Shown in pieces: positions 1 through 64,000 of a stretch of DNA of 64,000 nucleotides (position 1 is the stretch's first letter; each line of letters starts with the position of its first letter). The DNA is from Succiniclasticum ruminis DSM 9236. Lineage in GTDB: Bacteria > Bacillota > Negativicutes > Acidaminococcales > Acidaminococcaceae. The stretch lies in assembly GCF_900112895.1 (NCBI RefSeq), contig NZ_FONL01000002.1, forward strand, positions 186,001-250,000. Direction: 5' to 3'. Under the pieces are notes generated by a model. The model had not been told where the DNA came from, searched no databases, and worked only from the letters and a program-made list of their open reading frames with translations. Both the position numbers and the translations under genes were made by a program.

Positions 1-317
1 AAGACAGCGTGCCGCTTATGGACGAATATGCCGCCTTTGCCTTAGTCGAATCGCTTCGCCGGAACGAAAGCAAAACCGATTTCTTTGACAAGTCACTGCA
101 GATCATCCCGGCTCCCATTACCGACAAAGAAGCGGCTGACTATGATAAGCTGATTGGTGACTATAGCTTTGACGACTTTGCCTATACCATAAAGGTTTTC
201 AAAAACGGCATGCTGCTGCGCACCTTTATCGTAACCCATGACCTTAGCGCGGTGTACCGGTTTGAAAGCGACGGCAACGGCGTTATGATTTACAATATCG
301 ACGGATCAAAAGGATAA
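1..317 (+). CDS. C-terminal part of an exported-type protein, cut by the window edge
   Basis: The reading frame is already open at the window edge (codons from base 3), so the N-terminus is missing. No function is recognised. The last ~60 residues resemble the C-terminus of the next gene (405-1196): both have a short loop with K/N-G, a hydrophobic strand, then Y-R-x-x-x-D-G and a final I-Y-N-x-x-G motif. The two are therefore probably tandem paralogues of one exported family. The next gene starts 88 bases after the stop. Confidence 0.7.
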   Translation, partial: DSVPLMDEYAAFALVESLRRNESKTDFFDKSLQIIPAPITDKEAADYDKLIGDYSFDDFAYTIKVFKNGMLLRTFIVTHDLSAVYRFESDGNGVMIYNIDGSKG

Positions 318-404
318 TTATTTAGAAAAAGGAACAGAACCTCTGTCTATATGACCGGGTGCGGATTCTCATGTTCTGCAAAGACGACAGGAGGCGAAAT
401 CACA

Positions 405-1196
405 ATGAACAGAATTTGGAAATGGTTAGTATGCGCAAGCCTTTTTATGACAATGATTTTCAGCAGCGATCCGGTTAACGCGGAACCGAAAGCAATCGAT
501 GACTGGATGCCGGCAGAAGGACTGTATTTGCGCAAAACCGCCAGCGGCATCCCTAACGGGCGGATCGATGTCATTGTAATCAAAGATTTTTATATGAATC
601 CTTCTGTTCTTGTAGGCGTGGAAAGCAGAAACTATACAGGCAACAGTTATGAAGGTTCGGACATGGCCCCGCGGATTTACGTCGCCGGTACCATGGATGC
701 TTCCCGTGTTGTTCTGTCCTACGGTTATTCGGACAAACGGGATCCCATGCCTGATCCCAAAGTACTGCCACCCATGACATGTGTGGTGTACAATTCGGAT
801 GTGAAAAATAAATCCATCAACCTGACGCCCCAGATGTTTGATCAGACCCGGGCCATGCGCACGGATCCGGATCTGGCAGGCACGTATGTATGGCAAGGCA
901 ATTACGCTTCGCCTTCTGCCTTTATGGCCATGGCCTGGGTACGGCAGCAAAATCCGCAGGTCACCGGACTGGAACCGGGGCTGGATTACCGCTTCGAAGA
1001 TAATTTTGTAGGAGATGGCATGGAGAAAAATTATCCGGGTGTCGGTCCCATCAAACCTTCCTATGAACTGAAGGCCTATGACGGCAATAAACTGATTATG
1101 CTTTTCCTGGTCAGCAAGGATTTCAAACAGATTTACAGGATCAAGCCCGATGGTGATGCGCTGCTGATTTATAATGCCGAAGGCGGGGTAGGCTGA
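405..1196 (+). CDS. Exported protein of unknown function (263 aa)
   Basis: The ATG at 405 is chosen because GGAGG lies about 10 bases upstream and the protein then begins with a clean signal peptide: charged MNRIWKW, a hydrophobic core, and a V-N-A cleavage site near residue 27. An upstream in-frame ATG at 351 would bury that signal. The mature part is soluble, rich in Pro, Asp and aromatic residues, with no cysteine cluster or enzyme motif that I recognise. Its C-terminal ~60 residues match the partial protein before it. Only one base separates its stop from the next gene, so the two are surely cotranscribed. Confidence 0.7.
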   Translation: MNRIWKWLVCASLFMTMIFSSDPVNAEPKAIDDWMPAEGLYLRKTASGIPNGRIDVIVIKDFYMNPSVLVGVESRNYTGNSYEGSDMAPRIYVAGTMDASRVVLSYGYSDKRDPMPDPKVLPPMTCVVYNSDVKNKSINLTPQMFDQTRAMRTDPDLAGTYVWQGNYASPSAFMAMAWVRQQNPQVTGLEPGLDYRFEDNFVGDGMEKNYPGVGPIKPSYELKAYDGNKLIMLFLVSKDFKQIYRIKPDGDALLIYNAEGGVG

Positions 1197-1197
1197 T

Positions 1198-2142
1198 ATG
1201 AAAAAGAATCTGATCACAGTATTTTCATTTTTATTATTTATTTGCTGCTGCTTTTTGCCGTTCGGGTCATTTGCGGCTCCGGCCCCGGATGTATCTGTCA
1301 TACAGGACGGAATACGGTTTTCGGAATGTGTACGCCCCTATGACGGAGGTGTGCTGATTGCCAATTACGGTTCTAAACATAAAATTCCGGCCATCCATGA
1401 AATTAAAGGCTACATTCTGTACCGGAAAGACGGGCAGACGAAAACGCTGATTCCACCCGGCTTGCTGCAGTACCCGTCGGGTATGGCGGTCAAGGATGAT
1501 TACCTGTTTGTGTGCGACGGCGAACATCTTCGCGTTTACAATTTACAGCAGCCGGAAAAAGCGCCCCAGACGGTCACGTTTCCTAAACCCTATTGGCTGA
1601 AAGCGGCTGCTGTTGACGAAAATACACTGTATGTTTCTTCTAACAATATTGGGCAAATCTTTACTCTTGATATTTCCCATCCGGAAAAAATGGGCCGTGT
1701 GCAGCCGAAAAAGTGGCTGGAACTGCAGGGCGTGGAGTGTATGGCAGTGGGTAACGGTGTCATGTACATCACGGCCTCTCCTGAAAACGGCCCGGAAACT
1801 GAAGAAGCAGATATGGAAAACATAATTTACCGGGTCAGCGACCTGCGTCATCCGCAGGCGGAAAAATTTATCAGCAAAAAGGTATATTCCGGCAATCCGG
1901 CTGCCGATAAAAACGTCTCTGTTTATTATGAGGGCATAACACTTTCGGAAGATAATTACGCGCTGTATGTAGCAGACCACCGGGTAAAGACGGGAGCCAT
2001 CCTCGTTGTCGATATCGGGACAAAAGAACTGCGAACGATTTACGAAGCGGAAGGACTGGACCCTGCAGATATTACACTGACAGACAAGGCATTGTTTATT
2101 CCCGACATGAAGAATCATCGGGTACTCAAACTGGAATTGTAA
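1198..2142 (+). CDS. Exported beta-propeller-like protein (314 aa)
   Basis: The protein opens with a strong signal peptide (MKKN, long hydrophobic stretch, cleavage near S-F-A-A, residue ~26). The mature part contains several blocks of the type G-M-A-V-K-D-D-Y-L-F-V-C-D and D-E-N-T-L-Y-V-S-S-N, about 45 residues apart. That is the pattern of NHL/SMP-30-type beta-propellers, which bind ligands or act as extracytoplasmic lactonases. I cannot assign a substrate. It sits between an exported protein and a zinc-ribbon protein with tight spacing (13 bases to the next ATG), suggesting one operon from before base 1 to 3235. Confidence 0.65.
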   Translation: MKKNLITVFSFLLFICCCFLPFGSFAAPAPDVSVIQDGIRFSECVRPYDGGVLIANYGSKHKIPAIHEIKGYILYRKDGQTKTLIPPGLLQYPSGMAVKDDYLFVCDGEHLRVYNLQQPEKAPQTVTFPKPYWLKAAAVDENTLYVSSNNIGQIFTLDISHPEKMGRVQPKKWLELQGVECMAVGNGVMYITASPENGPETEEADMENIIYRVSDLRHPQAEKFISKKVYSGNPAADKNVSVYYEGITLSEDNYALYVADHRVKTGAILVVDIGTKELRTIYEAEGLDPADITLTDKALFIPDMKNHRVLKLEL

Positions 2143-2155
2143 GGAGGCGCTTCTT

Positions 2156-3235
2156 ATGGGATTTTTCGACAGTATATTCGGCAAAAAAAAAGAAGAAAAG
2201 AAGCCGGAAGAAAAACGGATCTGCCCCGTCTGCGGTAACAGTTTTACAGGCAGGGGCATGGATGTTCACGATGGCATCATCTGCATGGACTGCTGGGAAC
2301 TGGTGTTGGATGACTTTGAGATGGGCAGAATGGACGAAGATAAGGATTTTTATATTGATCCCATCAAAGCTGCCGTACTTGCCAAAAAGGGTGAAATAGC
2401 CGCCGATAAAGCAGCCAAAGCGGAAAAACCGAAAGTCTGTCCCATCTGCGGCGGAAAGATGCCGAAGCTGCTGACGGTGGAAGTGAAAGACGGGTACATC
2501 TGCGATGAATGCTTCCATACGTTTAATGAGCTGGAAGAAAACGGTGAAACCGATAAAGCGCTGGAAGATACAACCCTGAAAGAACTGTCCGCCCTGATTG
2601 CCCGGGCTGATAAACAGAAGGCTGCAAAGGAACAGCGGAAGGAGCAGGATGCCTGTCCCGTCTGCGGGGCTGACGTGTCCGAGAAATCCACCGGTTCCCT
2701 GTGGGGCGATATCAAACGGTCGGTTAAGGATGAAATTCCTAAATTCGTTGTGCTGAAGGACAACCAGAAAATCTGTACCGAATGCGCGGACAAAGTGCGC
2801 TTGCTGTATCCGGTCCAGTATTCGAGAAAATATGTCGGCGACGGCGAATACGAAGATGTTTACAATGACACACTGAATACAATTACACTGGCGGAATACA
2901 AACAGGCCTTAGCAGACGTTAAAACAAAACGGAAAGAATTGGAAGAGCAGTACGGAAGCTGCGAGGCCGTTTTATCTGTAAGCAGTACGCATGAAAGTAA
3001 ACGAAATGGCAAAACAGAATACCAGATCAGTGGAATGATACTGTACGGCAAAGCGTCCAAAGGCGATATGATCCAGGTGGCACAGAATGGTTCCGGTAAT
3101 TTAATGCGTATAAAGTGGTTGCAGCAACCTAACGGCGAAGCTGCTGACAGCGTCGGGGAAGGATATTATGCCATCGTGACTGTCGCGGAAAACACTTCCT
3201 GTATTCATCCGGGCGATACCCTGATCATTGTGTAA
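2156..3235 (+). CDS. Cytoplasmic zinc-ribbon protein, DUF4428-like (359 aa)
   Basis: AAGGAGG precedes the ATG. After a lysine-rich start (MGFFDSIFGKKK) come three treble-clef or ribbon units, each with C-P-x-C-G and a distal C-x-x-C: about residues 23-45, 95-120 and 163-205. This is the DUF4428 style of repeat. Residues ~260-359 form a beta-rich domain ending in H-P-G-D-T-L-I-I-V, the shape of an OB- or EF-Tu-domain-2-like barrel. No catalytic motif is visible; a protein- or nucleic-acid-binding adaptor is likely, but this is inference. A degraded copy of the C-terminal domain follows directly (3237-3365). Confidence 0.65.
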   Translation: MGFFDSIFGKKKEEKKPEEKRICPVCGNSFTGRGMDVHDGIICMDCWELVLDDFEMGRMDEDKDFYIDPIKAAVLAKKGEIAADKAAKAEKPKVCPICGGKMPKLLTVEVKDGYICDECFHTFNELEENGETDKALEDTTLKELSALIARADKQKAAKEQRKEQDACPVCGADVSEKSTGSLWGDIKRSVKDEIPKFVVLKDNQKICTECADKVRLLYPVQYSRKYVGDGEYEDVYNDTLNTITLAEYKQALADVKTKRKELEEQYGSCEAVLSVSSTHESKRNGKTEYQISGMILYGKASKGDMIQVAQNGSGNLMRIKWLQQPNGEAADSVGEGYYAIVTVAENTSCIHPGDTLIIV

Positions 3236-3236
3236 G

Positions 3237-3365
3237 AAAAAACACAATCGCAGCTCTATTTTTGTCTGGCAGTATGAGGGCACGGCGCAGGAAGGATATC
3301 CTTTCCAGTTCGCGTTCACCAACAAGAATCTGCCTGTAGAGCCCGGGGATTTGATTGTGAAGTAA
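3237..3365 (+). pseudogene. Remnant of a second copy of the beta-barrel C-terminal domain
   Basis: Starting just after the stop of the zinc-ribbon gene, one frame stays open for 42 codons to a TAA at 3363-3365 with no start codon or ribosome site. Its end (E-G-Y-P-F-Q-F, then V-E-P-G-D-L-I-V-K) parallels the end of the preceding protein (E-G-Y-Y-A-I-V, then I-H-P-G-D-T-L-I-I-V). I read it as what remains of a tandem duplicate or of a longer ancestral protein. Confidence 0.5.
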
Positions 3366-3486
3366 GGTGAGTCCATGTATCCGTGTATGCATGCACCCAT
3401 GCACGGGATTATAATCTTTGCCTGAACAGATAACAGGTTAGCTGCAATTATTGCTAATATAAACATTTATGTAAGGAGGCCTGTTT

Positions 3487-4116
3487 ATGATGAAAAAGAA
3501 ACTGTTAGCATTAACGTTAGCTGCTTTTGTAGCCTGCGGCGCAGCCGGTTGCGGCGGTGAGGAAAAGAAACCGACGCCGAAACCGGAAAACAAGCAGACC
3601 ACAAATGTCAAAAAAGACGAGAAACAAAAGGCGCCGGAGAAAAAAGTAGATCCGGCAGTAAAACACGCACAGGAAGTAATGAAACTCCCGCATGTTGCCA
3701 AGTATGACCAGATTTCAAAAGACGCTTTTCCACACCTGACATGGGGCAATACCGGTTACAGTTACAAAGACTATCCGGGCAAGGGTAAAGAAGGTAAAGG
3801 CGCCCTGCTTGCCTACGGCGAAGTATTAGCCGGTTTCCACCGGTTCCTGCCCAGCGATAAAAGACCAGCTTTTAAAAATAAGTTTGGACAGGATGTGAAA
3901 GGCGATGAACGGTTTGATATTGATGTGCTGGTTGGGGGCTGCAAGGGCAACTGCGTCATTGAAGCTACCAGTACACATACAAAACGACTGGATCCTGCGT
4001 CCTACGATAAACCTGTCGTAGAAAAAAAAGTCCTTGTTCCCTTTGACAAAACCTATGTGCGTCACGATGAAAACGGCAAGAAGTGGGTTACCCACGAGAA
4101 ATGCGGAACGAAATAA
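3487..4116 (+). CDS. Lipoprotein of unknown function (209 aa)
   Basis: AAGGAGG lies 8 bases before the ATG. The N-terminus MMKKK plus a hydrophobic run ends in the lipobox A-A-G-C at Cys22, followed by G-G and a Lys/Pro/Glu-rich linker to about residue 60. This is the normal layout of a surface lipoprotein. The globular part (residues ~65-209) contains two cysteines in G-G-C-K-G-N-C (about 158-163) and a late Cys near the C-terminus. No family is recognised. It stands alone between a 120-base gap and the next exported gene. Confidence 0.65.
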   Translation: MMKKKLLALTLAAFVACGAAGCGGEEKKPTPKPENKQTTNVKKDEKQKAPEKKVDPAVKHAQEVMKLPHVAKYDQISKDAFPHLTWGNTGYSYKDYPGKGKEGKGALLAYGEVLAGFHRFLPSDKRPAFKNKFGQDVKGDERFDIDVLVGGCKGNCVIEATSTHTKRLDPASYDKPVVEKKVLVPFDKTYVRHDENGKKWVTHEKCGTK

Positions 4117-4121
4117 TAAAT

Positions 4122-4137
4122 ACGGTCCACGGACCGT
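4122..4137. repeat. Perfect short palindrome between two exported-protein genes
   Basis: ACGGTCC and GGACCGT face each other across two bases. There is no T-run on either side, so this is a poor terminator; it could be a protein-binding site or a weak RNA hairpin. Confidence 0.35.
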
Positions 4138-4188
4138 GTAATGATTGACCGCTCTTACCACTTACACGTCGGGGAGGTGATTCGTATT

Positions 4189-4689
4189 TTGAAACGAATC
4201 GTTTTACTAGTACTCACCATGCTTTCCATCTTGTTTTCCGCCACCTGTTTTGCCCATACGATGCCCGAATCGGAAATGTTCCTGCGGGGTATCGGACCCA
4301 AAACAACACTGGCTCAGGTCAAAACCGTCTACGGTGAGCCTGCCGGCAAAGACGAGTTTAAGGGCGAAGGGGTACGCGTTGTAACCTACGTTTACAGTCC
4401 TTTGTTCAAAGTATTCGGCAGAACCTATGCGGAAGATACTTCACCGGATGAGAAGTTAACAGTTGTTGGCTACATGGTAAAAGATAAAAATATAACCACG
4501 CCGTCCGGTTTTTCGGTGGGAATGCCGTATCAGGCAGTAGTGAAAAAGTTCGGACCCGGAGAAAAATTTAAAGACTATAACGGAAGAATCGGCTATATTT
4601 ACAGCTTTAACAACGTTGTGAAGACGTTAACGTTTTATGTAGACAACAATAATATTATTTCTGAAATCAATCTGGGCACGGATTTTTGA
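4189..4689 (+). CDS. Exported protein with two SmpA-like repeats (166 aa)
   Basis: I place the start at TTG 4189, because GGGGAGG lies 11 bases upstream and the product then begins with a signal peptide (L-K-R-I-V-L-L-V, cleavage after C-F-A). The mature protein has two similar halves. Each opens with a G-x-x-x-x-x-x-V-x-x-x-Y/F-G-x-P/G signature (residues ~36-52 and ~103-119), continues through strands with aromatic residues, and ends in a strand. This resembles the SmpA/BLIP-type fold used in envelope proteins. The family call is inference from pattern only. A strong terminator follows. Confidence 0.55.
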   Translation: MKRIVLLVLTMLSILFSATCFAHTMPESEMFLRGIGPKTTLAQVKTVYGEPAGKDEFKGEGVRVVTYVYSPLFKVFGRTYAEDTSPDEKLTVVGYMVKDKNITTPSGFSVGMPYQAVVKKFGPGEKFKDYNGRIGYIYSFNNVVKTLTFYVDNNNIISEINLGTDF

Positions 4690-4705
4690 TTACTAACATG
4701 TTTTT

Positions 4706-4736
4706 CCGGACAGCGCATACTGTCCGGTTTTTGTTT
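4706..4736 (+). terminator. Rho-independent terminator
   Basis: CCGGACAG, a six-base loop, CTGTCCGG, then TTTTTGTTTT. It closes the exported-protein operon. Confidence 0.85.
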
Positions 4737-4792
4737 TAGCAAGAGTTATGTTATAATTTTTAATAATACTCTGATAAGGCAAAGGTGAATTC

Positions 4793-5854
4793 ATGTACCC
4801 GTGTGTAGAATGTAACAGGAAAAAATTATTGCAGAATATAGAAACCGTGACCCGCATGTTGCATGAGGATCATAAAATCATGTGCGCCGTCATCAAAGGC
4901 TTCTGTGCAGACGACGGTGTCATGGAAATTCTGGAAGACAGTTCCTGCGACTGGCTGGCTTCTTCCCGCATTGAGGATCTGGCAAAACTGAAAACGAAAA
5001 AGACAAGGCTTTTGATCCGTCTCTCCCAGACCTGCGAGATAAAAGAAGTTGTTGCTTCGTCGGAAGCTAGTTTTGAATCGGAGTGCAACACGATTTTTCT
5101 TTTGCAGGAAGAAGCAAAGAGACAGAATATAACGCACGGTGTTATACTGGCCATCGATATGGGGGATTTGCGGGAAGGTATCTTTTATAAATATCTTAAC
5201 GAGGTTGAGGAAGCCGCCGCAATGGTTATCCAGTCCCCAAATCTGGAACTGCTTGGCGTGGGCACGAATCTGGGCTGCTTCGGCGGTGTGATTACAGATG
5301 CGGCCAACATGCAGGGACTTATAGAGGTGGCAACTCATATCGAACAGAAATTTTCTGTCACGCTGCCTTATATTTCCGGCATGAGCACGGCGGCCATGGA
5401 AATGATTGAAAACAAAACCATGCCCCCGCGGGTGAACCACGGACGTTTCGGTGAAGCCTGGCTGTTAGGCTTTGATTCGGTGGACAACCGGAGGCTGGCG
5501 TATCTCCACGATGACGTGTTCCTGTTTAAAGCGCAGATCATTGAAATCAAGGACAAGCCCTCACAGCCAGTCGGAACCATTGGCGGAAACGCTTTCGGGC
5601 AACATGTGGAATTTAAAAACGAAGGAATGATGAAGCGGGCCTTACTTGCCTTCGGCACACAGGACGTAGCGTATGAATATCTTATTCCGCTGGATGAAAA
5701 TATCGAAATCATCGGCGCCAGCAGCGATCACACGATTATCAACCTGCACGGTTCGGAAAATTATCAAGTGGGGGATGTAGTGACGTTTAAATTAAAGTAT
5801 CATGCTTTGCTTCATCTTTACACAAGCAGGTATGTAAAGAAATATGTTGTATAA
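4793..5854 (+). CDS. PLP-dependent alanine/ornithine racemase-family enzyme (353 aa)
   Basis: This is a fold-type III PLP enzyme with an N-terminal TIM barrel and C-terminal beta domain, of the alanine/ornithine racemase family. The likely PLP lysine lies in C-A-V-I-K-G-F-C (Lys34), where ornithine racemases carry K-V/G-F-C. The family signature I-D-M-G-D-L-R-E-G is intact near residue 125, followed by G-T-N-L-G-C-F-G-G and H-G-R-F-G-E-A. Length is normal for the group. The substrate cannot be fixed from sequence; ornithine or another basic or neutral amino acid are options. It is a single-gene unit between two terminators. Confidence 0.8.
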   Translation: MYPCVECNRKKLLQNIETVTRMLHEDHKIMCAVIKGFCADDGVMEILEDSSCDWLASSRIEDLAKLKTKKTRLLIRLSQTCEIKEVVASSEASFESECNTIFLLQEEAKRQNITHGVILAIDMGDLREGIFYKYLNEVEEAAAMVIQSPNLELLGVGTNLGCFGGVITDAANMQGLIEVATHIEQKFSVTLPYISGMSTAAMEMIENKTMPPRVNHGRFGEAWLLGFDSVDNRRLAYLHDDVFLFKAQIIEIKDKPSQPVGTIGGNAFGQHVEFKNEGMMKRALLAFGTQDVAYEYLIPLDENIEIIGASSDHTIINLHGSENYQVGDVVTFKLKYHALLHLYTSRYVKKYVV

Positions 5855-5868
5855 GCAAACGATTCCAT

Positions 5869-5908
5869 CGCAAAGGGTCTGATTGATTCGTTCCCTTTGC
5901 GTTTTTTA
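5869..5908 (+). terminator. Rho-independent terminator
   Basis: CGCAAAGGG, a 15-base loop, CCCTTTGCG, then TTTTTTATTTT. Confidence 0.85.
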
Positions 5909-6015
5909 TTTTATAAAACCTAAATGTTTATCAGTAGAAGAACGACGTGATTTGTGGTATGATAATTGTGGAATAATATGAATAAAAGTTTCTATTTATT
6001 AACGGAAAAACACTT

Positions 6016-6681
6016 ATGATCAAAGGAATTATTTTTGATTTTGACGGCACACTGGCCAATACACTGCCGGTGATTTTTGCCTGTTACGATTACAGCACGG
6101 AAAAGGTATTGGGAAAGAAAGCTGACCGTGCCCCGTTTATTGAAACATTCGGACTGCCCTTGAAGATTTGTCTGACTAAAGTATTCGGTGAAGAAACGGG
6201 GAGCAGGATCTGCGACGAGTACCGGGCGTACCAGGAACTTCATCATGACGAACTGATTCAGTCCTTCCCCAAAGTTAAAGAAACGCTGGAACAACTGCAG
6301 CAAATGCAAATCCCCATGGCTGTTGTTACCAGCAAAACCACCGCTACCTGTCTGCGGGGGGCCCGCTGCCTTGGCATTGACAACTATTTTGTCACGGTAA
6401 TCGGTTCGGATATCGTAAAACACCCCAAGCCGGATGCCGAGCCGACCCGGATGGCGCTGGAAAGATTAGGGATGCGGCCGGAGGAAACTCTTTGCGTCGG
6501 CGACGCGCCCTTCGACATCATGAGTGGAAAAGCCGCAGGATGTCTAACGGCCGCTGTAAAATACACCCAGGTTGATGCAGAACGATTCAAATCCCCGGCA
6601 ACGCCGGATTACTGGTTAACGGATTTGGAAGACCTGATTCTTTTGGTTGGAGAAGGCACGCGCCGGTATCAGCATTATTAA
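6016..6681 (+). CDS. HAD-superfamily phosphatase, Gph/PpaX-like (221 aa)
   Basis: All four HAD motifs are visible: D-F-D-G-T at residues 9-13 (nucleophile Asp9, acid/base Asp11), V-V-T-S-K (Ser/Thr motif II), H-P-K-P with the motif III Lys, and V-G-D-A-P-F-D (motif IV). A helical C1 cap follows motif I. This is the phosphoglycolate phosphatase or pyrophosphatase PpaX type, and the true substrate is unknown. The ribosome site is weak (A-rich). The next gene lies 32 bases on, so the phosphatase may lead the nucleoside salvage cluster. Confidence 0.8.
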   Translation: MIKGIIFDFDGTLANTLPVIFACYDYSTEKVLGKKADRAPFIETFGLPLKICLTKVFGEETGSRICDEYRAYQELHHDELIQSFPKVKETLEQLQQMQIPMAVVTSKTTATCLRGARCLGIDNYFVTVIGSDIVKHPKPDAEPTRMALERLGMRPEETLCVGDAPFDIMSGKAAGCLTAAVKYTQVDAERFKSPATPDYWLTDLEDLILLVGEGTRRYQHY

Positions 6682-6713
6682 TAATTATAACAGCAGAGAA
6701 AGGTGGTAACAGC

Positions 6714-7526
6714 ATGCGTAAAATCGGTATTGTCGGCGGAACCGGTATCGAAAATCCCGATACCCTGAAAGGCTTTGAAACAAAAATTATTGAAACGCCT
6801 TACGGCAAAGCACTGTGCAACATCGGCGAGATGAGCGGCAACCTTGTGGCGTTCCTGTCCCGGCATGGGGTGGATCATTCCGTGGCGCCCCACATGATTA
6901 ACTACCGCGCCAACATCTGGGCGCTGAAGAGTCTGGGCATCACGGAGGTGTTTGCCACTTCTGCCACCGGCTCCCTGAACCCTGACATGAAAGCGGGGCA
7001 CTTTGTAGTCTGCGACCAGCTGATGGACTTCACCAAGAACCGCATCAGCACCTTTTACGATAATCCGATCCGCGGCGTGGCCCATGCGGATTTCACCAAC
7101 CCGTACTGCGAAACCCTGCGGCAGAAGGCCATTGCGATTTTAAAGAAGACGGACATCACTTTCCATGAAAAAGGCTGTTATGTCTGCACCGACGGTCCCC
7201 GTTTTGAAACCGCTGCCGAAGTGCGCGCCTACGCCATGCTGGGCGGCGACGTCATCGGCATGACCAATGCGCAGGAAGCGGCGCTGGCCCGGGAAGCGGA
7301 ACTCTGCTACACCAACGTGGCCATCGTCACCAACATGGGCGCCGGCATTTCGCCTACGCCGCTCTCACACAAGGAAGTGGTGGAAGCCATGGCCCAGAGC
7401 ATCAAGAACATGGAGAAACTGATTTTAGGTTTCATCGGCTACAACAAAAAAGTAAAAGATATCTGCTTGTGCAAACATTGCATGAAAGATTTCGGCGGAT
7501 TCAAATTGTATCCGGAGAAAGAATAG
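6714..7526 (+). CDS. mtnP: Methylthio-nucleoside phosphorylase, probably methylthioinosine-type
   Basis: This 270-residue member of the PNP/MTAP trimer family cleaves a 5'-methylthio-nucleoside with phosphate to give methylthioribose-1-phosphate and a base. Family motifs are G-G-T-G-I (8-12), S-R-H-G (49-52), N-Y-R-A-N-I-W-A-L (63-71), T-D-G-P-R-F-E-T (159-166) and G-M-T-N-A-Q-E-A (182-189). In human MTAP the adenine is read by Asp220 and Asp222 in T-D-Y-D. Here the matching stretch is T206-N207-M208-G209, and Asn is the residue used by 6-oxopurine phosphorylases. I infer a preference for methylthioinosine, consistent with the MTA/SAH deaminase in the same cluster. The tail carries C251, C253 and C256. 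AAAGGTGG precedes the ATG. Confidence 0.8.
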   Translation: MRKIGIVGGTGIENPDTLKGFETKIIETPYGKALCNIGEMSGNLVAFLSRHGVDHSVAPHMINYRANIWALKSLGITEVFATSATGSLNPDMKAGHFVVCDQLMDFTKNRISTFYDNPIRGVAHADFTNPYCETLRQKAIAILKKTDITFHEKGCYVCTDGPRFETAAEVRAYAMLGGDVIGMTNAQEAALAREAELCYTNVAIVTNMGAGISPTPLSHKEVVEAMAQSIKNMEKLILGFIGYNKKVKDICLCKHCMKDFGGFKLYPEKE

Positions 7527-7649
7527 CGTTTTAAAATTGTTTTGCAGGTCCAGCGAAACAGTTTTTAAAAACAATAAAGAATAAAATTTTTTTAAATGTT
7601 GCACACAAAAGGGGAAAATGCTGTACGAAGAGCAAGGATGGGAATTGTT

Positions 7650-8822
7650 ATGGTTGAAACAATGAAATGGGAAAACGGAAAGCTGATTCTGCTTGACCAG
7701 ACGAAGCTGCCCGTCAGCGTGGAATGGATTTTCTGCGACACGTACCAGCGTGTGGGGAAAGCCATACAAAAATTGGAAGTGCGGGGCGCGCCGGCCATCG
7801 GGGCGGCGGCAGCTTTTGCCATGGTACTGGCCTGGCGGAAGATTGTAGAAAAGTACGAAACAAAAAGGGATGCTGCAAACACCTCCAATATGCAACTGCA
7901 AACTTATGCTGCCATGCTGTATGGAAGTCATGACCATGCCGCTAAAAAGTTGCAGCAACAGTTACTGAAAGATTTTTTGCAGGCCCGCAACGATTTGGAT
8001 GCATCTCGTCCTACTGCAGTCACTCTTTCCTGGGCGACGAAGCTGATGTATGACGCCGCCTGCAAAATGGCGGAAGCGGGACTGAACCTGCCGCAGACAG
8101 ATGCGGAACTGGAAAAGTTAGCAGTCAAAGTTTACGAACAGGACATCGCCAAAAACAGAAAGATGGGTGACTTTGGCGCGGAAGTCGTGCCGGAAGAGGC
8201 TGTCATCTTAACGCACTGCAATGCGGGAGCGTTGGCCACCTGTGGTTGGGGTACCGCCCTGGGCGTAATCCGTTCCGCCCACGAACAGGGAAAAGTAAAA
8301 ATGGTTTATTCGGATGAAACCCGGCCCCTGTTGCAGGGCTCGCGCCTCACAGCCTGGGAACTGCTGGAAGACAACATTCCCGTCACCACCATTACCGACA
8401 ACATGGCGGCCTGGTCCATGAAAACCAAAGGCATCAATATCGTCATTACCGGGGCGGACCGTATCGCCGCCAACGGAGACACAGCCAACAAAATCGGCAC
8501 ATACGGCGTAGCACTTGCAGCCAAAGCTCACGGCATTCCTTTTTACATCGCGGCGCCGGCCAGTACCTTTGACTTTTCACTGAAAAATGGCACACAGATT
8601 CCCATCGAAGAACGCAATGCAAACGAGGTGAGAAGTTTTCAGGGCAAGGTCTCTGCCCCGAAAAATGTCAACGTGTTTAACCCGGCCTTCGATGTAACGC
8701 CGGCCAGACTGATAGCGGGCATCATCACCGAATACGGCGTACTGCGCCCGCCCTTCAGCAAATCGATTAAAGAATTAAAAACAAAAGTACTCAGGGAGGA
8801 ACTCTTTACATGGAAAGCATAA
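7650..8822 (+). CDS. mtnA: Methylthioribose-1-phosphate isomerase
   Basis: Converts methylthioribose-1-phosphate to methylthioribulose-1-phosphate. Start 7650 is chosen for AAGGA 11 bases upstream and a normal MtnA N-terminus (W-x-x-G-x-L-x-L-L-D-Q-T-K-L-P). Key motifs are R-G-A-P-A-I-G (45-51), S-R-P-T-A-V (119-124), L-T-H-C-N-A-G-A-L-A-T with catalytic Cys190, D-E-T-R-P-L-L-Q-G-S-R, and G-A-D-R-I-A-A-N-G-D with Asp270. At ~390 residues it is longer than the usual ~345-350, because of an extra helical stretch around residues 63-107. Its end overlaps the start of ahcY by 13 bases, showing translational coupling. Confidence 0.92.
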   Translation: MVETMKWENGKLILLDQTKLPVSVEWIFCDTYQRVGKAIQKLEVRGAPAIGAAAAFAMVLAWRKIVEKYETKRDAANTSNMQLQTYAAMLYGSHDHAAKKLQQQLLKDFLQARNDLDASRPTAVTLSWATKLMYDAACKMAEAGLNLPQTDAELEKLAVKVYEQDIAKNRKMGDFGAEVVPEEAVILTHCNAGALATCGWGTALGVIRSAHEQGKVKMVYSDETRPLLQGSRLTAWELLEDNIPVTTITDNMAAWSMKTKGINIVITGADRIAANGDTANKIGTYGVALAAKAHGIPFYIAAPASTFDFSLKNGTQIPIEERNANEVRSFQGKVSAPKNVNVFNPAFDVTPARLIAGIITEYGVLRPPFSKSIKELKTKVLREELFTWKA

Positions 8823-10054
8823 TCCGCGACATCAGCCTGGCAGAAAGCGGCCAGAAAAAAATCGACTGGGTGAAAGGCCACATGCCTTTGCTGAATTACT
8901 TTAACGAAAAGTATGCGCCCACCCAACTATTCAAAGGCGTCAACATGGTGGTCACGATTCATCTGGAAGCCAAGACTGCCTATCTGGCGCTGACGCTGAA
9001 AAACTGCGGCGCCAACGTGACGGTTACCGGCAGTAATCCGCTTTCCACACAGGACGATGTGGCGGCTGCCCTGGTGGCAAACGGCGTCACTGTGTTCGCC
9101 ACCCACGCCTGCACCAACGAAGAATATGACATGTATCTGGATAAAGCGCTGGATACCCATCCCCAGCTGATCGTGGATGACGGCGGCGACCTGGTGAACA
9201 AACTGCACACCACGCGCCGGGAATTGATTCCGGAACTGTGGGGCGGGAGCGAAGAGACCACCACCGGCGTGATCCGTCTGCGTGCACTGGCGGAAGCAGG
9301 GAAGCTTGCGTTCCCCATGATTGCTGTCAACGACAGCAACTGCAAATATTTATTTGACAACCGCTACGGTACCGGCCAGAGTGTGTGGGACGGTATCATG
9401 CGTACCAGCAACCTGATTGTGGCAGGGAAGACCGTGGTGGTTGCCGGTTACGGCTGGTGCGGCAAAGGCGTGGCTATGCGGGCCAAAGGCATGGGCGCCC
9501 GGGTCATCGTCACGGAAGTGGATCCCATCAAAGGCATTGAAGCGGTATTTGACGGTTTTGAAACCCTGCCCATGGCGGAAGCCGCGAAGAAAGGCGATAT
9601 CTTTGTCACCGTTACGGGTTGCAAGGATGTCATCCGCAAAGAACACATGGAATTGATGAAAGACGGCGTGCTGCTGGCCAATGCCGGACATTTTGATGTT
9701 GAGATAAACAAACCGGACCTGGAAGCGCTGAGCGTAAAAGCTCCCTTTGAAGCGCGTCAGAATATTACCGCATACACCCTGGCCAATGGTCATCAGCTGA
9801 ATTTGTTAGGCGAGGGCCGTCTGGTAAATCTGGCCTGCGGCGACGGACATCCGGCGGAAGTCATGGACCTGAGCTTCGCCATGCAGTTCCTTGCCATGCG
9901 CCACGTGCTGGAGAACAAAGGCAAGCTGGAAAACAAACTGTACCTGCTGCCGGCAGAACTTGACGAAGAGGTGGCAACAATCAAATTACGGGCCATGGGC
10001 TTTGATGTAGACAAGTTGAGTGAAGAACAGTGGAAATATCTTCATGAGGCATAA
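8810..10054 (+). CDS. ahcY: S-adenosylhomocysteine (or S-inosylhomocysteine) hydrolase
   Basis: This NAD-dependent enzyme splits S-adenosylhomocysteine into homocysteine and the nucleoside. Visible features are D-D-G-G-D-L (substrate domain), N-D-S-N-C-K-Y-L-F-D-N-R-Y-G-T-G, the Rossmann loop V-A-G-Y-G-W-C-G-K-G, and A-N-A-G-H-F-D-V-E-I. At 414 residues it is the short form found in Thermotoga and archaea; it lacks the long insert and the K-P-D-H-Y-R-Y tail of the proteobacterial and eukaryotic enzyme. In Methanocaldococcus such an enzyme acts on S-inosylhomocysteine together with a deaminase. With mtaD in this cluster the same may hold here, which is inference. Confidence 0.92.
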   Translation: MESIIRDISLAESGQKKIDWVKGHMPLLNYFNEKYAPTQLFKGVNMVVTIHLEAKTAYLALTLKNCGANVTVTGSNPLSTQDDVAAALVANGVTVFATHACTNEEYDMYLDKALDTHPQLIVDDGGDLVNKLHTTRRELIPELWGGSEETTTGVIRLRALAEAGKLAFPMIAVNDSNCKYLFDNRYGTGQSVWDGIMRTSNLIVAGKTVVVAGYGWCGKGVAMRAKGMGARVIVTEVDPIKGIEAVFDGFETLPMAEAAKKGDIFVTVTGCKDVIRKEHMELMKDGVLLANAGHFDVEINKPDLEALSVKAPFEARQNITAYTLANGHQLNLLGEGRLVNLACGDGHPAEVMDLSFAMQFLAMRHVLENKGKLENKLYLLPAELDEEVATIKLRAMGFDVDKLSEEQWKYLHEA

Positions 10055-10060
10055 TATGAA

Positions 10061-11263
10061 ATGATTACTGTCGGCATTCTGCGCTGCAATGTTTGCGGCG
10101 CTCCCATGTATCCCAATCCGGCAAAGCAGGCGTTTTGCTGTCCGTTCTGCGGCAATATGTCAGCCTATGCGATGCAGCAGTCACGCATGAAGCACGATCA
10201 TCGAAAACTGGAATTTACGGAAGAAGGTTATTTCAGTTTGAAGCGTGTGGCTATCCTGACACCTGTGTCTGTTAAAGAAGAACTTCTTGCCAAACGCAAG
10301 TGGAGAACCTTTGACGAACTGGTGCAGCTGTTTGACCGGCGTGCGTTCGTGACTTTCAAAAACAAAAGAGAGTTTTCCTTTGACTGTCCGGCCTGCGGAG
10401 CGCCCGTCCACGGAAACTCTGTCATGAGTATGTTTGAATGCCGGTATTGTGGGAGCAAATACTCATTTGAGGATGCGGCAGAACACGGATATATCAAAGT
10501 TGCAAGGATCATTGGATATGAAGGCATGCTGCCGGACCAGTGTCTTCCTTACGAAGTTAACCCTGAGCAGGCGGAAATTTATATCCGCAGGCTTGCGGAA
10601 CGATATAATCTGGAACAGGGCGGTTTCCCAGTCAACGCCCTGCTGCAACAGAAAAAATTACTGGCTGTTTATGCACCGGGAAGATTATGGGACCGGAAGT
10701 TTTTGTTAGAAGTTGCAATGAATGGCAGCCGGTCCAAACTTTACGTGGAATGGCTCAACTGGGTCAGCCTGTTCAACAGCCTGGACGCGGAAACGTTTGA
10801 CCGCCTCCAGCCCTGGAATTTTGAAAAGGCAGGTCCTTTCGTCCCCGAATATGTAGAAGGGGATGTCCGCCTGATGGCAACCCTGAATGACAACGACGAG
10901 CTGGAACTGCGACAGGCCCTGCTTGCGAAACGCCTTACAGAAGAAATCAGCGAAACCTTTGATGTAAAAAGCCCCAGGATTCTTAAATGGGGCGATGATT
11001 TTATCAAACATAAAAACGGCACCATTGCCATGCCTGTATATTATCTGGAATATCGCGATTTACAAAAGCGCCTTTGCATGAACGTCATGGTCAACGGCCA
11101 GACCGGAAATACGGTTGCGTCCGTCAGCCGGAACGGGGAAGAGCGTTGCTGTGAAATGACGCCGGGCAAGTTTACCGATATGACCGGGGAATGTTCCATG
11201 CATTCCAAACCGGTAAAGGTAAAATATGTAAAGCCAAGTTTTCTATATGAAACGTTGCGGTAA
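10061..11263 (+). CDS. Double zinc-ribbon protein, TFIIB-type ribbon family (400 aa)
   Basis: It starts 6 bases after ahcY and is surely cotranscribed with it. Two four-cysteine ribbons are seen: C-N-V-C-G with C-P-F-C-G (residues 9-32), and C-P-A-C-G with C-R-Y-C-G (about 109-132). The first has an extra Cys before its second pair. A helical middle follows. Near the C-terminus is P-V-Y-Y-L-E-Y, then V-N-G-Q-T-G, a pairing seen in bacterial TFIIB-type zinc-ribbon proteins that also carry membrane or beta domains; no membrane helix is present here. Function unknown, and its role in the salvage cluster is unexplained. Confidence 0.65.
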   Translation: MITVGILRCNVCGAPMYPNPAKQAFCCPFCGNMSAYAMQQSRMKHDHRKLEFTEEGYFSLKRVAILTPVSVKEELLAKRKWRTFDELVQLFDRRAFVTFKNKREFSFDCPACGAPVHGNSVMSMFECRYCGSKYSFEDAAEHGYIKVARIIGYEGMLPDQCLPYEVNPEQAEIYIRRLAERYNLEQGGFPVNALLQQKKLLAVYAPGRLWDRKFLLEVAMNGSRSKLYVEWLNWVSLFNSLDAETFDRLQPWNFEKAGPFVPEYVEGDVRLMATLNDNDELELRQALLAKRLTEEISETFDVKSPRILKWGDDFIKHKNGTIAMPVYYLEYRDLQKRLCMNVMVNGQTGNTVASVSRNGEERCCEMTPGKFTDMTGECSMHSKPVKVKYVKPSFLYETLR

Positions 11264-11375
11264 ATATAATCTAGTTTGCAAAAAGGAACAGGACGCAAAC
11301 ATGCGGGACGAAGCCTGGCCGGATTTACAGGTAGAATTCCAACGGCATTATGCAACACTGGATAAATACAGATAA
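11247..11375 (+). CDS. Possible small protein overlapping the zinc-ribbon gene end
   Basis: An ATG in the +1 frame inside the last codons of the zinc-ribbon gene opens 42 codons (begins M-K-R-C-G-K-Y-N, ends D-K-Y-R). It is charged and has two cysteines. No convincing ribosome site is present, so it may be a decayed fragment or chance. Confidence 0.2.
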   Translation: MKRCGKYNLVCKKEQDANMRDEAWPDLQVEFQRHYATLDKYR

Positions 11376-11441
11376 AGCCGGGTTGTTTCTTTACGACGGG
11401 GAGTGCTGGCAAACGTGGCTTCTGTTTCCGGAGGTTATGCA

Positions 11442-11774
11442 ATGAAAACGTATATTGCCTATTGCGGGCTGGATTGTGAAACCTGTGAGGCCCGGCTTGC
11501 AACGATGCATAATGACAATGAACTGCGTAAGAAAATCGCAAAAGAATGGTCTGAGCTGAATCATGCGGAAATAACCCCGGAAATGATAAACTGTGAGGGT
11601 TGCCGCATGGACGGAGTGAAAACGCCATATTGCGATTCCCTTTGCCAGATCCGTCAATGCGGCCTGAGCAAGGGTTATGAAACATGCGGCGACTGCAGTC
11701 AACTGGAAACCTGCGAAAAAGTCGGGATGATTATCGGCAACAACAGGGAAGCCCTGCGCAATTTAAAATGTTAA
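11442..11774 (+). CDS. Cysteine-rich DUF3795-family protein (110 aa)
   Basis: GGAGG lies 7 bases before the ATG at 11442, and the family's usual N-terminus follows (M-K-T-Y-I-A-Y-C-G-L-D-C-x-x-C). About a dozen cysteines are arranged as C-x3-C-x2-C, C-x2-C, C-x3-C-x4-C and C-x2-C, typical of DUF3795, a presumed metal-binding family of unknown job. The stop overlaps the next start by 7 bases. The coding density and overlap argue that these small genes are one expressed run. Confidence 0.75.
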   Translation: MKTYIAYCGLDCETCEARLATMHNDNELRKKIAKEWSELNHAEITPEMINCEGCRMDGVKTPYCDSLCQIRQCGLSKGYETCGDCSQLETCEKVGMIIGNNREALRNLKC

Positions 11775-12136
11775 ATAAAGACATTATAGTTTATAAAGAT
11801 GAACGCTACACACTGGGACTGGAAGACAAGAATCCGTATCTTACAGTAGATGGAAAGACCTATCAGCTTTCCTGTCACCCCTATGAGCCCTGTACATATA
11901 TCAGGGAGGGAGAGCGTCTTGTCTCCGTGATTCACAACGCATTTGACCCGGCGTATGTAATCGAAGCGTTTTCGAAAGGTGAGACGGTTACTTCAATTTC
12001 GGGAAAACTATATGACGCAAAATCATTTTGTACCTTGATAGCCTTCGCGGCAGATTCCCTTTACGATACGGATATAAGCTATGCAGAGGGCGCGCTGGCT
12101 GTTAAAGAATTGAAAGAGTCAGGGGACGGAAAGTGA
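11768..12136 (+). CDS. Small protein of unknown function (122 aa)
   Basis: Its ATG lies inside the last codons of the DUF3795 gene, and its TGA overlaps the GTG of the transporter gene. It is therefore translationally locked between them, which is the best evidence that it is real. The protein is soluble with a beta-rich first half (Y-L-T-V-D-G-K-T-Y-Q-L) and a helical second half. Three cysteines are present and no motif is recognised. Confidence 0.6.
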   Translation: MLNKDIIVYKDERYTLGLEDKNPYLTVDGKTYQLSCHPYEPCTYIREGERLVSVIHNAFDPAYVIEAFSKGETVTSISGKLYDAKSFCTLIAFAADSLYDTDISYAEGALAVKELKESGDGK

Positions 12137-12993
12137 ACAACAAAAACGCAGGCATTTTTTACGGCATGTATATTCTTTCCATGCTGCTGTTTGGCACAAA
12201 CGGATACCTGGTGGCACATATCTCGCTGCAGAGCAGCCAGATTGTTCTTGTCAGGACACTGATCGGCGGGCTTGTGCTGTCAGCAATGGTCCTGATGCAA
12301 AAAGACTTTTCGTTCAGCCGGATTAAACCCGAACTGGGCAATCTTCTGGCTGGCGGCATCGCCCTTGGCTTGAACTGGGTGACTTTATTCGCCGCATACC
12401 GGATGCTGAATGTAAGCCTTGCTACGCTGATTTATTATGCAGGTCCCATGCTGGTATTACTTTTCTCGCCCTGGCTGTTCCGTGAAAAGCTGACAAAGCG
12501 GAAACTGGTTGCCGTTATGATTGTTGCTGCCGGTTTGCTCTGTATTACCGGGAGTATTGCCGCCGGCAAGCTGAGTATGGCAGGACTGTTTACGGCGATT
12601 GGTTCGGCCCTTTTTTATGCGGGCCTGATTGTGTTCAACAAGCGCATCAGAAATACAAGCGGGTTACAGACAGCCGCCGTTGAACTCGATGTGGCTTTTG
12701 TTGTTGTATTGTTATACGTTCTTTTTGCTTCGGGTTTATCTTACCCGATGACTGCCGATATTCCGTACCTTCTGATTATCGGTCTTATGAACACGGGGCT
12801 GGCTTATTTCCTTTATTTTACAGGTATGCAGCGCCTGCCCGCCCAGTCGGTGGCGCTTATCAGTTATATCGATCCTGTATCGGCATTATTGTTTTCCGCA
12901 TGGCTGCTGAACGAAAGCATGACCATGCTGCAGATTGCCGGAGCTGTTTTCATTATAGGCGGAGCAATCGTTGGGGAACTGGTTGAAAAGTAA
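12133..12993 (+). CDS. EamA/DMT-family transporter (286 aa)
   Basis: Ten hydrophobic segments fall in two similar halves (residues ~5-140 and ~150-283), each an EamA domain of the drug/metabolite transporter superfamily. These act as inner-membrane exporters or importers of amino acids, nucleosides or other small metabolites. The GTG start overlaps the stop of the previous gene by four bases. Substrate unknown. Its place in the methylthio salvage cluster makes export of a methylthio product possible, but that is only a guess. Confidence 0.8.
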   Translation: MNNKNAGIFYGMYILSMLLFGTNGYLVAHISLQSSQIVLVRTLIGGLVLSAMVLMQKDFSFSRIKPELGNLLAGGIALGLNWVTLFAAYRMLNVSLATLIYYAGPMLVLLFSPWLFREKLTKRKLVAVMIVAAGLLCITGSIAAGKLSMAGLFTAIGSALFYAGLIVFNKRIRNTSGLQTAAVELDVAFVVVLLYVLFASGLSYPMTADIPYLLIIGLMNTGLAYFLYFTGMQRLPAQSVALISYIDPVSALLFSAWLLNESMTMLQIAGAVFIIGGAIVGELVEK

Positions 12994-13023
12994 TCCATAA
13001 ACAGACAGCGAGGGGGAAAAAGT

Positions 13024-13539
13024 ATGAGAATCAGAAAAGCTTTGATTGCAGTTTTATGTTTTGGAATATGTCTTCCGCTATTTTCCGGCATTGCAGAAGC
13101 CAAAGGCGGAAAAGATATGGTTCAGGAAAAGACAGCTTATATTACAAGGTGCGGATACGTCAGTTCCGGCAGTTCTACAGGCGGATACGAGCGCATTGAA
13201 CTGAAACGCATCAGTGATTCGGAAGCAAACTACAAAAGCAGCGGCAAAGACTGGCATAGTTCTCCGGAAAGAACGGTGGACAAAAACATTTCAGCAGACG
13301 TGTTAAAAAAGATGGAGGAACTGGGCAGGGAGTATAAAATCTTTAAATGGAAACCCTTTCGCAAAAGTGCTTTATTTGCCCTGGATGCTGCAAGCGTAAG
13401 CCTTTCCGTTTCCTACAAAGACGCAAACAACGGGGCCGGCTGGACTCTTACCATGCGCTCCGATGACGAACTAAGCGATAAGCAAATTGATTACTATCAT
13501 AAACTGCTTGATTTATTGCTGTCGGCAGAAGGACAGTGA
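13024..13539 (+). CDS. Exported protein of unknown function (171 aa)
   Basis: GAGGGGG precedes the ATG. The N-terminus (M-R-I-R-K-A, hydrophobic core, A-E-A at ~residue 25-27) is a clear signal peptide. The mature protein is a small alpha/beta domain with one cysteine and no recognised motif. It follows the transporter by 30 bases. Confidence 0.6.
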   Translation: MRIRKALIAVLCFGICLPLFSGIAEAKGGKDMVQEKTAYITRCGYVSSGSSTGGYERIELKRISDSEANYKSSGKDWHSSPERTVDKNISADVLKKMEELGREYKIFKWKPFRKSALFALDAASVSLSVSYKDANNGAGWTLTMRSDDELSDKQIDYYHKLLDLLLSAEGQ

Positions 13540-13545
13540 TTTAAT

Positions 13546-13998
13546 ATGCATGGACATCCTATGGAAACAAATATCATAATCTATTACGACAAAGAGTTCA
13601 TCAAAAATTTTGAGGAATTAAAAACGTTGCTGGACGCCGGGGACAGACAAAAACTGTATCAGTTTTTATTGGATAAATTCGGTTTTATTTTCAAAATGAA
13701 CCAGGTTTATTGGATCCGGATTGCGGAAAACAACGGACGGGACTTTTTGGAAACAGGAAAAGAAATACAGCAGGAACTGATGCGGCCGCTGTCGCACAGG
13801 CAATACCGTCTGATAGAAGGATCTTTTTCTCCGTACCGGGAGGAAGAAGAGGATGTCATTTGTTCCATCTGGGATTTTTTATACGACGACGGCCGGATTT
13901 ACCATAAAAAAGCGATGAGTTCCGCGGAAGTGAGCGGCTGCTCGATGATTTTGGAGAACGTTTACTGCTGTCTGGCAAGAAGAAAGTATCCGGTTTAA
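13546..13998 (+). CDS. Cytoplasmic protein of unknown function (about 145-150 aa)
   Basis: It starts 6 bases after the exported protein's stop. Either the ATG at 13546 or the one at 13561 (M-E-T-N-I-I-I-Y-Y-D) could be used; neither has a strong ribosome site. The sequence is helical with many aromatic and acidic residues (E-E-E-E-D near residue 103) and three cysteines late in the chain. No family recognised. Confidence 0.5.
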   Translation: MHGHPMETNIIIYYDKEFIKNFEELKTLLDAGDRQKLYQFLLDKFGFIFKMNQVYWIRIAENNGRDFLETGKEIQQELMRPLSHRQYRLIEGSFSPYREEEEDVICSIWDFLYDDGRIYHKKAMSSAEVSGCSMILENVYCCLARRKYPV

Positions 13999-14093
13999 CC
14001 CTGAGAAAAACTGCCTGATAATCTGATTATATATAATATAATTTTTTAATGTGACGCTGATTAAAAGATTTGTTGAAGAGGAGAGGTGTAATC

Positions 14094-14354
14094 ATGATCA
14101 CAGCAAAACAGGCTTACGAAATTGCCAAAGAGTGGATGGGACCCTTCGCGTTAGTCAGTGCCGGTTATGAAATTGATACCCATTTTATTTTTCTCCGGGA
14201 GCATAACAGAGGGAAACTCTGGACAGACCATGCTTCTTTCTGGATTGACAAGACAAACGGCGCGTTAAAAATCGTATCGGCCATACCGGCAACAAAAGAG
14301 TTTGACCTGATGCAGCAGGGCAAACCGCTGAACCTGGCGGAGATGTGCGAATAA
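14094..14354 (+). CDS. Small protein, possibly Imm35/YrhB-like fold (86 aa)
   Basis: GAGGAGAGG precedes the ATG at 14094. The chain opens with M-I-T-A-K-Q-A-Y-E-I-A-K-E-W and later has W-I-D-K-T-N-G-A-L-K-I-V. That layout of a first helix with later strands and D-K-x-x-G recalls the immunity-protein-35/YrhB domain, but the match is weak and no toxin gene is adjacent. It is followed after 12 bases by the methyltransferase gene. Confidence 0.5.
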   Translation: MITAKQAYEIAKEWMGPFALVSAGYEIDTHFIFLREHNRGKLWTDHASFWIDKTNGALKIVSAIPATKEFDLMQQGKPLNLAEMCE

Positions 14355-14366
14355 AACAAACGAATT

Positions 14367-15122
14367 ATGAACATTGACTGGAATGCAACGAATTACACAA
14401 ATCATTTTTCTTTCGTTCATCAATTTGGGGAGGATGTGCTGAAGCTCATTGACGCGCCGGCGGGGTCTCGGGTTCTGGATTTGGGGTGCGGCAACGGAGC
14501 ACTCAGCAAAAAACTTCAGGAACTCGGTTTCCTGGTCCGGGGAATGGATGCTTCGGAAGAAATGCTTGCTGTCGCGCGGCAGCTTTTTCCGGACATCAGG
14601 TTTGAGAAAGGAGACGCCACGCAGTTTACGCTGCAACCTCCGGCAGACGTAATCTTTTCCAATGCCGTATTCCACTGGATTGACGCGGAAAAGCAGGATG
14701 CGCTGGCAGTGCATATTGCAGATGCATTGAAGCCGGGTGGCTCCCTCGTTTGTGAATTTGGCGGCAAAAATTGCGCGGAGTCAGTCCATGTCATGCTGGA
14801 GCAGTGCTTTGCAGAGCGTGGTCTGCATTACGCACGGTTTAACTATTTCCCTACGATTGCCGAATACACTGCCGTTTTAGAGCGTAACGGACTGCGTCCG
14901 GATTACGCTGTACTGTTTGACCGCCCGACACCGCAAAGTCCGGGAAAGACCGTCGTGGACTGGATAGATATGTTCGTCAGGGAGCCCTTCCGGGGAATGG
15001 AAGAAAAACAGAAGGCAGAAATCCTTCAGGAAGCGGAAAGCCGGCTGCGGCCAAAACTCTGCAAGGATGGCAGGTGGATCATCGATTATGTGCGGATTCG
15101 CGTAAGGGCGAGAAAATTATAA
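14367..15122 (+). CDS. SAM-dependent class I methyltransferase (251 aa)
   Basis: Motif I V-L-D-L-G-C-G-N-G-A (residues ~36-45), the acidic strand-2 end G-M-D-A-S, the G-D-A-T motif and P-A-D-V-I-F-S-N-A-V-F-H-W mark a class I fold. The F-H-W after motif IV is as in trans-aconitate methyltransferase and UbiE-like small-molecule enzymes. Its product S-adenosylhomocysteine would feed the ahcY and mtaD genes around it. The methyl acceptor is unknown. Confidence 0.8.
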   Translation: MNIDWNATNYTNHFSFVHQFGEDVLKLIDAPAGSRVLDLGCGNGALSKKLQELGFLVRGMDASEEMLAVARQLFPDIRFEKGDATQFTLQPPADVIFSNAVFHWIDAEKQDALAVHIADALKPGGSLVCEFGGKNCAESVHVMLEQCFAERGLHYARFNYFPTIAEYTAVLERNGLRPDYAVLFDRPTPQSPGKTVVDWIDMFVREPFRGMEEKQKAEILQEAESRLRPKLCKDGRWIIDYVRIRVRARKL

Positions 15123-15170
15123 TGCAACGCGGCTTTAACATGTACGTTTTTCTGAAAAGAGGTCTTAACA

Positions 15171-15902
15171 TTGGATAAAGGTAATTTAGAGAAAATCAGG
15201 CAATCGGTGGTAGAAGCGGGGCTTGTGCTGGCTCATTCCAGCATGACCATCGGTACTTATGGCAACATCAGCTGCCGCGTGGATGAGAATCATATTGCCA
15301 TCACGCCGTCAGGCAGGGATTATGAGCAGCTCACCTCCGCTGATATCGTCGTGACTGACCTGAAAGGGGACGTTCAGAAGACTGGCAGTGAAGACGGAGG
15401 CCCGGAAAAAAGTGTGGATAATGCCTTCGGAAACAATGCCATTCCATTGCGTCCTTCTTCGGAGCTGCCGCTGCATCTGGAAATATACAAAAACTTTCCG
15501 GAAGCCCGGGCCATCGTGCATACCCACAGTGTTTACGCCAGCGCACTGGCAGTGGCACATAAGGATCTGCCTCCCGTTATTGAAGACCTGACACAAATTA
15601 CAGGCGGCGCGGTGCGCTGTACCGACTACACGATTGCCGGGACAAAAGAACTGGGATTAAAAGCAGTGGAAGCCATGGAAGGCGGACGCAGTGCCGCGCT
15701 GCTGGCAAACCACGGCGCCGTATGCTGGGGCAGGAATATGAAAGAAGCGCTGGCAACAGCACAGGTCCTGGAAAAAGCCGCGCAGATTTACTGTATTGCC
15801 CATTCTTTTGGTTCGTCGTTCCCATTAAATGAAACTACCGTAAACACGCTGCACGATTTTTATCTGAATCATTACAGCAAAAGGCAGCGGGGAGAAGAGT
15901 GA
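15171..15902 (+). CDS. Class II aldolase, candidate methylthioribulose-1-phosphate aldolase
   Basis: FucA/RhaD/AraD-type zinc aldolase of 243 residues. G-N-I-S-C-R (31-36) and T-P-S-G (45-48) bind phosphate, Glu98 in S-S-E is the catalytic acid/base, and His117, His119 and His181 (H-T-H, then N-H-G) bind zinc. An extra stretch at residues ~66-92 is not usual in FucA. Because mtnP, mtnA and mtaD are in the same cluster, the likely substrate is methylthioribulose-1-phosphate, as for the Ald2 aldolase of the Rhodospirillum/E. coli DHAP shunt. Products would be dihydroxyacetone phosphate and methylthioacetaldehyde. Sequence alone does not exclude fuculose-phosphate. A TTG start is used. Confidence 0.8.
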   Translation: MDKGNLEKIRQSVVEAGLVLAHSSMTIGTYGNISCRVDENHIAITPSGRDYEQLTSADIVVTDLKGDVQKTGSEDGGPEKSVDNAFGNNAIPLRPSSELPLHLEIYKNFPEARAIVHTHSVYASALAVAHKDLPPVIEDLTQITGGAVRCTDYTIAGTKELGLKAVEAMEGGRSAALLANHGAVCWGRNMKEALATAQVLEKAAQIYCIAHSFGSSFPLNETTVNTLHDFYLNHYSKRQRGEE

Positions 15903-15942
15903 CTCATTATATTTTATTCAAACTTAGCGAAAGGAACTTGTC

Positions 15943-17229
15943 ATGAAGAAAATTTTAATCAGCAATGTGGAAATTGTTACGGACGGCCCGGCTTACAAAA
16001 AGAAGTACATCGGCATTACAGGGAATACAATTTCCTACATCGGTATTAAAAAGCCAAAAGGCTATGAGGATGCCTATCAGATTGACGGCACAGGAAAGTT
16101 AGCTGCTGCCGGTATGGTGAACGCGCATACGCACATCGCCATGTGCCTGCTGCGCAGTTACGCCGATGATATGGCGTTGATGGATTGGCTGCAGAATAAA
16201 GTATGGCCGGCCGAAGCAGGCCTGCAGAAAGGCGACTGCTATGTGGGCACGCAACTGGGCATTCTGGAAATGCTGAAAAGCGGTACTACTGCTTATGCCG
16301 ATATGTATTTCTTCATGGATGAAACTGCGCAGGCCTCTCAGGAAGCAGGCATCCGCGCCTGTCTGTCCCGGGGCTTGATGGGCGACAAATATGACAAAGC
16401 AGATGAACGTCTTAAAGAGAATGTACAGCTTTACAAAGACTGGAACGGAAAAGATGACGGACTGATCACCGTTATGCTGGGACCCCACGCTCCTTACACC
16501 TGCGGCAAGGAATATCTGAAACTATTAGTAGATACGGCTGGCGAACTGGGATGCCAGCTGCACATGCACCTGGCGGAAACAGAGCAGGAAGTAAAGGACT
16601 GCGTAAAGAATTTCGGCGCCACACCTATTAAATACGCAGACAGCCTTGGCATTTTGGACAGAGGCTGCCTGATTGCCCATGGCGTATGGGTGACGGACGA
16701 AGAAATGGAAATCATGGCTGCCAAAAAGGCAAGGGTAGCCCACAATCCCCAGAGCAACTTAAAACTGGCCAGCGGTATCGCCCCGGTAGAAAAGATGCTG
16801 GCAAAAGGAATCACAGTAGGTCTTGGCACCGACGGCGCCACCAGCAACAACAACCTGGACATGCTGGAAGAAGCACGGCTCACCGCCATGCTGCACAAAG
16901 CTGTCACTTATGATCCGCTGTGCATTCCGGCAGCCACGGCCTGGGACATGGCCACATACCAGGGAGCAAAATGCCTTGGCTATGACAAGCTGGGAAAACT
17001 GGAAAAAGGCTGGTTGGCAGACATTGTTTTGTATGATATGAACAAGCCCCACTGGTATCCCCGCAACAACCGCCTGAGTCTTCTGGTATACGCAGCCAAT
17101 GCCGGTGATGCGGACACGGCCATTATCAACGGCAAAGTAGTAATGGAAAAAGGCGAAGTGAAATCGCTGGATGCGGAAAAGATTTATTATGAAGCTGACA
17201 GGGTAGCAAAACGACTTACAGGGAAATAA
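15943..17229 (+). CDS. mtaD: 5'-methylthioadenosine/S-adenosylhomocysteine deaminase
   Basis: Amidohydrolase-superfamily deaminase that converts MTA and SAH to the inosine forms, releasing ammonia. Metal ligands are His62 and His64 (A-H-T-H), His209 (H-M-H-L-A-E) and Asp297 (L-G-T-D-G). Glu212 and His246 (I-A-H-G-V-W) are the catalytic pair of the family, and Arg138/Arg143 sit where TM0936 binds the sugar and homocysteine end. G-T-D-G-A-T-S-N-N-N-L-D-M is typical of this branch. Length of 428 is normal. AAAGG precedes the ATG. It lies 40 bases after the aldolase gene and ends the salvage cluster. Confidence 0.92.
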   Translation: MKKILISNVEIVTDGPAYKKKYIGITGNTISYIGIKKPKGYEDAYQIDGTGKLAAAGMVNAHTHIAMCLLRSYADDMALMDWLQNKVWPAEAGLQKGDCYVGTQLGILEMLKSGTTAYADMYFFMDETAQASQEAGIRACLSRGLMGDKYDKADERLKENVQLYKDWNGKDDGLITVMLGPHAPYTCGKEYLKLLVDTAGELGCQLHMHLAETEQEVKDCVKNFGATPIKYADSLGILDRGCLIAHGVWVTDEEMEIMAAKKARVAHNPQSNLKLASGIAPVEKMLAKGITVGLGTDGATSNNNLDMLEEARLTAMLHKAVTYDPLCIPAATAWDMATYQGAKCLGYDKLGKLEKGWLADIVLYDMNKPHWYPRNNRLSLLVYAANAGDADTAIINGKVVMEKGEVKSLDAEKIYYEADRVAKRLTGK

Positions 17230-17234
17230 GAATA

Positions 17235-17258
17235 CTTTAGGCAAATTTATTCCTAAAG
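17235..17258 (+). terminator. Weak hairpin after mtaD
   Basis: CTTTAGG, a ten-base loop and CCTAAAG, followed by a loose T-rich stretch. It probably gives partial termination before nfnA, whose own -10-like TATAAT lies at 17331-17336. Confidence 0.45.
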
Positions 17259-17377
17259 CTTCTACTTATTTTATTTGTTTTTATTCACAAATTGTTTTAA
17301 ATTTCGTAACAATGAAACCCGAAAACGTATTATAATAATTAGATAGGGAAATATGAATTGAAGGAAGGGGAATCATC

Positions 17378-18217
17378 ATGGCGAAAATCTTGGACAAAAA
17401 ACTTGTTTCACCTGCCGTATACGAATTGGTGATCGAGGCGCCGCTGATTGCGCGCAAATGCAAACCGGGCCAGTTCGTCATTGTGTTATCGGATCCCGAA
17501 AGCGAACGGGTTCCGTTCACCATTGCGGATTTTGACCGGGAAAAAGGAACCATCACCATGATTATCCAGGTGGTAGGCAACACCTCCCGCCATATCTGTG
17601 AAGATTATGAAGCAGGGGACGAGTGGGATAACATCGTCGGCCCGTTAGGCCAGCCTTCTGAAATGAAAAATTTCGGCACTGTAGTCTGCGTAGGCGGCGG
17701 AATCGGTGTTGCCCCGGTGTATCCTATCGCACGTGCTTACAAAGAGCTGGGCAACAAAGTCATTTCCATTATCGGCGCCCGGAATAAAGACCTGGTATTG
17801 TGGGAAGAGCGCATGCGCGCCGTTAGTGACGAACTGATTGTCTGCACCGACGACGGCAGTTACGGTCATAAGGGCTTTGTCACCGATCCGTTGAAGGCAA
17901 TGTTGGAAAAAGGCGAGAAGGTGGATTATGTTATCGCCATCGGCCCGGTCATCATGATGCGTAACGTGGCCCGCACCACGGAACCGTTTAAGGTGTTTAC
18001 GGCAGTCAGCCTCAACACCATCATGGTAGACGGAACCGGCATGTGCGGCGGTTGCCGCGTGCTGGTAGGCGGCGAGAACAAATTCGCCTGCGTGGACGGC
18101 CCGGAATTTGATGCCCATAAAGTAGATTTCGCCAATCTGATGGAACGCCAGAAGATGTATAAAACTCAGGAATCGGTTGAATGGGGATGCGGAGGTGCCT
18201 GCAAATGCTTAAAGTAA
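17378..18217 (+). CDS. nfnA: NADH-dependent ferredoxin:NADP oxidoreductase, alpha subunit
   Basis: Electron-bifurcating NfnAB couples NADH, NADPH and ferredoxin in anaerobes. This 279-residue subunit has a flavin-reductase barrel (R-V-P-F-T at 44-48), a nucleotide-binding G-G-G-I-G-V-A-P (107-114), and a C-terminal cluster region with Asp218, Cys223, Cys226 and Cys238. The known NfnA cluster is a [2Fe-2S] with one aspartate ligand, for which Asp218 is the obvious candidate. The tail ends W-G-C-G-G-A-C-K-C. Annotation pipelines often call this a sulfide dehydrogenase or dihydroorotate-dehydrogenase electron-transfer subunit. GGAAGGGG precedes the ATG, and it overlaps nfnB. Confidence 0.88.
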   Translation: MAKILDKKLVSPAVYELVIEAPLIARKCKPGQFVIVLSDPESERVPFTIADFDREKGTITMIIQVVGNTSRHICEDYEAGDEWDNIVGPLGQPSEMKNFGTVVCVGGGIGVAPVYPIARAYKELGNKVISIIGARNKDLVLWEERMRAVSDELIVCTDDGSYGHKGFVTDPLKAMLEKGEKVDYVIAIGPVIMMRNVARTTEPFKVFTAVSLNTIMVDGTGMCGGCRVLVGGENKFACVDGPEFDAHKVDFANLMERQKMYKTQESVEWGCGGACKCLK

Positions 18218-19596
18218 ATCGTCACGCTATGCCGGAACAGCCGGCTGAGATCCGCCGTCGCAATTTTGAAGAAGTGGCGCTGGGCTATGATGAAGCCACT
18301 GCCATTGAAGAAGCCAAACGCTGCCTGAACTGTCCCAAGCCCCGCTGTGTAGAAGGCTGCCCTGTTAATATTTATATTCCGAAATTTGTTCACGCGGTTT
18401 CTGAAGGAGACTTTGCTTCCGCCATTAAAATCATTAAAGAAAAGAGCAGCCTGCCTGCTGTCTGCGGCCGTGTCTGCCCGCAGGAAAAACAATGTGAAAG
18501 CCGCTGCGTGCTGGGTATCAAAGGCGAACCGGTAGCAATCGGGCGCCTGGAGCGCTTCGTTGCAGATTATGCACGGGAACACGGACTGGACAAAGTGGAT
18601 CCGTCTGAAGTTGCCGCTAAAAACGGCAAAAAGGTTGCCATCGTAGGTTCCGGACCTTCCGGCCTGGCCTGTGCAGGCGTGTTGGCGCAAAAAGGCTATG
18701 ACGTAACCATCTTTGAAGTCCTGCATGCAGCCGGCGGCGTGCTGATGTACGGCATTCCCCAGTTCCGTCTGCCCAAAGAAATCGTGCAACACGAAATTGA
18801 GGGGCTGAAACAGATGGGCGTGCACGTCCAGACCAATGCCATCATCGGACGTACCTTTACCATTGATGAGCTGATGAAAGAAGAAGGCTTTGACGCAGTG
18901 TATATCGCGACCGGCGCAGGCCTGCCTCACTTCATGCATATTCCCGGCGAACAGTTCAACGGTGTCTATGCCGCTAATGAATTCTTAACCCGCGTGAACC
19001 TGATGAAAGCGTACACGTTCCCACGGGCTGCCACTCCGGTCTTTATCGGTAAAAAGGTTGCAGTCGTGGGCGGCGGCAACGTAGCCATGGACGCAGCCCG
19101 TACTGCTATGCGGTTAGGCGCGGAGCATGTGTACATTGTTTACCGCCGCGGTGAAGATGAACTGCCGGCCCGTAAGGAAGAAGTAGGGCACGCCAAAGAA
19201 GAAGGCATCGAGTTCTGCCTGCTGAACAATCCGGTACGTATTGTCGGCAACGAGCAGGGCTGGGTCACCGGTCTGGAATGCGTTAAGATGGAACTGGGCG
19301 AACCGGATGCTTCCGGCCGTCGTTCCCCTGTTGCCATCAAAGACAGCAACTATGTGCTGGAAGTGGATGAAGTTATCATGGCCATCGGCCAGGGTCCAAA
19401 CCCGCTGATTCATCAGACTACGCCGGATTTGGAAGTTAACCGGCGCGGCAACATCGTAGCCGATGAAAACGGCGCCACCAGCATGCCGGGCGTTTACGCG
19501 GGCGGCGATATCGTCACCGGTGCTGCCACGGTTATTTCCGCTATGGGCGCAGGCAAACGGGCAGCAGCGGCTATTGATGAATACCTGATGAAATAA
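18205..19596 (+). CDS. nfnB: NADH-dependent ferredoxin:NADP oxidoreductase, beta subunit
   Basis: The ATG at 18205 has GGAGG ten bases before it and overlaps the end of nfnA by 13 bases. The 463-residue chain carries eight N-terminal cysteines (40, 43, 48, 52 and 87, 91, 97, 101) for two [4Fe-4S] clusters. Two Rossmann folds follow: G-S-G-P-S-G-L-A-C-A-G, then V-G-G-G-N-V-A-M-D-A. G-G-D-I-V-T-G-A-A-T marks the flavin site. It resembles the glutamate synthase small subunit (the usual automatic name), but no large subunit is nearby and the nfnA partner decides the call. Confidence 0.88.
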   Translation: MLKVNRHAMPEQPAEIRRRNFEEVALGYDEATAIEEAKRCLNCPKPRCVEGCPVNIYIPKFVHAVSEGDFASAIKIIKEKSSLPAVCGRVCPQEKQCESRCVLGIKGEPVAIGRLERFVADYAREHGLDKVDPSEVAAKNGKKVAIVGSGPSGLACAGVLAQKGYDVTIFEVLHAAGGVLMYGIPQFRLPKEIVQHEIEGLKQMGVHVQTNAIIGRTFTIDELMKEEGFDAVYIATGAGLPHFMHIPGEQFNGVYAANEFLTRVNLMKAYTFPRAATPVFIGKKVAVVGGGNVAMDAARTAMRLGAEHVYIVYRRGEDELPARKEEVGHAKEEGIEFCLLNNPVRIVGNEQGWVTGLECVKMELGEPDASGRRSPVAIKDSNYVLEVDEVIMAIGQGPNPLIHQTTPDLEVNRRGNIVADENGATSMPGVYAGGDIVTGAATVISAMGAGKRAAAAIDEYLMK

Positions 19597-19691
19597 AACA
19601 AGATTATGGAGTCGGGATCAGGTACTGCATAATTTTAGTTTTTGAATTCATAAAACAGATAATAATATTTAATCAGAAAGGCAGAATCAAA

Positions 19692-20321
19692 GTGAAAAAG
19701 CTCAAATTGTTATTCAGTGTTTTGTTTTTGCTCCTTGCTTTGACGGCTCCCGTTCAGGCCCAGGAAAGAATTCTTGATTATTTTTATCCGGAGGGACGTT
19801 CCTCATACTACATTTACAATGACGAAAAATCCGGACCTGTAGAAAAAGTGAACGTCACTTTTGAACGCAGCAACATCGGATACCGCCTGGACAGAGAATC
19901 TCCGATTCCCCTGATTGGCAGCATAAAGTTTCTTCCTTACAACGGCGTTTCTTCTTACATGCTGGATATTACGGATTACTCTATCACCGCAAGGACATGG
20001 TGGACAAAAGACGGGACTGACAATCAGAATTCCCAAAATAACACCCGTGTCAATCTTGAACTTTTAAAACTTCCCGCGAAAGGCGAGACTCTCAATTGGA
20101 CCACAACTGTGAACGAAAACGGTATAACGCAGCAAATCTGGGAGATGAGCGCGAAACTCACGATGATTGCAGTTTTTGAAAATGGTGAAAGAGTTGCCGT
20201 AAAAGCACTGGAAGTAAAACGTAACGTATTTGATGCGCATCATAATCCGGTTCCGGAACAGTCCGTTACAGAATACTGGCGGCTGGGCAAAGGACTGATT
20301 AAGGTAGTCAGGAATAAGTAA
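19692..20321 (+). CDS. Exported protein of unknown function (209 aa)
   Basis: A GTG start with AAAGG upstream is followed by a textbook signal peptide (M-K-K-L-K, long Leu/Phe core, V-Q-A-Q near residue 24). The mature protein is beta-rich with many N and T residues and no cysteines, which suits an outer or surface beta-sandwich. No family recognised. It leads a run of three exported proteins. Confidence 0.6.
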   Translation: MKKLKLLFSVLFLLLALTAPVQAQERILDYFYPEGRSSYYIYNDEKSGPVEKVNVTFERSNIGYRLDRESPIPLIGSIKFLPYNGVSSYMLDITDYSITARTWWTKDGTDNQNSQNNTRVNLELLKLPAKGETLNWTTTVNENGITQQIWEMSAKLTMIAVFENGERVAVKALEVKRNVFDAHHNPVPEQSVTEYWRLGKGLIKVVRNK

Positions 20322-20348
20322 AGTTTTTATATGGAGGTATCTGAGCAT

Positions 20349-21800
20349 ATGAAAAGCAGTGCGGCAGCAATATTGTCTTCCTTATTAGTGTTAAGCTGCG
20401 CATTACCTGTTTGCGCCGCAACAAAGCATGTTTACAGGGATGCGGATTCCGGTTTCAGTGTACAGTCGGTGAATCCGGTAATGGAATATGCCTCTAAGTA
20501 CAGTTACGGATTCCAGGAAAATACCAGCGCAACAGACAGTCTGAACTCAATAGCCGCCATTCCGGCTGAAGTTGTAGAAAAGAAAACCGGACAGCCGTTT
20601 ACGACCAGAGAATTTATGGCCAGACTGGCTTTGGAAGCGAATAAAAAATCAGCTGACAAATCGGATTATGTGTTGTTCCATCCGGAAACCTACGCCTATA
20701 CCACAACGTTAAATACAAAAATGGAAGACAGCCTCTTCCACATTTTCGATCAGGAAGATCTGAAGGGCGCAAAGCTTTCCTACAGCACCAAAACCGTTGG
20801 CAAACGTGATTATTATATTATTTCCATGCAATACCCCGGAACCTTGAAAGAGGATAAAACTGTAGAAAAGAATGCAATGGATGTGCAGGTCTTCCTGACT
20901 TCTGAGAATAACATCCTGTATGTGGCTGAGTCGTTCTGCAGTGCGGAACCGGTTGTAAAAGAAAAGAAAGTTTCAGCCGCCAACGACACGAACATTAAAA
21001 AAGAATATGAAACCAAAGGCATTAACATGGAAACTGCAGAGACCGCCATGCAGGATCCGCATGCCGTTCACAAAGCGTTGCTTCCCATGACAGACACTAC
21101 CTTAAGCGACCCGAAGTTCCAAAAAGAATTGAAAAAAGAAAGGGACGTCATTCTGAAAGGGTTTTCTTTCTTCAAACCCGAAAAAGCTGCTAAGCCCTTC
21201 GGTATGGAAGATTCCGCGATAAACCAGTTTGTAATCCTGCCGGATGAGTGGATCTATGTAAAATGCTCTCCGGAAATCAAAGATAAGGATGGCTTAAAAT
21301 TGAATGTTTCTTGGGCAGCTCCTTATACCATGGTAGCCAACATGGTGACACAGTATTCGTTAAAAGATGCGGCCGCAGACTTAAAACCGGAAGATTTTTA
21401 TGCCTTGTATGATGAAAGCGTAGTACTTGCCAGCTACAGCTTTAAAAAGAAAAATAAAGACTATGATTATTTTGCGGAAGAATTATTCAAAGTACCGCAA
21501 AGCGAGATGCAGAAAGCATTAGAGAAAATACTTCCTGAACTGACAAATAATGAAAAGATTAAAGAACATGCAATCTTCTCCAATCCAAAAGCATCCGTTA
21601 CCAATGACGGAAATCAGATAACCTTACATTTTGACACCAATGTCAAAGTCATCAACAAATTTGATTTCCTTGCGCACAGCCTGCTGTCAGGCACAAGGGA
21701 TAATGGCATTTTCAGCCTGTATATCGCGAAAGGCGACCACATGAAGACACAGTCTGCAGCAAGTCTTGCGGACACTGTCAGATTACTGCCTGAAAAATAG
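20349..21800 (+). CDS. Exported protein, copy A of a tandem family (483 aa)
   Basis: TGGAGG lies about ten bases before the ATG at 20349. The signal peptide ends at V-C-A-A. The mature start Y-R-D-A-D-S-G-F-S-V, the block P-A-E-V-V-E-K-K-T-G-x-x-F-T-T-R-E-F-M (about residues 70-90), and a K-G-F-S-F-F-x-P motif later all recur in the next gene. Together they define a two-member family. Function unknown; the absence of a lipobox suggests a periplasmic or secreted location. Confidence 0.65.
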   Translation: MKSSAAAILSSLLVLSCALPVCAATKHVYRDADSGFSVQSVNPVMEYASKYSYGFQENTSATDSLNSIAAIPAEVVEKKTGQPFTTREFMARLALEANKKSADKSDYVLFHPETYAYTTTLNTKMEDSLFHIFDQEDLKGAKLSYSTKTVGKRDYYIISMQYPGTLKEDKTVEKNAMDVQVFLTSENNILYVAESFCSAEPVVKEKKVSAANDTNIKKEYETKGINMETAETAMQDPHAVHKALLPMTDTTLSDPKFQKELKKERDVILKGFSFFKPEKAAKPFGMEDSAINQFVILPDEWIYVKCSPEIKDKDGLKLNVSWAAPYTMVANMVTQYSLKDAAADLKPEDFYALYDESVVLASYSFKKKNKDYDYFAEELFKVPQSEMQKALEKILPELTNNEKIKEHAIFSNPKASVTNDGNQITLHFDTNVKVINKFDFLAHSLLSGTRDNGIFSLYIAKGDHMKTQSAASLADTVRLLPEK

Positions 21801-21840
21801 TTTTGCATAACTTTCACAACTAACAAGGAGAATAGATGTA

Positions 21841-23208
21841 ATGGGTAAGATTCTCACAGCTTCTGTTTCTGCTCTGCTGCTTTTAGGCAGTCTCTCTGCC
21901 TTTGCCAAAACGATTACGTATACAGATCCGGATTCCGGTTTTAAATTGAAGTCACAGCCATCCTGGATGGAAATCGGCGGCAAAAACTTTTACGGTCTTG
22001 CCAATAAGCCAGACAAAAAAGAAGCCTCTTTAAATGTTATATGTGCGTTTACGGCAAAAGAAGTAGAAGAGGCCACAGGGGAAAAATTCTCTACGGAGGA
22101 ATTCTTAAGAAAATACAAAGACCTGCAGGTTCTGGAGCGTAATGAACTTTCACCTGATAAAGTGAATTATATGTTATTTATGCCGGATCCGTATGAGATA
22201 AAAGCAGATAACAAGTTGTCTCTGACGCCTAAAGAACTCCTTGATAACTCAACCATAAGCATTTCCACGAACAAAAACGGGAAACAGCCTTATGTTTATC
22301 TTCACATCGTAGACAAAGGGAATACAGATACGCTGAAAAGCCTCCGCCGGTCTGTTGATATGCAGATTGCCATCACATCCGCCAACAATATGCTTTATAC
22401 AGTCGTATCCACGTTCCCGCTGCCCAATCTGAAAGCACAGAAAGATAAAATAGAGGAGGCCACGCCTTTTTCCAAAAAGAAAGTTCGGAGCGAATTCACA
22501 GACGGAAATAAAGAGAAGCTCAATAGCTATATCGCTTCCCGCAAAACTTTTCTGAAGGGGCTGTCCTTCTTTGCGCCGGTAAAAGATACCGTTCCTTTCG
22601 GTTTCAATGATGAATTGCTGGGGGGCAGGATCAAATTACCGGAAAACTGGGCATATGCACAGGTTAATGATAATACACTCGATATAAATATCCCGGTTAA
22701 AGTTACGCTGGCCATGCCATGGAGCGGGTTATCCGAGTTTTTGGTACCTCAGAAAAATGCGGATAATGCAGCGGAAAAAAAAGACGACGCTAAACCACTG
22801 AGTAAAGAAGACATTTCAAAAATAAATTTTCAGAAAATTTCAGAAGCGGTCTTATTCGCTTCCTCCAAAGCCAAAGATAAAAATACGTTTTCTGAACTCT
22901 TCAACAACCCGTTTCTGACAAACCTTCTTATTGATAAATTTATTAATGAAGGATTAAAGCATCCATCCGTTAAAGAATATGTTGATTTTAATGCAATTAA
23001 CACAAAATCAAACTTCACCAATAATTACGGAACAATAGAATTATCAGGTAACGGATCTGTGAAAAATAATTTTAAGTTTAATCTCAACGCAAACGCAATG
23101 TTTACGCCGCAAACTTTCGGTTTGACAGCTTACATTTCCAAAGATGAGAAAAAAATGGATACGGAACTGGAAAAGATTTTTGGAAGTATTAAATTGCTTT
23201 CTAAATAA
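21841..23208 (+). CDS. Exported protein, copy B of a tandem family (455 aa)
   Basis: Paralogue of the preceding gene. It shares Y-T-D-P-D-S-G-F-K-L right after the signal peptide (A-F-A-K near residue 23), the T-A-K-E-V-E-E-A-T-G-E-K-F-S-T-E-E-F-L block, and K-G-L-S-F-F-A-P. Divergence is strong in the C-terminal third. AAGGAG precedes the ATG. No enzymatic motif is seen. A terminator follows at 23335. Confidence 0.65.
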   Translation: MGKILTASVSALLLLGSLSAFAKTITYTDPDSGFKLKSQPSWMEIGGKNFYGLANKPDKKEASLNVICAFTAKEVEEATGEKFSTEEFLRKYKDLQVLERNELSPDKVNYMLFMPDPYEIKADNKLSLTPKELLDNSTISISTNKNGKQPYVYLHIVDKGNTDTLKSLRRSVDMQIAITSANNMLYTVVSTFPLPNLKAQKDKIEEATPFSKKKVRSEFTDGNKEKLNSYIASRKTFLKGLSFFAPVKDTVPFGFNDELLGGRIKLPENWAYAQVNDNTLDINIPVKVTLAMPWSGLSEFLVPQKNADNAAEKKDDAKPLSKEDISKINFQKISEAVLFASSKAKDKNTFSELFNNPFLTNLLIDKFINEGLKHPSVKEYVDFNAINTKSNFTNNYGTIELSGNGSVKNNFKFNLNANAMFTPQTFGLTAYISKDEKKMDTELEKIFGSIKLLSK

Positions 23209-23334
23209 TTTTTGAACTGCAGAAAGAATCGTAAACCTGACTCATTAAAGTTTATGCAGAATAACAAAGAACACAAAACATATTCTTAACAAACAAATTA
23301 ACGCCAGAAAAAGAAGGTAACCTGATACTTAATA

Positions 23335-23371
23335 AAAAACCGGCCAAAAAGTTGTGCCGGTTTTTTATTTT
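23335..23371 (+). terminator. Rho-independent terminator
   Basis: AAAACCGGC, an 11-base loop, GCCGGTTTT, then a T-run. Confidence 0.85.
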
Positions 23372-23738
23372 AAAAAACGACCGCGTAAAAAGCCCGTAGA
23401 GCGATTTTTAAGGCTGGGTACGATAAATGTGTCGCGCAAAAACAAAACAGGGCTTAAAACGCAAATACAAGCGTTGTAGAGGAAAATGGCCAAATTAGAG
23501 ATTATAGTGATCTTTTTCAATAAGAAAAAACGGGAAGTTAAGGTGATTGCTTGGACCAAAGCATCACAAGACCGCTGTCCGGGGAACAGATTAAGAAAAA
23601 AAGTTAAATAATCGCCATTTTTCCTTTTCTGATTTTACATAATATATATTATCGGACGTAAAATGATTATTGGGAAATATATGGTATTTTAGCGCAGAAT
23701 TTTGATTTCTGTACAATTTATTAAATAGCAAACGCTGA
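23372..23738. other. AT-rich gap before lexA with one possible small gene
   Basis: About 370 bases between the terminator and the lexA operator. Apart from the candidate small gene at 23486-23611, I see short Lys/Arg-rich open frames without starts and an AT-rich tail. No tRNA or known RNA motif was found. Confidence 0.4.
23486..23611 (+). CDS. Candidate 41-residue basic protein upstream of lexA
   Basis: ATG at 23486 preceded by AGAGGAAA, and TAA at 23609-23611. The peptide starts M-A-K-L-E-I-I-V-I-F-F-N, continues with K-K-K-R-E-V-K-V-I-A-W-T and ends in a Lys/Arg-rich tail. The hydrophobic strand then basic tail suggests a small nucleic-acid-binding protein or a membrane-associated peptide, but it could be chance. 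Confidence 0.3.
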   Translation: MAKLEIIVIFFNKKKREVKVIAWTKASQDRCPGNRLRKKVK

Positions 23739-23752
23739 TGAACAAACGTTTG
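23739..23752 (+). promoter_or_regulatory. LexA (DinR-type) operator of lexA
   Basis: TGAACAAACGTTTG fits the Gram-positive LexA box CGAACRNRYGTTYC at all but the two outer bases. It overlaps the -35 element of the lexA promoter, as expected for autorepression. Confidence 0.8.
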
Positions 23753-23778
23753 ACATCTCCCCCATGTTTTGATATAAT
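23750..23778 (+). promoter_or_regulatory. lexA promoter
   Basis: TTGACA, exactly 17 bases, TATAAT: a perfect vegetative promoter, with the LexA box covering the -35. Confidence 0.9.
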
Positions 23779-23851
23779 TGATTTAGTTAAATATCATCTC
23801 ACATGGTTTCGGTTATATAAATTAATTATATTTTTTTGGGAGGTTGCTTTT

Positions 23852-24517
23852 ATGGCTCGTCACAAGAGTTTAATTCCTAAAGATTTTGACGGAAATTATA
23901 CGGAAGATATGTTAACCGATCGTCAGAAACAGGTTTTGGATTTTATCCGCAGTTACGCTCAGTCCAAAGGCTATCCGCCTTCTGTACGTGAGATTTGTAA
24001 GGCTGTTGGTCTGTCTTCTACTGCCAGTGTCCATAATCACTTACATAAGCTGCAAAGTATGCATTTTATCCAGCGCGATTCAGCCAAGCCCCGTGCTTTG
24101 GAACTTACGCAGGAAGCCTCTTGGCGTAATAAAACAGTTGTTCCTGTTCCGCTTGTCGGTAATGTCACTGCCGGTATTCCTATCCTTGCTGTCGAAAATA
24201 TTGAAGAGACTTACCCCATCCCTTTGGATCTGATTGGCACGGAAGATGATGTTTTTATGTTATCTGTTAAAGGCGACAGTATGATCAATGCCGGTATCCT
24301 TGATCATGATTATATTGTGGTACGAAAACAAAATTTTGCCAATAACGGTGATATCGTTGTTGCTTTAATTGATAATGAAGAGACAACGGTAAAACGTTAT
24401 TTTAAAGATTTACGCTCTATCCGGCTTCAGCCTGAAAACGATTCCTACAGTCCTATTATCGGCAATGACAACATCCAGGTTATGGGTAAAGTAATTGCCG
24501 TATTCCGTATGCTGTAA
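23852..24517 (+). CDS. lexA: LexA repressor, SOS regulator
   Basis: Start 23852 has TGGGAGG upstream. Residues 20-85 form the winged helix-turn-helix (Y-P-P-S-V-R-E-I, then S-S-T-A-S-V-H-N-H-L). The self-cleavage site is Ala107-Gly108, with Ser143 (G-D-S-M) and Lys181 (T-V-K-R-Y) as the catalytic dyad, so the protein is complete at 221 residues. It represses its own promoter and probably dinB in this window. Codons here end in T or A more often (TCT, GTT, CCT, GCT) than in the neighbouring genes. Confidence 0.95.
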   Translation: MARHKSLIPKDFDGNYTEDMLTDRQKQVLDFIRSYAQSKGYPPSVREICKAVGLSSTASVHNHLHKLQSMHFIQRDSAKPRALELTQEASWRNKTVVPVPLVGNVTAGIPILAVENIEETYPIPLDLIGTEDDVFMLSVKGDSMINAGILDHDYIVVRKQNFANNGDIVVALIDNEETTVKRYFKDLRSIRLQPENDSYSPIIGNDNIQVMGKVIAVFRML

Positions 24518-24600
24518 CCCGGCATCATTATGATGTCTCTCTTTATGTAGCGTCATTTATTCGTCTTTCTGACGTCATTTATGTTTATTTGACAAAAAAT

Positions 24601-24646
24601 AAAACTACAGGATTTTATCATTTTGATTATCCTGTAGTTTTTTATT
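24601..24646. terminator. Bidirectional terminator between lexA and the converging operon
   Basis: AAAACTACAGGAT, a 15-base loop, ATCCTGTAGTTTT, with a T-run on each strand. Confidence 0.9.
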
Positions 24647-24683
24647 TTGTTTATTATCTGTATATACAACTTTTTTTTATATA

Positions 24684-26057
24684 TTATTCATACAGTTTTT
24701 GTGATTTTATGATATTTTCACAGGCCTGTAACAGCTCTTTATCCTTTTCACCTTCCATGATAATGTCGCCCATTGCCTTTACCTTACGCTTTTCACACGC
24801 AGGCCCTATCAACCGGGCTGCTGCATTGATTGCCAGTTGCCCATGTTCGAATGTAAGGCCTCCCTGCATGAACGCATTGTACGGTTCCCGCATTGGTCCG
24901 TCAGCGCTTAGTTCAATGGATGCCCCCTGAACAAACGTTCCTGCAGCCATTATAATTTTATCCTGGTATCCGGGAATGTAACTTGGAACAGGTGTTACAT
25001 GTGCGTCTACCGGTGAATTGAGTTGTACTGCCACGCAGAAATTCTCAAGATTTTTAGCTTTTTTTAATGTAATCGACTGGATAATGTCATGCCGTATCTC
25101 GCTATGCAGCGGCTTCACTTTATAGCCTAGCTTTCTGAAAACCGCCGCCGCATATATTGCTGTTAACACAGCCTGCATTACCACGTGAGGCGCCATAAAC
25201 AAACCCTGATAGAATTCCCGGGCCGTATCGCCTAACGTCGCGCCCATCTCTCCGGCAAGACCGGGGACCGTAAGACGGCAGGCCGCATTATAAACCAACT
25301 CTTCTCTTCCGACAATATAGCCTCCTGTCGGCGCAAGCCCCCCGCCCACATTTTTAATCAGGGATCCGGCCATAAGGTCTGCTCCATAATCCGTCGGCTC
25401 TTTTGCTTCCGTGAATTCGCCGTAGCAATTATCTACAAAACATATAATATCTTTACGGATTTTGTGAACCTCTTCAATCAGCCGGCCGATGGAGGCAACA
25501 TCCAGCGTGCCCCTGTCATCACTGTATCCACAGGAACGCTGTATATGCACCATCCGGGTCTTTTCGGTAATAGCGCTGCAAACAGCACGAATATCCACAT
25601 AATTGCCTGTCATGGGGACTTCTTTATAGGCAACGCCTGTATCTGTCAGCGATCCCGGTATCCTTTCAGGATACCCGATAATAGTCTGCATAGTATCGTA
25701 GGGAGTACCTGTAGCGCCAATCACTTCGTCACCGGGGTGCAAATTACCCAGCATGGCTACAGCCAGTGCATGGGTTCCGGATACAAACTGCGAACGCACC
25801 AGGGCCGATTCGGTTCCAAAAATATCCGCATAAATCGCGTCCAGTTTTTCCCTGCCTAAATCGTTATACGCATAACCGGTTGAAGGTTTCATATAAAAAT
25901 CCGATACCTGATGCTTCCGGAAAGCAGAAATTACTTTTTCGGTATTCGTTAAAGCAATTGCATCATAATAATGCTTTTGTTTTTCCACTTCCTTTCTGGC
26001 AAATTCAAAAATACTTTCTAAACAAATTGGGCTATTAAAATCCATAAACTGATTCAA
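24684..26057 (-). CDS. Methionine gamma-lyase-family (aluminium-resistance-type) PLP protein
   Basis: This 457-residue fold-type I PLP protein belongs to the Met_gamma_lyase family (PF06838), often called aluminium resistance protein. The PLP lysine is in S-L-I-K-N-V-G-G-G, the cofactor aspartate in C-F-V-D-N-C-Y-G-E, and S-G-T-H-A-L-A-V-A-M-L-G is typical of the group. A sulfur amino acid lyase activity is inferred from the fold, not shown. Its ATG overlaps the stop of hflX by four bases. Pairing with hflX is common in Firmicutes, to my knowledge. Confidence 0.85.
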   Translation of the reverse strand: MNQFMDFNSPICLESIFEFARKEVEKQKHYYDAIALTNTEKVISAFRKHQVSDFYMKPSTGYAYNDLGREKLDAIYADIFGTESALVRSQFVSGTHALAVAMLGNLHPGDEVIGATGTPYDTMQTIIGYPERIPGSLTDTGVAYKEVPMTGNYVDIRAVCSAITEKTRMVHIQRSCGYSDDRGTLDVASIGRLIEEVHKIRKDIICFVDNCYGEFTEAKEPTDYGADLMAGSLIKNVGGGLAPTGGYIVGREELVYNAACRLTVPGLAGEMGATLGDTAREFYQGLFMAPHVVMQAVLTAIYAAAVFRKLGYKVKPLHSEIRHDIIQSITLKKAKNLENFCVAVQLNSPVDAHVTPVPSYIPGYQDKIIMAAGTFVQGASIELSADGPMREPYNAFMQGGLTFEHGQLAINAAARLIGPACEKRKVKAMGDIIMEGEKDKELLQACENIIKSQKLYE

Positions 26058-27880
26058 TCCTCATCGTCTGTTGTGTATTTTTGCCAACGCTCAACATCGT
26101 TGGCCTGAAGCCTGACTTTCATCTTAATCCCCTCCGCTTCATAATCCTGCGACAGCACTGTGCCTTCTTCGAATAATCTGGCCGCAGTGCCGGATTCACT
26201 GTAGGGAATTAATAAAGTGACTTCGATTGCTTTTAATTTTAAACTGTCGGAAATGGCTGTAAGCAACGTTTCCAATCCGATCCGTTTTTTGGCGGAGATA
26301 CATACGCTGTCAGGAACTGACCTTAATTGTTCCAGAAAACCGCTGCTTTCGTCAGGCAGTTTATCGATCTTATTAAAAACACTTAAAATCGGTTTATCCT
26401 GCACGCCTGTTTCCTGCAGAACCCTGTACACTGCTTCGCTCTGCTCCTTATACAGCGGATGACTGACATCAATGACATGGACCAGCAGGTCCGCGTCCAG
26501 CGTTTCTTCTAAAGTAGATTTAAAAGCCGCAATCAGCTGATGCGGAAGACGCTGGATAAAACCTACCGTATCTGTCAGGATAGCCTGCCGCTTATCCGGA
26601 AGATTCAGCTGGCGTGTAGTGGGATCCAATGTTGCAAACAACTGGTCTTTCTCGTATACATCGGAATTAGTCAGCACATTAAGTAACGTTGACTTACCCG
26701 CATTAGTATATCCGATCAGGCTGACTGACGGAACCTGGTTCTTATTGCGGTAAGACCGGTGAAGCTTGCGCACATTCTGAACCTTGTCAATGCAGCCCTT
26801 TATGTACGCGATACGGTCACGAATCATACGGCGGTCTGTTTCCAGCTTGGTTTCGCCGGGCCCCCGGGTACCGATTCCGCCGCCTAAGCGGGAAAGGGAA
26901 AGCCCCTGCCCCATGATGCGAGGCAGCGTATACTGCAGCTGGGCCAGTTCAACCTGCAGTTTGCCTTCATTCGTCTGGGCACGCTGGGCAAAAATATCAA
27001 GAATCAGCGCTGTACGGTCCAGCACTTTTATACCCAGCGACTGTTCCAGATTCCGCTGCTGGGCAGGAGATAATTCTTCGTCAAAGACGCACAGGTCGAT
27101 ATCTTCCTGCTGTGCATATAATGCCAGATCACGCACTTTACCGCGCCCGATAAAAAATCCCGGATCCGGTTTAGGACGCTTCTGCAGAAATTTGGCGATC
27201 ACCTCGGCCCCTGCCGTCTCGGCCAGCTGGCGCAGCTCCTCCAGCGAATCCTCGCTGGTCCACAGCCTGTCCTGCTTCCCGTATTCCAGACTTACCAGAA
27301 TAGTACGTTCCGGTCTCTGCTCAAGCTTCTGGTTATCGTCGGTTACAGCCAAAAGTTTTTCTGCCGAACTGATAATATTTGGCAGAAACAATGTTTCCAG
27401 CACCTCCGGTTTGAATACGCCATATTCCTGAACCGTGTACTGTCCATACTCGTCCTTTCCCGTAATAATTGCAAAGTCGAACACAAACTCTTCCGGCTTT
27501 TCATCGTTCACGCCGATAGCAGCCATCAGATCATATTTATGGCTTCGCAAAGCAGACAGATCGATCCCGCTTAATTGCGAATTCCCGCCCGGATGCGTAT
27601 GGATACAGCGAATCCCGCTTAAACGTCCGCTTCCCCGCCTGCCCGGCAGATCCGGCAGCGAAACCGTATTGCTGTCGCCCACGGAAACGCTTAGTACGTT
27701 TCCCTTGCGATCCAGAAATATGTTCACCTCGCGGTTTATGGCGCCCGTGATTTTTGCCATCTGTATTGCAATTTCCGGGGACACCAGCTGCCAGGGAGGG
27801 ACCCGTAGCTGGTACAGCTGTTCCAGCATTGCGATAATGTTATTTTTTAATCCTTCTGTATTCCCCAGAATTTCTTTCAT
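26054..27880 (-). CDS. hflX: GTPase HflX, long form with an extra N-terminal domain
   Basis: HflX rescues stalled ribosomes. The central glycine-rich G-x-G-E-T-K-L-E-T-D segment precedes the GTPase. G1 G-Y-T-N-A-G-K-S is at residues 390-397, followed by D-T-V-G-F and N-K-I-D. At 608 residues it exceeds the ~430 of E. coli HflX. The first ~185 residues form an extra domain holding H94-T-H96-P, then six residues, then S104-x-x-D107: the JAMM/RadC metal signature, with Glu51 as a possible distal acid. The domain may be metal-binding or a dead relic. Confidence 0.9.
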   Translation of the reverse strand: MKEILGNTEGLKNNIIAMLEQLYQLRVPPWQLVSPEIAIQMAKITGAINREVNIFLDRKGNVLSVSVGDSNTVSLPDLPGRRGSGRLSGIRCIHTHPGGNSQLSGIDLSALRSHKYDLMAAIGVNDEKPEEFVFDFAIITGKDEYGQYTVQEYGVFKPEVLETLFLPNIISSAEKLLAVTDDNQKLEQRPERTILVSLEYGKQDRLWTSEDSLEELRQLAETAGAEVIAKFLQKRPKPDPGFFIGRGKVRDLALYAQQEDIDLCVFDEELSPAQQRNLEQSLGIKVLDRTALILDIFAQRAQTNEGKLQVELAQLQYTLPRIMGQGLSLSRLGGGIGTRGPGETKLETDRRMIRDRIAYIKGCIDKVQNVRKLHRSYRNKNQVPSVSLIGYTNAGKSTLLNVLTNSDVYEKDQLFATLDPTTRQLNLPDKRQAILTDTVGFIQRLPHQLIAAFKSTLEETLDADLLVHVIDVSHPLYKEQSEAVYRVLQETGVQDKPILSVFNKIDKLPDESSGFLEQLRSVPDSVCISAKKRIGLETLLTAISDSLKLKAIEVTLLIPYSESGTAARLFEEGTVLSQDYEAEGIKMKVRLQANDVERWQKYTTDDED

Positions 27881-27895
27881 TCCAGACCCAACTCC

Positions 27896-29503
27896 TTAAT
27901 CTTTGGAATGCGCCGGCTCAATATTTACCTTGTAACCGCGGATACTGTTTTTATGCATAACCGCCAACACCTTTTCGGCATACTGCTCCGGTACCTCGAC
28001 AAAGGAAAATTTATCAAAAATATTAATCAGACCAATGGAACGGCCGGGAATATCAGCTTCCCTGGCAATCGTCCGCACCAGTTCGGGAACCGTAATCTTC
28101 TGGCTGCGCCCAACATTCAGGAAGAACCGCACCATGCCGGGACGGCCGCCGGTATTAGCCAGACTCTGATCCGTCAGATCGCTGATAGTGTTCTTTTCTT
28201 CCGTAATTTCAAGGGCTCTGTTCCCTTCCTGCATCAGTTTCAGCGCAGCTGCGGCAATTTCTTCCAGTTCGTATTCCTTGCTTAACGCAGTCACAACCGG
28301 CATGTAATTGCCGTAATTCCCCATTTCCAGCAGGGACTGCATCCTGGAGATGATCTGCTCCCGCTGGTGCTCCAGAACATCGCTGGTAGTCGGCAGTTCA
28401 CGGCGGCGGATACGCGTTTTTGCAATCCGTTCTATCAGTTTTAACTGACGGAATTCCCTGGGAAGAATGAACGTCAGCGCCACGCCGGTATTGCCTGCCC
28501 GTCCGGTACGGCCAATACGGTGCACGTAACTCTCCGGATCCTGCGGTATATCAAAGTTGATGACATATTGCACGTTATCAATATCCAGACCGCGGGCCGC
28601 CACATCTGTGGCAATTAAAATGTCCAGACGCCCTTCCCTGAACTTTTTCATGACACGGTCACGCTGGGCCTGGGATAAATCCCCATGCAGTCCTTCCGCT
28701 ATATATCCTCTGCTTCCCAACGAGGCCGTCAAATCATCAACACCCCGTTTGGTGCGGCAGAAGATGATGCTTTTTCCTTCGATACCCGCATCCAGCAGGC
28801 GGGAAATTCCTTCGATTTTATCACGGGTCTCAAAATAATACTGATCAATCAGAGGCACCGTGATTTCTTCTTTACTCACCGTTACTATCTGGGGAGCCCG
28901 CATGTATTTTTTGGTCAGGCTAAGGATCGGACGGGGCATGGTCGCGGAAAACAGCATGGTCTGCCGTTCAGACGGAACGCTCGCCATGATTTCTTCCATG
29001 TCTTCAACAAAACCCATATCCAGCATTTCATCTGCCTCGTCCAGAACAAGGTAGCGGACATAGTTCAGCTTGATTGTCCCCCGGCGGATATGATCCAGCA
29101 AGCGTCCCGGCGTGCCGATGACAATCTGCACACCGCTCTTCAGGGCGCGAATCTGCCGTTCAATAGGCTGGCCGCCGTAAACGGGAACTACTTTGATGCG
29201 TTTATTACAGCCAATCTTCGCGATTTCTTCCGCAATCTGGATTGCCAGTTCACGGGTGGGGCTCATGATCAGCGCCTGAATATGCCGGCGGTCTTCAATC
29301 CCCTGGATAATGGGAATGCCAAACGCAGCCGTTTTTCCTGTTCCGGTCTGTGCCTGCCCGATTATATCCCTGCCTTCCAGCAATAATGGAATTGCCTGTT
29401 GCTGGATCGGCGACGGTTCTTCAAACCCCATCTCCTTTAAGGCAGCAACAACACGCTTTTCCAGTACCAATTCTCCAAAACTATCTGTCTGCATCATGGT
29501 CAT
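27896..29503 (-). CDS. DEAD-box RNA helicase with DbpA-type RNA-binding tail
   Basis: ATG 29503 is chosen because GGAGG lies 8 bases upstream; it overlaps the end of cinA by ~22 bases. Motifs in order are A-Q-T-G-T-G-K-T (I), P-T-R-E-L-A (Ia), D-E-A-D (II), S-A-T (III), and H-R-I-G-R-T-G-R-A-G (VI). Residues ~455-530 form a DbpA RNA-binding domain (V-G-R-S-Q-K-I-T-V through S-F-V-E-V-P). The CshA/DeaD role in mRNA decay or ribosome assembly fits. It sits in one minus-strand run with cinA and hflX. Confidence 0.92.
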   Translation of the reverse strand: MTMMQTDSFGELVLEKRVVAALKEMGFEEPSPIQQQAIPLLLEGRDIIGQAQTGTGKTAAFGIPIIQGIEDRRHIQALIMSPTRELAIQIAEEIAKIGCNKRIKVVPVYGGQPIERQIRALKSGVQIVIGTPGRLLDHIRRGTIKLNYVRYLVLDEADEMLDMGFVEDMEEIMASVPSERQTMLFSATMPRPILSLTKKYMRAPQIVTVSKEEITVPLIDQYYFETRDKIEGISRLLDAGIEGKSIIFCRTKRGVDDLTASLGSRGYIAEGLHGDLSQAQRDRVMKKFREGRLDILIATDVAARGLDIDNVQYVINFDIPQDPESYVHRIGRTGRAGNTGVALTFILPREFRQLKLIERIAKTRIRRRELPTTSDVLEHQREQIISRMQSLLEMGNYGNYMPVVTALSKEYELEEIAAAALKLMQEGNRALEITEEKNTISDLTDQSLANTGGRPGMVRFFLNVGRSQKITVPELVRTIAREADIPGRSIGLINIFDKFSFVEVPEQYAEKVLAVMHKNSIRGYKVNIEPAHSKD

Positions 29504-30773
29504 CAGTGGTTTCCTCCAAATCATTCTGTGCCGTATATTCTTTCAGCCGGTCCAGCGCCAATCCCAAAGCGGTCAAAGCCGCCCTCTGTTTGATTTGTGT
29601 ACGTGTCCCGGTAAAATTATATTTCCGGCACGACGCGCCATTTTCATCCGCAACAGCTATATAAACAAGTCCCACCGGTTTCCTGCGGGTTCCCCCGCCG
29701 GGCCCGGCCAGCCCCGTAATACTCACCGCCATATCGGAGCCGATTACGTTCCGTACGCCTTCGGCCATTTCCAGGGCAGCCTCTTCACTCACCGCGCCTT
29801 TTTTTGAAAGCGTGGTTTTACTGACGTTGATCACCAGGTTTTTCACTTCGTTTGTATACGAAATCACAGAACCTTTCACATACTCGGAACTGCCTGGCAC
29901 ATCGGTCATCAGGCTGGATGCCAGTCCGCCGGTACAGGATTCCGCAAACGCGATTGTCTGCTTCCTGGTTAAAAGCTCTTTCCCCAGCACTTCAGGCAGG
30001 GTGTCTCCGTCATAACCGTAAACATATGGACCGATAATCTTTTCCACCCGTTCCTGCATGGCAGCAATCAGCGCGTCCGCCTCCTCCGCGGAAGAAGCTT
30101 TGGCAGTCAGCCGCACCAGAATTTCCCCGTGCCGTGCATAGAGGGCAATGGTAGGATTCGACTGGTGGACAATAATGTCGTCCAGCATCTCGGCCAGATT
30201 CGACTCGCCGATACCCCGTACCTTCAGCGTATGGGATTTGATAATTCCCAAATGGGGAAACCGCTGTTCAAAATACGGGAATAATTCCTGTTCGCAAACA
30301 TGCTGCAATTCAAAAGGCGGTCCCGGAAGCATGATGAATGTGGTACTTCCATGCTCGAGTACAAGCCCCGGAGCTGTTCCCACCGCGTTATGCAAAACAA
30401 TGGCGCCGCTGGGAACCAGGGCCTGCTTTTCGTTATTAGACGCAATACAGATGTTCCGTCTGGATAACAGGTCGTGGATATGGTTCCACACTTCCAGATT
30501 CATATACATATCTACGCCGCAATACTCCGCAACCAGTTCCTTGGTAATATCACCCCGGGTGGGTCCCAGCCCTCCACTGGTGATGACGATATCAGCACGC
30601 CCGGCAGCAATATCCAGCACCTCTTTCATTCGCGCCGGATTATCTCCTACTGTGGTCTGATACAAAACATCAAAACCGCGAAGATTTAATTCCTGTGCCA
30701 GCCAGGTAAAGTTCGTGTTTAAAATTTCTCCCAGAAGAAGTTCCGTACCGGTTGTGATAACCTCTACTTTCAA
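29481..30773 (-). CDS. cinA: CinA: competence/damage-inducible protein with NMN deamidase domain
   Basis: Full-length two-domain CinA (430 aa). The N-terminal molybdopterin-binding-like domain shows T-G-T-E-L-L-L-G-E-I-L and T-S-G-G-L-G-P-T-R-G-D, giving a pyrophosphatase. The C-terminal PncC domain has A-E-S-C-T-G-G-L and G-L-A-G-P-G-G-G-T and deamidates nicotinamide mononucleotide. It heads the cinA, helicase, hflX and lyase run. No LexA box was found at its promoter, despite the name. Confidence 0.93.
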   Translation of the reverse strand: MKVEVITTGTELLLGEILNTNFTWLAQELNLRGFDVLYQTTVGDNPARMKEVLDIAAGRADIVITSGGLGPTRGDITKELVAEYCGVDMYMNLEVWNHIHDLLSRRNICIASNNEKQALVPSGAIVLHNAVGTAPGLVLEHGSTTFIMLPGPPFELQHVCEQELFPYFEQRFPHLGIIKSHTLKVRGIGESNLAEMLDDIIVHQSNPTIALYARHGEILVRLTAKASSAEEADALIAAMQERVEKIIGPYVYGYDGDTLPEVLGKELLTRKQTIAFAESCTGGLASSLMTDVPGSSEYVKGSVISYTNEVKNLVINVSKTTLSKKGAVSEEAALEMAEGVRNVIGSDMAVSITGLAGPGGGTRRKPVGLVYIAVADENGASCRKYNFTGTRTQIKQRAALTALGLALDRLKEYTAQNDLEETTDDHDADR

Positions 30774-30858
30774 TTGACTCCCTCCCCATGCGTTGCTCTG
30801 TTATTTCATAATTGCGGTTAAGGGACAAAAGAATGTATACAAAACCGAACCGCATAAT

Positions 30859-30887
30859 AAAATAGCATAATACATTTTCATTGTCAA
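30859..30887 (-). promoter_or_regulatory. Probable cinA promoter
   Basis: On the minus strand TTGACA (30882-30887), 17 bases, TATTTT (30859-30864). A perfect 12-base palindrome (AATACTAGTATT, 30898-30909) lies just upstream and might be an operator. Confidence 0.6.
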
Positions 30888-30920
30888 TGACATAATAAAT
30901 ACTAGTATTCAATCCACAGA

Positions 30921-32312
30921 CTACAGTCGGGAAGCTACTACTTCGTAGGCAAATCCCTGTTCAATCCTGACTCTGATAAAATCTCCCGGCTTCAGTCCTG
31001 CGGCATTTTCCACAAAAATGCTTCCGTCGATATCCGGTGCTTCCCGGTAGCTGCGGGCAACGGCAAGGTTTTCTTCCCCTTCTTCATACCCTTCCACAAC
31101 CACTTCCAGTTCCCTGTCTTCCATGGCCCGGTGGGTCTCTTCCGAAATCCCTGCCTGTATCGCCATCAGTTCATCATAGCGATCCTGTTTAACTTCTTCC
31201 GGAATCTGGTCCGGCATAGCGGCCGCCGCCGTATTTTCTTCCCGGGAATACCGGAACACGCCTGCATTCTCAAATTTCTGTTCAACCACAAACTCTTTCA
31301 GAATCGCGAAGTCTTCCTCTGTTTCACCGGGGAAACCCACAATAAAGGTCGTGCGTATTACAATATCCGGGATGCGTTTCCGCAACTTTTTCAAAAGTTT
31401 TTTCGTTTCTTCCAGCTTATCCCGGCGCCGCATGGCGTGCAGCAGCCGGTCGCTGGCATGCTGCAGCGGCAGGTCCACGTAATGGCATACCTTTGGCAGG
31501 GTGGCATACGCGTCAATCAGTTCATCCGTAAACGTATTCGGATAGGAATATAATACGCGAATCCATTTCAAACCGGGAATATCGTTCAAATCACGCAACA
31601 GTTCAGCCAGGCGCAGCTTTCCGTACAAATCCTGTCCGTAACGCGTAGTATCCTGGGCAATAACCACCAGTTCCTTTACGCCCCGGTCTGCCAGATCTTT
31701 TGCCTCAGCCATAACCTGCTCGTAAGGTTTGCTGGTATAACGGCCGCGAATCAGGGGAATTGCGCAGAACGAGCAGAAATTGTCACAGCCTTCCGCGATT
31801 TTCAGATAGGCCAGATACGGCGGCGTCGTCAATTTACGGGGATCCGCCTGTATTTCTTTCCCCTGAGGCAAACCGGACCCGGATAAGGAAACTTTCAGAG
31901 TCTGCCCGGCTCCAGGCAATGGCAGAAGATCATCGTCTTTCAGATGCATGACCCGTTCTCCCTGCATCACCCGGTCAATCACCCGGCCGATGTCTTTAAA
32001 CACGTTCGTCCCCACAAGGGCGTCTATTTCCGGCATATCCCGGAACAAATCCTGCGCATAGCGTTGAGCCAGACATCCGGTCACGATCAGATGCCTGCAA
32101 CAACCTTCTGTTTTATAAGCTGCCATGGAAAGAATTGTTTCAATAGATTCCTGTTTGGCAGATTCAATAAAGCCACAGGTGTTCACAATAATGACTTCCG
32201 CCGCTTCGGGATCATTTGTAATCTCAATGTCGTATTTTTCAATGATGCCCAGCATGACTTCGGAATCAACCAGATTCTTCGGGCACCCCAAACTGATCAG
32301 CCCCAGTTTCAT
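30921..32312 (-). CDS. rimO: Ribosomal protein uS12 methylthiotransferase RimO
   Basis: Radical-SAM enzyme that adds a methylthio group to an Asp of ribosomal protein S12. Start 32312 has GGAGG upstream and overlaps the previous stop by four bases; the longer open frame upstream is not used. The UPF0004 domain (S-L-G-C-P-K-N, residues ~8-14) holds the auxiliary cluster. C-D-N-F-C-S-F-C is the radical-SAM C-x3-C-x2-C, and a TRAM domain closes the 463 residues. P-K-N and the short spacing identify RimO rather than MiaB. Confidence 0.92.
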   Translation of the reverse strand: MKLGLISLGCPKNLVDSEVMLGIIEKYDIEITNDPEAAEVIIVNTCGFIESAKQESIETILSMAAYKTEGCCRHLIVTGCLAQRYAQDLFRDMPEIDALVGTNVFKDIGRVIDRVMQGERVMHLKDDDLLPLPGAGQTLKVSLSGSGLPQGKEIQADPRKLTTPPYLAYLKIAEGCDNFCSFCAIPLIRGRYTSKPYEQVMAEAKDLADRGVKELVVIAQDTTRYGQDLYGKLRLAELLRDLNDIPGLKWIRVLYSYPNTFTDELIDAYATLPKVCHYVDLPLQHASDRLLHAMRRRDKLEETKKLLKKLRKRIPDIVIRTTFIVGFPGETEEDFAILKEFVVEQKFENAGVFRYSREENTAAAAMPDQIPEEVKQDRYDELMAIQAGISEETHRAMEDRELEVVVEGYEEGEENLAVARSYREAPDIDGSIFVENAAGLKPGDFIRVRIEQGFAYEVVASRL

Positions 32313-33313
32313 TTTGCATCCTCCCCGGCATCCGCCAAACGGATTTCCCTGAGCCAGTCCGCCGCTAACTGTTCCAGCGCCTGCCTGCTTTTGTAAAATG
32401 TATTGGTCCACAAAACATCCCTGTTTACAGCCTGTCCGTTTTCCCCTTTCGGCAATACCGGCAGATAGCCGCTGCGGGTCGTCATAAGGAGCGTCCTTGC
32501 TTCGGAAGAACGTAAACACCAGTCAATGAACGCTATAGTTTCTTTTTGTCTTTTGCTGTGCTGTAACAAACCGATGCCAAACAAATTCACCGGAGTTCCT
32601 TCTTCCGGAATCAGAATATAAGCCGGAAAATCATTCTGCAGATATTTGAACACATGGCTCCGCCGGGTTATCGCGATATCGGCATCACCGGTAGCAGCCA
32701 TGCGGACCGGCGTGATGGGGAACTTCGCGAATTGCCTGACCAGGGGGCGGATCTGTCTGAGATAGGCTATACACTCATCCTGGCCCATCCTGGACGACAT
32801 GGCAGCCAGGAACAGCATCGTGGATTCGTTGTCACTGAGATTTTCCATGACAATCCGCGCATCCTTCTGCCCCGGCACGTCAGACCAGTGCAAAAGCTGT
32901 TGCTGCCCAACCTTTCGGGAATAAGCCTGGTTGACCAGCAAAACCGCCGGATCGTAAAACAGAGTGACCCATTGTTCTTCTTTATCTTTCAACTCTGCCG
33001 GCAGCAGGTCGGCAAATTCCGCATGGATTTTCTGCAGGGAACCGGCAGCCGCTTTTTGCTGCAGCAAAGTTGATCCGCTCATGATACAGTCCGCCTGTTC
33101 CAGTTCATCCTCTTTATCCGAAATGACAAATGCAATCTTTTTATCCTGCGGCAGGCTTTCGGCGAACCTTCCGCACAGCGCTGCAACAAACGTTTTATCC
33201 AGCGTCGTATAAACTTTTACTGTTTGCGCCGGTCCGGCAGCATTGAATCTGCTGCAACCTGCCAATAGAAACAGCAGACAGGCCAGGACCGTGAATATTA
33301 GTTTTCTGCTCAT
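32309..33313 (-). CDS. Extracellular solute-binding lipoprotein (334 aa)
   Basis: I start at M-S-R-K-L (33313), which gives a standard lipoprotein signal with L-A-G-C at Cys20; an ATG 30 bases upstream is the alternative. The body resembles type 2 periplasmic binding proteins of the iron/thiamine group (V-K-V-Y-T-T-L-D, then A-D-I-A-I-T and G-L-L-Q-H-S-K-R-Q-K-E-T-I-A-F-I-D-W-C). No permease or ATPase is adjacent, so partner and ligand are unknown. Wedged between ygiQ and rimO with tight spacing. Confidence 0.75.
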   Translation of the reverse strand: MSRKLIFTVLACLLFLLAGCSRFNAAGPAQTVKVYTTLDKTFVAALCGRFAESLPQDKKIAFVISDKEDELEQADCIMSGSTLLQQKAAAGSLQKIHAEFADLLPAELKDKEEQWVTLFYDPAVLLVNQAYSRKVGQQQLLHWSDVPGQKDARIVMENLSDNESTMLFLAAMSSRMGQDECIAYLRQIRPLVRQFAKFPITPVRMAATGDADIAITRRSHVFKYLQNDFPAYILIPEEGTPVNLFGIGLLQHSKRQKETIAFIDWCLRSSEARTLLMTTRSGYLPVLPKGENGQAVNRDVLWTNTFYKSRQALEQLAADWLREIRLADAGEDAK

Positions 33314-33388
33314 TACTTCATCACTTTGCAAACCGTTTAACATAAGGACTGTTGATTTATTCGCGTAAACTCAATTAAGAAGCGGTCC

Positions 33389-35248
33389 TTACTGTTTTCT
33401 CCTTGCCGGCTTCTTCCCTTTTCCTGATTTCAGCGTACCCGTTGTACGGAAACGTTCCTCCCGGATCAGGCAGCGGGGCCCGTCGCCGATGAGGTCTGTG
33501 CGTCCGCCCTCTTTTAATGCTTCCGCGACCAGCGCCCGGTTCCGTGGATTACGGTACTGCATGAGGGCACGCTGCATGGCTTTATGGTGAGGATTATGCA
33601 CAGTATACACTTTTTCTCCCGTAAAGGGATTTATACCGGAATAATACATAGCAGTGGACGCGCTGCCCGGCGTGGGAATAAAATCCTGCACCTGTTCCGG
33701 ATGACGGCCCGTGTCACGCAAAAACTCCGCCAGTTCAATGGCGTTCGCCAGCGTACAGCCGGGATGGCTGGAAATGAAATACGGGACCAGGTACTGTTCT
33801 TTGCCGATTTCCTTATTCTTTTGCATAAAGGCTTTGACAAATTTCAGATACACTTCTTTTCCGGGCTTACCCATATGCTTCAATGTTGCATTCGCAACAT
33901 GCTCGGGAGCGATCTTCAGCTGGCCGCTGACATGATACCGGCACAGTTCATCCAGAAACTGCTGTCTGTTTTCCGCCAGCAGGTAATCGTAACGGATGCC
34001 GGAACGGATAAATACTTTCTTCACTCCCGGAAGCGCGCGTAATTCACGCAGTAATTGAATGTAATCGCTGTGGTCCGCGTCCAGATTGGGACAAGGTTTG
34101 GGGAACAGGCACTGCCGGTCTTTGCAGGCCCCAAACTTTAACTGCTTTTTACAGGCGGGGTGCCGGAAATTCGCAGTGGGTCCCCCTACATCGTTGATAT
34201 ACCCCTTAAAGTCAGGCATCTGCGTCAATTCTTTGGCTTCTTTCAAAATAGAAGCATGGCTCCGGGCCTGGATAATGCGTCCCTGGTGGGCGTGTATGGC
34301 ACAGAAAGAACAACTGCCGAAGCAGCCCCGGCAGCTTACGATACTGAATTTCACTTCCTCCAGCGCCGCGATACCGCCCTCTTTGTCGTACATGGGATGC
34401 CACTGCCGTGTGTACGGCAAATCGTAAACCGCATCCATCTCCGCTTCTGTCAGGGGCATAGCCGGAGGATTCTGTACTACGTATAAACCGCGGCTGCTTT
34501 TCTGTACAAGTGTTTTGCCGTAAAACGGGTCAAAGTTCTCGTGCTGCAGCCGGTACGATTCTGCCAATAATCTTTTATCTTTACAAATTGCGTCATAACC
34601 GGGAAGTTCGGTAAACTCTTCCAACCCGTCCAAAGCCTTAGCCGAATAGGCAGTGCCCCGGATATAATGCAGGTCTTCGCCGGACGCCCCGCCGGCCAGA
34701 TAATCCGCTATTTCCCGGATCTGGGTTTCCCCCATGCCGCACACCAGAAGATCCGCGCCGCTTTCCGTCAGGATAGAGGGCAGCAGCTTGTCCTCCCAGT
34801 AGTCGTAATGGGCAAAGCGACGCAGGCTCGCTTCAATGCCGCCAATGATGACTGGGATATCAGGCCATAATTGCTTTGCGATTTTAGTATAAACCAGTGT
34901 GGCGTGGTCCGGCCGCTTCCCCATCTCTTTCCCGGGCGTATATTTATCTTCTTTGCGGGGTTTTCTGGCTGCCGTGTAATGGCACAGCATGGAATCCAGG
35001 TTTCCTCCGCAGACCAGCACGCCCAGACGGGGCTTTCCCATGGTCTGAAAAGAACGGGAATCACGCCAGTCCGGCTGGGGTAAAATTGCAACTTTATAAC
35101 CCGCTGCTTCCAATACACGGCAGATGACTGCCGGCGCAAAAGACGGATGATCCACATATGCGTCCCCGCTGATAAAAAGAAAATCAAGCTGTTCCCAGCC
35201 TCTTTCCTCCATATCCTCTTTGCACACGGGTAAAAAGTACCGATTCAT
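33389..35248 (-). CDS. YgiQ-family radical SAM protein
   Basis: The family start M-N-R-Y-F-L-P at 35248 has GGAAG upstream, giving 619 residues. An N-terminal UPF0313 domain (D-F-L-F-I-S-G-D-A-Y-V-D-H-P-S-F) is followed by R-G-C-F-G-S-C-S-F-C-A-I-H (the radical-SAM C-x3-C-x2-C) and a basic C-terminus. The reaction is unknown for the family. It lies between rodZ and the binding lipoprotein. Confidence 0.9.
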   Translation of the reverse strand: MNRYFLPVCKEDMEERGWEQLDFLFISGDAYVDHPSFAPAVICRVLEAAGYKVAILPQPDWRDSRSFQTMGKPRLGVLVCGGNLDSMLCHYTAARKPRKEDKYTPGKEMGKRPDHATLVYTKIAKQLWPDIPVIIGGIEASLRRFAHYDYWEDKLLPSILTESGADLLVCGMGETQIREIADYLAGGASGEDLHYIRGTAYSAKALDGLEEFTELPGYDAICKDKRLLAESYRLQHENFDPFYGKTLVQKSSRGLYVVQNPPAMPLTEAEMDAVYDLPYTRQWHPMYDKEGGIAALEEVKFSIVSCRGCFGSCSFCAIHAHQGRIIQARSHASILKEAKELTQMPDFKGYINDVGGPTANFRHPACKKQLKFGACKDRQCLFPKPCPNLDADHSDYIQLLRELRALPGVKKVFIRSGIRYDYLLAENRQQFLDELCRYHVSGQLKIAPEHVANATLKHMGKPGKEVYLKFVKAFMQKNKEIGKEQYLVPYFISSHPGCTLANAIELAEFLRDTGRHPEQVQDFIPTPGSASTAMYYSGINPFTGEKVYTVHNPHHKAMQRALMQYRNPRNRALVAEALKEGGRTDLIGDGPRCLIREERFRTTGTLKSGKGKKPARRKQ

Positions 35249-35313
35249 TGTTCTTCCTTTCGGAAACAGTATTATGCCTCTTCCTGCTTTTCTTAAGTTA
35301 ATCTTTGCTTCCC

Positions 35314-36216
35314 TCAATTAATCTTTTCCGTTTCAGCTGGTATATATGTCCTTGTTACAGCTTCTTCAGGGTCTTCCGGTGGAAGGAGTTTCCCGTTATA
35401 CTCAACCTTCAAATCCTTCAGATTTCCAATCCGCATAACAATATCCGAACTGCTGGTAAAGGTTTTGCTTTCCCCTTTCAGCAAATTTCCTTCAAACAAT
35501 ACCGTTCCTTTTTGATCGGTAACCCGCAGCCAGCATTTCCCGGCAGAAGTAATCTTTAAATTTGTCATCTTTTTTGTTTTCCCGGAGGTTACTGCAGAAA
35601 CGCTTTTTGTTTCCCCGGGTTTTACTGCAGGATCACTTTTTGTTTCCTGCTGCACGGCAGCCTGTTGCTTCTGTGCCGTATTTTCTTTTCCTTTTAAGGC
35701 AGATTCTTTGTTCTGCTCTTTCGCTTCGATGTTCTTTTCTTTTGTTTCGGCGGAAGTGCCAACGCTGAACGGCAGCGACAGATTTGCTGCCCGGCCCGTC
35801 TGTGTCAGGTAATAATAAAACCCGCCGGCAGCTGCCAGCAGCAAGGCAAGTATGCCTATAATAATAAACAGCAGCCTGTGATCATTGCCGTTGCCGGAAC
35901 CGATATCCCGGTTGGATTTAAAGGTAGGACGGACTTTTACATCCCGGGATTCCCGGATTGCGTTATTATTTTTAACCGGGCGGTTTCCCGCGCTGGCAGC
36001 CTTATATTCCTCTACCAGCTGCGCGCCGTCCAGACCGAGGTAATTGCCATAGGTACGCATTACCCCTTTCACAAAAACGTCACCCTGGAGCGTCGCAAAA
36101 TCATTCTGCTCAATTGCCTCCAGATATGCTTTACGGATATTGGTTTCCTGCGCTGCCTGGTCCAGAGTCAGATTCTTCGCGACACGCGCGTCCTGTAGAG
36201 CTTTTCCGATATCCAT
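35314..36216 (-). CDS. rodZ: RodZ-like cytoskeletal helix-turn-helix membrane protein
   Basis: Start 36216 (M-D-I-G-K-A-L) follows GGAGG. Residues ~3-70 form the Cro-type HTH that binds MreB (L-D-Q-A-A-Q-E-T-N-I-R-K-A-Y-L-E-A-I-E). One transmembrane helix follows near residue 120 (L-L-F-I-I-I-G-I-L-A-L-L-L-A-A). A Lys/Gln/Thr-rich linker leads to a C-terminal DUF4115 beta domain (C-W-L-R-V-T-D-Q-K-G-T-V-L-F-E-G). The role is rod-shape control with MreB. Sits between ftsK and ygiQ. Confidence 0.88.
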   Translation of the reverse strand: MDIGKALQDARVAKNLTLDQAAQETNIRKAYLEAIEQNDFATLQGDVFVKGVMRTYGNYLGLDGAQLVEEYKAASAGNRPVKNNNAIRESRDVKVRPTFKSNRDIGSGNGNDHRLLFIIIGILALLLAAAGGFYYYLTQTGRAANLSLPFSVGTSAETKEKNIEAKEQNKESALKGKENTAQKQQAAVQQETKSDPAVKPGETKSVSAVTSGKTKKMTNLKITSAGKCWLRVTDQKGTVLFEGNLLKGESKTFTSSSDIVMRIGNLKDLKVEYNGKLLPPEDPEEAVTRTYIPAETEKIN

Positions 36217-36319
36217 AGCGGCATCATCCTCCATCATGCAACAATCAAAACCGCATACGGGTTTTCCAACTAAAACGATTGATTCCGACTTAACTGTTAA
36301 AACGGAAAAACCTTCTCCG

Positions 36320-39073
36320 TTACTGACTGTCTGAAAAATTGTCTTTCTGCAGGAATTTATATTCCACTTCATCCCTGGACATCTTCAACTCCCGCGGCTT
36401 GCTGCCGATAGCGGGCCCCACGATACCCAGTTCTTCCATGGCTTCCACCAGCCGTGCCGCCCGGTTGTAGCCGATACGGAACCGGCGTTGCAGCATGGAA
36501 GCAGATGCCTGTCCCAGGTCCAGCACTAAACGGATCGCGTCATCCAGCAATTCGTCCTGTCCTTGTTCTTCCTGCGCATCCCCGCTGCCGCCAGCCGCGT
36601 TTTTGGCTTCTTTCTGGCTGTCGCTGGGCAGTACCACATTGGTAACTTCGTCGCTGTATTCAACGGGAATTGCCTGCTGTTTGATGAAATCGGTCACCCG
36701 GTTCAGTTCCTCATCACTGACAAAAGCACCCTGCACACGGGACGGTTTATTGGCTCCGATAGGATAATAGAGCATATCGCCTTTGCCCAGCAGTTTTTCC
36801 GCGCCGCCCATGTCCAGAATCGTACGGGAATCTGTCAGGGAAGAAACGGCAAAAGCAATGCGGGACGGGATGTTCGCTTTTACAATACCGGTAATGACAT
36901 CGACTGACGGACGCTGGGTCGCCAGCACCATGTGGATACCGCAGGCCCGGGCCTTCTGGGCCAGGCGCAAAATAGCGTCTTCCACATCGGCCTTGGCCAC
37001 CATCATCAGATCGCTCATCTCGTCAATAACGATGACAATATACGGCATTTTTTCTTCCGCCTGGGCATTATAGGCTTTGATATCCCTTACGCGGGTATCC
37101 GCAAAAGATTTATACCGCCGCTCCATTTCTGCTACAGCCCAGTGCAATGCTGAAGCTGCTTTTTTTGCGTCAGTAACTACAGGCACCAGCAGATGGGGAA
37201 TGCCGTTGTAATTGGTCAGTTCCACCACCTTGGGATCGACCAGAATCAGTTTCACCTCGTCCGGACGGGCTTTGTACATGATGCCGGCCAGCAGCGTATT
37301 CACACAGACGGACTTGCCGCTGCCGGTAGTGCCCGCTACCAGCAGATGGGGCATCTTGGCAAGGTCAATCGTAATTACCTTGCCTTCTATATCCTTGCCC
37401 AGCCCGACACACAGCTTGGACGAACTCTTGCGGACATCTTCACAGTCAACGATTTCCCGGAAGCTGACCATATCATTGGTAACATTCGGCGCTTCGATGC
37501 CGATAGCCGCTTTCCCCGGAATGGGTGCCTCCACCCGGACGCCGGGGGCAGCCAGGCGCAACGCGATATCGTCCGCCAGATTTACGACAGAGCTGACCTT
37601 TACGCCGGGAGCGGGTTCCAGTTCATACCGGGTAACCGAAGGCCCCCGTGTCACGCCGGTCACTTTGGCATTGACCCGGAAATCCGCCAGGGTCTGTTCC
37701 AGCTTGCGGCACTGTTCTCTTACGTCGGAATCAAACTGACGGCGGTTTGTCTTTTTAACCGGATTCAGAAGTTCCAGCGGTGGGAAGATGTACTCTTCTT
37801 TTTTCTGCTCTGTTTCTTTTTCTGCATCGGAATGCCCCGTTTCCATCTCTTTATTGGAAGCAGAACCAGCCGTTGCGTTTTTGGAAACTTTTTCCTTCTC
37901 GTCTTCAGATTTCACGGATCCGTCCGTAACCCGGGTCACCCCGTTAGGTGTCAGAATAAAGCGCGGTTTTCCGGAAGTCACTTCGTCCGGTACCGGCAGT
38001 TCATGATCCATCTCCGTGCCTGCAGGCGTTTCCTCCCCGTTACCGGTAACAGAAGGTTCCTGAAACTCCTGCCCCGGAATGATGGCACCCTTCTCCCAGG
38101 GCGCCGGTTCCGGATTGTCGGTATGACCCGTGATAATACCGGACGCAGGGCGTAAAACCCTGGTTTCCTGTTGTTCAGGATAAATCTTAATTAAAGACGG
38201 CCTCTCTTTTTCCGTCTTGTCATGATTGGCCATGCGCTCCACAGGAACATAGTTCCCGGATCCGGTCCCATCCGGCCGGGTGTTTTCCGGATCTGTTCCA
38301 TCCGTATTCCTGTCCAGCGCCTTTTGGCCGAAATTCAGAATCTTTTTAAAAGCAGATGGTTTGCGCACGTCATCATTAAAATCAGCAAACTCATCTTTGT
38401 TATACACATCCAGCGGGCTGGATTTTCTCTCCTCTGTATCCGTGCCGCCGAAAAACGGCCGGGGTTCCTGTTTCCCGGGAACATACCGGTCAGACTCTTC
38501 AGAATCGTTCTCCATGTTCCGGCGTTCCCGTCTTGCGCTCCGGATATCCTGAATCTTGTCCCCCGCTTTCGCCGTTAACGCTGCAACGGATAGTTTGCCT
38601 GTCAGCACCAGGCTGGCCAGCATACCGGCGACCAACAAAATGACGGCCCCGGTAGCACCTGCCACCGCGTGCAGCACGTTAGACAGAAGCCCCCCGATCA
38701 AGCCGCCCCCCTGGGGCAAAGATGACGGTTCCGTTTCATAACCGAGAGGGATAAAGATATGATGCAGAAAACCAAGCAGGCAGACATAAAAAAGCATAGC
38801 CGCCCAGAATCCACCGAACCGGATCAGGTTTTTCTTCAGGCGGAAATAACCGATTCCCATCGCGATAAAAATGAACGGGAAAATGATTGCGCCTAACCCG
38901 AAACCGTAGGACATCACTTCATGCAGGAACTCCCCGACAAAACCAGTAGGCAGCCCCGCGTAAGAAGCCAGCAGAAACAGCCCCGCTGCAATAAACAGGA
39001 GACCTTTCAGCTCGGTATTCTTTTGGCTTTTCTGTATTTCTTTTTCATTCTGTACTGCTGGTTGTTTTTTCAC
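36320..39073 (-). CDS. ftsK: DNA translocase FtsK/SpoIIIE
   Basis: A membrane-anchored DNA pump that clears chromosomes at the septum. Four hydrophobic helices fill residues ~25-170, followed by a long charged linker (~180-440) and the motor. Walker A is G581-T-T-G-S-G-K-S588, Walker B I-V-I-D-E-M-S-D, and the C-terminal gamma winged helix has [13 protein letters not shown]. At 917 residues it is of ordinary length. Likely cotranscribed with rnj (98 bases upstream). Confidence 0.95.
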
Positions 39074-39170
39074 TTTGTTACCTCACTCGCAAAGCGTAAG
39101 GAAAGACGGGCTTCAAAAATCCCTCTTAATTAAATAGGTTAAACAGGTTTGTACTATAAATATGTTTAGC

Positions 39171-40835
39171 TTATACTTCCATAATAATCGGAATGATCAT
39201 CGGGCGCCGCCTTGTCTTTTCAAACAAAAACCGTCCCAGAGAATCGCGGATCGCAACTTTAAGGGTCGACCATTCCGTATGATTTCTTTCCTCGCATTTA
39301 TCCAGCGCATCCTGGACCCTGCCCTTTGCCTCGACCATCAGGTCCTCTGCTTCCCGGACATACACAAAACCGCGGGATACAATATCGGGTCCGGACACAA
39401 TCTGGTTTGTCGCGCTGTCCACGCCAACCACAACGATCATGATGCCGTCCTGGGACAGCTGCCGGCGGTCGCGCAGCACAATATTGCCCACGTCGCCTAC
39501 CCCCAGACCGTCAATCAGCACCTTGCCTGCCATCACTTTTCCGTTTACGCAGATCTTATCCCGGGAAAGTTCTACAACTGAACCGTTTTGCGCAATCATG
39601 ATGTTTTTCGGATCCATGCCAAGGCTCTCCGCCAGTCTGGCATGCTTGACAAGATGCCTGTATTCGCCATGGACGGGCATAAAGAATTTAGGACGTACCA
39701 GATGATGCATGAGTTTCAGTTCTTCCTGGCTGGCATGGCCGGAAACATGCACGCCGTTCGCCTTTTCATATACCACTTCCGCGCCCAGCATATATAAATG
39801 GTTGATGGTATTGGACACCATCTTCTCGTTGCCGGGGATCGGCGCAGCGGAAATGATCACCGTATCGCCGGGAACGATCTGTACCTTGCGGTTTTCACCC
39901 ATTGACATACGGGTCAGGGCGGACATGGGTTCACCCTGGCTGCCGGTACAGATTACAACAATCTGGTCATTGGAATAATTACGGATGTCATCAATATCGA
40001 TCAGCAGCCCCTCCGGCACTTTCAGGTAATCCAGCTTCAGGGAAATATTGACAACATTGACCATGCTGCGTCCCATAACCGCAACCTTGCGTCTGAATTT
40101 GACGGCCGTATCGCAGATCTGCTGGATGCGGTGCACATTGGACGAGAACGTGGCAACAATGATACGGTGCTTTGCATGGCGGAATTCGTTATCAAACGTT
40201 TCCCCCACAAACTTTTCGCTCTGGGTATAACCGGGACGTTCCGCGTTCGTACTGTCTGCCATCATTAAAAGGACGCCGCGGTCACCGTATTCCGCGAAAC
40301 GGTTCAGTTCCATCACCTGTCCGTCTACCGGCGTCTGGTCGATCTTAAAGTCGCCGGTGTGAACAATGAGACCTACCGGTGTATGGATCGCCATGCCAAT
40401 CGCGTCAGGGATACTGTGGTTGACCCGCATGAATTCCAGTTTAAAAACGCCGGCCCGCACACGGTCGCCGGACTTTATTACATTTAAATTGGCGGTAGAA
40501 ACCCCCGCCTCCTCCAGGCGCCCCTCCAGAATGCCGAGAGTCAACGCAGTGCCGTAAACCGGCACATCCAGCTGTTTCAGAATAAAAGGCAGCGCGCCGA
40601 TATGATCTTCATGACCGTGGGTCAGAAAAATACCTCTCAGTTTATCCTGATTTTCAATTAAATAGGTAATATCGGGAATTACCAGATCGATTCCCAGCAT
40701 ATCGTCTTCAGGGAACATTAAACCGGCGTCAATCAGGATGATATCGTTACCATAACGGAACGCCGTCATGTTCTTCCCGATTTCGCCGAGGCCGCCTAAC
40801 GGTATGATATTAAGTTTATTTGAGACCTTATCCAA
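39171..40835 (-). CDS. rnj: Ribonuclease J
   Basis: Beta-CASP metallo-beta-lactamase nuclease with endo- and 5'-exonuclease activity in mRNA and rRNA processing. The metal motif T-H-G-H-E-D-H-I-G places His73, His75, Asp77 and His78. Further family marks are H-T-G-D-F-K-I-D-Q-T-P, D-S-T-N-A-E-R-P-G, C-T-G-S-Q-G-E-P and H-V-S-G-H-A. The length (554) is normal. It heads the block with its own promoter at 40883-40911 and a TTACCTCC (GGAGGTAA) ribosome site. Confidence 0.94.
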   Translation of the reverse strand: MDKVSNKLNIIPLGGLGEIGKNMTAFRYGNDIILIDAGLMFPEDDMLGIDLVIPDITYLIENQDKLRGIFLTHGHEDHIGALPFILKQLDVPVYGTALTLGILEGRLEEAGVSTANLNVIKSGDRVRAGVFKLEFMRVNHSIPDAIGMAIHTPVGLIVHTGDFKIDQTPVDGQVMELNRFAEYGDRGVLLMMADSTNAERPGYTQSEKFVGETFDNEFRHAKHRIIVATFSSNVHRIQQICDTAVKFRRKVAVMGRSMVNVVNISLKLDYLKVPEGLLIDIDDIRNYSNDQIVVICTGSQGEPMSALTRMSMGENRKVQIVPGDTVIISAAPIPGNEKMVSNTINHLYMLGAEVVYEKANGVHVSGHASQEELKLMHHLVRPKFFMPVHGEYRHLVKHARLAESLGMDPKNIMIAQNGSVVELSRDKICVNGKVMAGKVLIDGLGVGDVGNIVLRDRRQLSQDGIMIVVVGVDSATNQIVSGPDIVSRGFVYVREAEDLMVEAKGRVQDALDKCEERNHTEWSTLKVAIRDSLGRFLFEKTRRRPMIIPIIMEV

Positions 40836-40882
40836 AATTTACCTCCATATATAAAATTTCCGCTCATTTCAACTCTGCTGTT

Positions 40883-40911
40883 ATTATACTGCAATTAAAT
40901 CGGAAAAACAA
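40883..40911 (-). promoter_or_regulatory. Probable rnj promoter
   Basis: On the minus strand TTGTTT (40906-40911), 17 bases, TATAAT (40883-40888). The rest of the 40912-41074 gap is AT-rich with nothing recognised. Confidence 0.65.
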
Positions 40912-41074
40912 CGTTTCCGCTTCTTTAACAGCGTTTAAATGTGAGAAAAATGTGAACTTTAATCATAATCGGGCAAAATTTATATAAATATTTCCAATTC
41001 CGGGCTGGTGGAGATTACATTCCGGCAATTTTAATCTTCCTATTTATTAAAATGATTTTTAAAAACAGCCATGA

Positions 41075-41149
41075 TAAAAATAAACGCACCGGCCTGCTCA
41101 TGCGAACCTTATCGTGAGAAAGGAGGGAAAAGGAAGAACGGCCGGTGCG
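41075..41149 (-). terminator. Large-loop hairpin ending the TRAP operon
   Basis: CGCACCGGCC (41085-41094) and GGCCGGTGCG (41140-41149) pair perfectly over ten bases around a 45-base loop. On the minus strand the stem is followed by TTTATTTTTA, so it can act as a terminator of the operon ending at 41210. The loop is unusually long. Confidence 0.65.
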
Positions 41150-41209
41150 AAAGAAAAACGTATTAAATTGTTAAAACAAATAAAGCATTATTACACAGCT
41201 CTCTGATTC

Positions 41210-43180
41210 TTAATCGTCAGAACCCACTTTCAGGGCGCCGCCCTTGTTGCGTTTCTGCCACAGGAACCCCAGCGCAAGCACAGCCACGCCTGCGATATCG
41301 GTCATAGTCCCCGGAATAATCAGGCAGAGGCCGCCCAGGAAGAATACGATACGCTGCAGCGCGTTCAACGGATGCTGACAGAAACCGATCATGGCCAGGG
41401 ACAGACCCCACATACCGAGAATGGCGGTGACCATGGACAGCAACACCGTAAAGGCCGTCGCGTTGATCATCAGTAATTCTGGCGCCAGTACGAAAATGTA
41501 CGGAACGATGAAAGCCGCAATCGCCAGTTTCGCCGCATTGACGCCGGTCTTCATGGGATTGGCGCCGGCGATGCCGGAACCTGCGTAAGCCGCCAGGGCA
41601 ACCGGAGGCGTAACGTCGGCTACGATACCGAAGTAGAACGCGAACATGTGCGCCGCCAGAACCGGGACATTCATCTGTACCAGTGCAGGTGCTGCAATAG
41701 TAGACGTGATTACATAGTTAGCGGTGGTGGGAACGCCCATGCCCAGGATCAGCGAAGTAATCATGGTGAAGAACATGGCCGGCAGTAACTGGCCGCCTGC
41801 CAGATCCAGCAGCGCGGTAGCCAGTTTCAGGCCGACGCCGGTCTTGGTGACGACGCCGATGATGATACCGGCGGTGGCGCAGGCAATCAGTACGCCCAGC
41901 ACACCTTTGGAACCGTTAATCAGACCGTTGACAAAATCCGTGGGGGTAATGCGCGTACTCTTACGCAGGCAGGCGCAGATGATAGTCAGGGCAATGGCAT
42001 ACAGAGCGGCCCGCATGGGGGTATAACCGGTAACCAGCAGGTACACGATGATGATCAGGGGAATGGCCAGATGGCCTTTTTCCCGCAGCAGCTCGCCAAA
42101 CTTCGGCAACTCTTCCCTGGGGGTACCCTTTAAGCCGTATTTTTTCGCTTCAAAATGAACGCCGATCCAGATACCGGTGTAATACAGCACCGCCGGAATC
42201 ACGGCCGCCTTGACTACATCAATATAAGGAACGCCTACGAATTCCGCCATCAGGAAAGCCGCCGCGCCCATAACGGGGGGCATCAGCTGGCCGCCAGTGG
42301 AAGCCGCCGCTTCTACCGCGCCGGCGAAAGCGGGACGGTAACCCAGCTTTTTCATCATGGGGATGGTAAAAGAACCGGTACCTGCCACATTGGCTACGGA
42401 AGAACCGGATACCGTACCCATCAGTCCGGAAGACAGGACTGCAACCTTGGCGGGACCGCCTACTGCCCAGCCTGCCAGGGCGTTAGCCGTATCGATGAAG
42501 AACTTGCCGAGACCAGTAGCTTCCAGATAGGCGCCGAACAGGATGAACAGATAAATAAAGGTGGACGATACGCCCATCGGCACGCCGAAGATACCTTCTG
42601 TGGTAAAGTACAGATGGCTGACCAGTTCGTCAAAGCCGACACCGCGGTGCGCCATGATGCCGGGCATATAGGGACCGGCAAAAGCATATGCCAGGAAGAC
42701 CAGCGCCACGGTGATCATGGGCCAGCCAACCGTGCGGCGGGCCGCTTCAAATACCAGCACGATACCCAGGATACCTACCATGATATCCGTTTCGGTATTC
42801 ATGCCGGCCCGGAGCACCAGCTCATCGTATTGAAAGAAAATATACATCGTCGCAAACACGCTGAGCACCGCAAATACCAGGTCCACCGGATGCATGGACT
42901 TTCTCGACCAGCTCGCCCGTCCCGGATACAGCAGGTAGATCAGCGCCATACCGAAACACAGATGGATCGTACGCTGCAAATGCGCGTCCAAGACGCCGAA
43001 GATACCGGTATACAGCTGGAAGCAGGCAAACAGGATGCAGATGGCGGAGATCACATATCCCCAGAATCCGTCCGGTTCCCGCTTGTTCGACTCTTTATCA
43101 AATTTCTGCATCACCTCTTCGGCAGACATTTCTGCCGGAGCGTCAGTTGTTTTCTTTTTCAAATCGTCCACAGGCCTCAC
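41210..43180 (-). CDS. TRAP transporter permease, fused small and large subunits (656 aa)
   Basis: A 4TM + 12TM fusion permease (DctQM type) with a cytoplasmic N-terminus of ~40 residues. Many hydrophobic helices follow, with family loops G-S-S-V-A-N-V-A-G-T-G-S-F-T-I-P-M and M-G-V-P-T-T-A-N-Y-V. It uses the ion gradient to import an acid delivered by the TAXI binding protein encoded upstream. The substrate is not fixed; TAXI systems are linked to glutamate and other dicarboxylates. Two GTG starts (43180 and 43171) are possible. Confidence 0.92.
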   Translation of the reverse strand: MRPVDDLKKKTTDAPAEMSAEEVMQKFDKESNKREPDGFWGYVISAICILFACFQLYTGIFGVLDAHLQRTIHLCFGMALIYLLYPGRASWSRKSMHPVDLVFAVLSVFATMYIFFQYDELVLRAGMNTETDIMVGILGIVLVFEAARRTVGWPMITVALVFLAYAFAGPYMPGIMAHRGVGFDELVSHLYFTTEGIFGVPMGVSSTFIYLFILFGAYLEATGLGKFFIDTANALAGWAVGGPAKVAVLSSGLMGTVSGSSVANVAGTGSFTIPMMKKLGYRPAFAGAVEAAASTGGQLMPPVMGAAAFLMAEFVGVPYIDVVKAAVIPAVLYYTGIWIGVHFEAKKYGLKGTPREELPKFGELLREKGHLAIPLIIIVYLLVTGYTPMRAALYAIALTIICACLRKSTRITPTDFVNGLINGSKGVLGVLIACATAGIIIGVVTKTGVGLKLATALLDLAGGQLLPAMFFTMITSLILGMGVPTTANYVITSTIAAPALVQMNVPVLAAHMFAFYFGIVADVTPPVALAAYAGSGIAGANPMKTGVNAAKLAIAAFIVPYIFVLAPELLMINATAFTVLLSMVTAILGMWGLSLAMIGFCQHPLNALQRIVFFLGGLCLIIPGTMTDIAGVAVLALGFLWQKRNKGGALKVGSDD

Positions 43181-43267
43181 CGCCTTCTCTAAAAATTATT
43201 GGGAATTAAAAAAGGTTTACAGATTTTCCAAAAGGAATTTCAGAATCAGTTCACTACATATTTTACG

Positions 43268-43816
43268 TTATTTCGTCAGTGACAGCAGCCAATACTGATA
43301 ACGCTTCATAACTTTAACTTCTACCAGGGTTCCCTGCCCGTACAGCGGACATAAATCATAGGTTACGTCCTTGTGGATGATCTTTGGCATCGCCTGTACG
43401 GCAGTCCGGAACTTAAGATATTTATAAGGCCGGTTCATTTCCAGGTCGAATTTGCCATCTTTCTTCAGGCTTGTAAACGTTCCTTCCGAAGGATCATACG
43501 GAAGCCCCACGCCTAACGACTCATAGGTCGTATGGGTCATGGTCATATCATCCACGCCGTTGACCCGGAAATATTCATCCACCGGAGTCTGCTGGACAGA
43601 ATGCTTATAATGATAGCTCCATTCCCCACCCTTTTCCACGGCGAAATACCGGACCGGGAGATTATTTTCAGGCAGCAGCACCACCAGCAGCCGGTTCCCG
43701 TACCAGGTTGCCAGTACCGCAACAACCGCCAGCAGTACTACAAAAGCAGGATGTTTGAAAAAAGACCGGGCCCCGGTGGACGCCGGAGTCCGGTCTGTAC
43801 TTGTGTGATCCATCAA
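43268..43816 (-). CDS. DUF1850 protein of the TRAP operon (182 aa)
   Basis: One N-terminal membrane anchor (F-V-V-L-L-A-V-V-A-V-L-A) is followed by the DUF1850 signature: W-S-Y-H-Y-K-H-S-V-Q-Q-T-P-V-D-E-Y-F then T-Y-E-S-L-G-V-G-L-P. DUF1850 proteins typically sit between the TAXI binding protein and the fused permease, as here; their role is unknown but presumably in the transport complex. It starts 3 bases after the TAXI stop. Confidence 0.85.
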   Translation of the reverse strand: MMDHTSTDRTPASTGARSFFKHPAFVVLLAVVAVLATWYGNRLLVVLLPENNLPVRYFAVEKGGEWSYHYKHSVQQTPVDEYFRVNGVDDMTMTHTTYESLGVGLPYDPSEGTFTSLKKDGKFDLEMNRPYKYLKFRTAVQAMPKIIHKDVTYDLCPLYGQGTLVEVKVMKRYQYWLLSLTK

Positions 43817-43819
43817 AAA

Positions 43820-44803
43820 TTACTTCTCGTTGAAGAATTTTTCCGCGCCGGCATTCAGTTTAATGGACATACCATCTTTACCGGTTTCTTTGGTGATGTT
43901 CTTGGATACGTTATGAGCAGCTTTCATACGGTCCAGGTTGCCATACAATGCTTTTACTACAGCGTAACCGGTGTCGGCATCCATCTTATCGGTAACAGCC
44001 AGCATGCATTTTACAGCAACAGCAGCAGTATCGGTTTCAACCTTGTTGTAGGTCTTGGCCGGAATGGTAACTTTGGTGTAGTACGGATACTTGGCAATCA
44101 GCTTGTCAGCAATGTCAGCGGCTACGCTTACCATTACCACTTCATGCTGGGTAGCAAGGTCCTGGATAGCAGCAGTCGGGAAACCGGCTACTACGAAGCC
44201 TGCGTCAACGTTGCCGTCTTTCAGGGCGGAAGCAGCTTCGCCGAAGGACAGGTACTGGGGTTTGATGTCTTTATAGGTGATGCCCGCAATGTTCAGGATC
44301 TGACGGGCGTTTGCTTCGGTACCGGAGCCGGCAGCGCCTACGGCAACTCTCTTGCCTTTCAGGTCAGCAACGGTCTTGATACCGGTTTTTTTGGTGGTAA
44401 CGATCTGAACGGTTTCCGGATACAGGGTAGCCAGGCCTTTCAGAGATTCAACTTTTTTGTCTTTGAACATTTCTGTTCCGGTTGCGGCATAGTAAGCAAT
44501 ATCGTTCTGGATGAACGCAATGTCAACTTTGCCTTCCTTCAACAGGTTTACGTTGGCAACAGAAGCACCGGTGGACTGAGCGGAAGCATTCGCGCCTTTC
44601 AGGTTTTTGTTCAGGATGTCAGCCAGCGCGCCGCCTAACGGATAATAGGTACCCGCAGTACCGCCGGTAGCAATGTTAATGAATTTTTTGCCACCGTCAG
44701 CAGCCGGTTTCGGAGCTTCTTTTTTCTTGTCTCCGCCACCGCAGCCGGCCAGTACGGAACCAATAACCGCGAAGGCCATCAGGAACGCCAAAAACTTTTT
44801 CAT
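43820..44803 (-). CDS. TAXI-family TRAP solute-binding lipoprotein (327 aa)
   Basis: The signal peptide ends in L-A-G-C (Cys21), followed by G-G-G-D and a lysine-rich linker. The mature N-terminus I-A-T-G-G-T-A-G-T-Y-Y-P-L-G-G is the TAXI fingerprint that binds the ligand carboxylate; Q-S-T-G-A-S-V-A-N and G-A-A-G-S-G-T-E also fit. It delivers ligand to the permease at 41210-43180. AAGGGAGGGA precedes the ATG. The gene leads the three-gene operon. Confidence 0.93.
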   Translation of the reverse strand: MKKFLAFLMAFAVIGSVLAGCGGGDKKKEAPKPAADGGKKFINIATGGTAGTYYPLGGALADILNKNLKGANASAQSTGASVANVNLLKEGKVDIAFIQNDIAYYAATGTEMFKDKKVESLKGLATLYPETVQIVTTKKTGIKTVADLKGKRVAVGAAGSGTEANARQILNIAGITYKDIKPQYLSFGEAASALKDGNVDAGFVVAGFPTAAIQDLATQHEVVMVSVAADIADKLIAKYPYYTKVTIPAKTYNKVETDTAAVAVKCMLAVTDKMDADTGYAVVKALYGNLDRMKAAHNVSKNITKETGKDGMSIKLNAGAEKFFNEK

Positions 44804-45023
44804 AGAAAAATCCCTCCCTTTCGCTTACAGCAAAAAATACCTACTAATGCTAATTAAATTCGCATTCAATTATATGTTCTCTGTTTCTTTTAAAATTCCT
44901 GCTTATACAAAATTATTTTTTTAAAGAATATTGTATACAAAATCTTTGAATTCACTCTTTCCCATTAAAAAAGTTTGTGTTAAAATATGTGACGACAAAA
45001 TTTATTAAAGGAAGTGTGACGTA

Positions 45024-45368
45024 ATGAATAGTGCACCTGTTTACAAATTGCGGTTAGCCCGCACCCTCTACAATAACTTTTTCCGCGCCCGCCTGCAGGA
45101 CGCCAATGGCGAAGACGCCGGTCAGTTGCTGATCGTGCCCGGTCTCCCTCTGGACCGCAGCCAGCTCCCGGAGAACGCTCCGGAAGCAGATCCTTACCTC
45201 CTGGTAATCGTAGAAGACGCCAACATCAACAAAAACAATGTCATCGACTTTGAAGAAGGAGTATCCCGGGCCGTACTGTCAAAATTTACGACGGAAACCA
45301 CCTCTTTCAACCACTGTGAATTTTACTATCCCTCCCCCGCATTCTACTTTGCGCAGGAAGAAGAATAA
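45024..45368 (+). CDS. Small acidic protein of unknown function (114 aa)
   Basis: AAAGGAAG precedes the ATG, and a bidirectional terminator follows, so this is a self-contained transcription unit. The chain is soluble and acidic, with one cysteine, a D-A-N-I-N-K-N-N-V-I-D-F-E-E stretch that vaguely recalls a calcium loop, and an aromatic end. No family recognised. Confidence 0.6.
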   Translation: MNSAPVYKLRLARTLYNNFFRARLQDANGEDAGQLLIVPGLPLDRSQLPENAPEADPYLLVIVEDANINKNNVIDFEEGVSRAVLSKFTTETTSFNHCEFYYPSPAFYFAQEEE

Positions 45369-45441
45369 CAAAAACGGATAACACGGAAAAACAATTTCAC
45401 TAAGTAACAGCGGGAAATTTTATCGCGTATTACCTGAAAAA

Positions 45442-45485
45442 AAGGCAGAACTCTCATGAAGAAAGTTCTGCCTTCTTTTTTTATT
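45442..45485. terminator. Bidirectional terminator
   Basis: AAGGCAGAACT, an 11-base loop, AGTTCTGCCTT, with T-runs on both strands. It serves the small gene on plus and sucD on minus. Confidence 0.9.
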
Positions 45486-46391
45486 TTAGCAGGTATGGCA
45501 CTTGTCGTACAGGCCAGCTTTCTTCAGTACCCGCACCGCAGTTTCGCCGATATGGGCAACTGTGTCCGCCACTTCGATGCCTGCCGCGTTCAGCGCTTTG
45601 ATCTTGTCGTCAGCAGTTCCCTTGCCGCCGCTGATAATGGCGCCCGCATGGCCCATGCGTTTGCCGGGAGGCGCCTGACGGCCGCTGATGAACCCGATAA
45701 CCGGTTTCTTCATGTTGGCTTTGATCCACTCCGCCGCCTCTTCTTCCGCCGTGCCGCCGATCTCGCCGATCATAATGACAGCCAGCGTATCGTCGTCCGC
45801 GTTAAAGGCTTCCAGGGCTTCGATGTAGTCCATGCCCTTAACCGGGTCGCCGCCCAGACCTACCGCGGTAGTCTGGCCGATGCCCGCCATAGTCAGCTGA
45901 TAAGTTGCTTCATAGGTCAGGGTGCCGGAACGGCTGATAACGCCCACGTGGCCTTTCTTATGAATGTATGTCGGCAGCAAGCCCAGACGGCATTCATCTA
46001 CCGTTAGAATACCGGGGCAGTTGGGACCCAGCACACGGGTCTTCTTCCCTTTCATGTAAGCGCGTACTTTTACCATGTCCTGTACCGGGATATGCTCGGT
46101 GATGCAGCAGACAAAATCCAGGCCTGCGTCAATCGCTTCGCAAATGGCGTCCGCCGCAAAGCGGGCCGGAACATAAATCACAGAGGCGTTGCCGCCGGTA
46201 GCTTCTTTCGCTTCGCTTACCGTATTGAATACGGGAATCTTGCCCAGCACTTTTTCCCCGGCTTTACCCGGCGCTACGCCGGCTACCACATTCGTGCCGT
46301 ACTCCAGCGCGATTTTTGTATGGAACGTGGCCTGACGGCCCGTGATGCCCTGCACGATGAGTTTTGTATCTTTTCCTACAAATACTGCCAT
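45486..46391 (-). CDS. sucD: Succinate-CoA ligase, alpha subunit
   Basis: Makes succinyl-CoA from succinate with ATP, or the reverse, with SucC. The CoA-binding N-terminus has [10 protein letters not shown], and the phospho-histidine is His248 in G-H-A-G-A-I-I. Gly-rich G-P-N-C-P-G-I is conserved. At 301 residues it is slightly longer than the usual ~290. It follows sucC by three bases. In an anaerobe the pair probably works on the succinate/propionate side rather than a full TCA cycle. Confidence 0.95.
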
Positions 46392-46394
46392 CTT

Positions 46395-47594
46395 TTACGC
46401 CTCCTTTCCTTCCGCTCTCTTTGCTTTCAGTTCCGCCGCCAGCTTTACAGCCAGCTCCGCGCCCTCTTCCATCTTCTGAACCGCGTGGACCATGGGAAGG
46501 TTGGCTTCTTTCAAAATGCGGCGGCCCTCTTCATGATTGGTGCCGTCCAGACGGGCGATGACCGGAACTTTGAGGCCTACTACCTTGGCCGCTTCCACGA
46601 TACCGCCGGCGATCACGTCGCATTTGTTGATGCCGCCGAAGATGTTTACAAACACGCTGCAGACCTGGTCATCGGACTGCATGATGCGGAAGGCTTCCGC
46701 AATCTTTTCCACCGTACTGTCGCCGCCTACGTCCAGGAAGTTGGCCGGCTCGCCGCCGTAGAATTTGATGATGTCCACCGTGGCCATGGCCAGTCCCGCG
46801 CCGTTTACCATGCAGGCTACGTCGCCGCCCAGGTTTACATAGGACAGGGATGCCTTGGCCGCCGCTCTTTCCTTCGGGTCCTCTTCCGCTTCGTCGCGCA
46901 GCGCCTCAATTTCCGGATGACGGAAAATCGCCGCGTCGTCAAACTGCAGCTTGGCGTCCAGGGCCATTACTTTATTGTCCACCGTCACCACCAGCGGATT
47001 GCATTCCGCCAGGGTGCAGTCTTTTTCCACAAACAGGTTGTAGAGATCCATCATGCATTTCTGCGCTTTGGCGATGACCTTGTCTTTGAACTTCAGGTTA
47101 TAGGCCATGCGTTTGGTCTGGAACGGCATCAGCCCGATGGTGGGATCGATGTATTCCTTGAAAATACGGTCAGGCATCTCGGCCGCCACTTTTTCAATTT
47201 CCATGCCGCCTTCGGAACTGCCCATCATAACAACCTGCGCAGTCTCGCGGTCAATGACGAAACCAAGGTAATACTCTTTTTCAATGTTGCTGCCCTCTTC
47301 TACTAAAAGACGGTTGACCATCTTCCCTTCCGGACCGGTCTGGTGGGTTACCAGCACTTTGCCCAAAATCTGGGAAGCATAATATTTTACTTCATCAATG
47401 TTGTGAGCCAGCTTTACGCCGCCCGCCTTTCCGCGGCCGCCTGCGTGGATCTGCGCTTTAACGACAGCAATCGGCGTGTCAAAATCTTTGGCGATACGGG
47501 CCGCTTCTTCCGGACTGAAAGCCGGGCTGCCGTTGGGCACGCTGATGCCGTACATCTTCATGATCTGTTTTGCCTGATACTCATGAATTTTCAA
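46395..47594 (-). CDS. sucC: Succinate-CoA ligase, beta subunit
   Basis: ATP-grasp subunit of 399 residues. M-K-I-H-E-Y-Q-A-K is the standard N-terminus, [16 protein letters not shown] the nucleotide loop, and C-N-P-L-V-V-T then D-A-K the metal site. [12 protein letters not shown] is the C-terminal CoA-side motif. GGAGGGACATC precedes the ATG. The leader of ~160 bases has a terminator-like hairpin (47701-47741). Confidence 0.95.
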
Positions 47595-47658
47595 AATGAT
47601 GTCCCTCCTTTAGATTTGGTGTTCATTTGTGTTACGCTTCGCTGCCTCTCTGCCATTC

Positions 47659-47680
47659 CCGGAATTTTTTATAATTCCGG
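47659..47680 (-). repeat. Inverted repeat in the sucC leader
   Basis: CCGGAATT, six bases, AATTCCGG, closer to the sucC start than the attenuator-like hairpin. No T-run follows. It could be a second RNA structure in the same leader. Confidence 0.4.
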
Positions 47681-47700
47681 AAACAGCCGGAAGAATATAA

Positions 47701-47741
47701 CTTTTTAAAAAAATTGCCGTACGTGAAAACGGTTACGTACG
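47701..47741 (-). promoter_or_regulatory. Attenuator-like hairpin in the sucCD leader
   Basis: On the minus strand CGTACGT, ten bases, ACGTACG, followed by GCAATTTTTTT. It begins about 13 bases downstream of the predicted transcription start, far ahead of the sucC start, so premature termination is possible. Confidence 0.5.
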
Positions 47742-47760
47742 ACAGCATTGTTACATTATT

Positions 47761-47789
47761 ATTATCGTATTTTTTACATAAAATGTCAA
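47761..47789 (-). promoter_or_regulatory. sucCD promoter
   Basis: On the minus strand TTGACA (47784-47789), 17 bases, GATAAT (47761-47766). Confidence 0.75.
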
Positions 47790-47892
47790 TTGTTTTTAAG
47801 GTTCCCGGCAGATGCTTCTTACTGTCATTCCAAAACGGAATACCGTTCTCACGCGTAAGATAACGCCATGCTTCCAGACAGACACCTTTTAC

Positions 47893-48735
47893 TCATTGCG
47901 CCTGCATCCGGGCTGCTTTAGACTGTAATTCCAGGCTGCGGACGGAAATGTTGACTCGCTGGACCTGCATCCCTGTCATGGATTCTACCCTTGTTTTAAT
48001 TTTACGCTGTAACAGACGTGCCACTTCGAAAACCTTTACGCCGTAATACAGGTTAACTTCAACATGGACAGCCAGACCTTTATTATCGGTGCGGCGGCGT
48101 ACGTGGATATAATGGATCTTCGCCACACCTACCATGCGCTGCACGATCAGGTTGATGATATCCTCAATCACGTAGTCGGATATCAGGATCGTCCCGTAAT
48201 AGCTGAAAGCCGGCCGCACGATAGAACGGCTTTCCCGGCGCTCGTTTTTATTTTTGGAAAAAATATTATAAGGAAGGTTGGCAAAAAAACCGCTGAAGTG
48301 CTGCTTTAATTCCACCGTCGGTACGGGCACGATGTGCTTGCCGTAACGCAGCCTGGACTCATGCGCCTTTTTGATTTCCTGTTTGGAAGCAATGTCCGTA
48401 ATATAAATTGTCTTTAACGGGTCGGGCAGGACCAGACGCGCCGTGATCTTACTGATCATACGGTCCGACGTGGCAATAATCAGGATACGGCGTATACTGG
48501 AACGCGCCAGCGCTTCGCGAACTGCTGAAGCATGGCTGTCTTCATAAAAGATGGCGCGTTTTACCGCCTGCACCCGGTTCTGTTCACTTTTTGCCGAAGT
48601 ACCGCCTAAAATCTTTGATCCCTGTATCAGCAGACCGTCGTCAATAATCGCATCGCAATGATACTGGTGCGCCACCCCGATGGCGCGATGACTTTTTCCC
48701 GAACCGCTGGGACCGACAAACGCAACAACTTCCAT
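47893..48735 (-). CDS. P-loop NTPase fused to an Asp23/Gls24-like domain (280 aa)
   Basis: Start 48735 (M-E-V-V-A-F-V-G) has GGAG upstream. Walker A is G8-P-S-G-S-G-K-S15. A conserved D-D-G-L-L-I-Q-G-S-K follows, then R-R-I-L-I-I-A-T-S-D as the probable Walker B-like strand. The last ~100 residues carry the Asp23 pattern: G-T-I-L-I-S-D-Y-V-I-E-D-I, G-V-A-K-I, V-H-V-E-V-N-L-Y-Y-G and M-T-G-M-Q-V. Asp23-type proteins lie at the cell envelope under stress. The fusion suggests an ATP/GTP-controlled version; its partner is unknown. Cotranscribed with the PHP gene. Confidence 0.75.
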   Translation of the reverse strand: MEVVAFVGPSGSGKSHRAIGVAHQYHCDAIIDDGLLIQGSKILGGTSAKSEQNRVQAVKRAIFYEDSHASAVREALARSSIRRILIIATSDRMISKITARLVLPDPLKTIYITDIASKQEIKKAHESRLRYGKHIVPVPTVELKQHFSGFFANLPYNIFSKNKNERRESRSIVRPAFSYYGTILISDYVIEDIINLIVQRMVGVAKIHYIHVRRRTDNKGLAVHVEVNLYYGVKVFEVARLLQRKIKTRVESMTGMQVQRVNISVRSLELQSKAARMQAQ

Positions 48736-48757
48736 CGTAAATCTCCGCTGCCTGATA

Positions 48758-49582
48758 TTAAAAACCAAATCTGTTTATTAAATCCCGTACTTTTTCTCTG
48801 GGGATCCGCCATTCCGTCAGTTTTTCCGGAAAGCGGCCCGCGTTTCCGTGGTAATCGCTCCCGCCCGCAATCAAAAGACCGCGCTCCTGTGCAATCTGCA
48901 GCCAGAACGCTTCAATGTCTTTCTCTTTCGCCGACGGATGATACACTTCCAGTCCGTCGTAAGGCAGTTCCTCAAGGAGCCGCAATGCCATTTCACGGTC
49001 CCCGATTTCTTCTGGGTGCGCCTGCACCGCAAGCCCACCGGCCTGATGAATCAGCTCCACCGCTTCCGGGGGCGTCATCTTGGTCTGGGGCTGGTAGGCA
49101 GGCCTGCCCTCCCCTATGTATAAATCAAACGCTTCCTGCACCGTCCGCACATACCGCTGCGCCACCAGCGCGCGGGCAATATGGGGACGCCCCACGGCGC
49201 GCTGCCCTTCTTCCGGAACCGGAACATCCACATCCATCCCCATCTCATGCAGCCGCTTTATGATTTTCTCCAAACGGCTCCTGCGGGCGTCACGTACGTC
49301 CGCCAGTCGTTCCAGCAGCAAGGCATTATGTTCGTCGATGCCATAACCCAGAATATGTACCTGGCGGTTTTCCCACCGGGCGCTGAATTCCACACCGGGA
49401 ATAAAATCTATGCCGGCAGAAGCGGCAGCTTCTTTCATTTCCGGCAGGCCTTTCAGCGTATCATGGTCCGTCAGGGCCAGCACCGTAATGCCGGACGCCT
49501 TTGCCATTGCCGCCAGTTCCCGTGGCGGATACACGCCGTCAGAATTGGAACTGTGGATATGTAAATCTGCGAATCCCCTCAT
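48758..49582 (-). CDS. PHP-domain phosphoesterase, RNase AM/YciV-like
   Basis: Start 49582 has GAAGG at a normal distance; an ATG two codons earlier is too close to it. The PHP metal motifs are all present: D-L-H-I-H-S-S-N-S-D, L-T-D-H-D-T, G-V-E-F-S, A-H-P, and G-S-D-Y-H-G-N. The family hydrolyses nucleotide 3',5'-bisphosphates or trims RNA 5' ends. Sits between pepA and the Asp23 fusion, 13 bases after the pepA stop. Confidence 0.88.
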   Translation of the reverse strand: MRGFADLHIHSSNSDGVYPPRELAAMAKASGITVLALTDHDTLKGLPEMKEAAASAGIDFIPGVEFSARWENRQVHILGYGIDEHNALLLERLADVRDARRSRLEKIIKRLHEMGMDVDVPVPEEGQRAVGRPHIARALVAQRYVRTVQEAFDLYIGEGRPAYQPQTKMTPPEAVELIHQAGGLAVQAHPEEIGDREMALRLLEELPYDGLEVYHPSAKEKDIEAFWLQIAQERGLLIAGGSDYHGNAGRFPEKLTEWRIPREKVRDLINRFGF

Positions 49583-49601
49583 AATCATTACCTTCAGCAG
49601 T

Positions 49602-51158
49602 TTAAAGCGTACGCGCGTATTCTATCAGCGTGGCCGTACCGAACGCGGTGCAGCCTTCCGGCAGATGTCCTTCCGCTTTTTTTGCGGTAGACGTTCCGCC
49701 GATGTCCAGATGCGCCCAGGGAATTCCCGGATCCACAAACTGCCCGATGAACACGCCGCCCGTAATCGTACCCGCCGGACGCCCTGCGCTGTTTTTGATG
49801 TCCGCGCAGCTGCTCCTGAGCATTTCTTCCGCTTCTTCCACGACAGGCAGCTGCCACCAGCCCTCGCCCACGCGGTGCCCGGCCTTTTTGATTTCCTCTG
49901 CCAGACCGTCGGTATTGCTCACGATACCCGACGTATGTTCACCCAGCGCAATGATCACCGCGCCGGTCAGTGTCGCGATGTCAACGACCTGCGCCGCGCC
50001 TTTGCGGCAGGCATACCACACGGCGTCGGCCAGAACCAGCCGCCCTTCCGCATCGGTATTGTCCACCTCAATGGTTTTGCCGCTGGCCGCCCGTATGATA
50101 TCGCCGGGCCGCTGGGCCGAACCGGAAGGCATATTTTCCGCGCAGGCCATGACGCCGAGGATATTCACCGGCAGCTTCAGGGCCGCAATGGCCTGCATGG
50201 CGCCCAGCACGGCGGCCGCGCCGGTCATGTCGTCCTTCATTTCCCCCATACCGTCCGAAGGCTTGATGGAGATCCCTCCGCTGTCAAAGGTGATGCCCTT
50301 GCCCACAAAAGCGACGAACGGTTTGTCACCACCGTTGGCATATTTCAGCGTAATCATCCGGGGCTCCCGGACACTGCCGGCCCCCACCGCAAGGATCGCG
50401 CCCATACCCAGCGCCTGCATTTCCTTAACGCCCAGCACTTCCGCTCCCAGATTGTATTCTTCCGCAACCTGCAGTGCTTCCTCGGCCAGTGTCTCCGGGT
50501 AGATTACATTGCCCGGTTCGTTGGCAAGGTCCCGGGCGCGGCAGATCGCGTTACATACAACTTCCGCTTCGCTGATGATCGCGCCGGCGTTTTCGATTGC
50601 ACTGAAAACCGTCACGGACGTGTTTTCTCCGCTGTCAGGCGTTATACCGGAAACTCCGGCATTTTCAGTATTATTTATTTCCAAAGCGGCTGCGCCGCCG
50701 TTTACCTTTTTGTTCTTGTACTTATCAAACGCATAACTTCCCAGCAGCAACCCTTCCGCCAGCGCCTTCAGGTAATGCCCCCGTTTGGGATTTGTCAGCA
50801 GCGGGGCCGCTGCAACCGCTTCCCTGATTTTATTCTTTTTCAGTTCCCGGGCCGCGTTGCCCGCCGCAACGCGCAGATGGTTCGGGGTGCAGGCTTTGCC
50901 GGCGCCGATTCCCGCGAAGAGGATGCGGGTAAAACCCGCTTTGGTTTTCAGCAACACTGATGTGATATTTCCTGTATCGGTGAAACCATAGCCCTGCGTT
51001 TTAATCTGCCAGGCAACGGCATCATAAAATTCTTCCGGCAGGGAAAGCATGTGAATGTGGTCCGCGCATTCCCTGCACAGGAACAGAACCACCGATTCCG
51101 CCTTTTCGTAACATTCAATATTTTCTTTCGCGCTCTTTACGGTAATTAACTGTGCCAT
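49602..51158 (-). CDS. pepA: Leucyl aminopeptidase, M17 family
   Basis: The C-terminal catalytic domain has V-G-K-G-I-T-F-D-S-G-G, D-D-M-T-G-A-A-A-V, and the signature N-T-D-A-E-G-R-L-V-L-A-D-A, which supply the two-metal ligands and the Lys/Arg of the active site. The N-terminal ~170 residues are the usual divergent M17 domain. At 518 residues it is full length. It heads the pepA, PHP and Asp23-fusion run. Confidence 0.94.
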   Translation of the reverse strand: MAQLITVKSAKENIECYEKAESVVLFLCRECADHIHMLSLPEEFYDAVAWQIKTQGYGFTDTGNITSVLLKTKAGFTRILFAGIGAGKACTPNHLRVAAGNAARELKKNKIREAVAAAPLLTNPKRGHYLKALAEGLLLGSYAFDKYKNKKVNGGAAALEINNTENAGVSGITPDSGENTSVTVFSAIENAGAIISEAEVVCNAICRARDLANEPGNVIYPETLAEEALQVAEEYNLGAEVLGVKEMQALGMGAILAVGAGSVREPRMITLKYANGGDKPFVAFVGKGITFDSGGISIKPSDGMGEMKDDMTGAAAVLGAMQAIAALKLPVNILGVMACAENMPSGSAQRPGDIIRAASGKTIEVDNTDAEGRLVLADAVWYACRKGAAQVVDIATLTGAVIIALGEHTSGIVSNTDGLAEEIKKAGHRVGEGWWQLPVVEEAEEMLRSSCADIKNSAGRPAGTITGGVFIGQFVDPGIPWAHLDIGGTSTAKKAEGHLPEGCTAFGTATLIEYARTL

Positions 51159-51236
51159 AAACCCTTCCCCATATCCTTTTCACAACACCGGCGGCGCGTC
51201 TGCCTTACCACATCCGTACAGCACCGGCTGAAACAA

Positions 51237-52580
51237 TCACTGATACGTTACTGCATTCACCAGATTTTCCAAAAAGCTTTTCCCGTTGCTCCGGTCCATG
51301 GCCAGATCGCTGACCAACACCCGGCGCACATAGATCTTCCGTCCGTCTTTAAAGTAACTGCTGGAAGAATGTATCACATAAGGCGTCCCCTTTTCCATGC
51401 CCAGGTAAATCATAATATGCCCTTTCATGGAAAGCGGTGAACCCGGCCTCACTGTTTCCAGCGCCTTCAGTCTTTCGTCCCGGCTCCGGCCGGTAAGGTC
51501 TGTCACGCTGCCCGGCATTTTGACAAGCTGTGACGTATTGCGGGGCAGATCCAGCCCCATGGTGCGGTAGACCGAACCCACCAGGGAGGAACAGTCCACG
51601 CTGCGCATTGCCCCGCCCCAGCCGTATATGGAACCGTAAAACTTAAACGCCTGCCGGATCACCTGGTCGGACGTGTACGGAAGATAGCCGCGGTGCAGAT
51701 TTTCATCTTTGTTGATCCATGTCTGCTTCTCTTTCAGCAGACCCGCCTTGTGATCCTTATACGGCAGCAGTACCTGCCAGCGGTTTTTCTTTTCCTGCAG
51801 AAGCTGCAGTTTCGCGCCCATCAGATGGAACACGTCCTCCCCGTTGACCCGGGTATAAAAATCCCTTCCGGTAACCATAAGAAAGTCCTGCGGGTCAGCG
51901 TATTTCATCCACTGCTCCCGGGTACAGGGCGCCACATCCTCTCGGGCGATCCACCCAAACAAATTGTACAGCCTCACATAGTAATACTTTTTGTCCAGGG
52001 ATTCATGCAGGATTGCCACCGGCTCCCCCGCTTCCAGAACGGAATCCTGCACATTATCGTAATATACATCTTCCGGCGACTCAAACAGACCGTCCGCCAG
52101 GGGCAGGTTGCGGATCAGCGCGTGCCGTACCGTAACCCCGTAACGCACATCTGCCGCTTCGTTTTCCGAAGGCAGCGCCGCCAGATTCAGGTTGTTTTGT
52201 ATCGCTTCCTTTTCCGCTTCGGTTACTTCCCTGCCGTTCCGGTACACAGTTCCCCGCATGGCCCATGTGTTTGTAATCCAGGGCAGGAACTCTTTCACGG
52301 GAATGGAAGACGGCAGCCGTTTCATATCGGTCACATCCAGGTCCGCCGTACGGATTTTCTGATTGAACGCTTCAATCTGTTCTTCGTCCAGGATCACCTG
52401 GTCCCCTGCATTGTTATTTAAAATCCAGTAAGACGCCTCTGTCAGTTCCCCGGACTCCACGATGCCCGCCAGAGCCTGCGAAGAGAAAAGGAATACGGTC
52501 ATGCATGCCAACGCCGACGCCTTAATCATGTTTAATACTGATTTAATTATGCTGAATCGGTTCAAAAAATCTTTACCCAT
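51237..52580 (-). CDS. Exported NlpC/P60 cell-wall hydrolase with SH3 domains (447 aa)
   Basis: GGAGAAGG precedes ATG 52580. A signal peptide with A-L-A ends near residue 35. An N-terminal stabilising region (~40-160), two SH3b units (~165-330) and the catalytic domain follow. The catalytic Cys is in S-V-D-C-S-S-L-V, the first His in K-G-H-I-M-I-Y-L, and a further His in Y-V-I-H-S-S. The order matches gamma-D-glutamyl-diamino acid endopeptidases of the YkfC type. Likely a peptidoglycan-trimming or recycling enzyme outside the membrane. Confidence 0.88.
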   Translation of the reverse strand: MGKDFLNRFSIIKSVLNMIKASALACMTVFLFSSQALAGIVESGELTEASYWILNNNAGDQVILDEEQIEAFNQKIRTADLDVTDMKRLPSSIPVKEFLPWITNTWAMRGTVYRNGREVTEAEKEAIQNNLNLAALPSENEAADVRYGVTVRHALIRNLPLADGLFESPEDVYYDNVQDSVLEAGEPVAILHESLDKKYYYVRLYNLFGWIAREDVAPCTREQWMKYADPQDFLMVTGRDFYTRVNGEDVFHLMGAKLQLLQEKKNRWQVLLPYKDHKAGLLKEKQTWINKDENLHRGYLPYTSDQVIRQAFKFYGSIYGWGGAMRSVDCSSLVGSVYRTMGLDLPRNTSQLVKMPGSVTDLTGRSRDERLKALETVRPGSPLSMKGHIMIYLGMEKGTPYVIHSSSSYFKDGRKIYVRRVLVSDLAMDRSNGKSFLENLVNAVTYQ

Positions 52581-52672
52581 TGCCTTCTCCGGAAAACACA
52601 CCTTGTTTAATGTGCAGCATTCTGTTTCGTTTAAACTCTCTGTTTACTTACGCCCGTTATCTTGCTTACCTA

Positions 52673-52701
52673 ATTATAACCCATAAAAAAAACGTATTCA
52701 A
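52673..52701 (-). promoter_or_regulatory. Promoter of the NlpC/P60 gene, overlapping the dapA terminator
   Basis: On the minus strand TTGAAT (52696-52701), 17 bases, TATAAT (52673-52678). The -35 element lies inside the 3' arm of the terminator hairpin. Confidence 0.6.
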
Positions 52702-52726
52702 TAACCTTGCGGTTAAAGAATACGCT
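52685..52726 (-). terminator. Strong terminator of the dapB-asd-dapA operon
   Basis: On the minus strand CGTATTC and GAATACG pair, with an inner TAACC-GCAA-GGTTA hairpin, followed by eight T. The stretch 52727-52969 up to dapA shows nothing else recognised. Confidence 0.9.
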
Positions 52727-52969
52727 TAATTTAATCTGATCCCGGCACCTGCCTTTCCCGAGTTCTCCCAAAACAGGTCAGGCAGATGTCTGTATCAGTT
52801 TGTGATAAGATTATAAACTAAAACGGTTTGAAATGCAAACTTTTTTCAAAATTTGACGCGTACATGAAACCAATTACTGATAAAACAGTAATTTTTTAAA
52901 CAGAATACTGCGATAATCGTCCAAAAGCATTAAGCCGGAGTCTTATCCCGCAGCATTTCGAAGCGCGTG

Positions 52970-53863
52970 TCAGATCAGCCCGTTCTCTGCCAGGATCGCT
53001 TTCATCTTGGCCAGTGCGCCTTCCGTCATGGGGGTCAGAGGCAGACGCGGCGCGCCTGCGTCAATGCCGGTAACCAGGGTAACGGCCGCTTTGACCGGGA
53101 TCGGATTGGTTTCGATGAACAGGGAATTGGCCAGCGGAACCATTCTCTTATTGATTTCCGCTGCTTTTTTAACATCGCCGCTCTCATAAGCTGTCATCAG
53201 ATCCTGCAGAATCTCGCCGCCGATATTGGACAAAACGGAAACAACGCCGGTAGCGCCTACCGATGCGAAAGGCAGCAACAGTCCGTCGTCGCCGCTGTAA
53301 ATAGTGAAATCGGCAGGCAGCAGACGGAACAGTTCCGCAACCTGGGCCACATTGCCGGCCGCTTCCTTGATCGCCACAACATTTTTGAAATCTTTGGCGA
53401 TACGGGCTACCGTCGCCGGCGGGATGTTCGCCGCGGTACGTCCGGGAACATTGTATAAAATAATCGGTTTTGCGGTGCATTCGGAAATAGCCTTGAAATG
53501 CTGGTAATAACCTTCCTGGGTCGGTTTGTTGTAGTACGGGCCAACGATCAGGAAGCCGTCTACGCCGATTTCGTCGGCAATCTTTGTGGTCTCTACGCTG
53601 TTGGCGGTGTTATTGGAACCGGTACCCGCAATAACGGGGATACGTCCGTTAACCTGTTTTACAACAGTTGCCCAGATTGCTTTCTTTTCTTCCATGGTCA
53701 TGGTAGCCGCTTCACCGGTAGAGCCGGTTACCACCAGGGCGTCAGTGCCGTGGGCGATCCACCACTCCACCAATTGTTTCGTAGCTTCCAGATTTAAGCT
53801 GCCATCCGCAGCAAAGGGGGTTATCATAGCGGTCAATATTCTGCCAAAATACGGATTCTTCAT
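52970..53863 (-). CDS. dapA: 4-hydroxy-tetrahydrodipicolinate synthase
   Basis: Condenses pyruvate with aspartate semialdehyde. The Schiff-base lysine is Lys166 (V-A-I-K-E-A-A-G-N), the proton-relay Tyr is Tyr137 (L-Y-N-V-P-G-R-T), and T-G-S-T-G-E-A is the substrate loop (Ser replaces the more common Thr). Full length at 297. AGGAGAGG precedes the ATG. Last gene of the lysine/diaminopimelate operon. Confidence 0.95.
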   Translation of the reverse strand: MKNPYFGRILTAMITPFAADGSLNLEATKQLVEWWIAHGTDALVVTGSTGEAATMTMEEKKAIWATVVKQVNGRIPVIAGTGSNNTANSVETTKIADEIGVDGFLIVGPYYNKPTQEGYYQHFKAISECTAKPIILYNVPGRTAANIPPATVARIAKDFKNVVAIKEAAGNVAQVAELFRLLPADFTIYSGDDGLLLPFASVGATGVVSVLSNIGGEILQDLMTAYESGDVKKAAEINKRMVPLANSLFIETNPIPVKAAVTLVTGIDAGAPRLPLTPMTEGALAKMKAILAENGLI

Positions 53864-53989
53864 AATGTTCCTCTCCTTTTCTCATAAACTCATCAGATTG
53901 AACAACATCGCGCTCATAAATTAATCTATACGGGTTTTGTTTTGCCGGAATGTAACGGGAAAAGCCTGTGCTGTTTTCCGGATTATCCT

Positions 53990-55021
53990 TTATACCCAGC
54001 CGTTTTTGATCATGCATTCCGCGATCTGCAGGGTGTTCAGGGCAGCGCCCTTGCGGATCTGGTCGCCCACTACCCAGAAGTTGAAGGTGTTGGGGTTGGA
54101 GAAGTCGCGGCGCAGACGGCCTACATAGCAATCATCCTTGTCGGATGTGTACAGCGGCATCGGGTAGATCTGCTCTTCCAGATCGTCCTGCACCTGTACG
54201 CCCGGGAAGTTTTCCAGCGCCTTGCGCATATCCGCCAGGTCAAGGTCATGTTCAAACTCTACATTGACGGATTCGGAATGGCTGCGGTAAACAGGCACGC
54301 GTACGGTCGTTGCCGTGATCCGCATATCATAGTCGTCGAAAATCTTCTGGGTCTCATTGACCATCTTCATTTCTTCCTTGGAATACAGATTGTCCAGGAA
54401 CACGTCAATCTGCGGAATCAGGTTGAACGCGATGGGATAATGTTTTTTCAGGCTGGCGGACGGCAGAATGTGGGGAATCATCTCCCGGCCTTCCGCGTAC
54501 GCTTTGGTCTCATCGGTCAGCTCGTCGATGCCTTCCTTGCCGGCGCCGCTGACTGCCTGATAGGTGGAAACGACGATACGTTTGATACGTGCCAGATCGT
54601 ACAGCGGTTTCAGCGCCATGCACATGATGATAGTGGAACAGTTGGGGTTGGCGATGATGCCTTTATGTTTCAGGATCGCCTGGGGATTGATTTCCGGAAT
54701 GATCAGGGGCACTTCCGGATCCATACGGAAAGTACTGGAGTTGTCAATGACAACCGCGCCTGCCTTTACAGCGATGGGGGCAAACTCTTTGGAAATGCTG
54801 CCGCCGGCAAACAGGGCGATGTCGATGCCGTTAAAGGAATCTTCTTTCGCTTCCTGCACCGTGTATGTTTTTCCTTTTACCGTAAGCTGGGTTCCCGCGC
54901 TGCGGGCCGAGGCCAGTAACCGTAATTCCGCAAAGGGGAAATCCCGTTCCTCAATCAGTTTTAAAAACTCCGTTCCTACCGCGCCGGTAGCGCCTAAAAT
55001 GGCTACGTTGTACTTTTTCAT
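53990..55021 (-). CDS. asd: Aspartate-semialdehyde dehydrogenase
   Basis: ATG 55021 follows AAAGGAG. G-A-T-G-A-V-G binds NADP, the catalytic Cys is in A-N-P-N-C-S-T-I, and the active-site His in R-S-H-S-E-S-V. At 343 residues it is of the Gram-positive type. Supplies the DapA substrate. The gap to dapA (~125 bases) shows no terminator. Confidence 0.94.
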   Translation of the reverse strand: MKKYNVAILGATGAVGTEFLKLIEERDFPFAELRLLASARSAGTQLTVKGKTYTVQEAKEDSFNGIDIALFAGGSISKEFAPIAVKAGAVVIDNSSTFRMDPEVPLIIPEINPQAILKHKGIIANPNCSTIIMCMALKPLYDLARIKRIVVSTYQAVSGAGKEGIDELTDETKAYAEGREMIPHILPSASLKKHYPIAFNLIPQIDVFLDNLYSKEEMKMVNETQKIFDDYDMRITATTVRVPVYRSHSESVNVEFEHDLDLADMRKALENFPGVQVQDDLEEQIYPMPLYTSDKDDCYVGRLRRDFSNPNTFNFWVVGDQIRKGAALNTLQIAECMIKNGWV

Positions 55022-55056
55022 AAAAACTGCTCCTTTTTTTATTAAATTTAATAATT

Positions 55057-55830
55057 TTAATCCAGAATCTGATCCAGGCCGTATACCAGCCCCTGACGGG
55101 AACCGATCTTCTTGCAGGCCATGGCCACGCCCGGCATGTAGCATTCGCGGTTGATGGTATCGTTGATGATCTTCAGGGTCTCGCCCTGGCTGCCGAACAC
55201 AACTTCCTGGGACGCCACGTAACCCTGCAGGCGCATGCTGTGGATGCGGATGCCGTCGATATCGCCGCCCCGGGAACCGGCCAGGGTCTCTCTTTCATTG
55301 GGATGACCCTGCTTATGGGCTTCACGCACCTCCCCAATCTTCTGGGCGGTTAAAATTGCCGTGCCGCTGGGAGCGTCCAGCTTCTGGTCGTGGTGCTTCT
55401 CGATGATTTCCACATCTTTAAAATATTTGGCCGCTTCCGTGGCCAGTTTGATCATGACCACTGCACCCAATGCGAAATTGGGAACGATCAGGGCCGCGGT
55501 ATTGTTTGCTTCCGCCAGCTCTTTGACTTCCGCCAGACGCTCCGGGGTGAAACCGGTAGTACCGACTACCGCGCGGATGCCTTTTTTCAGGATGATACGC
55601 AGGGAATCCATGACCACGTCGGGACGGGTAAAGTCAACCACTACGTCCGGTTTGACCGCTTCCAGCGCCTCGCCGATATTGGTAAATACCGGTTTACCGT
55701 CCGGCAACGTTTTCCCTGCCGCATTGATGTCAACACCGCCGGCCAGTTCCAGTTCGGGGTTGGCAGTAACCATGCGGACCACCTCGCTGCCCATGCGCCC
55801 GAAGGCTCCGTTCACTAATACTTTGATCAT
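55057..55830 (-). CDS. dapB: 4-hydroxy-tetrahydrodipicolinate reductase
   Basis: N-terminal V-N-G-A-F-G-R-M-G binds NAD(P)H. The catalytic E-K-H-H-D-Q-K-L-D-A-P-S-G-T-A motif is complete. Length 257 is normal. GGAGGG precedes the ATG. First gene of the operon and directly downstream of the lysine riboswitch and its terminator, so expression falls when lysine is plentiful. Confidence 0.95.
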   Translation of the reverse strand: MIKVLVNGAFGRMGSEVVRMVTANPELELAGGVDINAAGKTLPDGKPVFTNIGEALEAVKPDVVVDFTRPDVVMDSLRIILKKGIRAVVGTTGFTPERLAEVKELAEANNTAALIVPNFALGAVVMIKLATEAAKYFKDVEIIEKHHDQKLDAPSGTAILTAQKIGEVREAHKQGHPNERETLAGSRGGDIDGIRIHSMRLQGYVASQEVVFGSQGETLKIINDTINRECYMPGVAMACKKIGSRQGLVYGLDQILD

Positions 55831-55978
55831 AATAAACCCTCCCGTTTCTCCATAAATTTAAAAAGGTTTTGCATCGTCGTCTTATTATTATATTATATAC
55901 TGTTTTTGCAACGTTGTCAGCCTTTCAGCCCAACAAATTGATATTTTCCCACAAAATATTTCTATATGTTGTGCAAAT

Positions 55979-56009
55979 AAGAAAAGCCGTTGAGAATTAT
56001 CCCAACGGC
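55979..56009 (-). terminator. Riboswitch expression-platform terminator
   Basis: On the minus strand GCCGTTG, ten bases, CAACGGC, then TTTTCTT. It lies between the lysine aptamer and dapB. Confidence 0.85.
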
Positions 56010-56039
56010 CAGCATGAATTATTTTGCATAATAAAACAC

Positions 56040-56222
56040 TTTAGTTGAGATAGCTCTCCGCTGCACCGGCATACGCCGCACCGCAACGACAGTCCTGAAA
56101 TTATTCACCCCAGGCCCAGCAACCTGTTCCCGCCGGAACCGGCCCTTCGGCAGCAATCCCTTTCCCTTACTTCCACGATGCCTCTCCGTAAGGTACTCTT
56201 ACTTGCCGCGCCTCTATCATTG
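56040..56222 (-). promoter_or_regulatory. Lysine riboswitch (L box)
   Basis: On the minus strand the conserved blocks come in the L-box order: GATAGAGGCGCGG with AAGAGTA, GGAGAGG, GCTGCCGAAG, GCTGGG, GGACTGTCG, and GGAGAGCTATCTC. GATAG and CTATC close the P1 stem. Binding of lysine should favour the terminator at 55979-56009 and shut off dapB-asd-dapA. Confidence 0.92.
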
Positions 56223-56233
56223 TTATTGGAAAT

Positions 56234-56262
56234 ATTATATGTTAGCTTGTTTTTCTTGTCAA
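56234..56262 (-). promoter_or_regulatory. Promoter of the lysine riboswitch and dap operon
   Basis: On the minus strand TTGACA (56257-56262), 17 bases, TATAAT (56234-56239): full consensus. Transcription should start near 56226. Confidence 0.9.
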
Positions 56263-56349
56263 ACAAAAAGACTGATTTTTTCCTTATTTACAATAATTGA
56301 TTCTGTTTTTGCTGTTTTTGGAACGTTTGTTACAGATATTGATAATCTT

Positions 56350-56577
56350 TCACTTTTCCATAAACCATTTATTTTCATCGTTGAACAGCGCTACCGTCCT
56401 GCCGCAGATGCGGCAGATGTAACGCAGCCCCGTGCCCCCGGCTTTCAGTGAAGCGGCGCGGCGCACATCAATCACCCGGTCCACGGCAAACACGCGCCCG
56501 TCTTCCCATTCAATGGACCGCGGCATAATTTTTCCGCTCAAATCAAAATCTGCATTCACTTTCAAAGGAATCTTCAT
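56350..56577 (-). CDS. Small protein downstream of dinB (75 aa)
   Basis: ATG 56577 with AGGTG just upstream overlaps the dinB stop region. The chain has a beta-rich start (M-K-I-P-L-K-V-N-A-D-F), R-V-I-D-V-R-R-A-A-S, and a late C-R-I-C-G motif that could bind metal with further ligands. To my knowledge small proteins of this kind often follow dinB in Firmicutes; function unknown. Confidence 0.7.
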   Translation of the reverse strand: MKIPLKVNADFDLSGKIMPRSIEWEDGRVFAVDRVIDVRRAASLKAGGTGLRYICRICGRTVALFNDENKWFMEK

Positions 56578-56582
56578 TGTAT

Positions 56583-57830
56583 TCACCTGAAATAACTGTA
56601 TGGATGTATGGTGTGGTCCTCTTTCGGGTTGAAACCGGTCAGCTTCGGGTCCAGCAAGGCCGAGGCCCGGGTAATCGCATCATGCCCGAAACGGTCCCGC
56701 AGTTTGTCAATAGTCTTCTCGAGCTGCTCCTGTACCAGCAGCCGTTCCGCCGTATCGTCGAATAACGAAAGCTGCACGTGCCGGCTGGCGGTCACAAGGT
56801 AAATGGCGGAAAGGCTTACGCTCCGTAACGGTTTAGGCCACCGGTAATGCTGCCGGAACAGCTCCATGGCCGTTTCCAGAATCGGCGCGGAGGTGCAGCA
56901 GGGAATTTCCATTTGTTTCTGCCGCGAGAGGGTGAACAGCGAATTATCCCGTAAAAAAATCTGTACGCCCCGGCATTTCACGCAGCAGTCCCGCAACCGT
57001 GCCGCCACCGATTCCGCCAGCACCGTGAATACCAGCCTGACATCCTGTTCCGTCTGCAGGTCCCGGGGACAGGTAGTGCCGTTGCCGATGCTTTTGATCT
57101 GCTCGCTTTCACTGATTTTCCGTACCGGGGACGTATCCATCCCGTTGGCGAAAAACCACAGGATTTCCCCCCACTTCCCTAACCTGCGCCGCAAAATGGC
57201 AACGTCCGTCCGCGCCAGGTCGCCGATGGTGTTGATCGCAATCAGTTCCAGCTGCCGCGCCGTGGACCTCCCGACATACAGCAGGTCACCCACCGGCAGC
57301 GGCCACACGATTTCCTTAAAATGTTCGAAAGGAATCACCGTGGTGGCGTCCGGCTTTTTCAAATCGCTGCCCAGTTTGGCAAAAATCTTGTTGAAGGACA
57401 CGCCCACGCTCACCGTCACACCCAGCTCCTCTTTTACCCGCCGGCGGATGGTATCCGCAATAGCCACCGGATCGCTGTGCATGCAGGACAGGGAACCGGT
57501 CAGGTCGATCCAGTTCTCGTCCAGCCCGAAGGCCTCCACCTGATCGGAGTACTCGTAATAAATCTCCCGGGCCATGCGGGAAAAACGGATGTACTTTTTG
57601 TAGTCCGGCGGCACCAGCACCAGCCCCGGCGCTTTCAGCTTCGCTTCCCAGATGGCTTCCCCCGTCGTGACGCCCAATTTCTTCGCGATCATGTTTTTGG
57701 CCAGTATGATGCCGTGCCGGTTCAGGGGATCCCCCGCCACCGCCACAGGAAAATTCCGTATTTCCGGATGGTACAGGCACTCTACGGACGCATAGAAATT
57801 GTTCATATCTACATGCAGGATGGATCGCAT
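56583..57830 (-). CDS. dinB: Y-family DNA polymerase IV
   Basis: An error-prone polymerase of 415 residues. Metal ligands are Asp8 (V-D-M-N-N-F-Y-A-S-V-E) and the D-E pair in G-L-D-E-N-W-I-D-L-T. V-G-V-S-F-N-K-I-F-A-K-L-G-S-D is the thumb-side motif, and a little-finger domain closes the chain. A LexA box sits in its promoter, so it should be SOS-induced. Cotranscribed with the small gene below it. Confidence 0.93.
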   Translation of the reverse strand: MRSILHVDMNNFYASVECLYHPEIRNFPVAVAGDPLNRHGIILAKNMIAKKLGVTTGEAIWEAKLKAPGLVLVPPDYKKYIRFSRMAREIYYEYSDQVEAFGLDENWIDLTGSLSCMHSDPVAIADTIRRRVKEELGVTVSVGVSFNKIFAKLGSDLKKPDATTVIPFEHFKEIVWPLPVGDLLYVGRSTARQLELIAINTIGDLARTDVAILRRRLGKWGEILWFFANGMDTSPVRKISESEQIKSIGNGTTCPRDLQTEQDVRLVFTVLAESVAARLRDCCVKCRGVQIFLRDNSLFTLSRQKQMEIPCCTSAPILETAMELFRQHYRWPKPLRSVSLSAIYLVTASRHVQLSLFDDTAERLLVQEQLEKTIDKLRDRFGHDAITRASALLDPKLTGFNPKEDHTIHPYSYFR

Positions 57831-57861
57831 GGCAACACACTTTCAGGGAAGCATTTTTTAA

Positions 57862-57882
57862 ATTATATAAAACTATTGTTCG
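57862..57882 (-). promoter_or_regulatory. dinB promoter with LexA box
   Basis: On the minus strand CGAACAATAGTTTT (57869-57882) keeps the GAAC-N4-GTTT core and is followed after one base by the -10 TATAAT (57862-57867). The -35 is poor. The centre of the box differs from consensus at two positions. Confidence 0.65.
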
Positions 57883-57929
57883 CTTTATATTGTAACACAG
57901 TTATTCCAAAAAGAAAAGCGAACACAACG

Positions 57930-57960
57930 AAAAAACCTGACGCGCATTAAACGCATCAGG
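57930..57960 (-). terminator. Minus-strand terminator upstream of dinB
   Basis: On the minus strand CCTGA-T-GCG, seven bases, CGC-G-TCAGG, then six T. There is no annotated minus-strand gene upstream that it could serve. Confidence 0.6.
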
Positions 57961-58022
57961 CCAGAAAACACAATCCGGCATTTAATTCCGGAAAACGTGG
58001 TTGGATATTTTATCCGGCATAC

Positions 58023-58051
58023 TTGTATTTACCGTAACACAAGCGTATAAT
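58023..58051 (+). promoter_or_regulatory. Promoter of the helicase-like gene
   Basis: TTGTAT, 17 bases, TATAAT. It drives a single-gene unit. Confidence 0.65.
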
Positions 58052-58088
58052 ACATTTTTGTACGGAAAAATGAAAAGGAGATCCCGTT

Positions 58089-59594
58089 GTGACCGACAGC
58101 AGAACATTTCATAAGCAGCAACCGCTCACCTTCCGCATCATCGATTCACCTATGGGGATAGGAAAAAGCGCCACCCTGATAGACCTGGTCCGCTTTCATA
58201 ACAGAGGTTTTGACCCGGAGCCCCGGCGCTTCATTGTCTTCGTTCCCACCATCCGGGAACGGGACGGACGCTACGGGCCGAAACTGGATTTAAAAAGTCC
58301 GGCAACGCCGCCCTACAATAAAAGCATCCTGGAACTGATCCGCAACGGTGAAAATATTGTCACGACCCACGCCCTCTGGAGTATTTTCAACGATGAAACG
58401 CTGCGCGCGTTTAAGGAAAGCAAATACAAATATGTAGCGCTCTTTGACGAAGTGCCGCCGCTGTTCCGGGACGTGGTGGGCATAGGCTACAAACCGGACG
58501 AACCGGCGGGCAGCATACGTTTCGGTCCGGCCGATGTAAAACTGATGCAGCAGACCGGCATGGTCAGCGTCAATGGCGGCACGATCCGTTTCAATCCCGA
58601 ATGCGAATACGTAAAGTCCGATAAAGAATTCAAAGTATTCAACGCGGTAAAAAACCTGAGCTACAACTGCACGCTGTATCCCTTCGGCGAAAAGGACGGC
58701 ATGTTCACTTCCATCATCGCCTTTGCCAGGCGGGAACTCTTCACCTGCTTCCGGGAGTGCTGGTTCTTTTCATATATGACATATGACAGCATGCTGCACA
58801 AATATTGCGCGATGAACCGGATTGGTATGGAATATTACCATATCTACGACTGTCACATACTGCGAAACCCGGGCGGAAAATATATAGAAACCTACCCGGA
58901 AGGAATTGAAAACCTGGTCATTTTAGACGGCAAACAGTTTAACATGGACGCCAGCATGTCCAAAACCTGGTACAGCCGCGCCAGCAGGGACGCCTCCCGG
59001 GCCGGGCTGAAAGAACTGAAGCAGAAATTCCGCAACGCGTATGAATTCATGAAAGCCCGGGGCGTGCGCAGTGATTCCTTTATGTTCACCGTCTTCAACA
59101 CCTATAAAGACCTGCTGCGCAGCAACGGAAGGCATTACCCTTCCCTGCGCCGTTTCCTGCCCTGCAACACCAAAGCCACCAACTCCTACAAAGACTGCAC
59201 AGGCGTGGCCTACCTGTGCAACCGTTTCTTTGATGTGACCTGTACAAAATTCCTGGAACAGCGGGCCAAAACAGAAAACAATCCGGAACTGCAATTCAAC
59301 AACGATAATTACGCGCTGTCTGAACTGGTACAGTTTGTCTGGCGTTCCAACGTACGGGTAAGGAAATCCCGCCGGCCTGTTTACGTGTGGGTACCGGACC
59401 GGCGGATGCGGACCCTGCTGCAGGACTTCCAAAAGCGGGCGATTTGGACAAGGAAAAACCGGTCCATGCTACATGGAACCTGGAAAACCCGCCCGACAGC
59501 TCCCGGATTGAAACGCAGGCTTTCACGGAAGAATCTGGACAAAGCGGATCTGCGCTACGCATTCGAAAAACTGAAAGCCAAACGGTTTTTATAA
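58089..59594 (+). CDS. Orphan SF2-helicase-like ATPase (501 aa)
   Basis: A GTG start with AAAAGGAGA upstream. Walker A is P21-M-G-I-G-K-S27, Walker B L-F-D120-E-V-P123-P. A Q-F-V-W-R-S-N-V-R stretch (about residue 415) resembles helicase motif VI, and T-T-H-A-L-W motif Ia/Ib. Between residues ~190 and 390 is a Cys- and Tyr-rich region not seen in DEAD-box proteins, and the last ~70 residues are strongly basic. The set recalls phage or plasmid replication helicases and origin-binding ATPases. No phage, plasmid or defence gene is adjacent. It has its own promoter and terminator. Confidence 0.6.
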   Translation: MTDSRTFHKQQPLTFRIIDSPMGIGKSATLIDLVRFHNRGFDPEPRRFIVFVPTIRERDGRYGPKLDLKSPATPPYNKSILELIRNGENIVTTHALWSIFNDETLRAFKESKYKYVALFDEVPPLFRDVVGIGYKPDEPAGSIRFGPADVKLMQQTGMVSVNGGTIRFNPECEYVKSDKEFKVFNAVKNLSYNCTLYPFGEKDGMFTSIIAFARRELFTCFRECWFFSYMTYDSMLHKYCAMNRIGMEYYHIYDCHILRNPGGKYIETYPEGIENLVILDGKQFNMDASMSKTWYSRASRDASRAGLKELKQKFRNAYEFMKARGVRSDSFMFTVFNTYKDLLRSNGRHYPSLRRFLPCNTKATNSYKDCTGVAYLCNRFFDVTCTKFLEQRAKTENNPELQFNNDNYALSELVQFVWRSNVRVRKSRRPVYVWVPDRRMRTLLQDFQKRAIWTRKNRSMLHGTWKTRPTAPGLKRRLSRKNLDKADLRYAFEKLKAKRFL

Positions 59595-59610
59595 GAGCAT
59601 ATTTTGCGTT

Positions 59611-59639
59611 TCCGGTCACTTCAGTGACCGGATTTTTTT
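59611..59639 (+). terminator. Rho-independent terminator
   Basis: TCCGGTCACT and AGTGACCGGA pair perfectly over ten bases, followed by seven T. The 59640-59830 stretch beyond it has only a weak inverted repeat (AGACAG/CTGTCT near 59700). Confidence 0.92.
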
Positions 59640-59833
59640 CGCAACTCCAGTCGTGGCGCGGTTTTCCAGCCTGCTTTCTGTTAATATATATAGACAGTCT
59701 TATTTATCTGTCTCCAGATGACATATCTTTCGTTCATTTTATTGCTTTGTCAGGGAAAGCTGCCACTGAGCCGAGCGTGAAAAATGGGGGTAAAACTTTC
59801 GTATTATCCCTGTCAGGGGACTCCATACTATAA

Positions 59834-59867
59834 TAAAAAACCTGGCTTCGTTTTCAGAAGCCAGGTT
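59834..59867 (-). terminator. Terminator of the hyp operon
   Basis: On the minus strand AACCTGGCTTC and GAAGCCAGGTT pair over eleven bases, then a run of T. Confidence 0.92.
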
Positions 59868-59890
59868 AATTATTATGCCTGTTCCCCTTT

Positions 59891-60874
59891 TCAGCAAATC
59901 CTCGGCAGGCCTTCCCCCCGCAGCGGCAGCACTTTACGGTAACTGCCCAGCGCGGTCAGCAGGTACACGCCGGTCCCTTCCGTAACCTCGCCGGCAACTA
60001 CGGCGTCTTTGCCGTATTTTGTACTTTGCAGAATCGCTAATACTTTCTCTGCTTCACTATGAGGAACTGCCATCAGCATCTTCCCCTCATTCCCCATGGT
60101 CAGCGGGTCCAGTCCCAGAATACCGCTGAGTCCTTTCACCGCTTCGTTGACCGGCAGCTTCTCTTCTTCCAGATTGATGCGGCAGCCGGACGCTTCCGCC
60201 AGTTCCGTGGCAACTGTTGCCAGTCCGCCCCGGGTAATATCGCGGATTGCATGGACATCGACACCTGCATCCAACACGGCCTGCACCATATGGTTCAGCG
60301 GGGCGCAGTCACTCTGCAGGGAGGTTTCCATCTGCAGGCGCTGCGTCAGGATCGTTGCATGATGGTCGCCCAGGGTGCCTGTCAGGATGATGGCATCACC
60401 CGCTTTCAGGTTCGCGGCAGAGATGTTGCAGGCAGCCGGGCGCACGCCGATGCCGGCGGTATTGATATAAACCCCGCCGTTCCCTTCCACCACTTTTGTG
60501 TCACCGGCTACGATTTTTACGCCGGCCTCTTCAGCCGTTGCTGCCATGGACGCAACAACTTTTTCTAACGTTTCGGTTTCCAGCCCTGTTTCCAAAATAA
60601 AGGAGGCCGTCAGATATAACGGTTTGGCTCCCATGCAGGCCAGGTCGTTGACCGTGCCGCAGACAGACAATTTTCCGATATCCCCGCCGGGAAAGAACAG
60701 AGGCTCTACCACAAAGCTGTCGGAAGTAAAGACGGGGGCGCCATCTATTTTTGGCAGCACAGCCGCGTCTTCCATTTTATTTAAAATTTCGTTTTGAAAA
60801 TGGGAAGCGAAAATGTCGTGAATCAGTTGTGACGTTTCTTCGCCGCCCGCTCCGTGCCGTAATGCGATTTTCAT
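59891..60874 (-). CDS. hypE: Hydrogenase maturation protein HypE
   Basis: Dehydrates the carbamoyl group on its own C-terminal cysteine to a thiocyanate that becomes the cyanide ligand of [NiFe] hydrogenase. Start 60874 overlaps the hypD stop by four bases. H-G-A-G-G-E-E-T is the N-terminal ATP site. D-I-T-R-G-G-L-A-T and G-N-E-G-K-M-L are conserved. The chain ends P-R-I-C with the essential last cysteine. Length 327 is normal. Confidence 0.95.
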   Translation of the reverse strand: MKIALRHGAGGEETSQLIHDIFASHFQNEILNKMEDAAVLPKIDGAPVFTSDSFVVEPLFFPGGDIGKLSVCGTVNDLACMGAKPLYLTASFILETGLETETLEKVVASMAATAEEAGVKIVAGDTKVVEGNGGVYINTAGIGVRPAACNISAANLKAGDAIILTGTLGDHHATILTQRLQMETSLQSDCAPLNHMVQAVLDAGVDVHAIRDITRGGLATVATELAEASGCRINLEEEKLPVNEAVKGLSGILGLDPLTMGNEGKMLMAVPHSEAEKVLAILQSTKYGKDAVVAGEVTEGTGVYLLTALGSYRKVLPLRGEGLPRIC

Positions 60875-61914
60875 GTTGTTCCGCCTTCTCTGTATGTTAT
60901 GCAGCAGGTTCCTTCGCTGCTGACCATGCACGCCCCCACCGGATGCTCCGGTGTGCAGCGTTTGCCAAAGTGAGGACATTGCGTTGGCAGCGCATCCCCC
61001 AATACAATCCGGCTGCACAGGCATCCCGGTGGAATCCGGTCTTCGTTTAAACCGCGGCTTCCTGCGTCAAATTCTTTGTATTTTTCTTTTAGGTACAAAC
61101 CAGAACCCGGCAATAAGCCGATTCCCCGCCAGACCGCATCGCCAGCTTCGAAGATTTCATCAACCATCTTTTGCGCCGCCGCATTTCCTTCCCGTTTCAC
61201 AACGGAGGGATATTCATTCCACAGTCCGGCGTGTCCTTTGCCGCTTTCCAATACCAGACGGACCATCGCCCGCAACAGCTGGGGCTGCGAAAAACCGCCG
61301 ATGACCATGGTCTCCCCATAGGCTTCGGCCAATTTCTCAAACGGCTCGCTGCCGGTAATAACCGCCACATGTCCCGGACACAAAAAGCCGTCTATCCTTC
61401 CTTTGCTGCATAAAAACGATAAGGCCTGGGGCATAGTCTTTAAGGCCGTCAGAAATTTTAAGTTTTTTATATTATTGTCTGCTGCCATTTTGATTACCGT
61501 AGCCCACACCGGCGCGGTGGTCTCAAAGCCAACAGCAGCTAAAAAAAACGTTGTTTCCGGTTGCGCTTTGGCTTTTTCCAGCATCTCTTCCGGTGAATAG
61601 AAAAAATCCGCAGCGCCGCCCTGATCCCGGGCTTCCGCCAACGACATTTTGCTGCCCGGTACCGCCAGCATGTCCCCGAAGGTCATCACCTGACACCCTG
61701 GAGTGAACGCGTACTCCACCAGCTTGTCGATGTAGGACGTGGGCGTCACACAGACAGGACAACCCGGACCAGACACCAGTGTTATAGTTTCCGGCAACAG
61801 CTGCCGCAATCCGGTACGGTACAGCGCCGACGTATGGGTGCCGCACACTTCCATCAGCTTCAGGGGACGACCCTTATACTGTTGTAAAAAAGCAGCCAGT
61901 TCTTTTTCACGCAT
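60871..61914 (-). CDS. hypD: Hydrogenase maturation protein HypD
   Basis: Iron-sulfur scaffold that assembles Fe(CN)2CO together with HypC. Start 61914 lies inside the end of hypC and opens M-R-E-K-E-L. Key cysteines are in M-E-V-C-G-T-H-T and S-G-P-G-C-P-V-C-V-T-P; G-F-E-T-T-A-P and G-F-L-C-P-G-H-V also match the family. Length 347 is normal. Confidence 0.95.
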   Translation of the reverse strand: MREKELAAFLQQYKGRPLKLMEVCGTHTSALYRTGLRQLLPETITLVSGPGCPVCVTPTSYIDKLVEYAFTPGCQVMTFGDMLAVPGSKMSLAEARDQGGAADFFYSPEEMLEKAKAQPETTFFLAAVGFETTAPVWATVIKMAADNNIKNLKFLTALKTMPQALSFLCSKGRIDGFLCPGHVAVITGSEPFEKLAEAYGETMVIGGFSQPQLLRAMVRLVLESGKGHAGLWNEYPSVVKREGNAAAQKMVDEIFEAGDAVWRGIGLLPGSGLYLKEKYKEFDAGSRGLNEDRIPPGCLCSRIVLGDALPTQCPHFGKRCTPEHPVGACMVSSEGTCCITYREGGTT

Positions 61915-62215
61915 GATGGGTATCCTCTGTTTCTGATACAGATGATGCAGCCGTTTCGGACTCTTCCTGCGCGGCATCCTTAATTTTATCCGCTGCATCC
62001 GCTGTTGTTTCTTCCAAATCCCGGAACAGCGCGATCCACTCTTTCGCTTCTTCCGTTTCCACCTTCTGGATCGCCATACCGGCGTGCACCAGCACATAGT
62101 CGCCGGGCGCCACATCTACCATAGAAATGTTCACCGGCACAACCGAGCCGGTAAAATCCACGCGGGCATGATTGTTTTCAATTGACAAAACTTTTCCCGG
62201 ATATGCTACACACAT
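61907..62215 (-). CDS. hypC: Hydrogenase maturation chaperone HypC, with an acidic tail
   Basis: The functional start M-C-V-A-Y-P-G-K-V carries the essential Cys2 and P-G-K. G-D-Y-V-L-V-H-A-G-M-A-I is the second family motif. At 102 residues it is longer than most HypC (about 75-90) because of a Ala/Glu/Ser-rich, strongly acidic tail from ~residue 70. Overlaps both hypF and hypD. Confidence 0.93.
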   Translation of the reverse strand: MCVAYPGKVLSIENNHARVDFTGSVVPVNISMVDVAPGDYVLVHAGMAIQKVETEEAKEWIALFRDLEETTADAADKIKDAAQEESETAASSVSETEDTHHA

Positions 62216-64000
62216 AGTGAACTCCTTAACAGTCCGTAATACGCCTGTCCCAGGCTGATACCTCCGTCACCGGGGGACACAGCTTCGTTATAATAAACCC
62301 GAAAACCTCTTTCCTGCAGTTCTTTTGTGCAAGTTTCTAACAAAATCCTATTTGCAAAACAGCCCCCTGCCAGAGCAACCTGCTTTACATTCATGCGTTC
62401 CGCCATATCGGTCACCATGTTGACAACAGCATAATGAAACCCCAAAGCAGCTGCACAAATATCTTTACGTTCTCTCTTTGCTTGTAACAACGCTTCCCAT
62501 AATGGCGCAGGATCGTAGAGAACTTTTACTAAATTATAATTATCTTTTCCATCCGCATTGATAGTTTCGTTGAACTTTCTATCAGTGCTGTTTTTAATAT
62601 CTTCGTCTGACTTGGCCAATTCTTTCGCAAACGCAAGCGGAAGCGGCTCTATTCTTTCCCGTAACGCAACCCGCGCCGCCGATTCCAGCGCCATGGCGCA
62701 GCGCCCCTGGTGGGAGTTAAAATCCGCCAGTCCCAGCAGACTTGCCGCCGCGTCAAACAGACGCCCCATGCTGGAAGTCCGGATTGCGTTCATGTTTTGC
62801 TGCAGCGCTTTCTTTACAATTGCAAAGCGCGGATCATGACTATGCAAACCGGCCGCAGCTAAATGACACAACGCGGTTTTCCACGCCTGCTGCATGGAAA
62901 CATCTCCGCCTAACATGGAGATTGTTTTCAGATGCCCAGCCCTTGTAAAACGGCTGCCTTCGCAAAGCAGGAACTCCCCGCCCCAGACGGTACCGTCCGC
63001 GCCCAGCCCGGTCCCGTCAAAACACGCCGCCAGCACGTTTCCTTTCAGGTGATGCTCTGCCATCACCGCTAACGCGTGGGCGTGATGGTGCTGCACCTGA
63101 TAAAACGGCAATCCGTTTTTCTCCGCAAACATTTTTCCCCATTGTGCTGTTGCATAACCGGGATGCAAATCTCCTGCAACTGCCTGTGGCTTAATGGAAA
63201 GAAGCTCTGTCCAGTCCTGCACAGAATCGGCAAAGAACCGCTCCGTCTTTTCCAGTGATACATCCCCCGGGATTTCAGCCGGGAAAAAGCTTCCCTCTGC
63301 CGTCAGACAGAAGCCCGGCTCCATCTGGGCCCCAAGAGCTAAAATATGATTATTGTTATGCGAAACATCAACGTTTGCCTCCGGATCCGCCTTTGCCACA
63401 GGTTCCGGCATATACCCTTTCGTACGGCGCAAAATCTGCACTTCGCCATTCACAACCCGGATCACCGCGTCATCGGCCGGGCGCAGGATTTCCCGTTCAT
63501 AGGTAAACAGCGCGGCAATATTTTTGTGCGCATCAAAAAAACGCTGCGCTTCTTCGTCTTTATAAATAATCGGCTGCCCCGTATAGTTGCAGCTGGTAAC
63601 GATAAAAGGAAACTCTGTACCAAGTTCACTGTAAAAACCCATGGACGGCAGGAACACACCTGCCTGGTCGGAAACATCCGTCACGTTTTCCGCAAGCCAG
63701 ACTGCCGCATCTTGTTTTTTCTGACACAATACAATGGGACGGGCTGCCGACTGCAGCAGTGCTTTTTCTTCTGCAGAGACATAACAAAACTTTTCTGCCA
63801 GCGCTATATCCGTAACCATCACGGCAAACGGCTTGGACATTCTCTTTTTCAAATCCCGCAGGCGCGTTACAACTTCCGCCTTGTCTGCACGGCAAAGAAG
63901 ATTAAATCCTCCCACTGCCTTGACCATGATGATCCGGCCCTGTGTCAACAATTTGCGGGCGACGGCAATTATGTTTTTATCTTGCGCCTGTCTGTCCGGA
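62206..64000 (-). CDS. hypF: Carbamoyltransferase HypF, N-terminus beyond the window
   Basis: Makes the carbamoyl group that becomes cyanide. The frame is open to base 64000, so the acylphosphatase and zinc-finger parts lie outside. What is present is the YrdC-like domain (V-K-A-V-G-G-F, then L-R-D-L-K-K-R-M-S-K-P-F-A-V-M and T-S-C-N-Y-T-G) and the Kae1-like carbamoyltransferase (D-L-H-P-G-Y, H-H-H-A-H, F-D-G-T-G-L-G, S-P-G-D-G-G-I-S-L-G-Q). First known gene of the hypF-C-D-E run; hypA and hypB must lie elsewhere. Confidence 0.93.
   Translation of the reverse strand, partial: PDRQAQDKNIIAVARKLLTQGRIIMVKAVGGFNLLCRADKAEVVTRLRDLKKRMSKPFAVMVTDIALAEKFCYVSAEEKALLQSAARPIVLCQKKQDAAVWLAENVTDVSDQAGVFLPSMGFYSELGTEFPFIVTSCNYTGQPIIYKDEEAQRFFDAHKNIAALFTYEREILRPADDAVIRVVNGEVQILRRTKGYMPEPVAKADPEANVDVSHNNNHILALGAQMEPGFCLTAEGSFFPAEIPGDVSLEKTERFFADSVQDWTELLSIKPQAVAGDLHPGYATAQWGKMFAEKNGLPFYQVQHHHAHALAVMAEHHLKGNVLAACFDGTGLGADGTVWGGEFLLCEGSRFTRAGHLKTISMLGGDVSMQQAWKTALCHLAAAGLHSHDPRFAIVKKALQQNMNAIRTSSMGRLFDAAASLLGLADFNSHQGRCAMALESAARVALRERIEPLPLAFAKELAKSDEDIKNSTDRKFNETINADGKDNYNLVKVLYDPAPLWEALLQAKRERKDICAAALGFHYAVVNMVTDMAERMNVKQVALAGGCFANRILLETCTKELQERGFRVYYNEAVSPGDGGISLGQAYYGLLRSSLCV

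Follow-up and report, generated by a model that had tools for sequence, protein, structure and literature searches.

The first 183 residues of the HflX protein of Succiniclasticum ruminis DSM 9236 are best read, with a probability that we put at roughly 0.68, as a true JAMM (MPN+) metallohydrolase, likely an (iso)peptidase, which would be tethered by a linker to the ribosome-splitting GTPase and carried by it to the 50S intersubunit face. Computation shows the homology and fold of this domain, the joint conservation of its five site residues, its occurrence exclusively in fusion with HflX, a descent mostly shared with the HflX core, and purifying selection. We infer zinc binding, catalysis, a peptide-type substrate, and the place of action, and an enzymatic function of the JAMM-HflX protein is predicted as likely. 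The fusion itself is real, combining two known kinds of protein, and is apparently unreported. The gene and its parts lie on the minus strand of the window, the 64,000-nucleotide stretch of the S. ruminis genome that was analysed, as follows.

26054-27880 (-): hflX, 608 aa with an ATG start, an ORF in which a JAMM domain is fused to the HflX GTPase.
27332-27880 (-): N-terminal JAMM/MPN domain, residues 1 to about 183, supported by AlphaFold2 and by structure and profile matches.
27728-27730 (-): E51, the presumed general base; invariant in 35 homologues, first residue of strand 51-56.
27593-27601 (-): H94-T95-H96, of which H94 (27599-27601) and H96 (27593-27595) are the presumed zinc ligands; invariant in 35 homologues, end of strand 91-96.
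27560-27571 (-): S104-x-x-D107, with the presumed oxyanion serine (27569-27571) and zinc-ligand aspartate (27560-27562); invariant in 35 homologues, start of helix 105-114.
27611-27676 (-): mobile loop at residues 69-90; TVxLP and RRxxxRLSG are conserved in the alignment, and pLDDT is low at 71-80 in the domain model and 73-81 in the full-length model.
27311-27331 (-): flexible linker, residues 184-190; in the full-length model residues 184-187 have a pLDDT below 50.
26057-27310 (-): HflX core, residues 191-608, comprising GTP-bdg_N, GTP-bdg_M, the G domain and the C-terminal domain (Pfam).

Apart from its N-terminus, the protein is an ordinary HflX. Residues 191-608 contain all of the Pfam parts in order (PF13167 at 210-298, PF16360 at 300-378, and PF01926 at 386-504), and the protein passes the TIGR03156 equivalog cut-off (491.7 bits versus 216.75, residues 193-546), the only HflX in the genome to do so. 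By homology it would be expected to split 70S ribosomes in a GTP-dependent manner. Whereas in E. coli-type HflX and in 62 sampled domain-free HflX proteins the N-terminus lies no more than about 10-107 residues from the core, here a JAMM domain of 183 residues precedes it. The HflX proteins that are under study, those of E. coli, Listeria, and mycobacteria, are not known to have a JAMM domain.

The candidate site had been singled out by a sequence-only reading of positions 27535-27730. In the translated hflX ORF the residues H94-T-H96-P, S104, and D107 are present exactly as that reading had claimed (residues 94-107 are HTHPGGNSQLSGID; the JAMM stretch reads I-H94-T-H96-P-G-G-N-S-Q-L-S104-G-I-D107), and E51, contained within NREVNIFLD, precedes the HxH in the order and at the spacing of a JAMM site. 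The codons of all five residues fall within the interval. The pattern HxHPx6SxxD arose in none of 20,000 shuffles of the HflX protein, and the looser HxHx7SxxD in 4 of 20,000. Across 35 homologous N-terminal domains, which are 31-84% identical to that of S. ruminis and were picked partly by the motif, the residues G6, E51, R58, G60, G68, R91, H94, T95, H96, S104, D107, and D117 are invariant. Because this set had been chosen partly by the motif, a census was made from copies fetched by whole-domain searches in which the motif was not required, leaving out loci recruited by the HTHP pattern; in this census the full set of E51, H94, H96, S104, and D107 is present in about 101 of the 109 complete copies (one further copy, outside the 109, ends at a contig end). 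In known JAMM enzymes two histidines and an aspartate hold the zinc, while a glutamate serves as the general base and a serine stabilises the oxyanion; the residues equivalent to E51 and S104 are thus not metal ligands, and their conservation along with the ligands points to catalysis rather than merely to a structural zinc. The N-terminal domain is under purifying selection, with a within-genus median dN/dS of about 0.055 versus 0.039 for the HflX core, both values being rough with dS near saturation.

Recognition of the domain by existing models is faint for the single sequence and clearer for the family. S. ruminis HflX alone scores against Prok-JAB with an E of 0.06, under the Pfam cut-off, and does not match PF04002, the RadC model; within the family, Prok-JAB is matched by 24 of the 35 members (best 5.5e-5) and the RadC model, weakly, by nine (best 5e-4). 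No model in Pfam or NCBIfam describes the domain. When the 35-member profile is compared with PDB sequences, the JAMM proteases AMSH-LP, Sst2, and AMSH rank first (E 0.024 and up). These share with the HflX domain the E...HTHP-x6-S-x2-D site, but the HflX domain has a shorter spacing from E to H (43 residues), is fused to a GTPase, and resides in a bacterium in which no eukaryote-type ubiquitin is expected. Alignment by hhalign with 18 RadC domains gives an E of 2.4e-5 with the sites aligned, compared to 0.67 for a negative control with unrelated neighbour proteins, and the one non-HflX protein that the domain profile picks up in 299 genomes is a genuine RadC (E 8e-5). RadC (PF04002) thus carries a related JAMM domain; however, it has HNHP with GDPxPS (HNHPSGDPxPS) and an N-terminal half of its own, whereas the HflX domain has HTHP...LS. 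With a different motif and no PF04002 match, the HflX domain does not appear to be a RadC.

The predicted structure is consistent with a JAMM assignment. The AlphaFold2 model of the N-terminal domain, made with a 35-row alignment, has a pLDDT of 90.5 and a pTM of 0.86; in it E51 opens strand 51-56, H94 and H96 close strand 91-96, and S104 and D107 lie at the start of helix 105-114, so that the modelled site residues stand in the JAMM layout. The top Foldseek matches, none of them at an E of 0.001 or less, are RadC (2qlc) and MPN subunits of the proteasome lid and the COP9 signalosome, a ranking that agrees with an MPN fold. Among PDB structures, VIA-align places Pyrococcus furiosus JAMM1 (PfJAMM1) first (Z 7.4, 112 residues, 3.5 A), followed by RadC, AF2198, Rpn11, CSN5, and BRCC36, all with Z below 8. 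Nearly all of the best 50 rows are MPN/JAMM proteins, the titles of two or three (e.g. 2kks and 8eoi_H) not being readable as such. A Z below 8 could by itself mean just a common arrangement; here the weight lies in one superfamily filling the list, with its motif also present. JAMM1 and Archaeoglobus AF2198 (Z 7.4 and 6.5), the best structural matches, exemplify the small prokaryotic JAMM fold, but they are only 14-17% identical to the HflX domain and have no GTPase partner; the JAMM1 structure, according to its title, was solved with the ubiquitin-like SAMP2. The MPN-like fold and the joint conservation that the sequence-only reading had named as checks are thus both found, and together they support its assignment of the long HflX N-terminal domain to the JAMM type.

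In the full-length model (pTM 0.59) the linker is disordered at 184-187 and the position of the domain is not fixed, which would fit a tethered domain. The loop at 69-90 is partly mobile in the models yet conserved in the alignment, and it would stand where Ins-1 lies in deubiquitinases. Deubiquitinases of the JAMM type hold the ubiquitin tail at the corresponding place.

The mechanism that we propose would begin with HflX binding the 50S intersubunit face and splitting the 70S ribosome, by which the JAMM domain would be brought to stalled or newly split ribosomes. There a peptide or isopeptide bond would be cleaved at a zinc site formed by H94, H96, and D107, in which E51 would serve as the general base and S104 would stabilise the oxyanion; the target, a ribosome-bound protein, peptide, or tag, would be held by the mobile TVxLP/RR loop. 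Candidate substrates are ribosomal proteins, factors bound to the ribosome, and peptides or tags on ribosomes that have stalled. Some guidance as to place comes from Mycobacterium smegmatis, in which an N-terminal extension of HflX makes contact with uL16 and with helix 38 and extends to the H69-71 junction (PMC12493154). Like the JAMM domain, this extension is an N-terminal addition, and it acts at the 50S intersubunit face; it differs in having only 39-58 residues and no reported enzyme fold. By analogy, the JAMM domain would most likely sit near uL16, helix 38, and H69-71, on the face that is exposed by splitting. The same paper mentions extensions in 'several Clostridium spp.' and does not identify the JAMM domain there (PMC12493154).

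A more specific version of this mechanism, which we offer tentatively and at somewhat less than even odds, is that a large group of bacteria would have a factor for ribosome rescue that includes its own JAMM protease. Acting on ribosomes that have stalled or have just been split, it would remove a peptide that is trapped or covalently attached there, whether a nascent chain, a tail, a tag, or a ribosomal protein that has been modified. Such a factor would be a bacterial counterpart of the deubiquitinases that serve ribosome quality control in eukaryotes. Against the reading of the domain as a JAMM (iso)peptidase stand the sub-cut-off Prok-JAB score, the lack of a Foldseek match at an E of 0.001 or less, the Z values below 8, the existence of degenerate copies, the lack of a partner, E1, or ubiquitin-like gene among the neighbours listed, and the unfixed position of the domain.

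The degenerate copies number eight, in four families: four in f106, all from one genus, two in f62, and one each in f114 and f105, the last entered by hand. The H94/H96 pair survives in none of them. On the HflX core tree f105, f62, and f114 fall in a well-supported clade that has lost E51, H94, and S104 and yet retains most of a further layer of conservation (NRRGxV, RRxxxRLSGLR, and D117), weakest in f105, while the f106 copies have lost the HxH and retain E, S, and D. The loci concerned (L206, L207, L208, L209, L210, L213, L214, and L222) are natural MPN- forms of HflX, in which the site is lost and other conserved positions are retained. Since the region persists in these families without an active site, some copies of the domain do without catalysis. 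Conservation in the domain appears to fall into two layers: a catalytic one, kept by most lineages, and another that persists after the catalytic one is lost and perhaps serves for contact with the ribosome or with other parts of HflX; the degenerate lineages suggest a second, non-catalytic role.

It could be argued from these copies that the MPN fold is a ribosome- or rRNA-contacting module only, its metal site being structural or a zinc sensor that performs no chemistry. Retention of R58, G60, RRxxxRLSGLR, and D117 after the loss of E51, H94, H96, and S104 would be expected of such a module, and MPN- domains devoid of activity are common in eukaryotic complexes; moreover, the mycobacterial extension helps splitting with no reported enzyme fold (PMC12493154). 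However, a structural zinc needs neither E51 nor S104, and these non-ligand residues are kept with the zinc ligands in about 101 of 109 copies, which makes a purely structural zinc the less likely explanation and a wholly non-catalytic module rather improbable. Less probable still, and in our view doubtful, is a hydrolase that acts on nucleic acid, a nucleotide, or another small molecule, as RadC may. The profile does align with RadC among bacterial families, RadC structures rank high, and the RR loop, being basic and conserved, could bind RNA; but the JAMM enzymes that have been characterised cut peptide or isopeptide bonds, and the best PDB profile matches are proteases of the AMSH type. As for a chance resemblance within an unrelated domain, the score of S. 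ruminis HflX alone, under the Pfam cut-off, is the one point in its favour, and the shuffle test, the invariance in divergent homologues, the fold, and the profile matches rule it out for practical purposes.

Of 299 genomes sampled within the phylum, 228 encode HflX, and nearly all of these have a single copy; the JAMM domain is found in about 54 of the 299, there exclusively on HflX ORFs; 55 of 60 near relatives carry it. A core-pattern scan of 84,980 genomes yielded 460 confirmed relatives, and the domain is also present in Fusobacterium, where WP_016339937.1 is annotated merely as 'GTPase HflX'. On a tree of 90 HflX cores, many of whose deep branches are weak, the domain label is clustered, with 11 changes compared to about 30 when labels are shuffled. 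Distances between domains correlate with those between cores (Mantel r 0.77, permutation maximum 0.13), indicating that the two have mostly travelled together. An intact-site JAMM domain on the HflX of many Firmicutes and of Fusobacterium suggests a cutting enzyme delivered to ribosomes, and a hydrolase-like domain confined to HflX in hundreds of species, including the gut genera Phascolarctobacterium and Fusobacterium, would imply an overlooked proteolytic or de-modifying step in ribosome rescue. Among 5.39 million open papers no relevant one was found that joins HflX with JAMM, JAB, MPN, RadC, or deubiquitinase; subscription papers and InterPro/CDD lay outside this search, so an unnoticed database note is possible. 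A 2006 survey of bacterial JAB proteins makes no mention of HflX (PMC1779556).

In the S. ruminis genome, the only other JAMM/JAB protein found is RadC, encoded by a separate radC gene. Upstream of hflX, a gene at 27896-29524 (minus strand) ends 15 bases before it and encodes a DEAD-box helicase that has an RNA-binding domain of the DbpA type (PF03880); this helicase also occurs upstream of hflX in Phascolarctobacterium loci, and helicase and hflX may form an operon of 50S-related factors. Downstream, a gene of the methionine gamma-lyase family (PF06838; 24684-26057, minus strand) has a 4-base overlap with the hflX stop and is the gene after hflX in most of the Negativicutes loci examined. The 39 neighbouring proteins of family members include methionine gamma-lyase, ribonucleotide reductase, and a SPOUT methyltransferase. 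Neither an E1 nor a ubiquitin-like gene is among the 25 of 32 Pfam families listed for these neighbours, which offer no clue to the substrate, and outside Negativicutes no conserved partner gene adjoins JAMM-hflX.

Neither phage nor plasmid origin of the fusion was borne out: the lone viral contig with hflX probably represents a piece of a bacterial chromosome, and both plasmid records come from Fusobacterium, being replicons of 0.2 and 2.1 Mb. On one replicon labelled as a plasmid, the 219-kb pSB029A of Fusobacterium animalis (L267), JAMM-hflX lies between a shikimate kinase gene and a WYL-domain gene. One genome of the class (G045) has two JAMM-HflX copies (L311 and L312), both with intact sites. 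Finally, in family f72 (L162, L167, L169, and L175) the HflX frames are 740-830 aa long and the GTPase motif lies near residue 210-240, which indicates a long extra C-terminal part.
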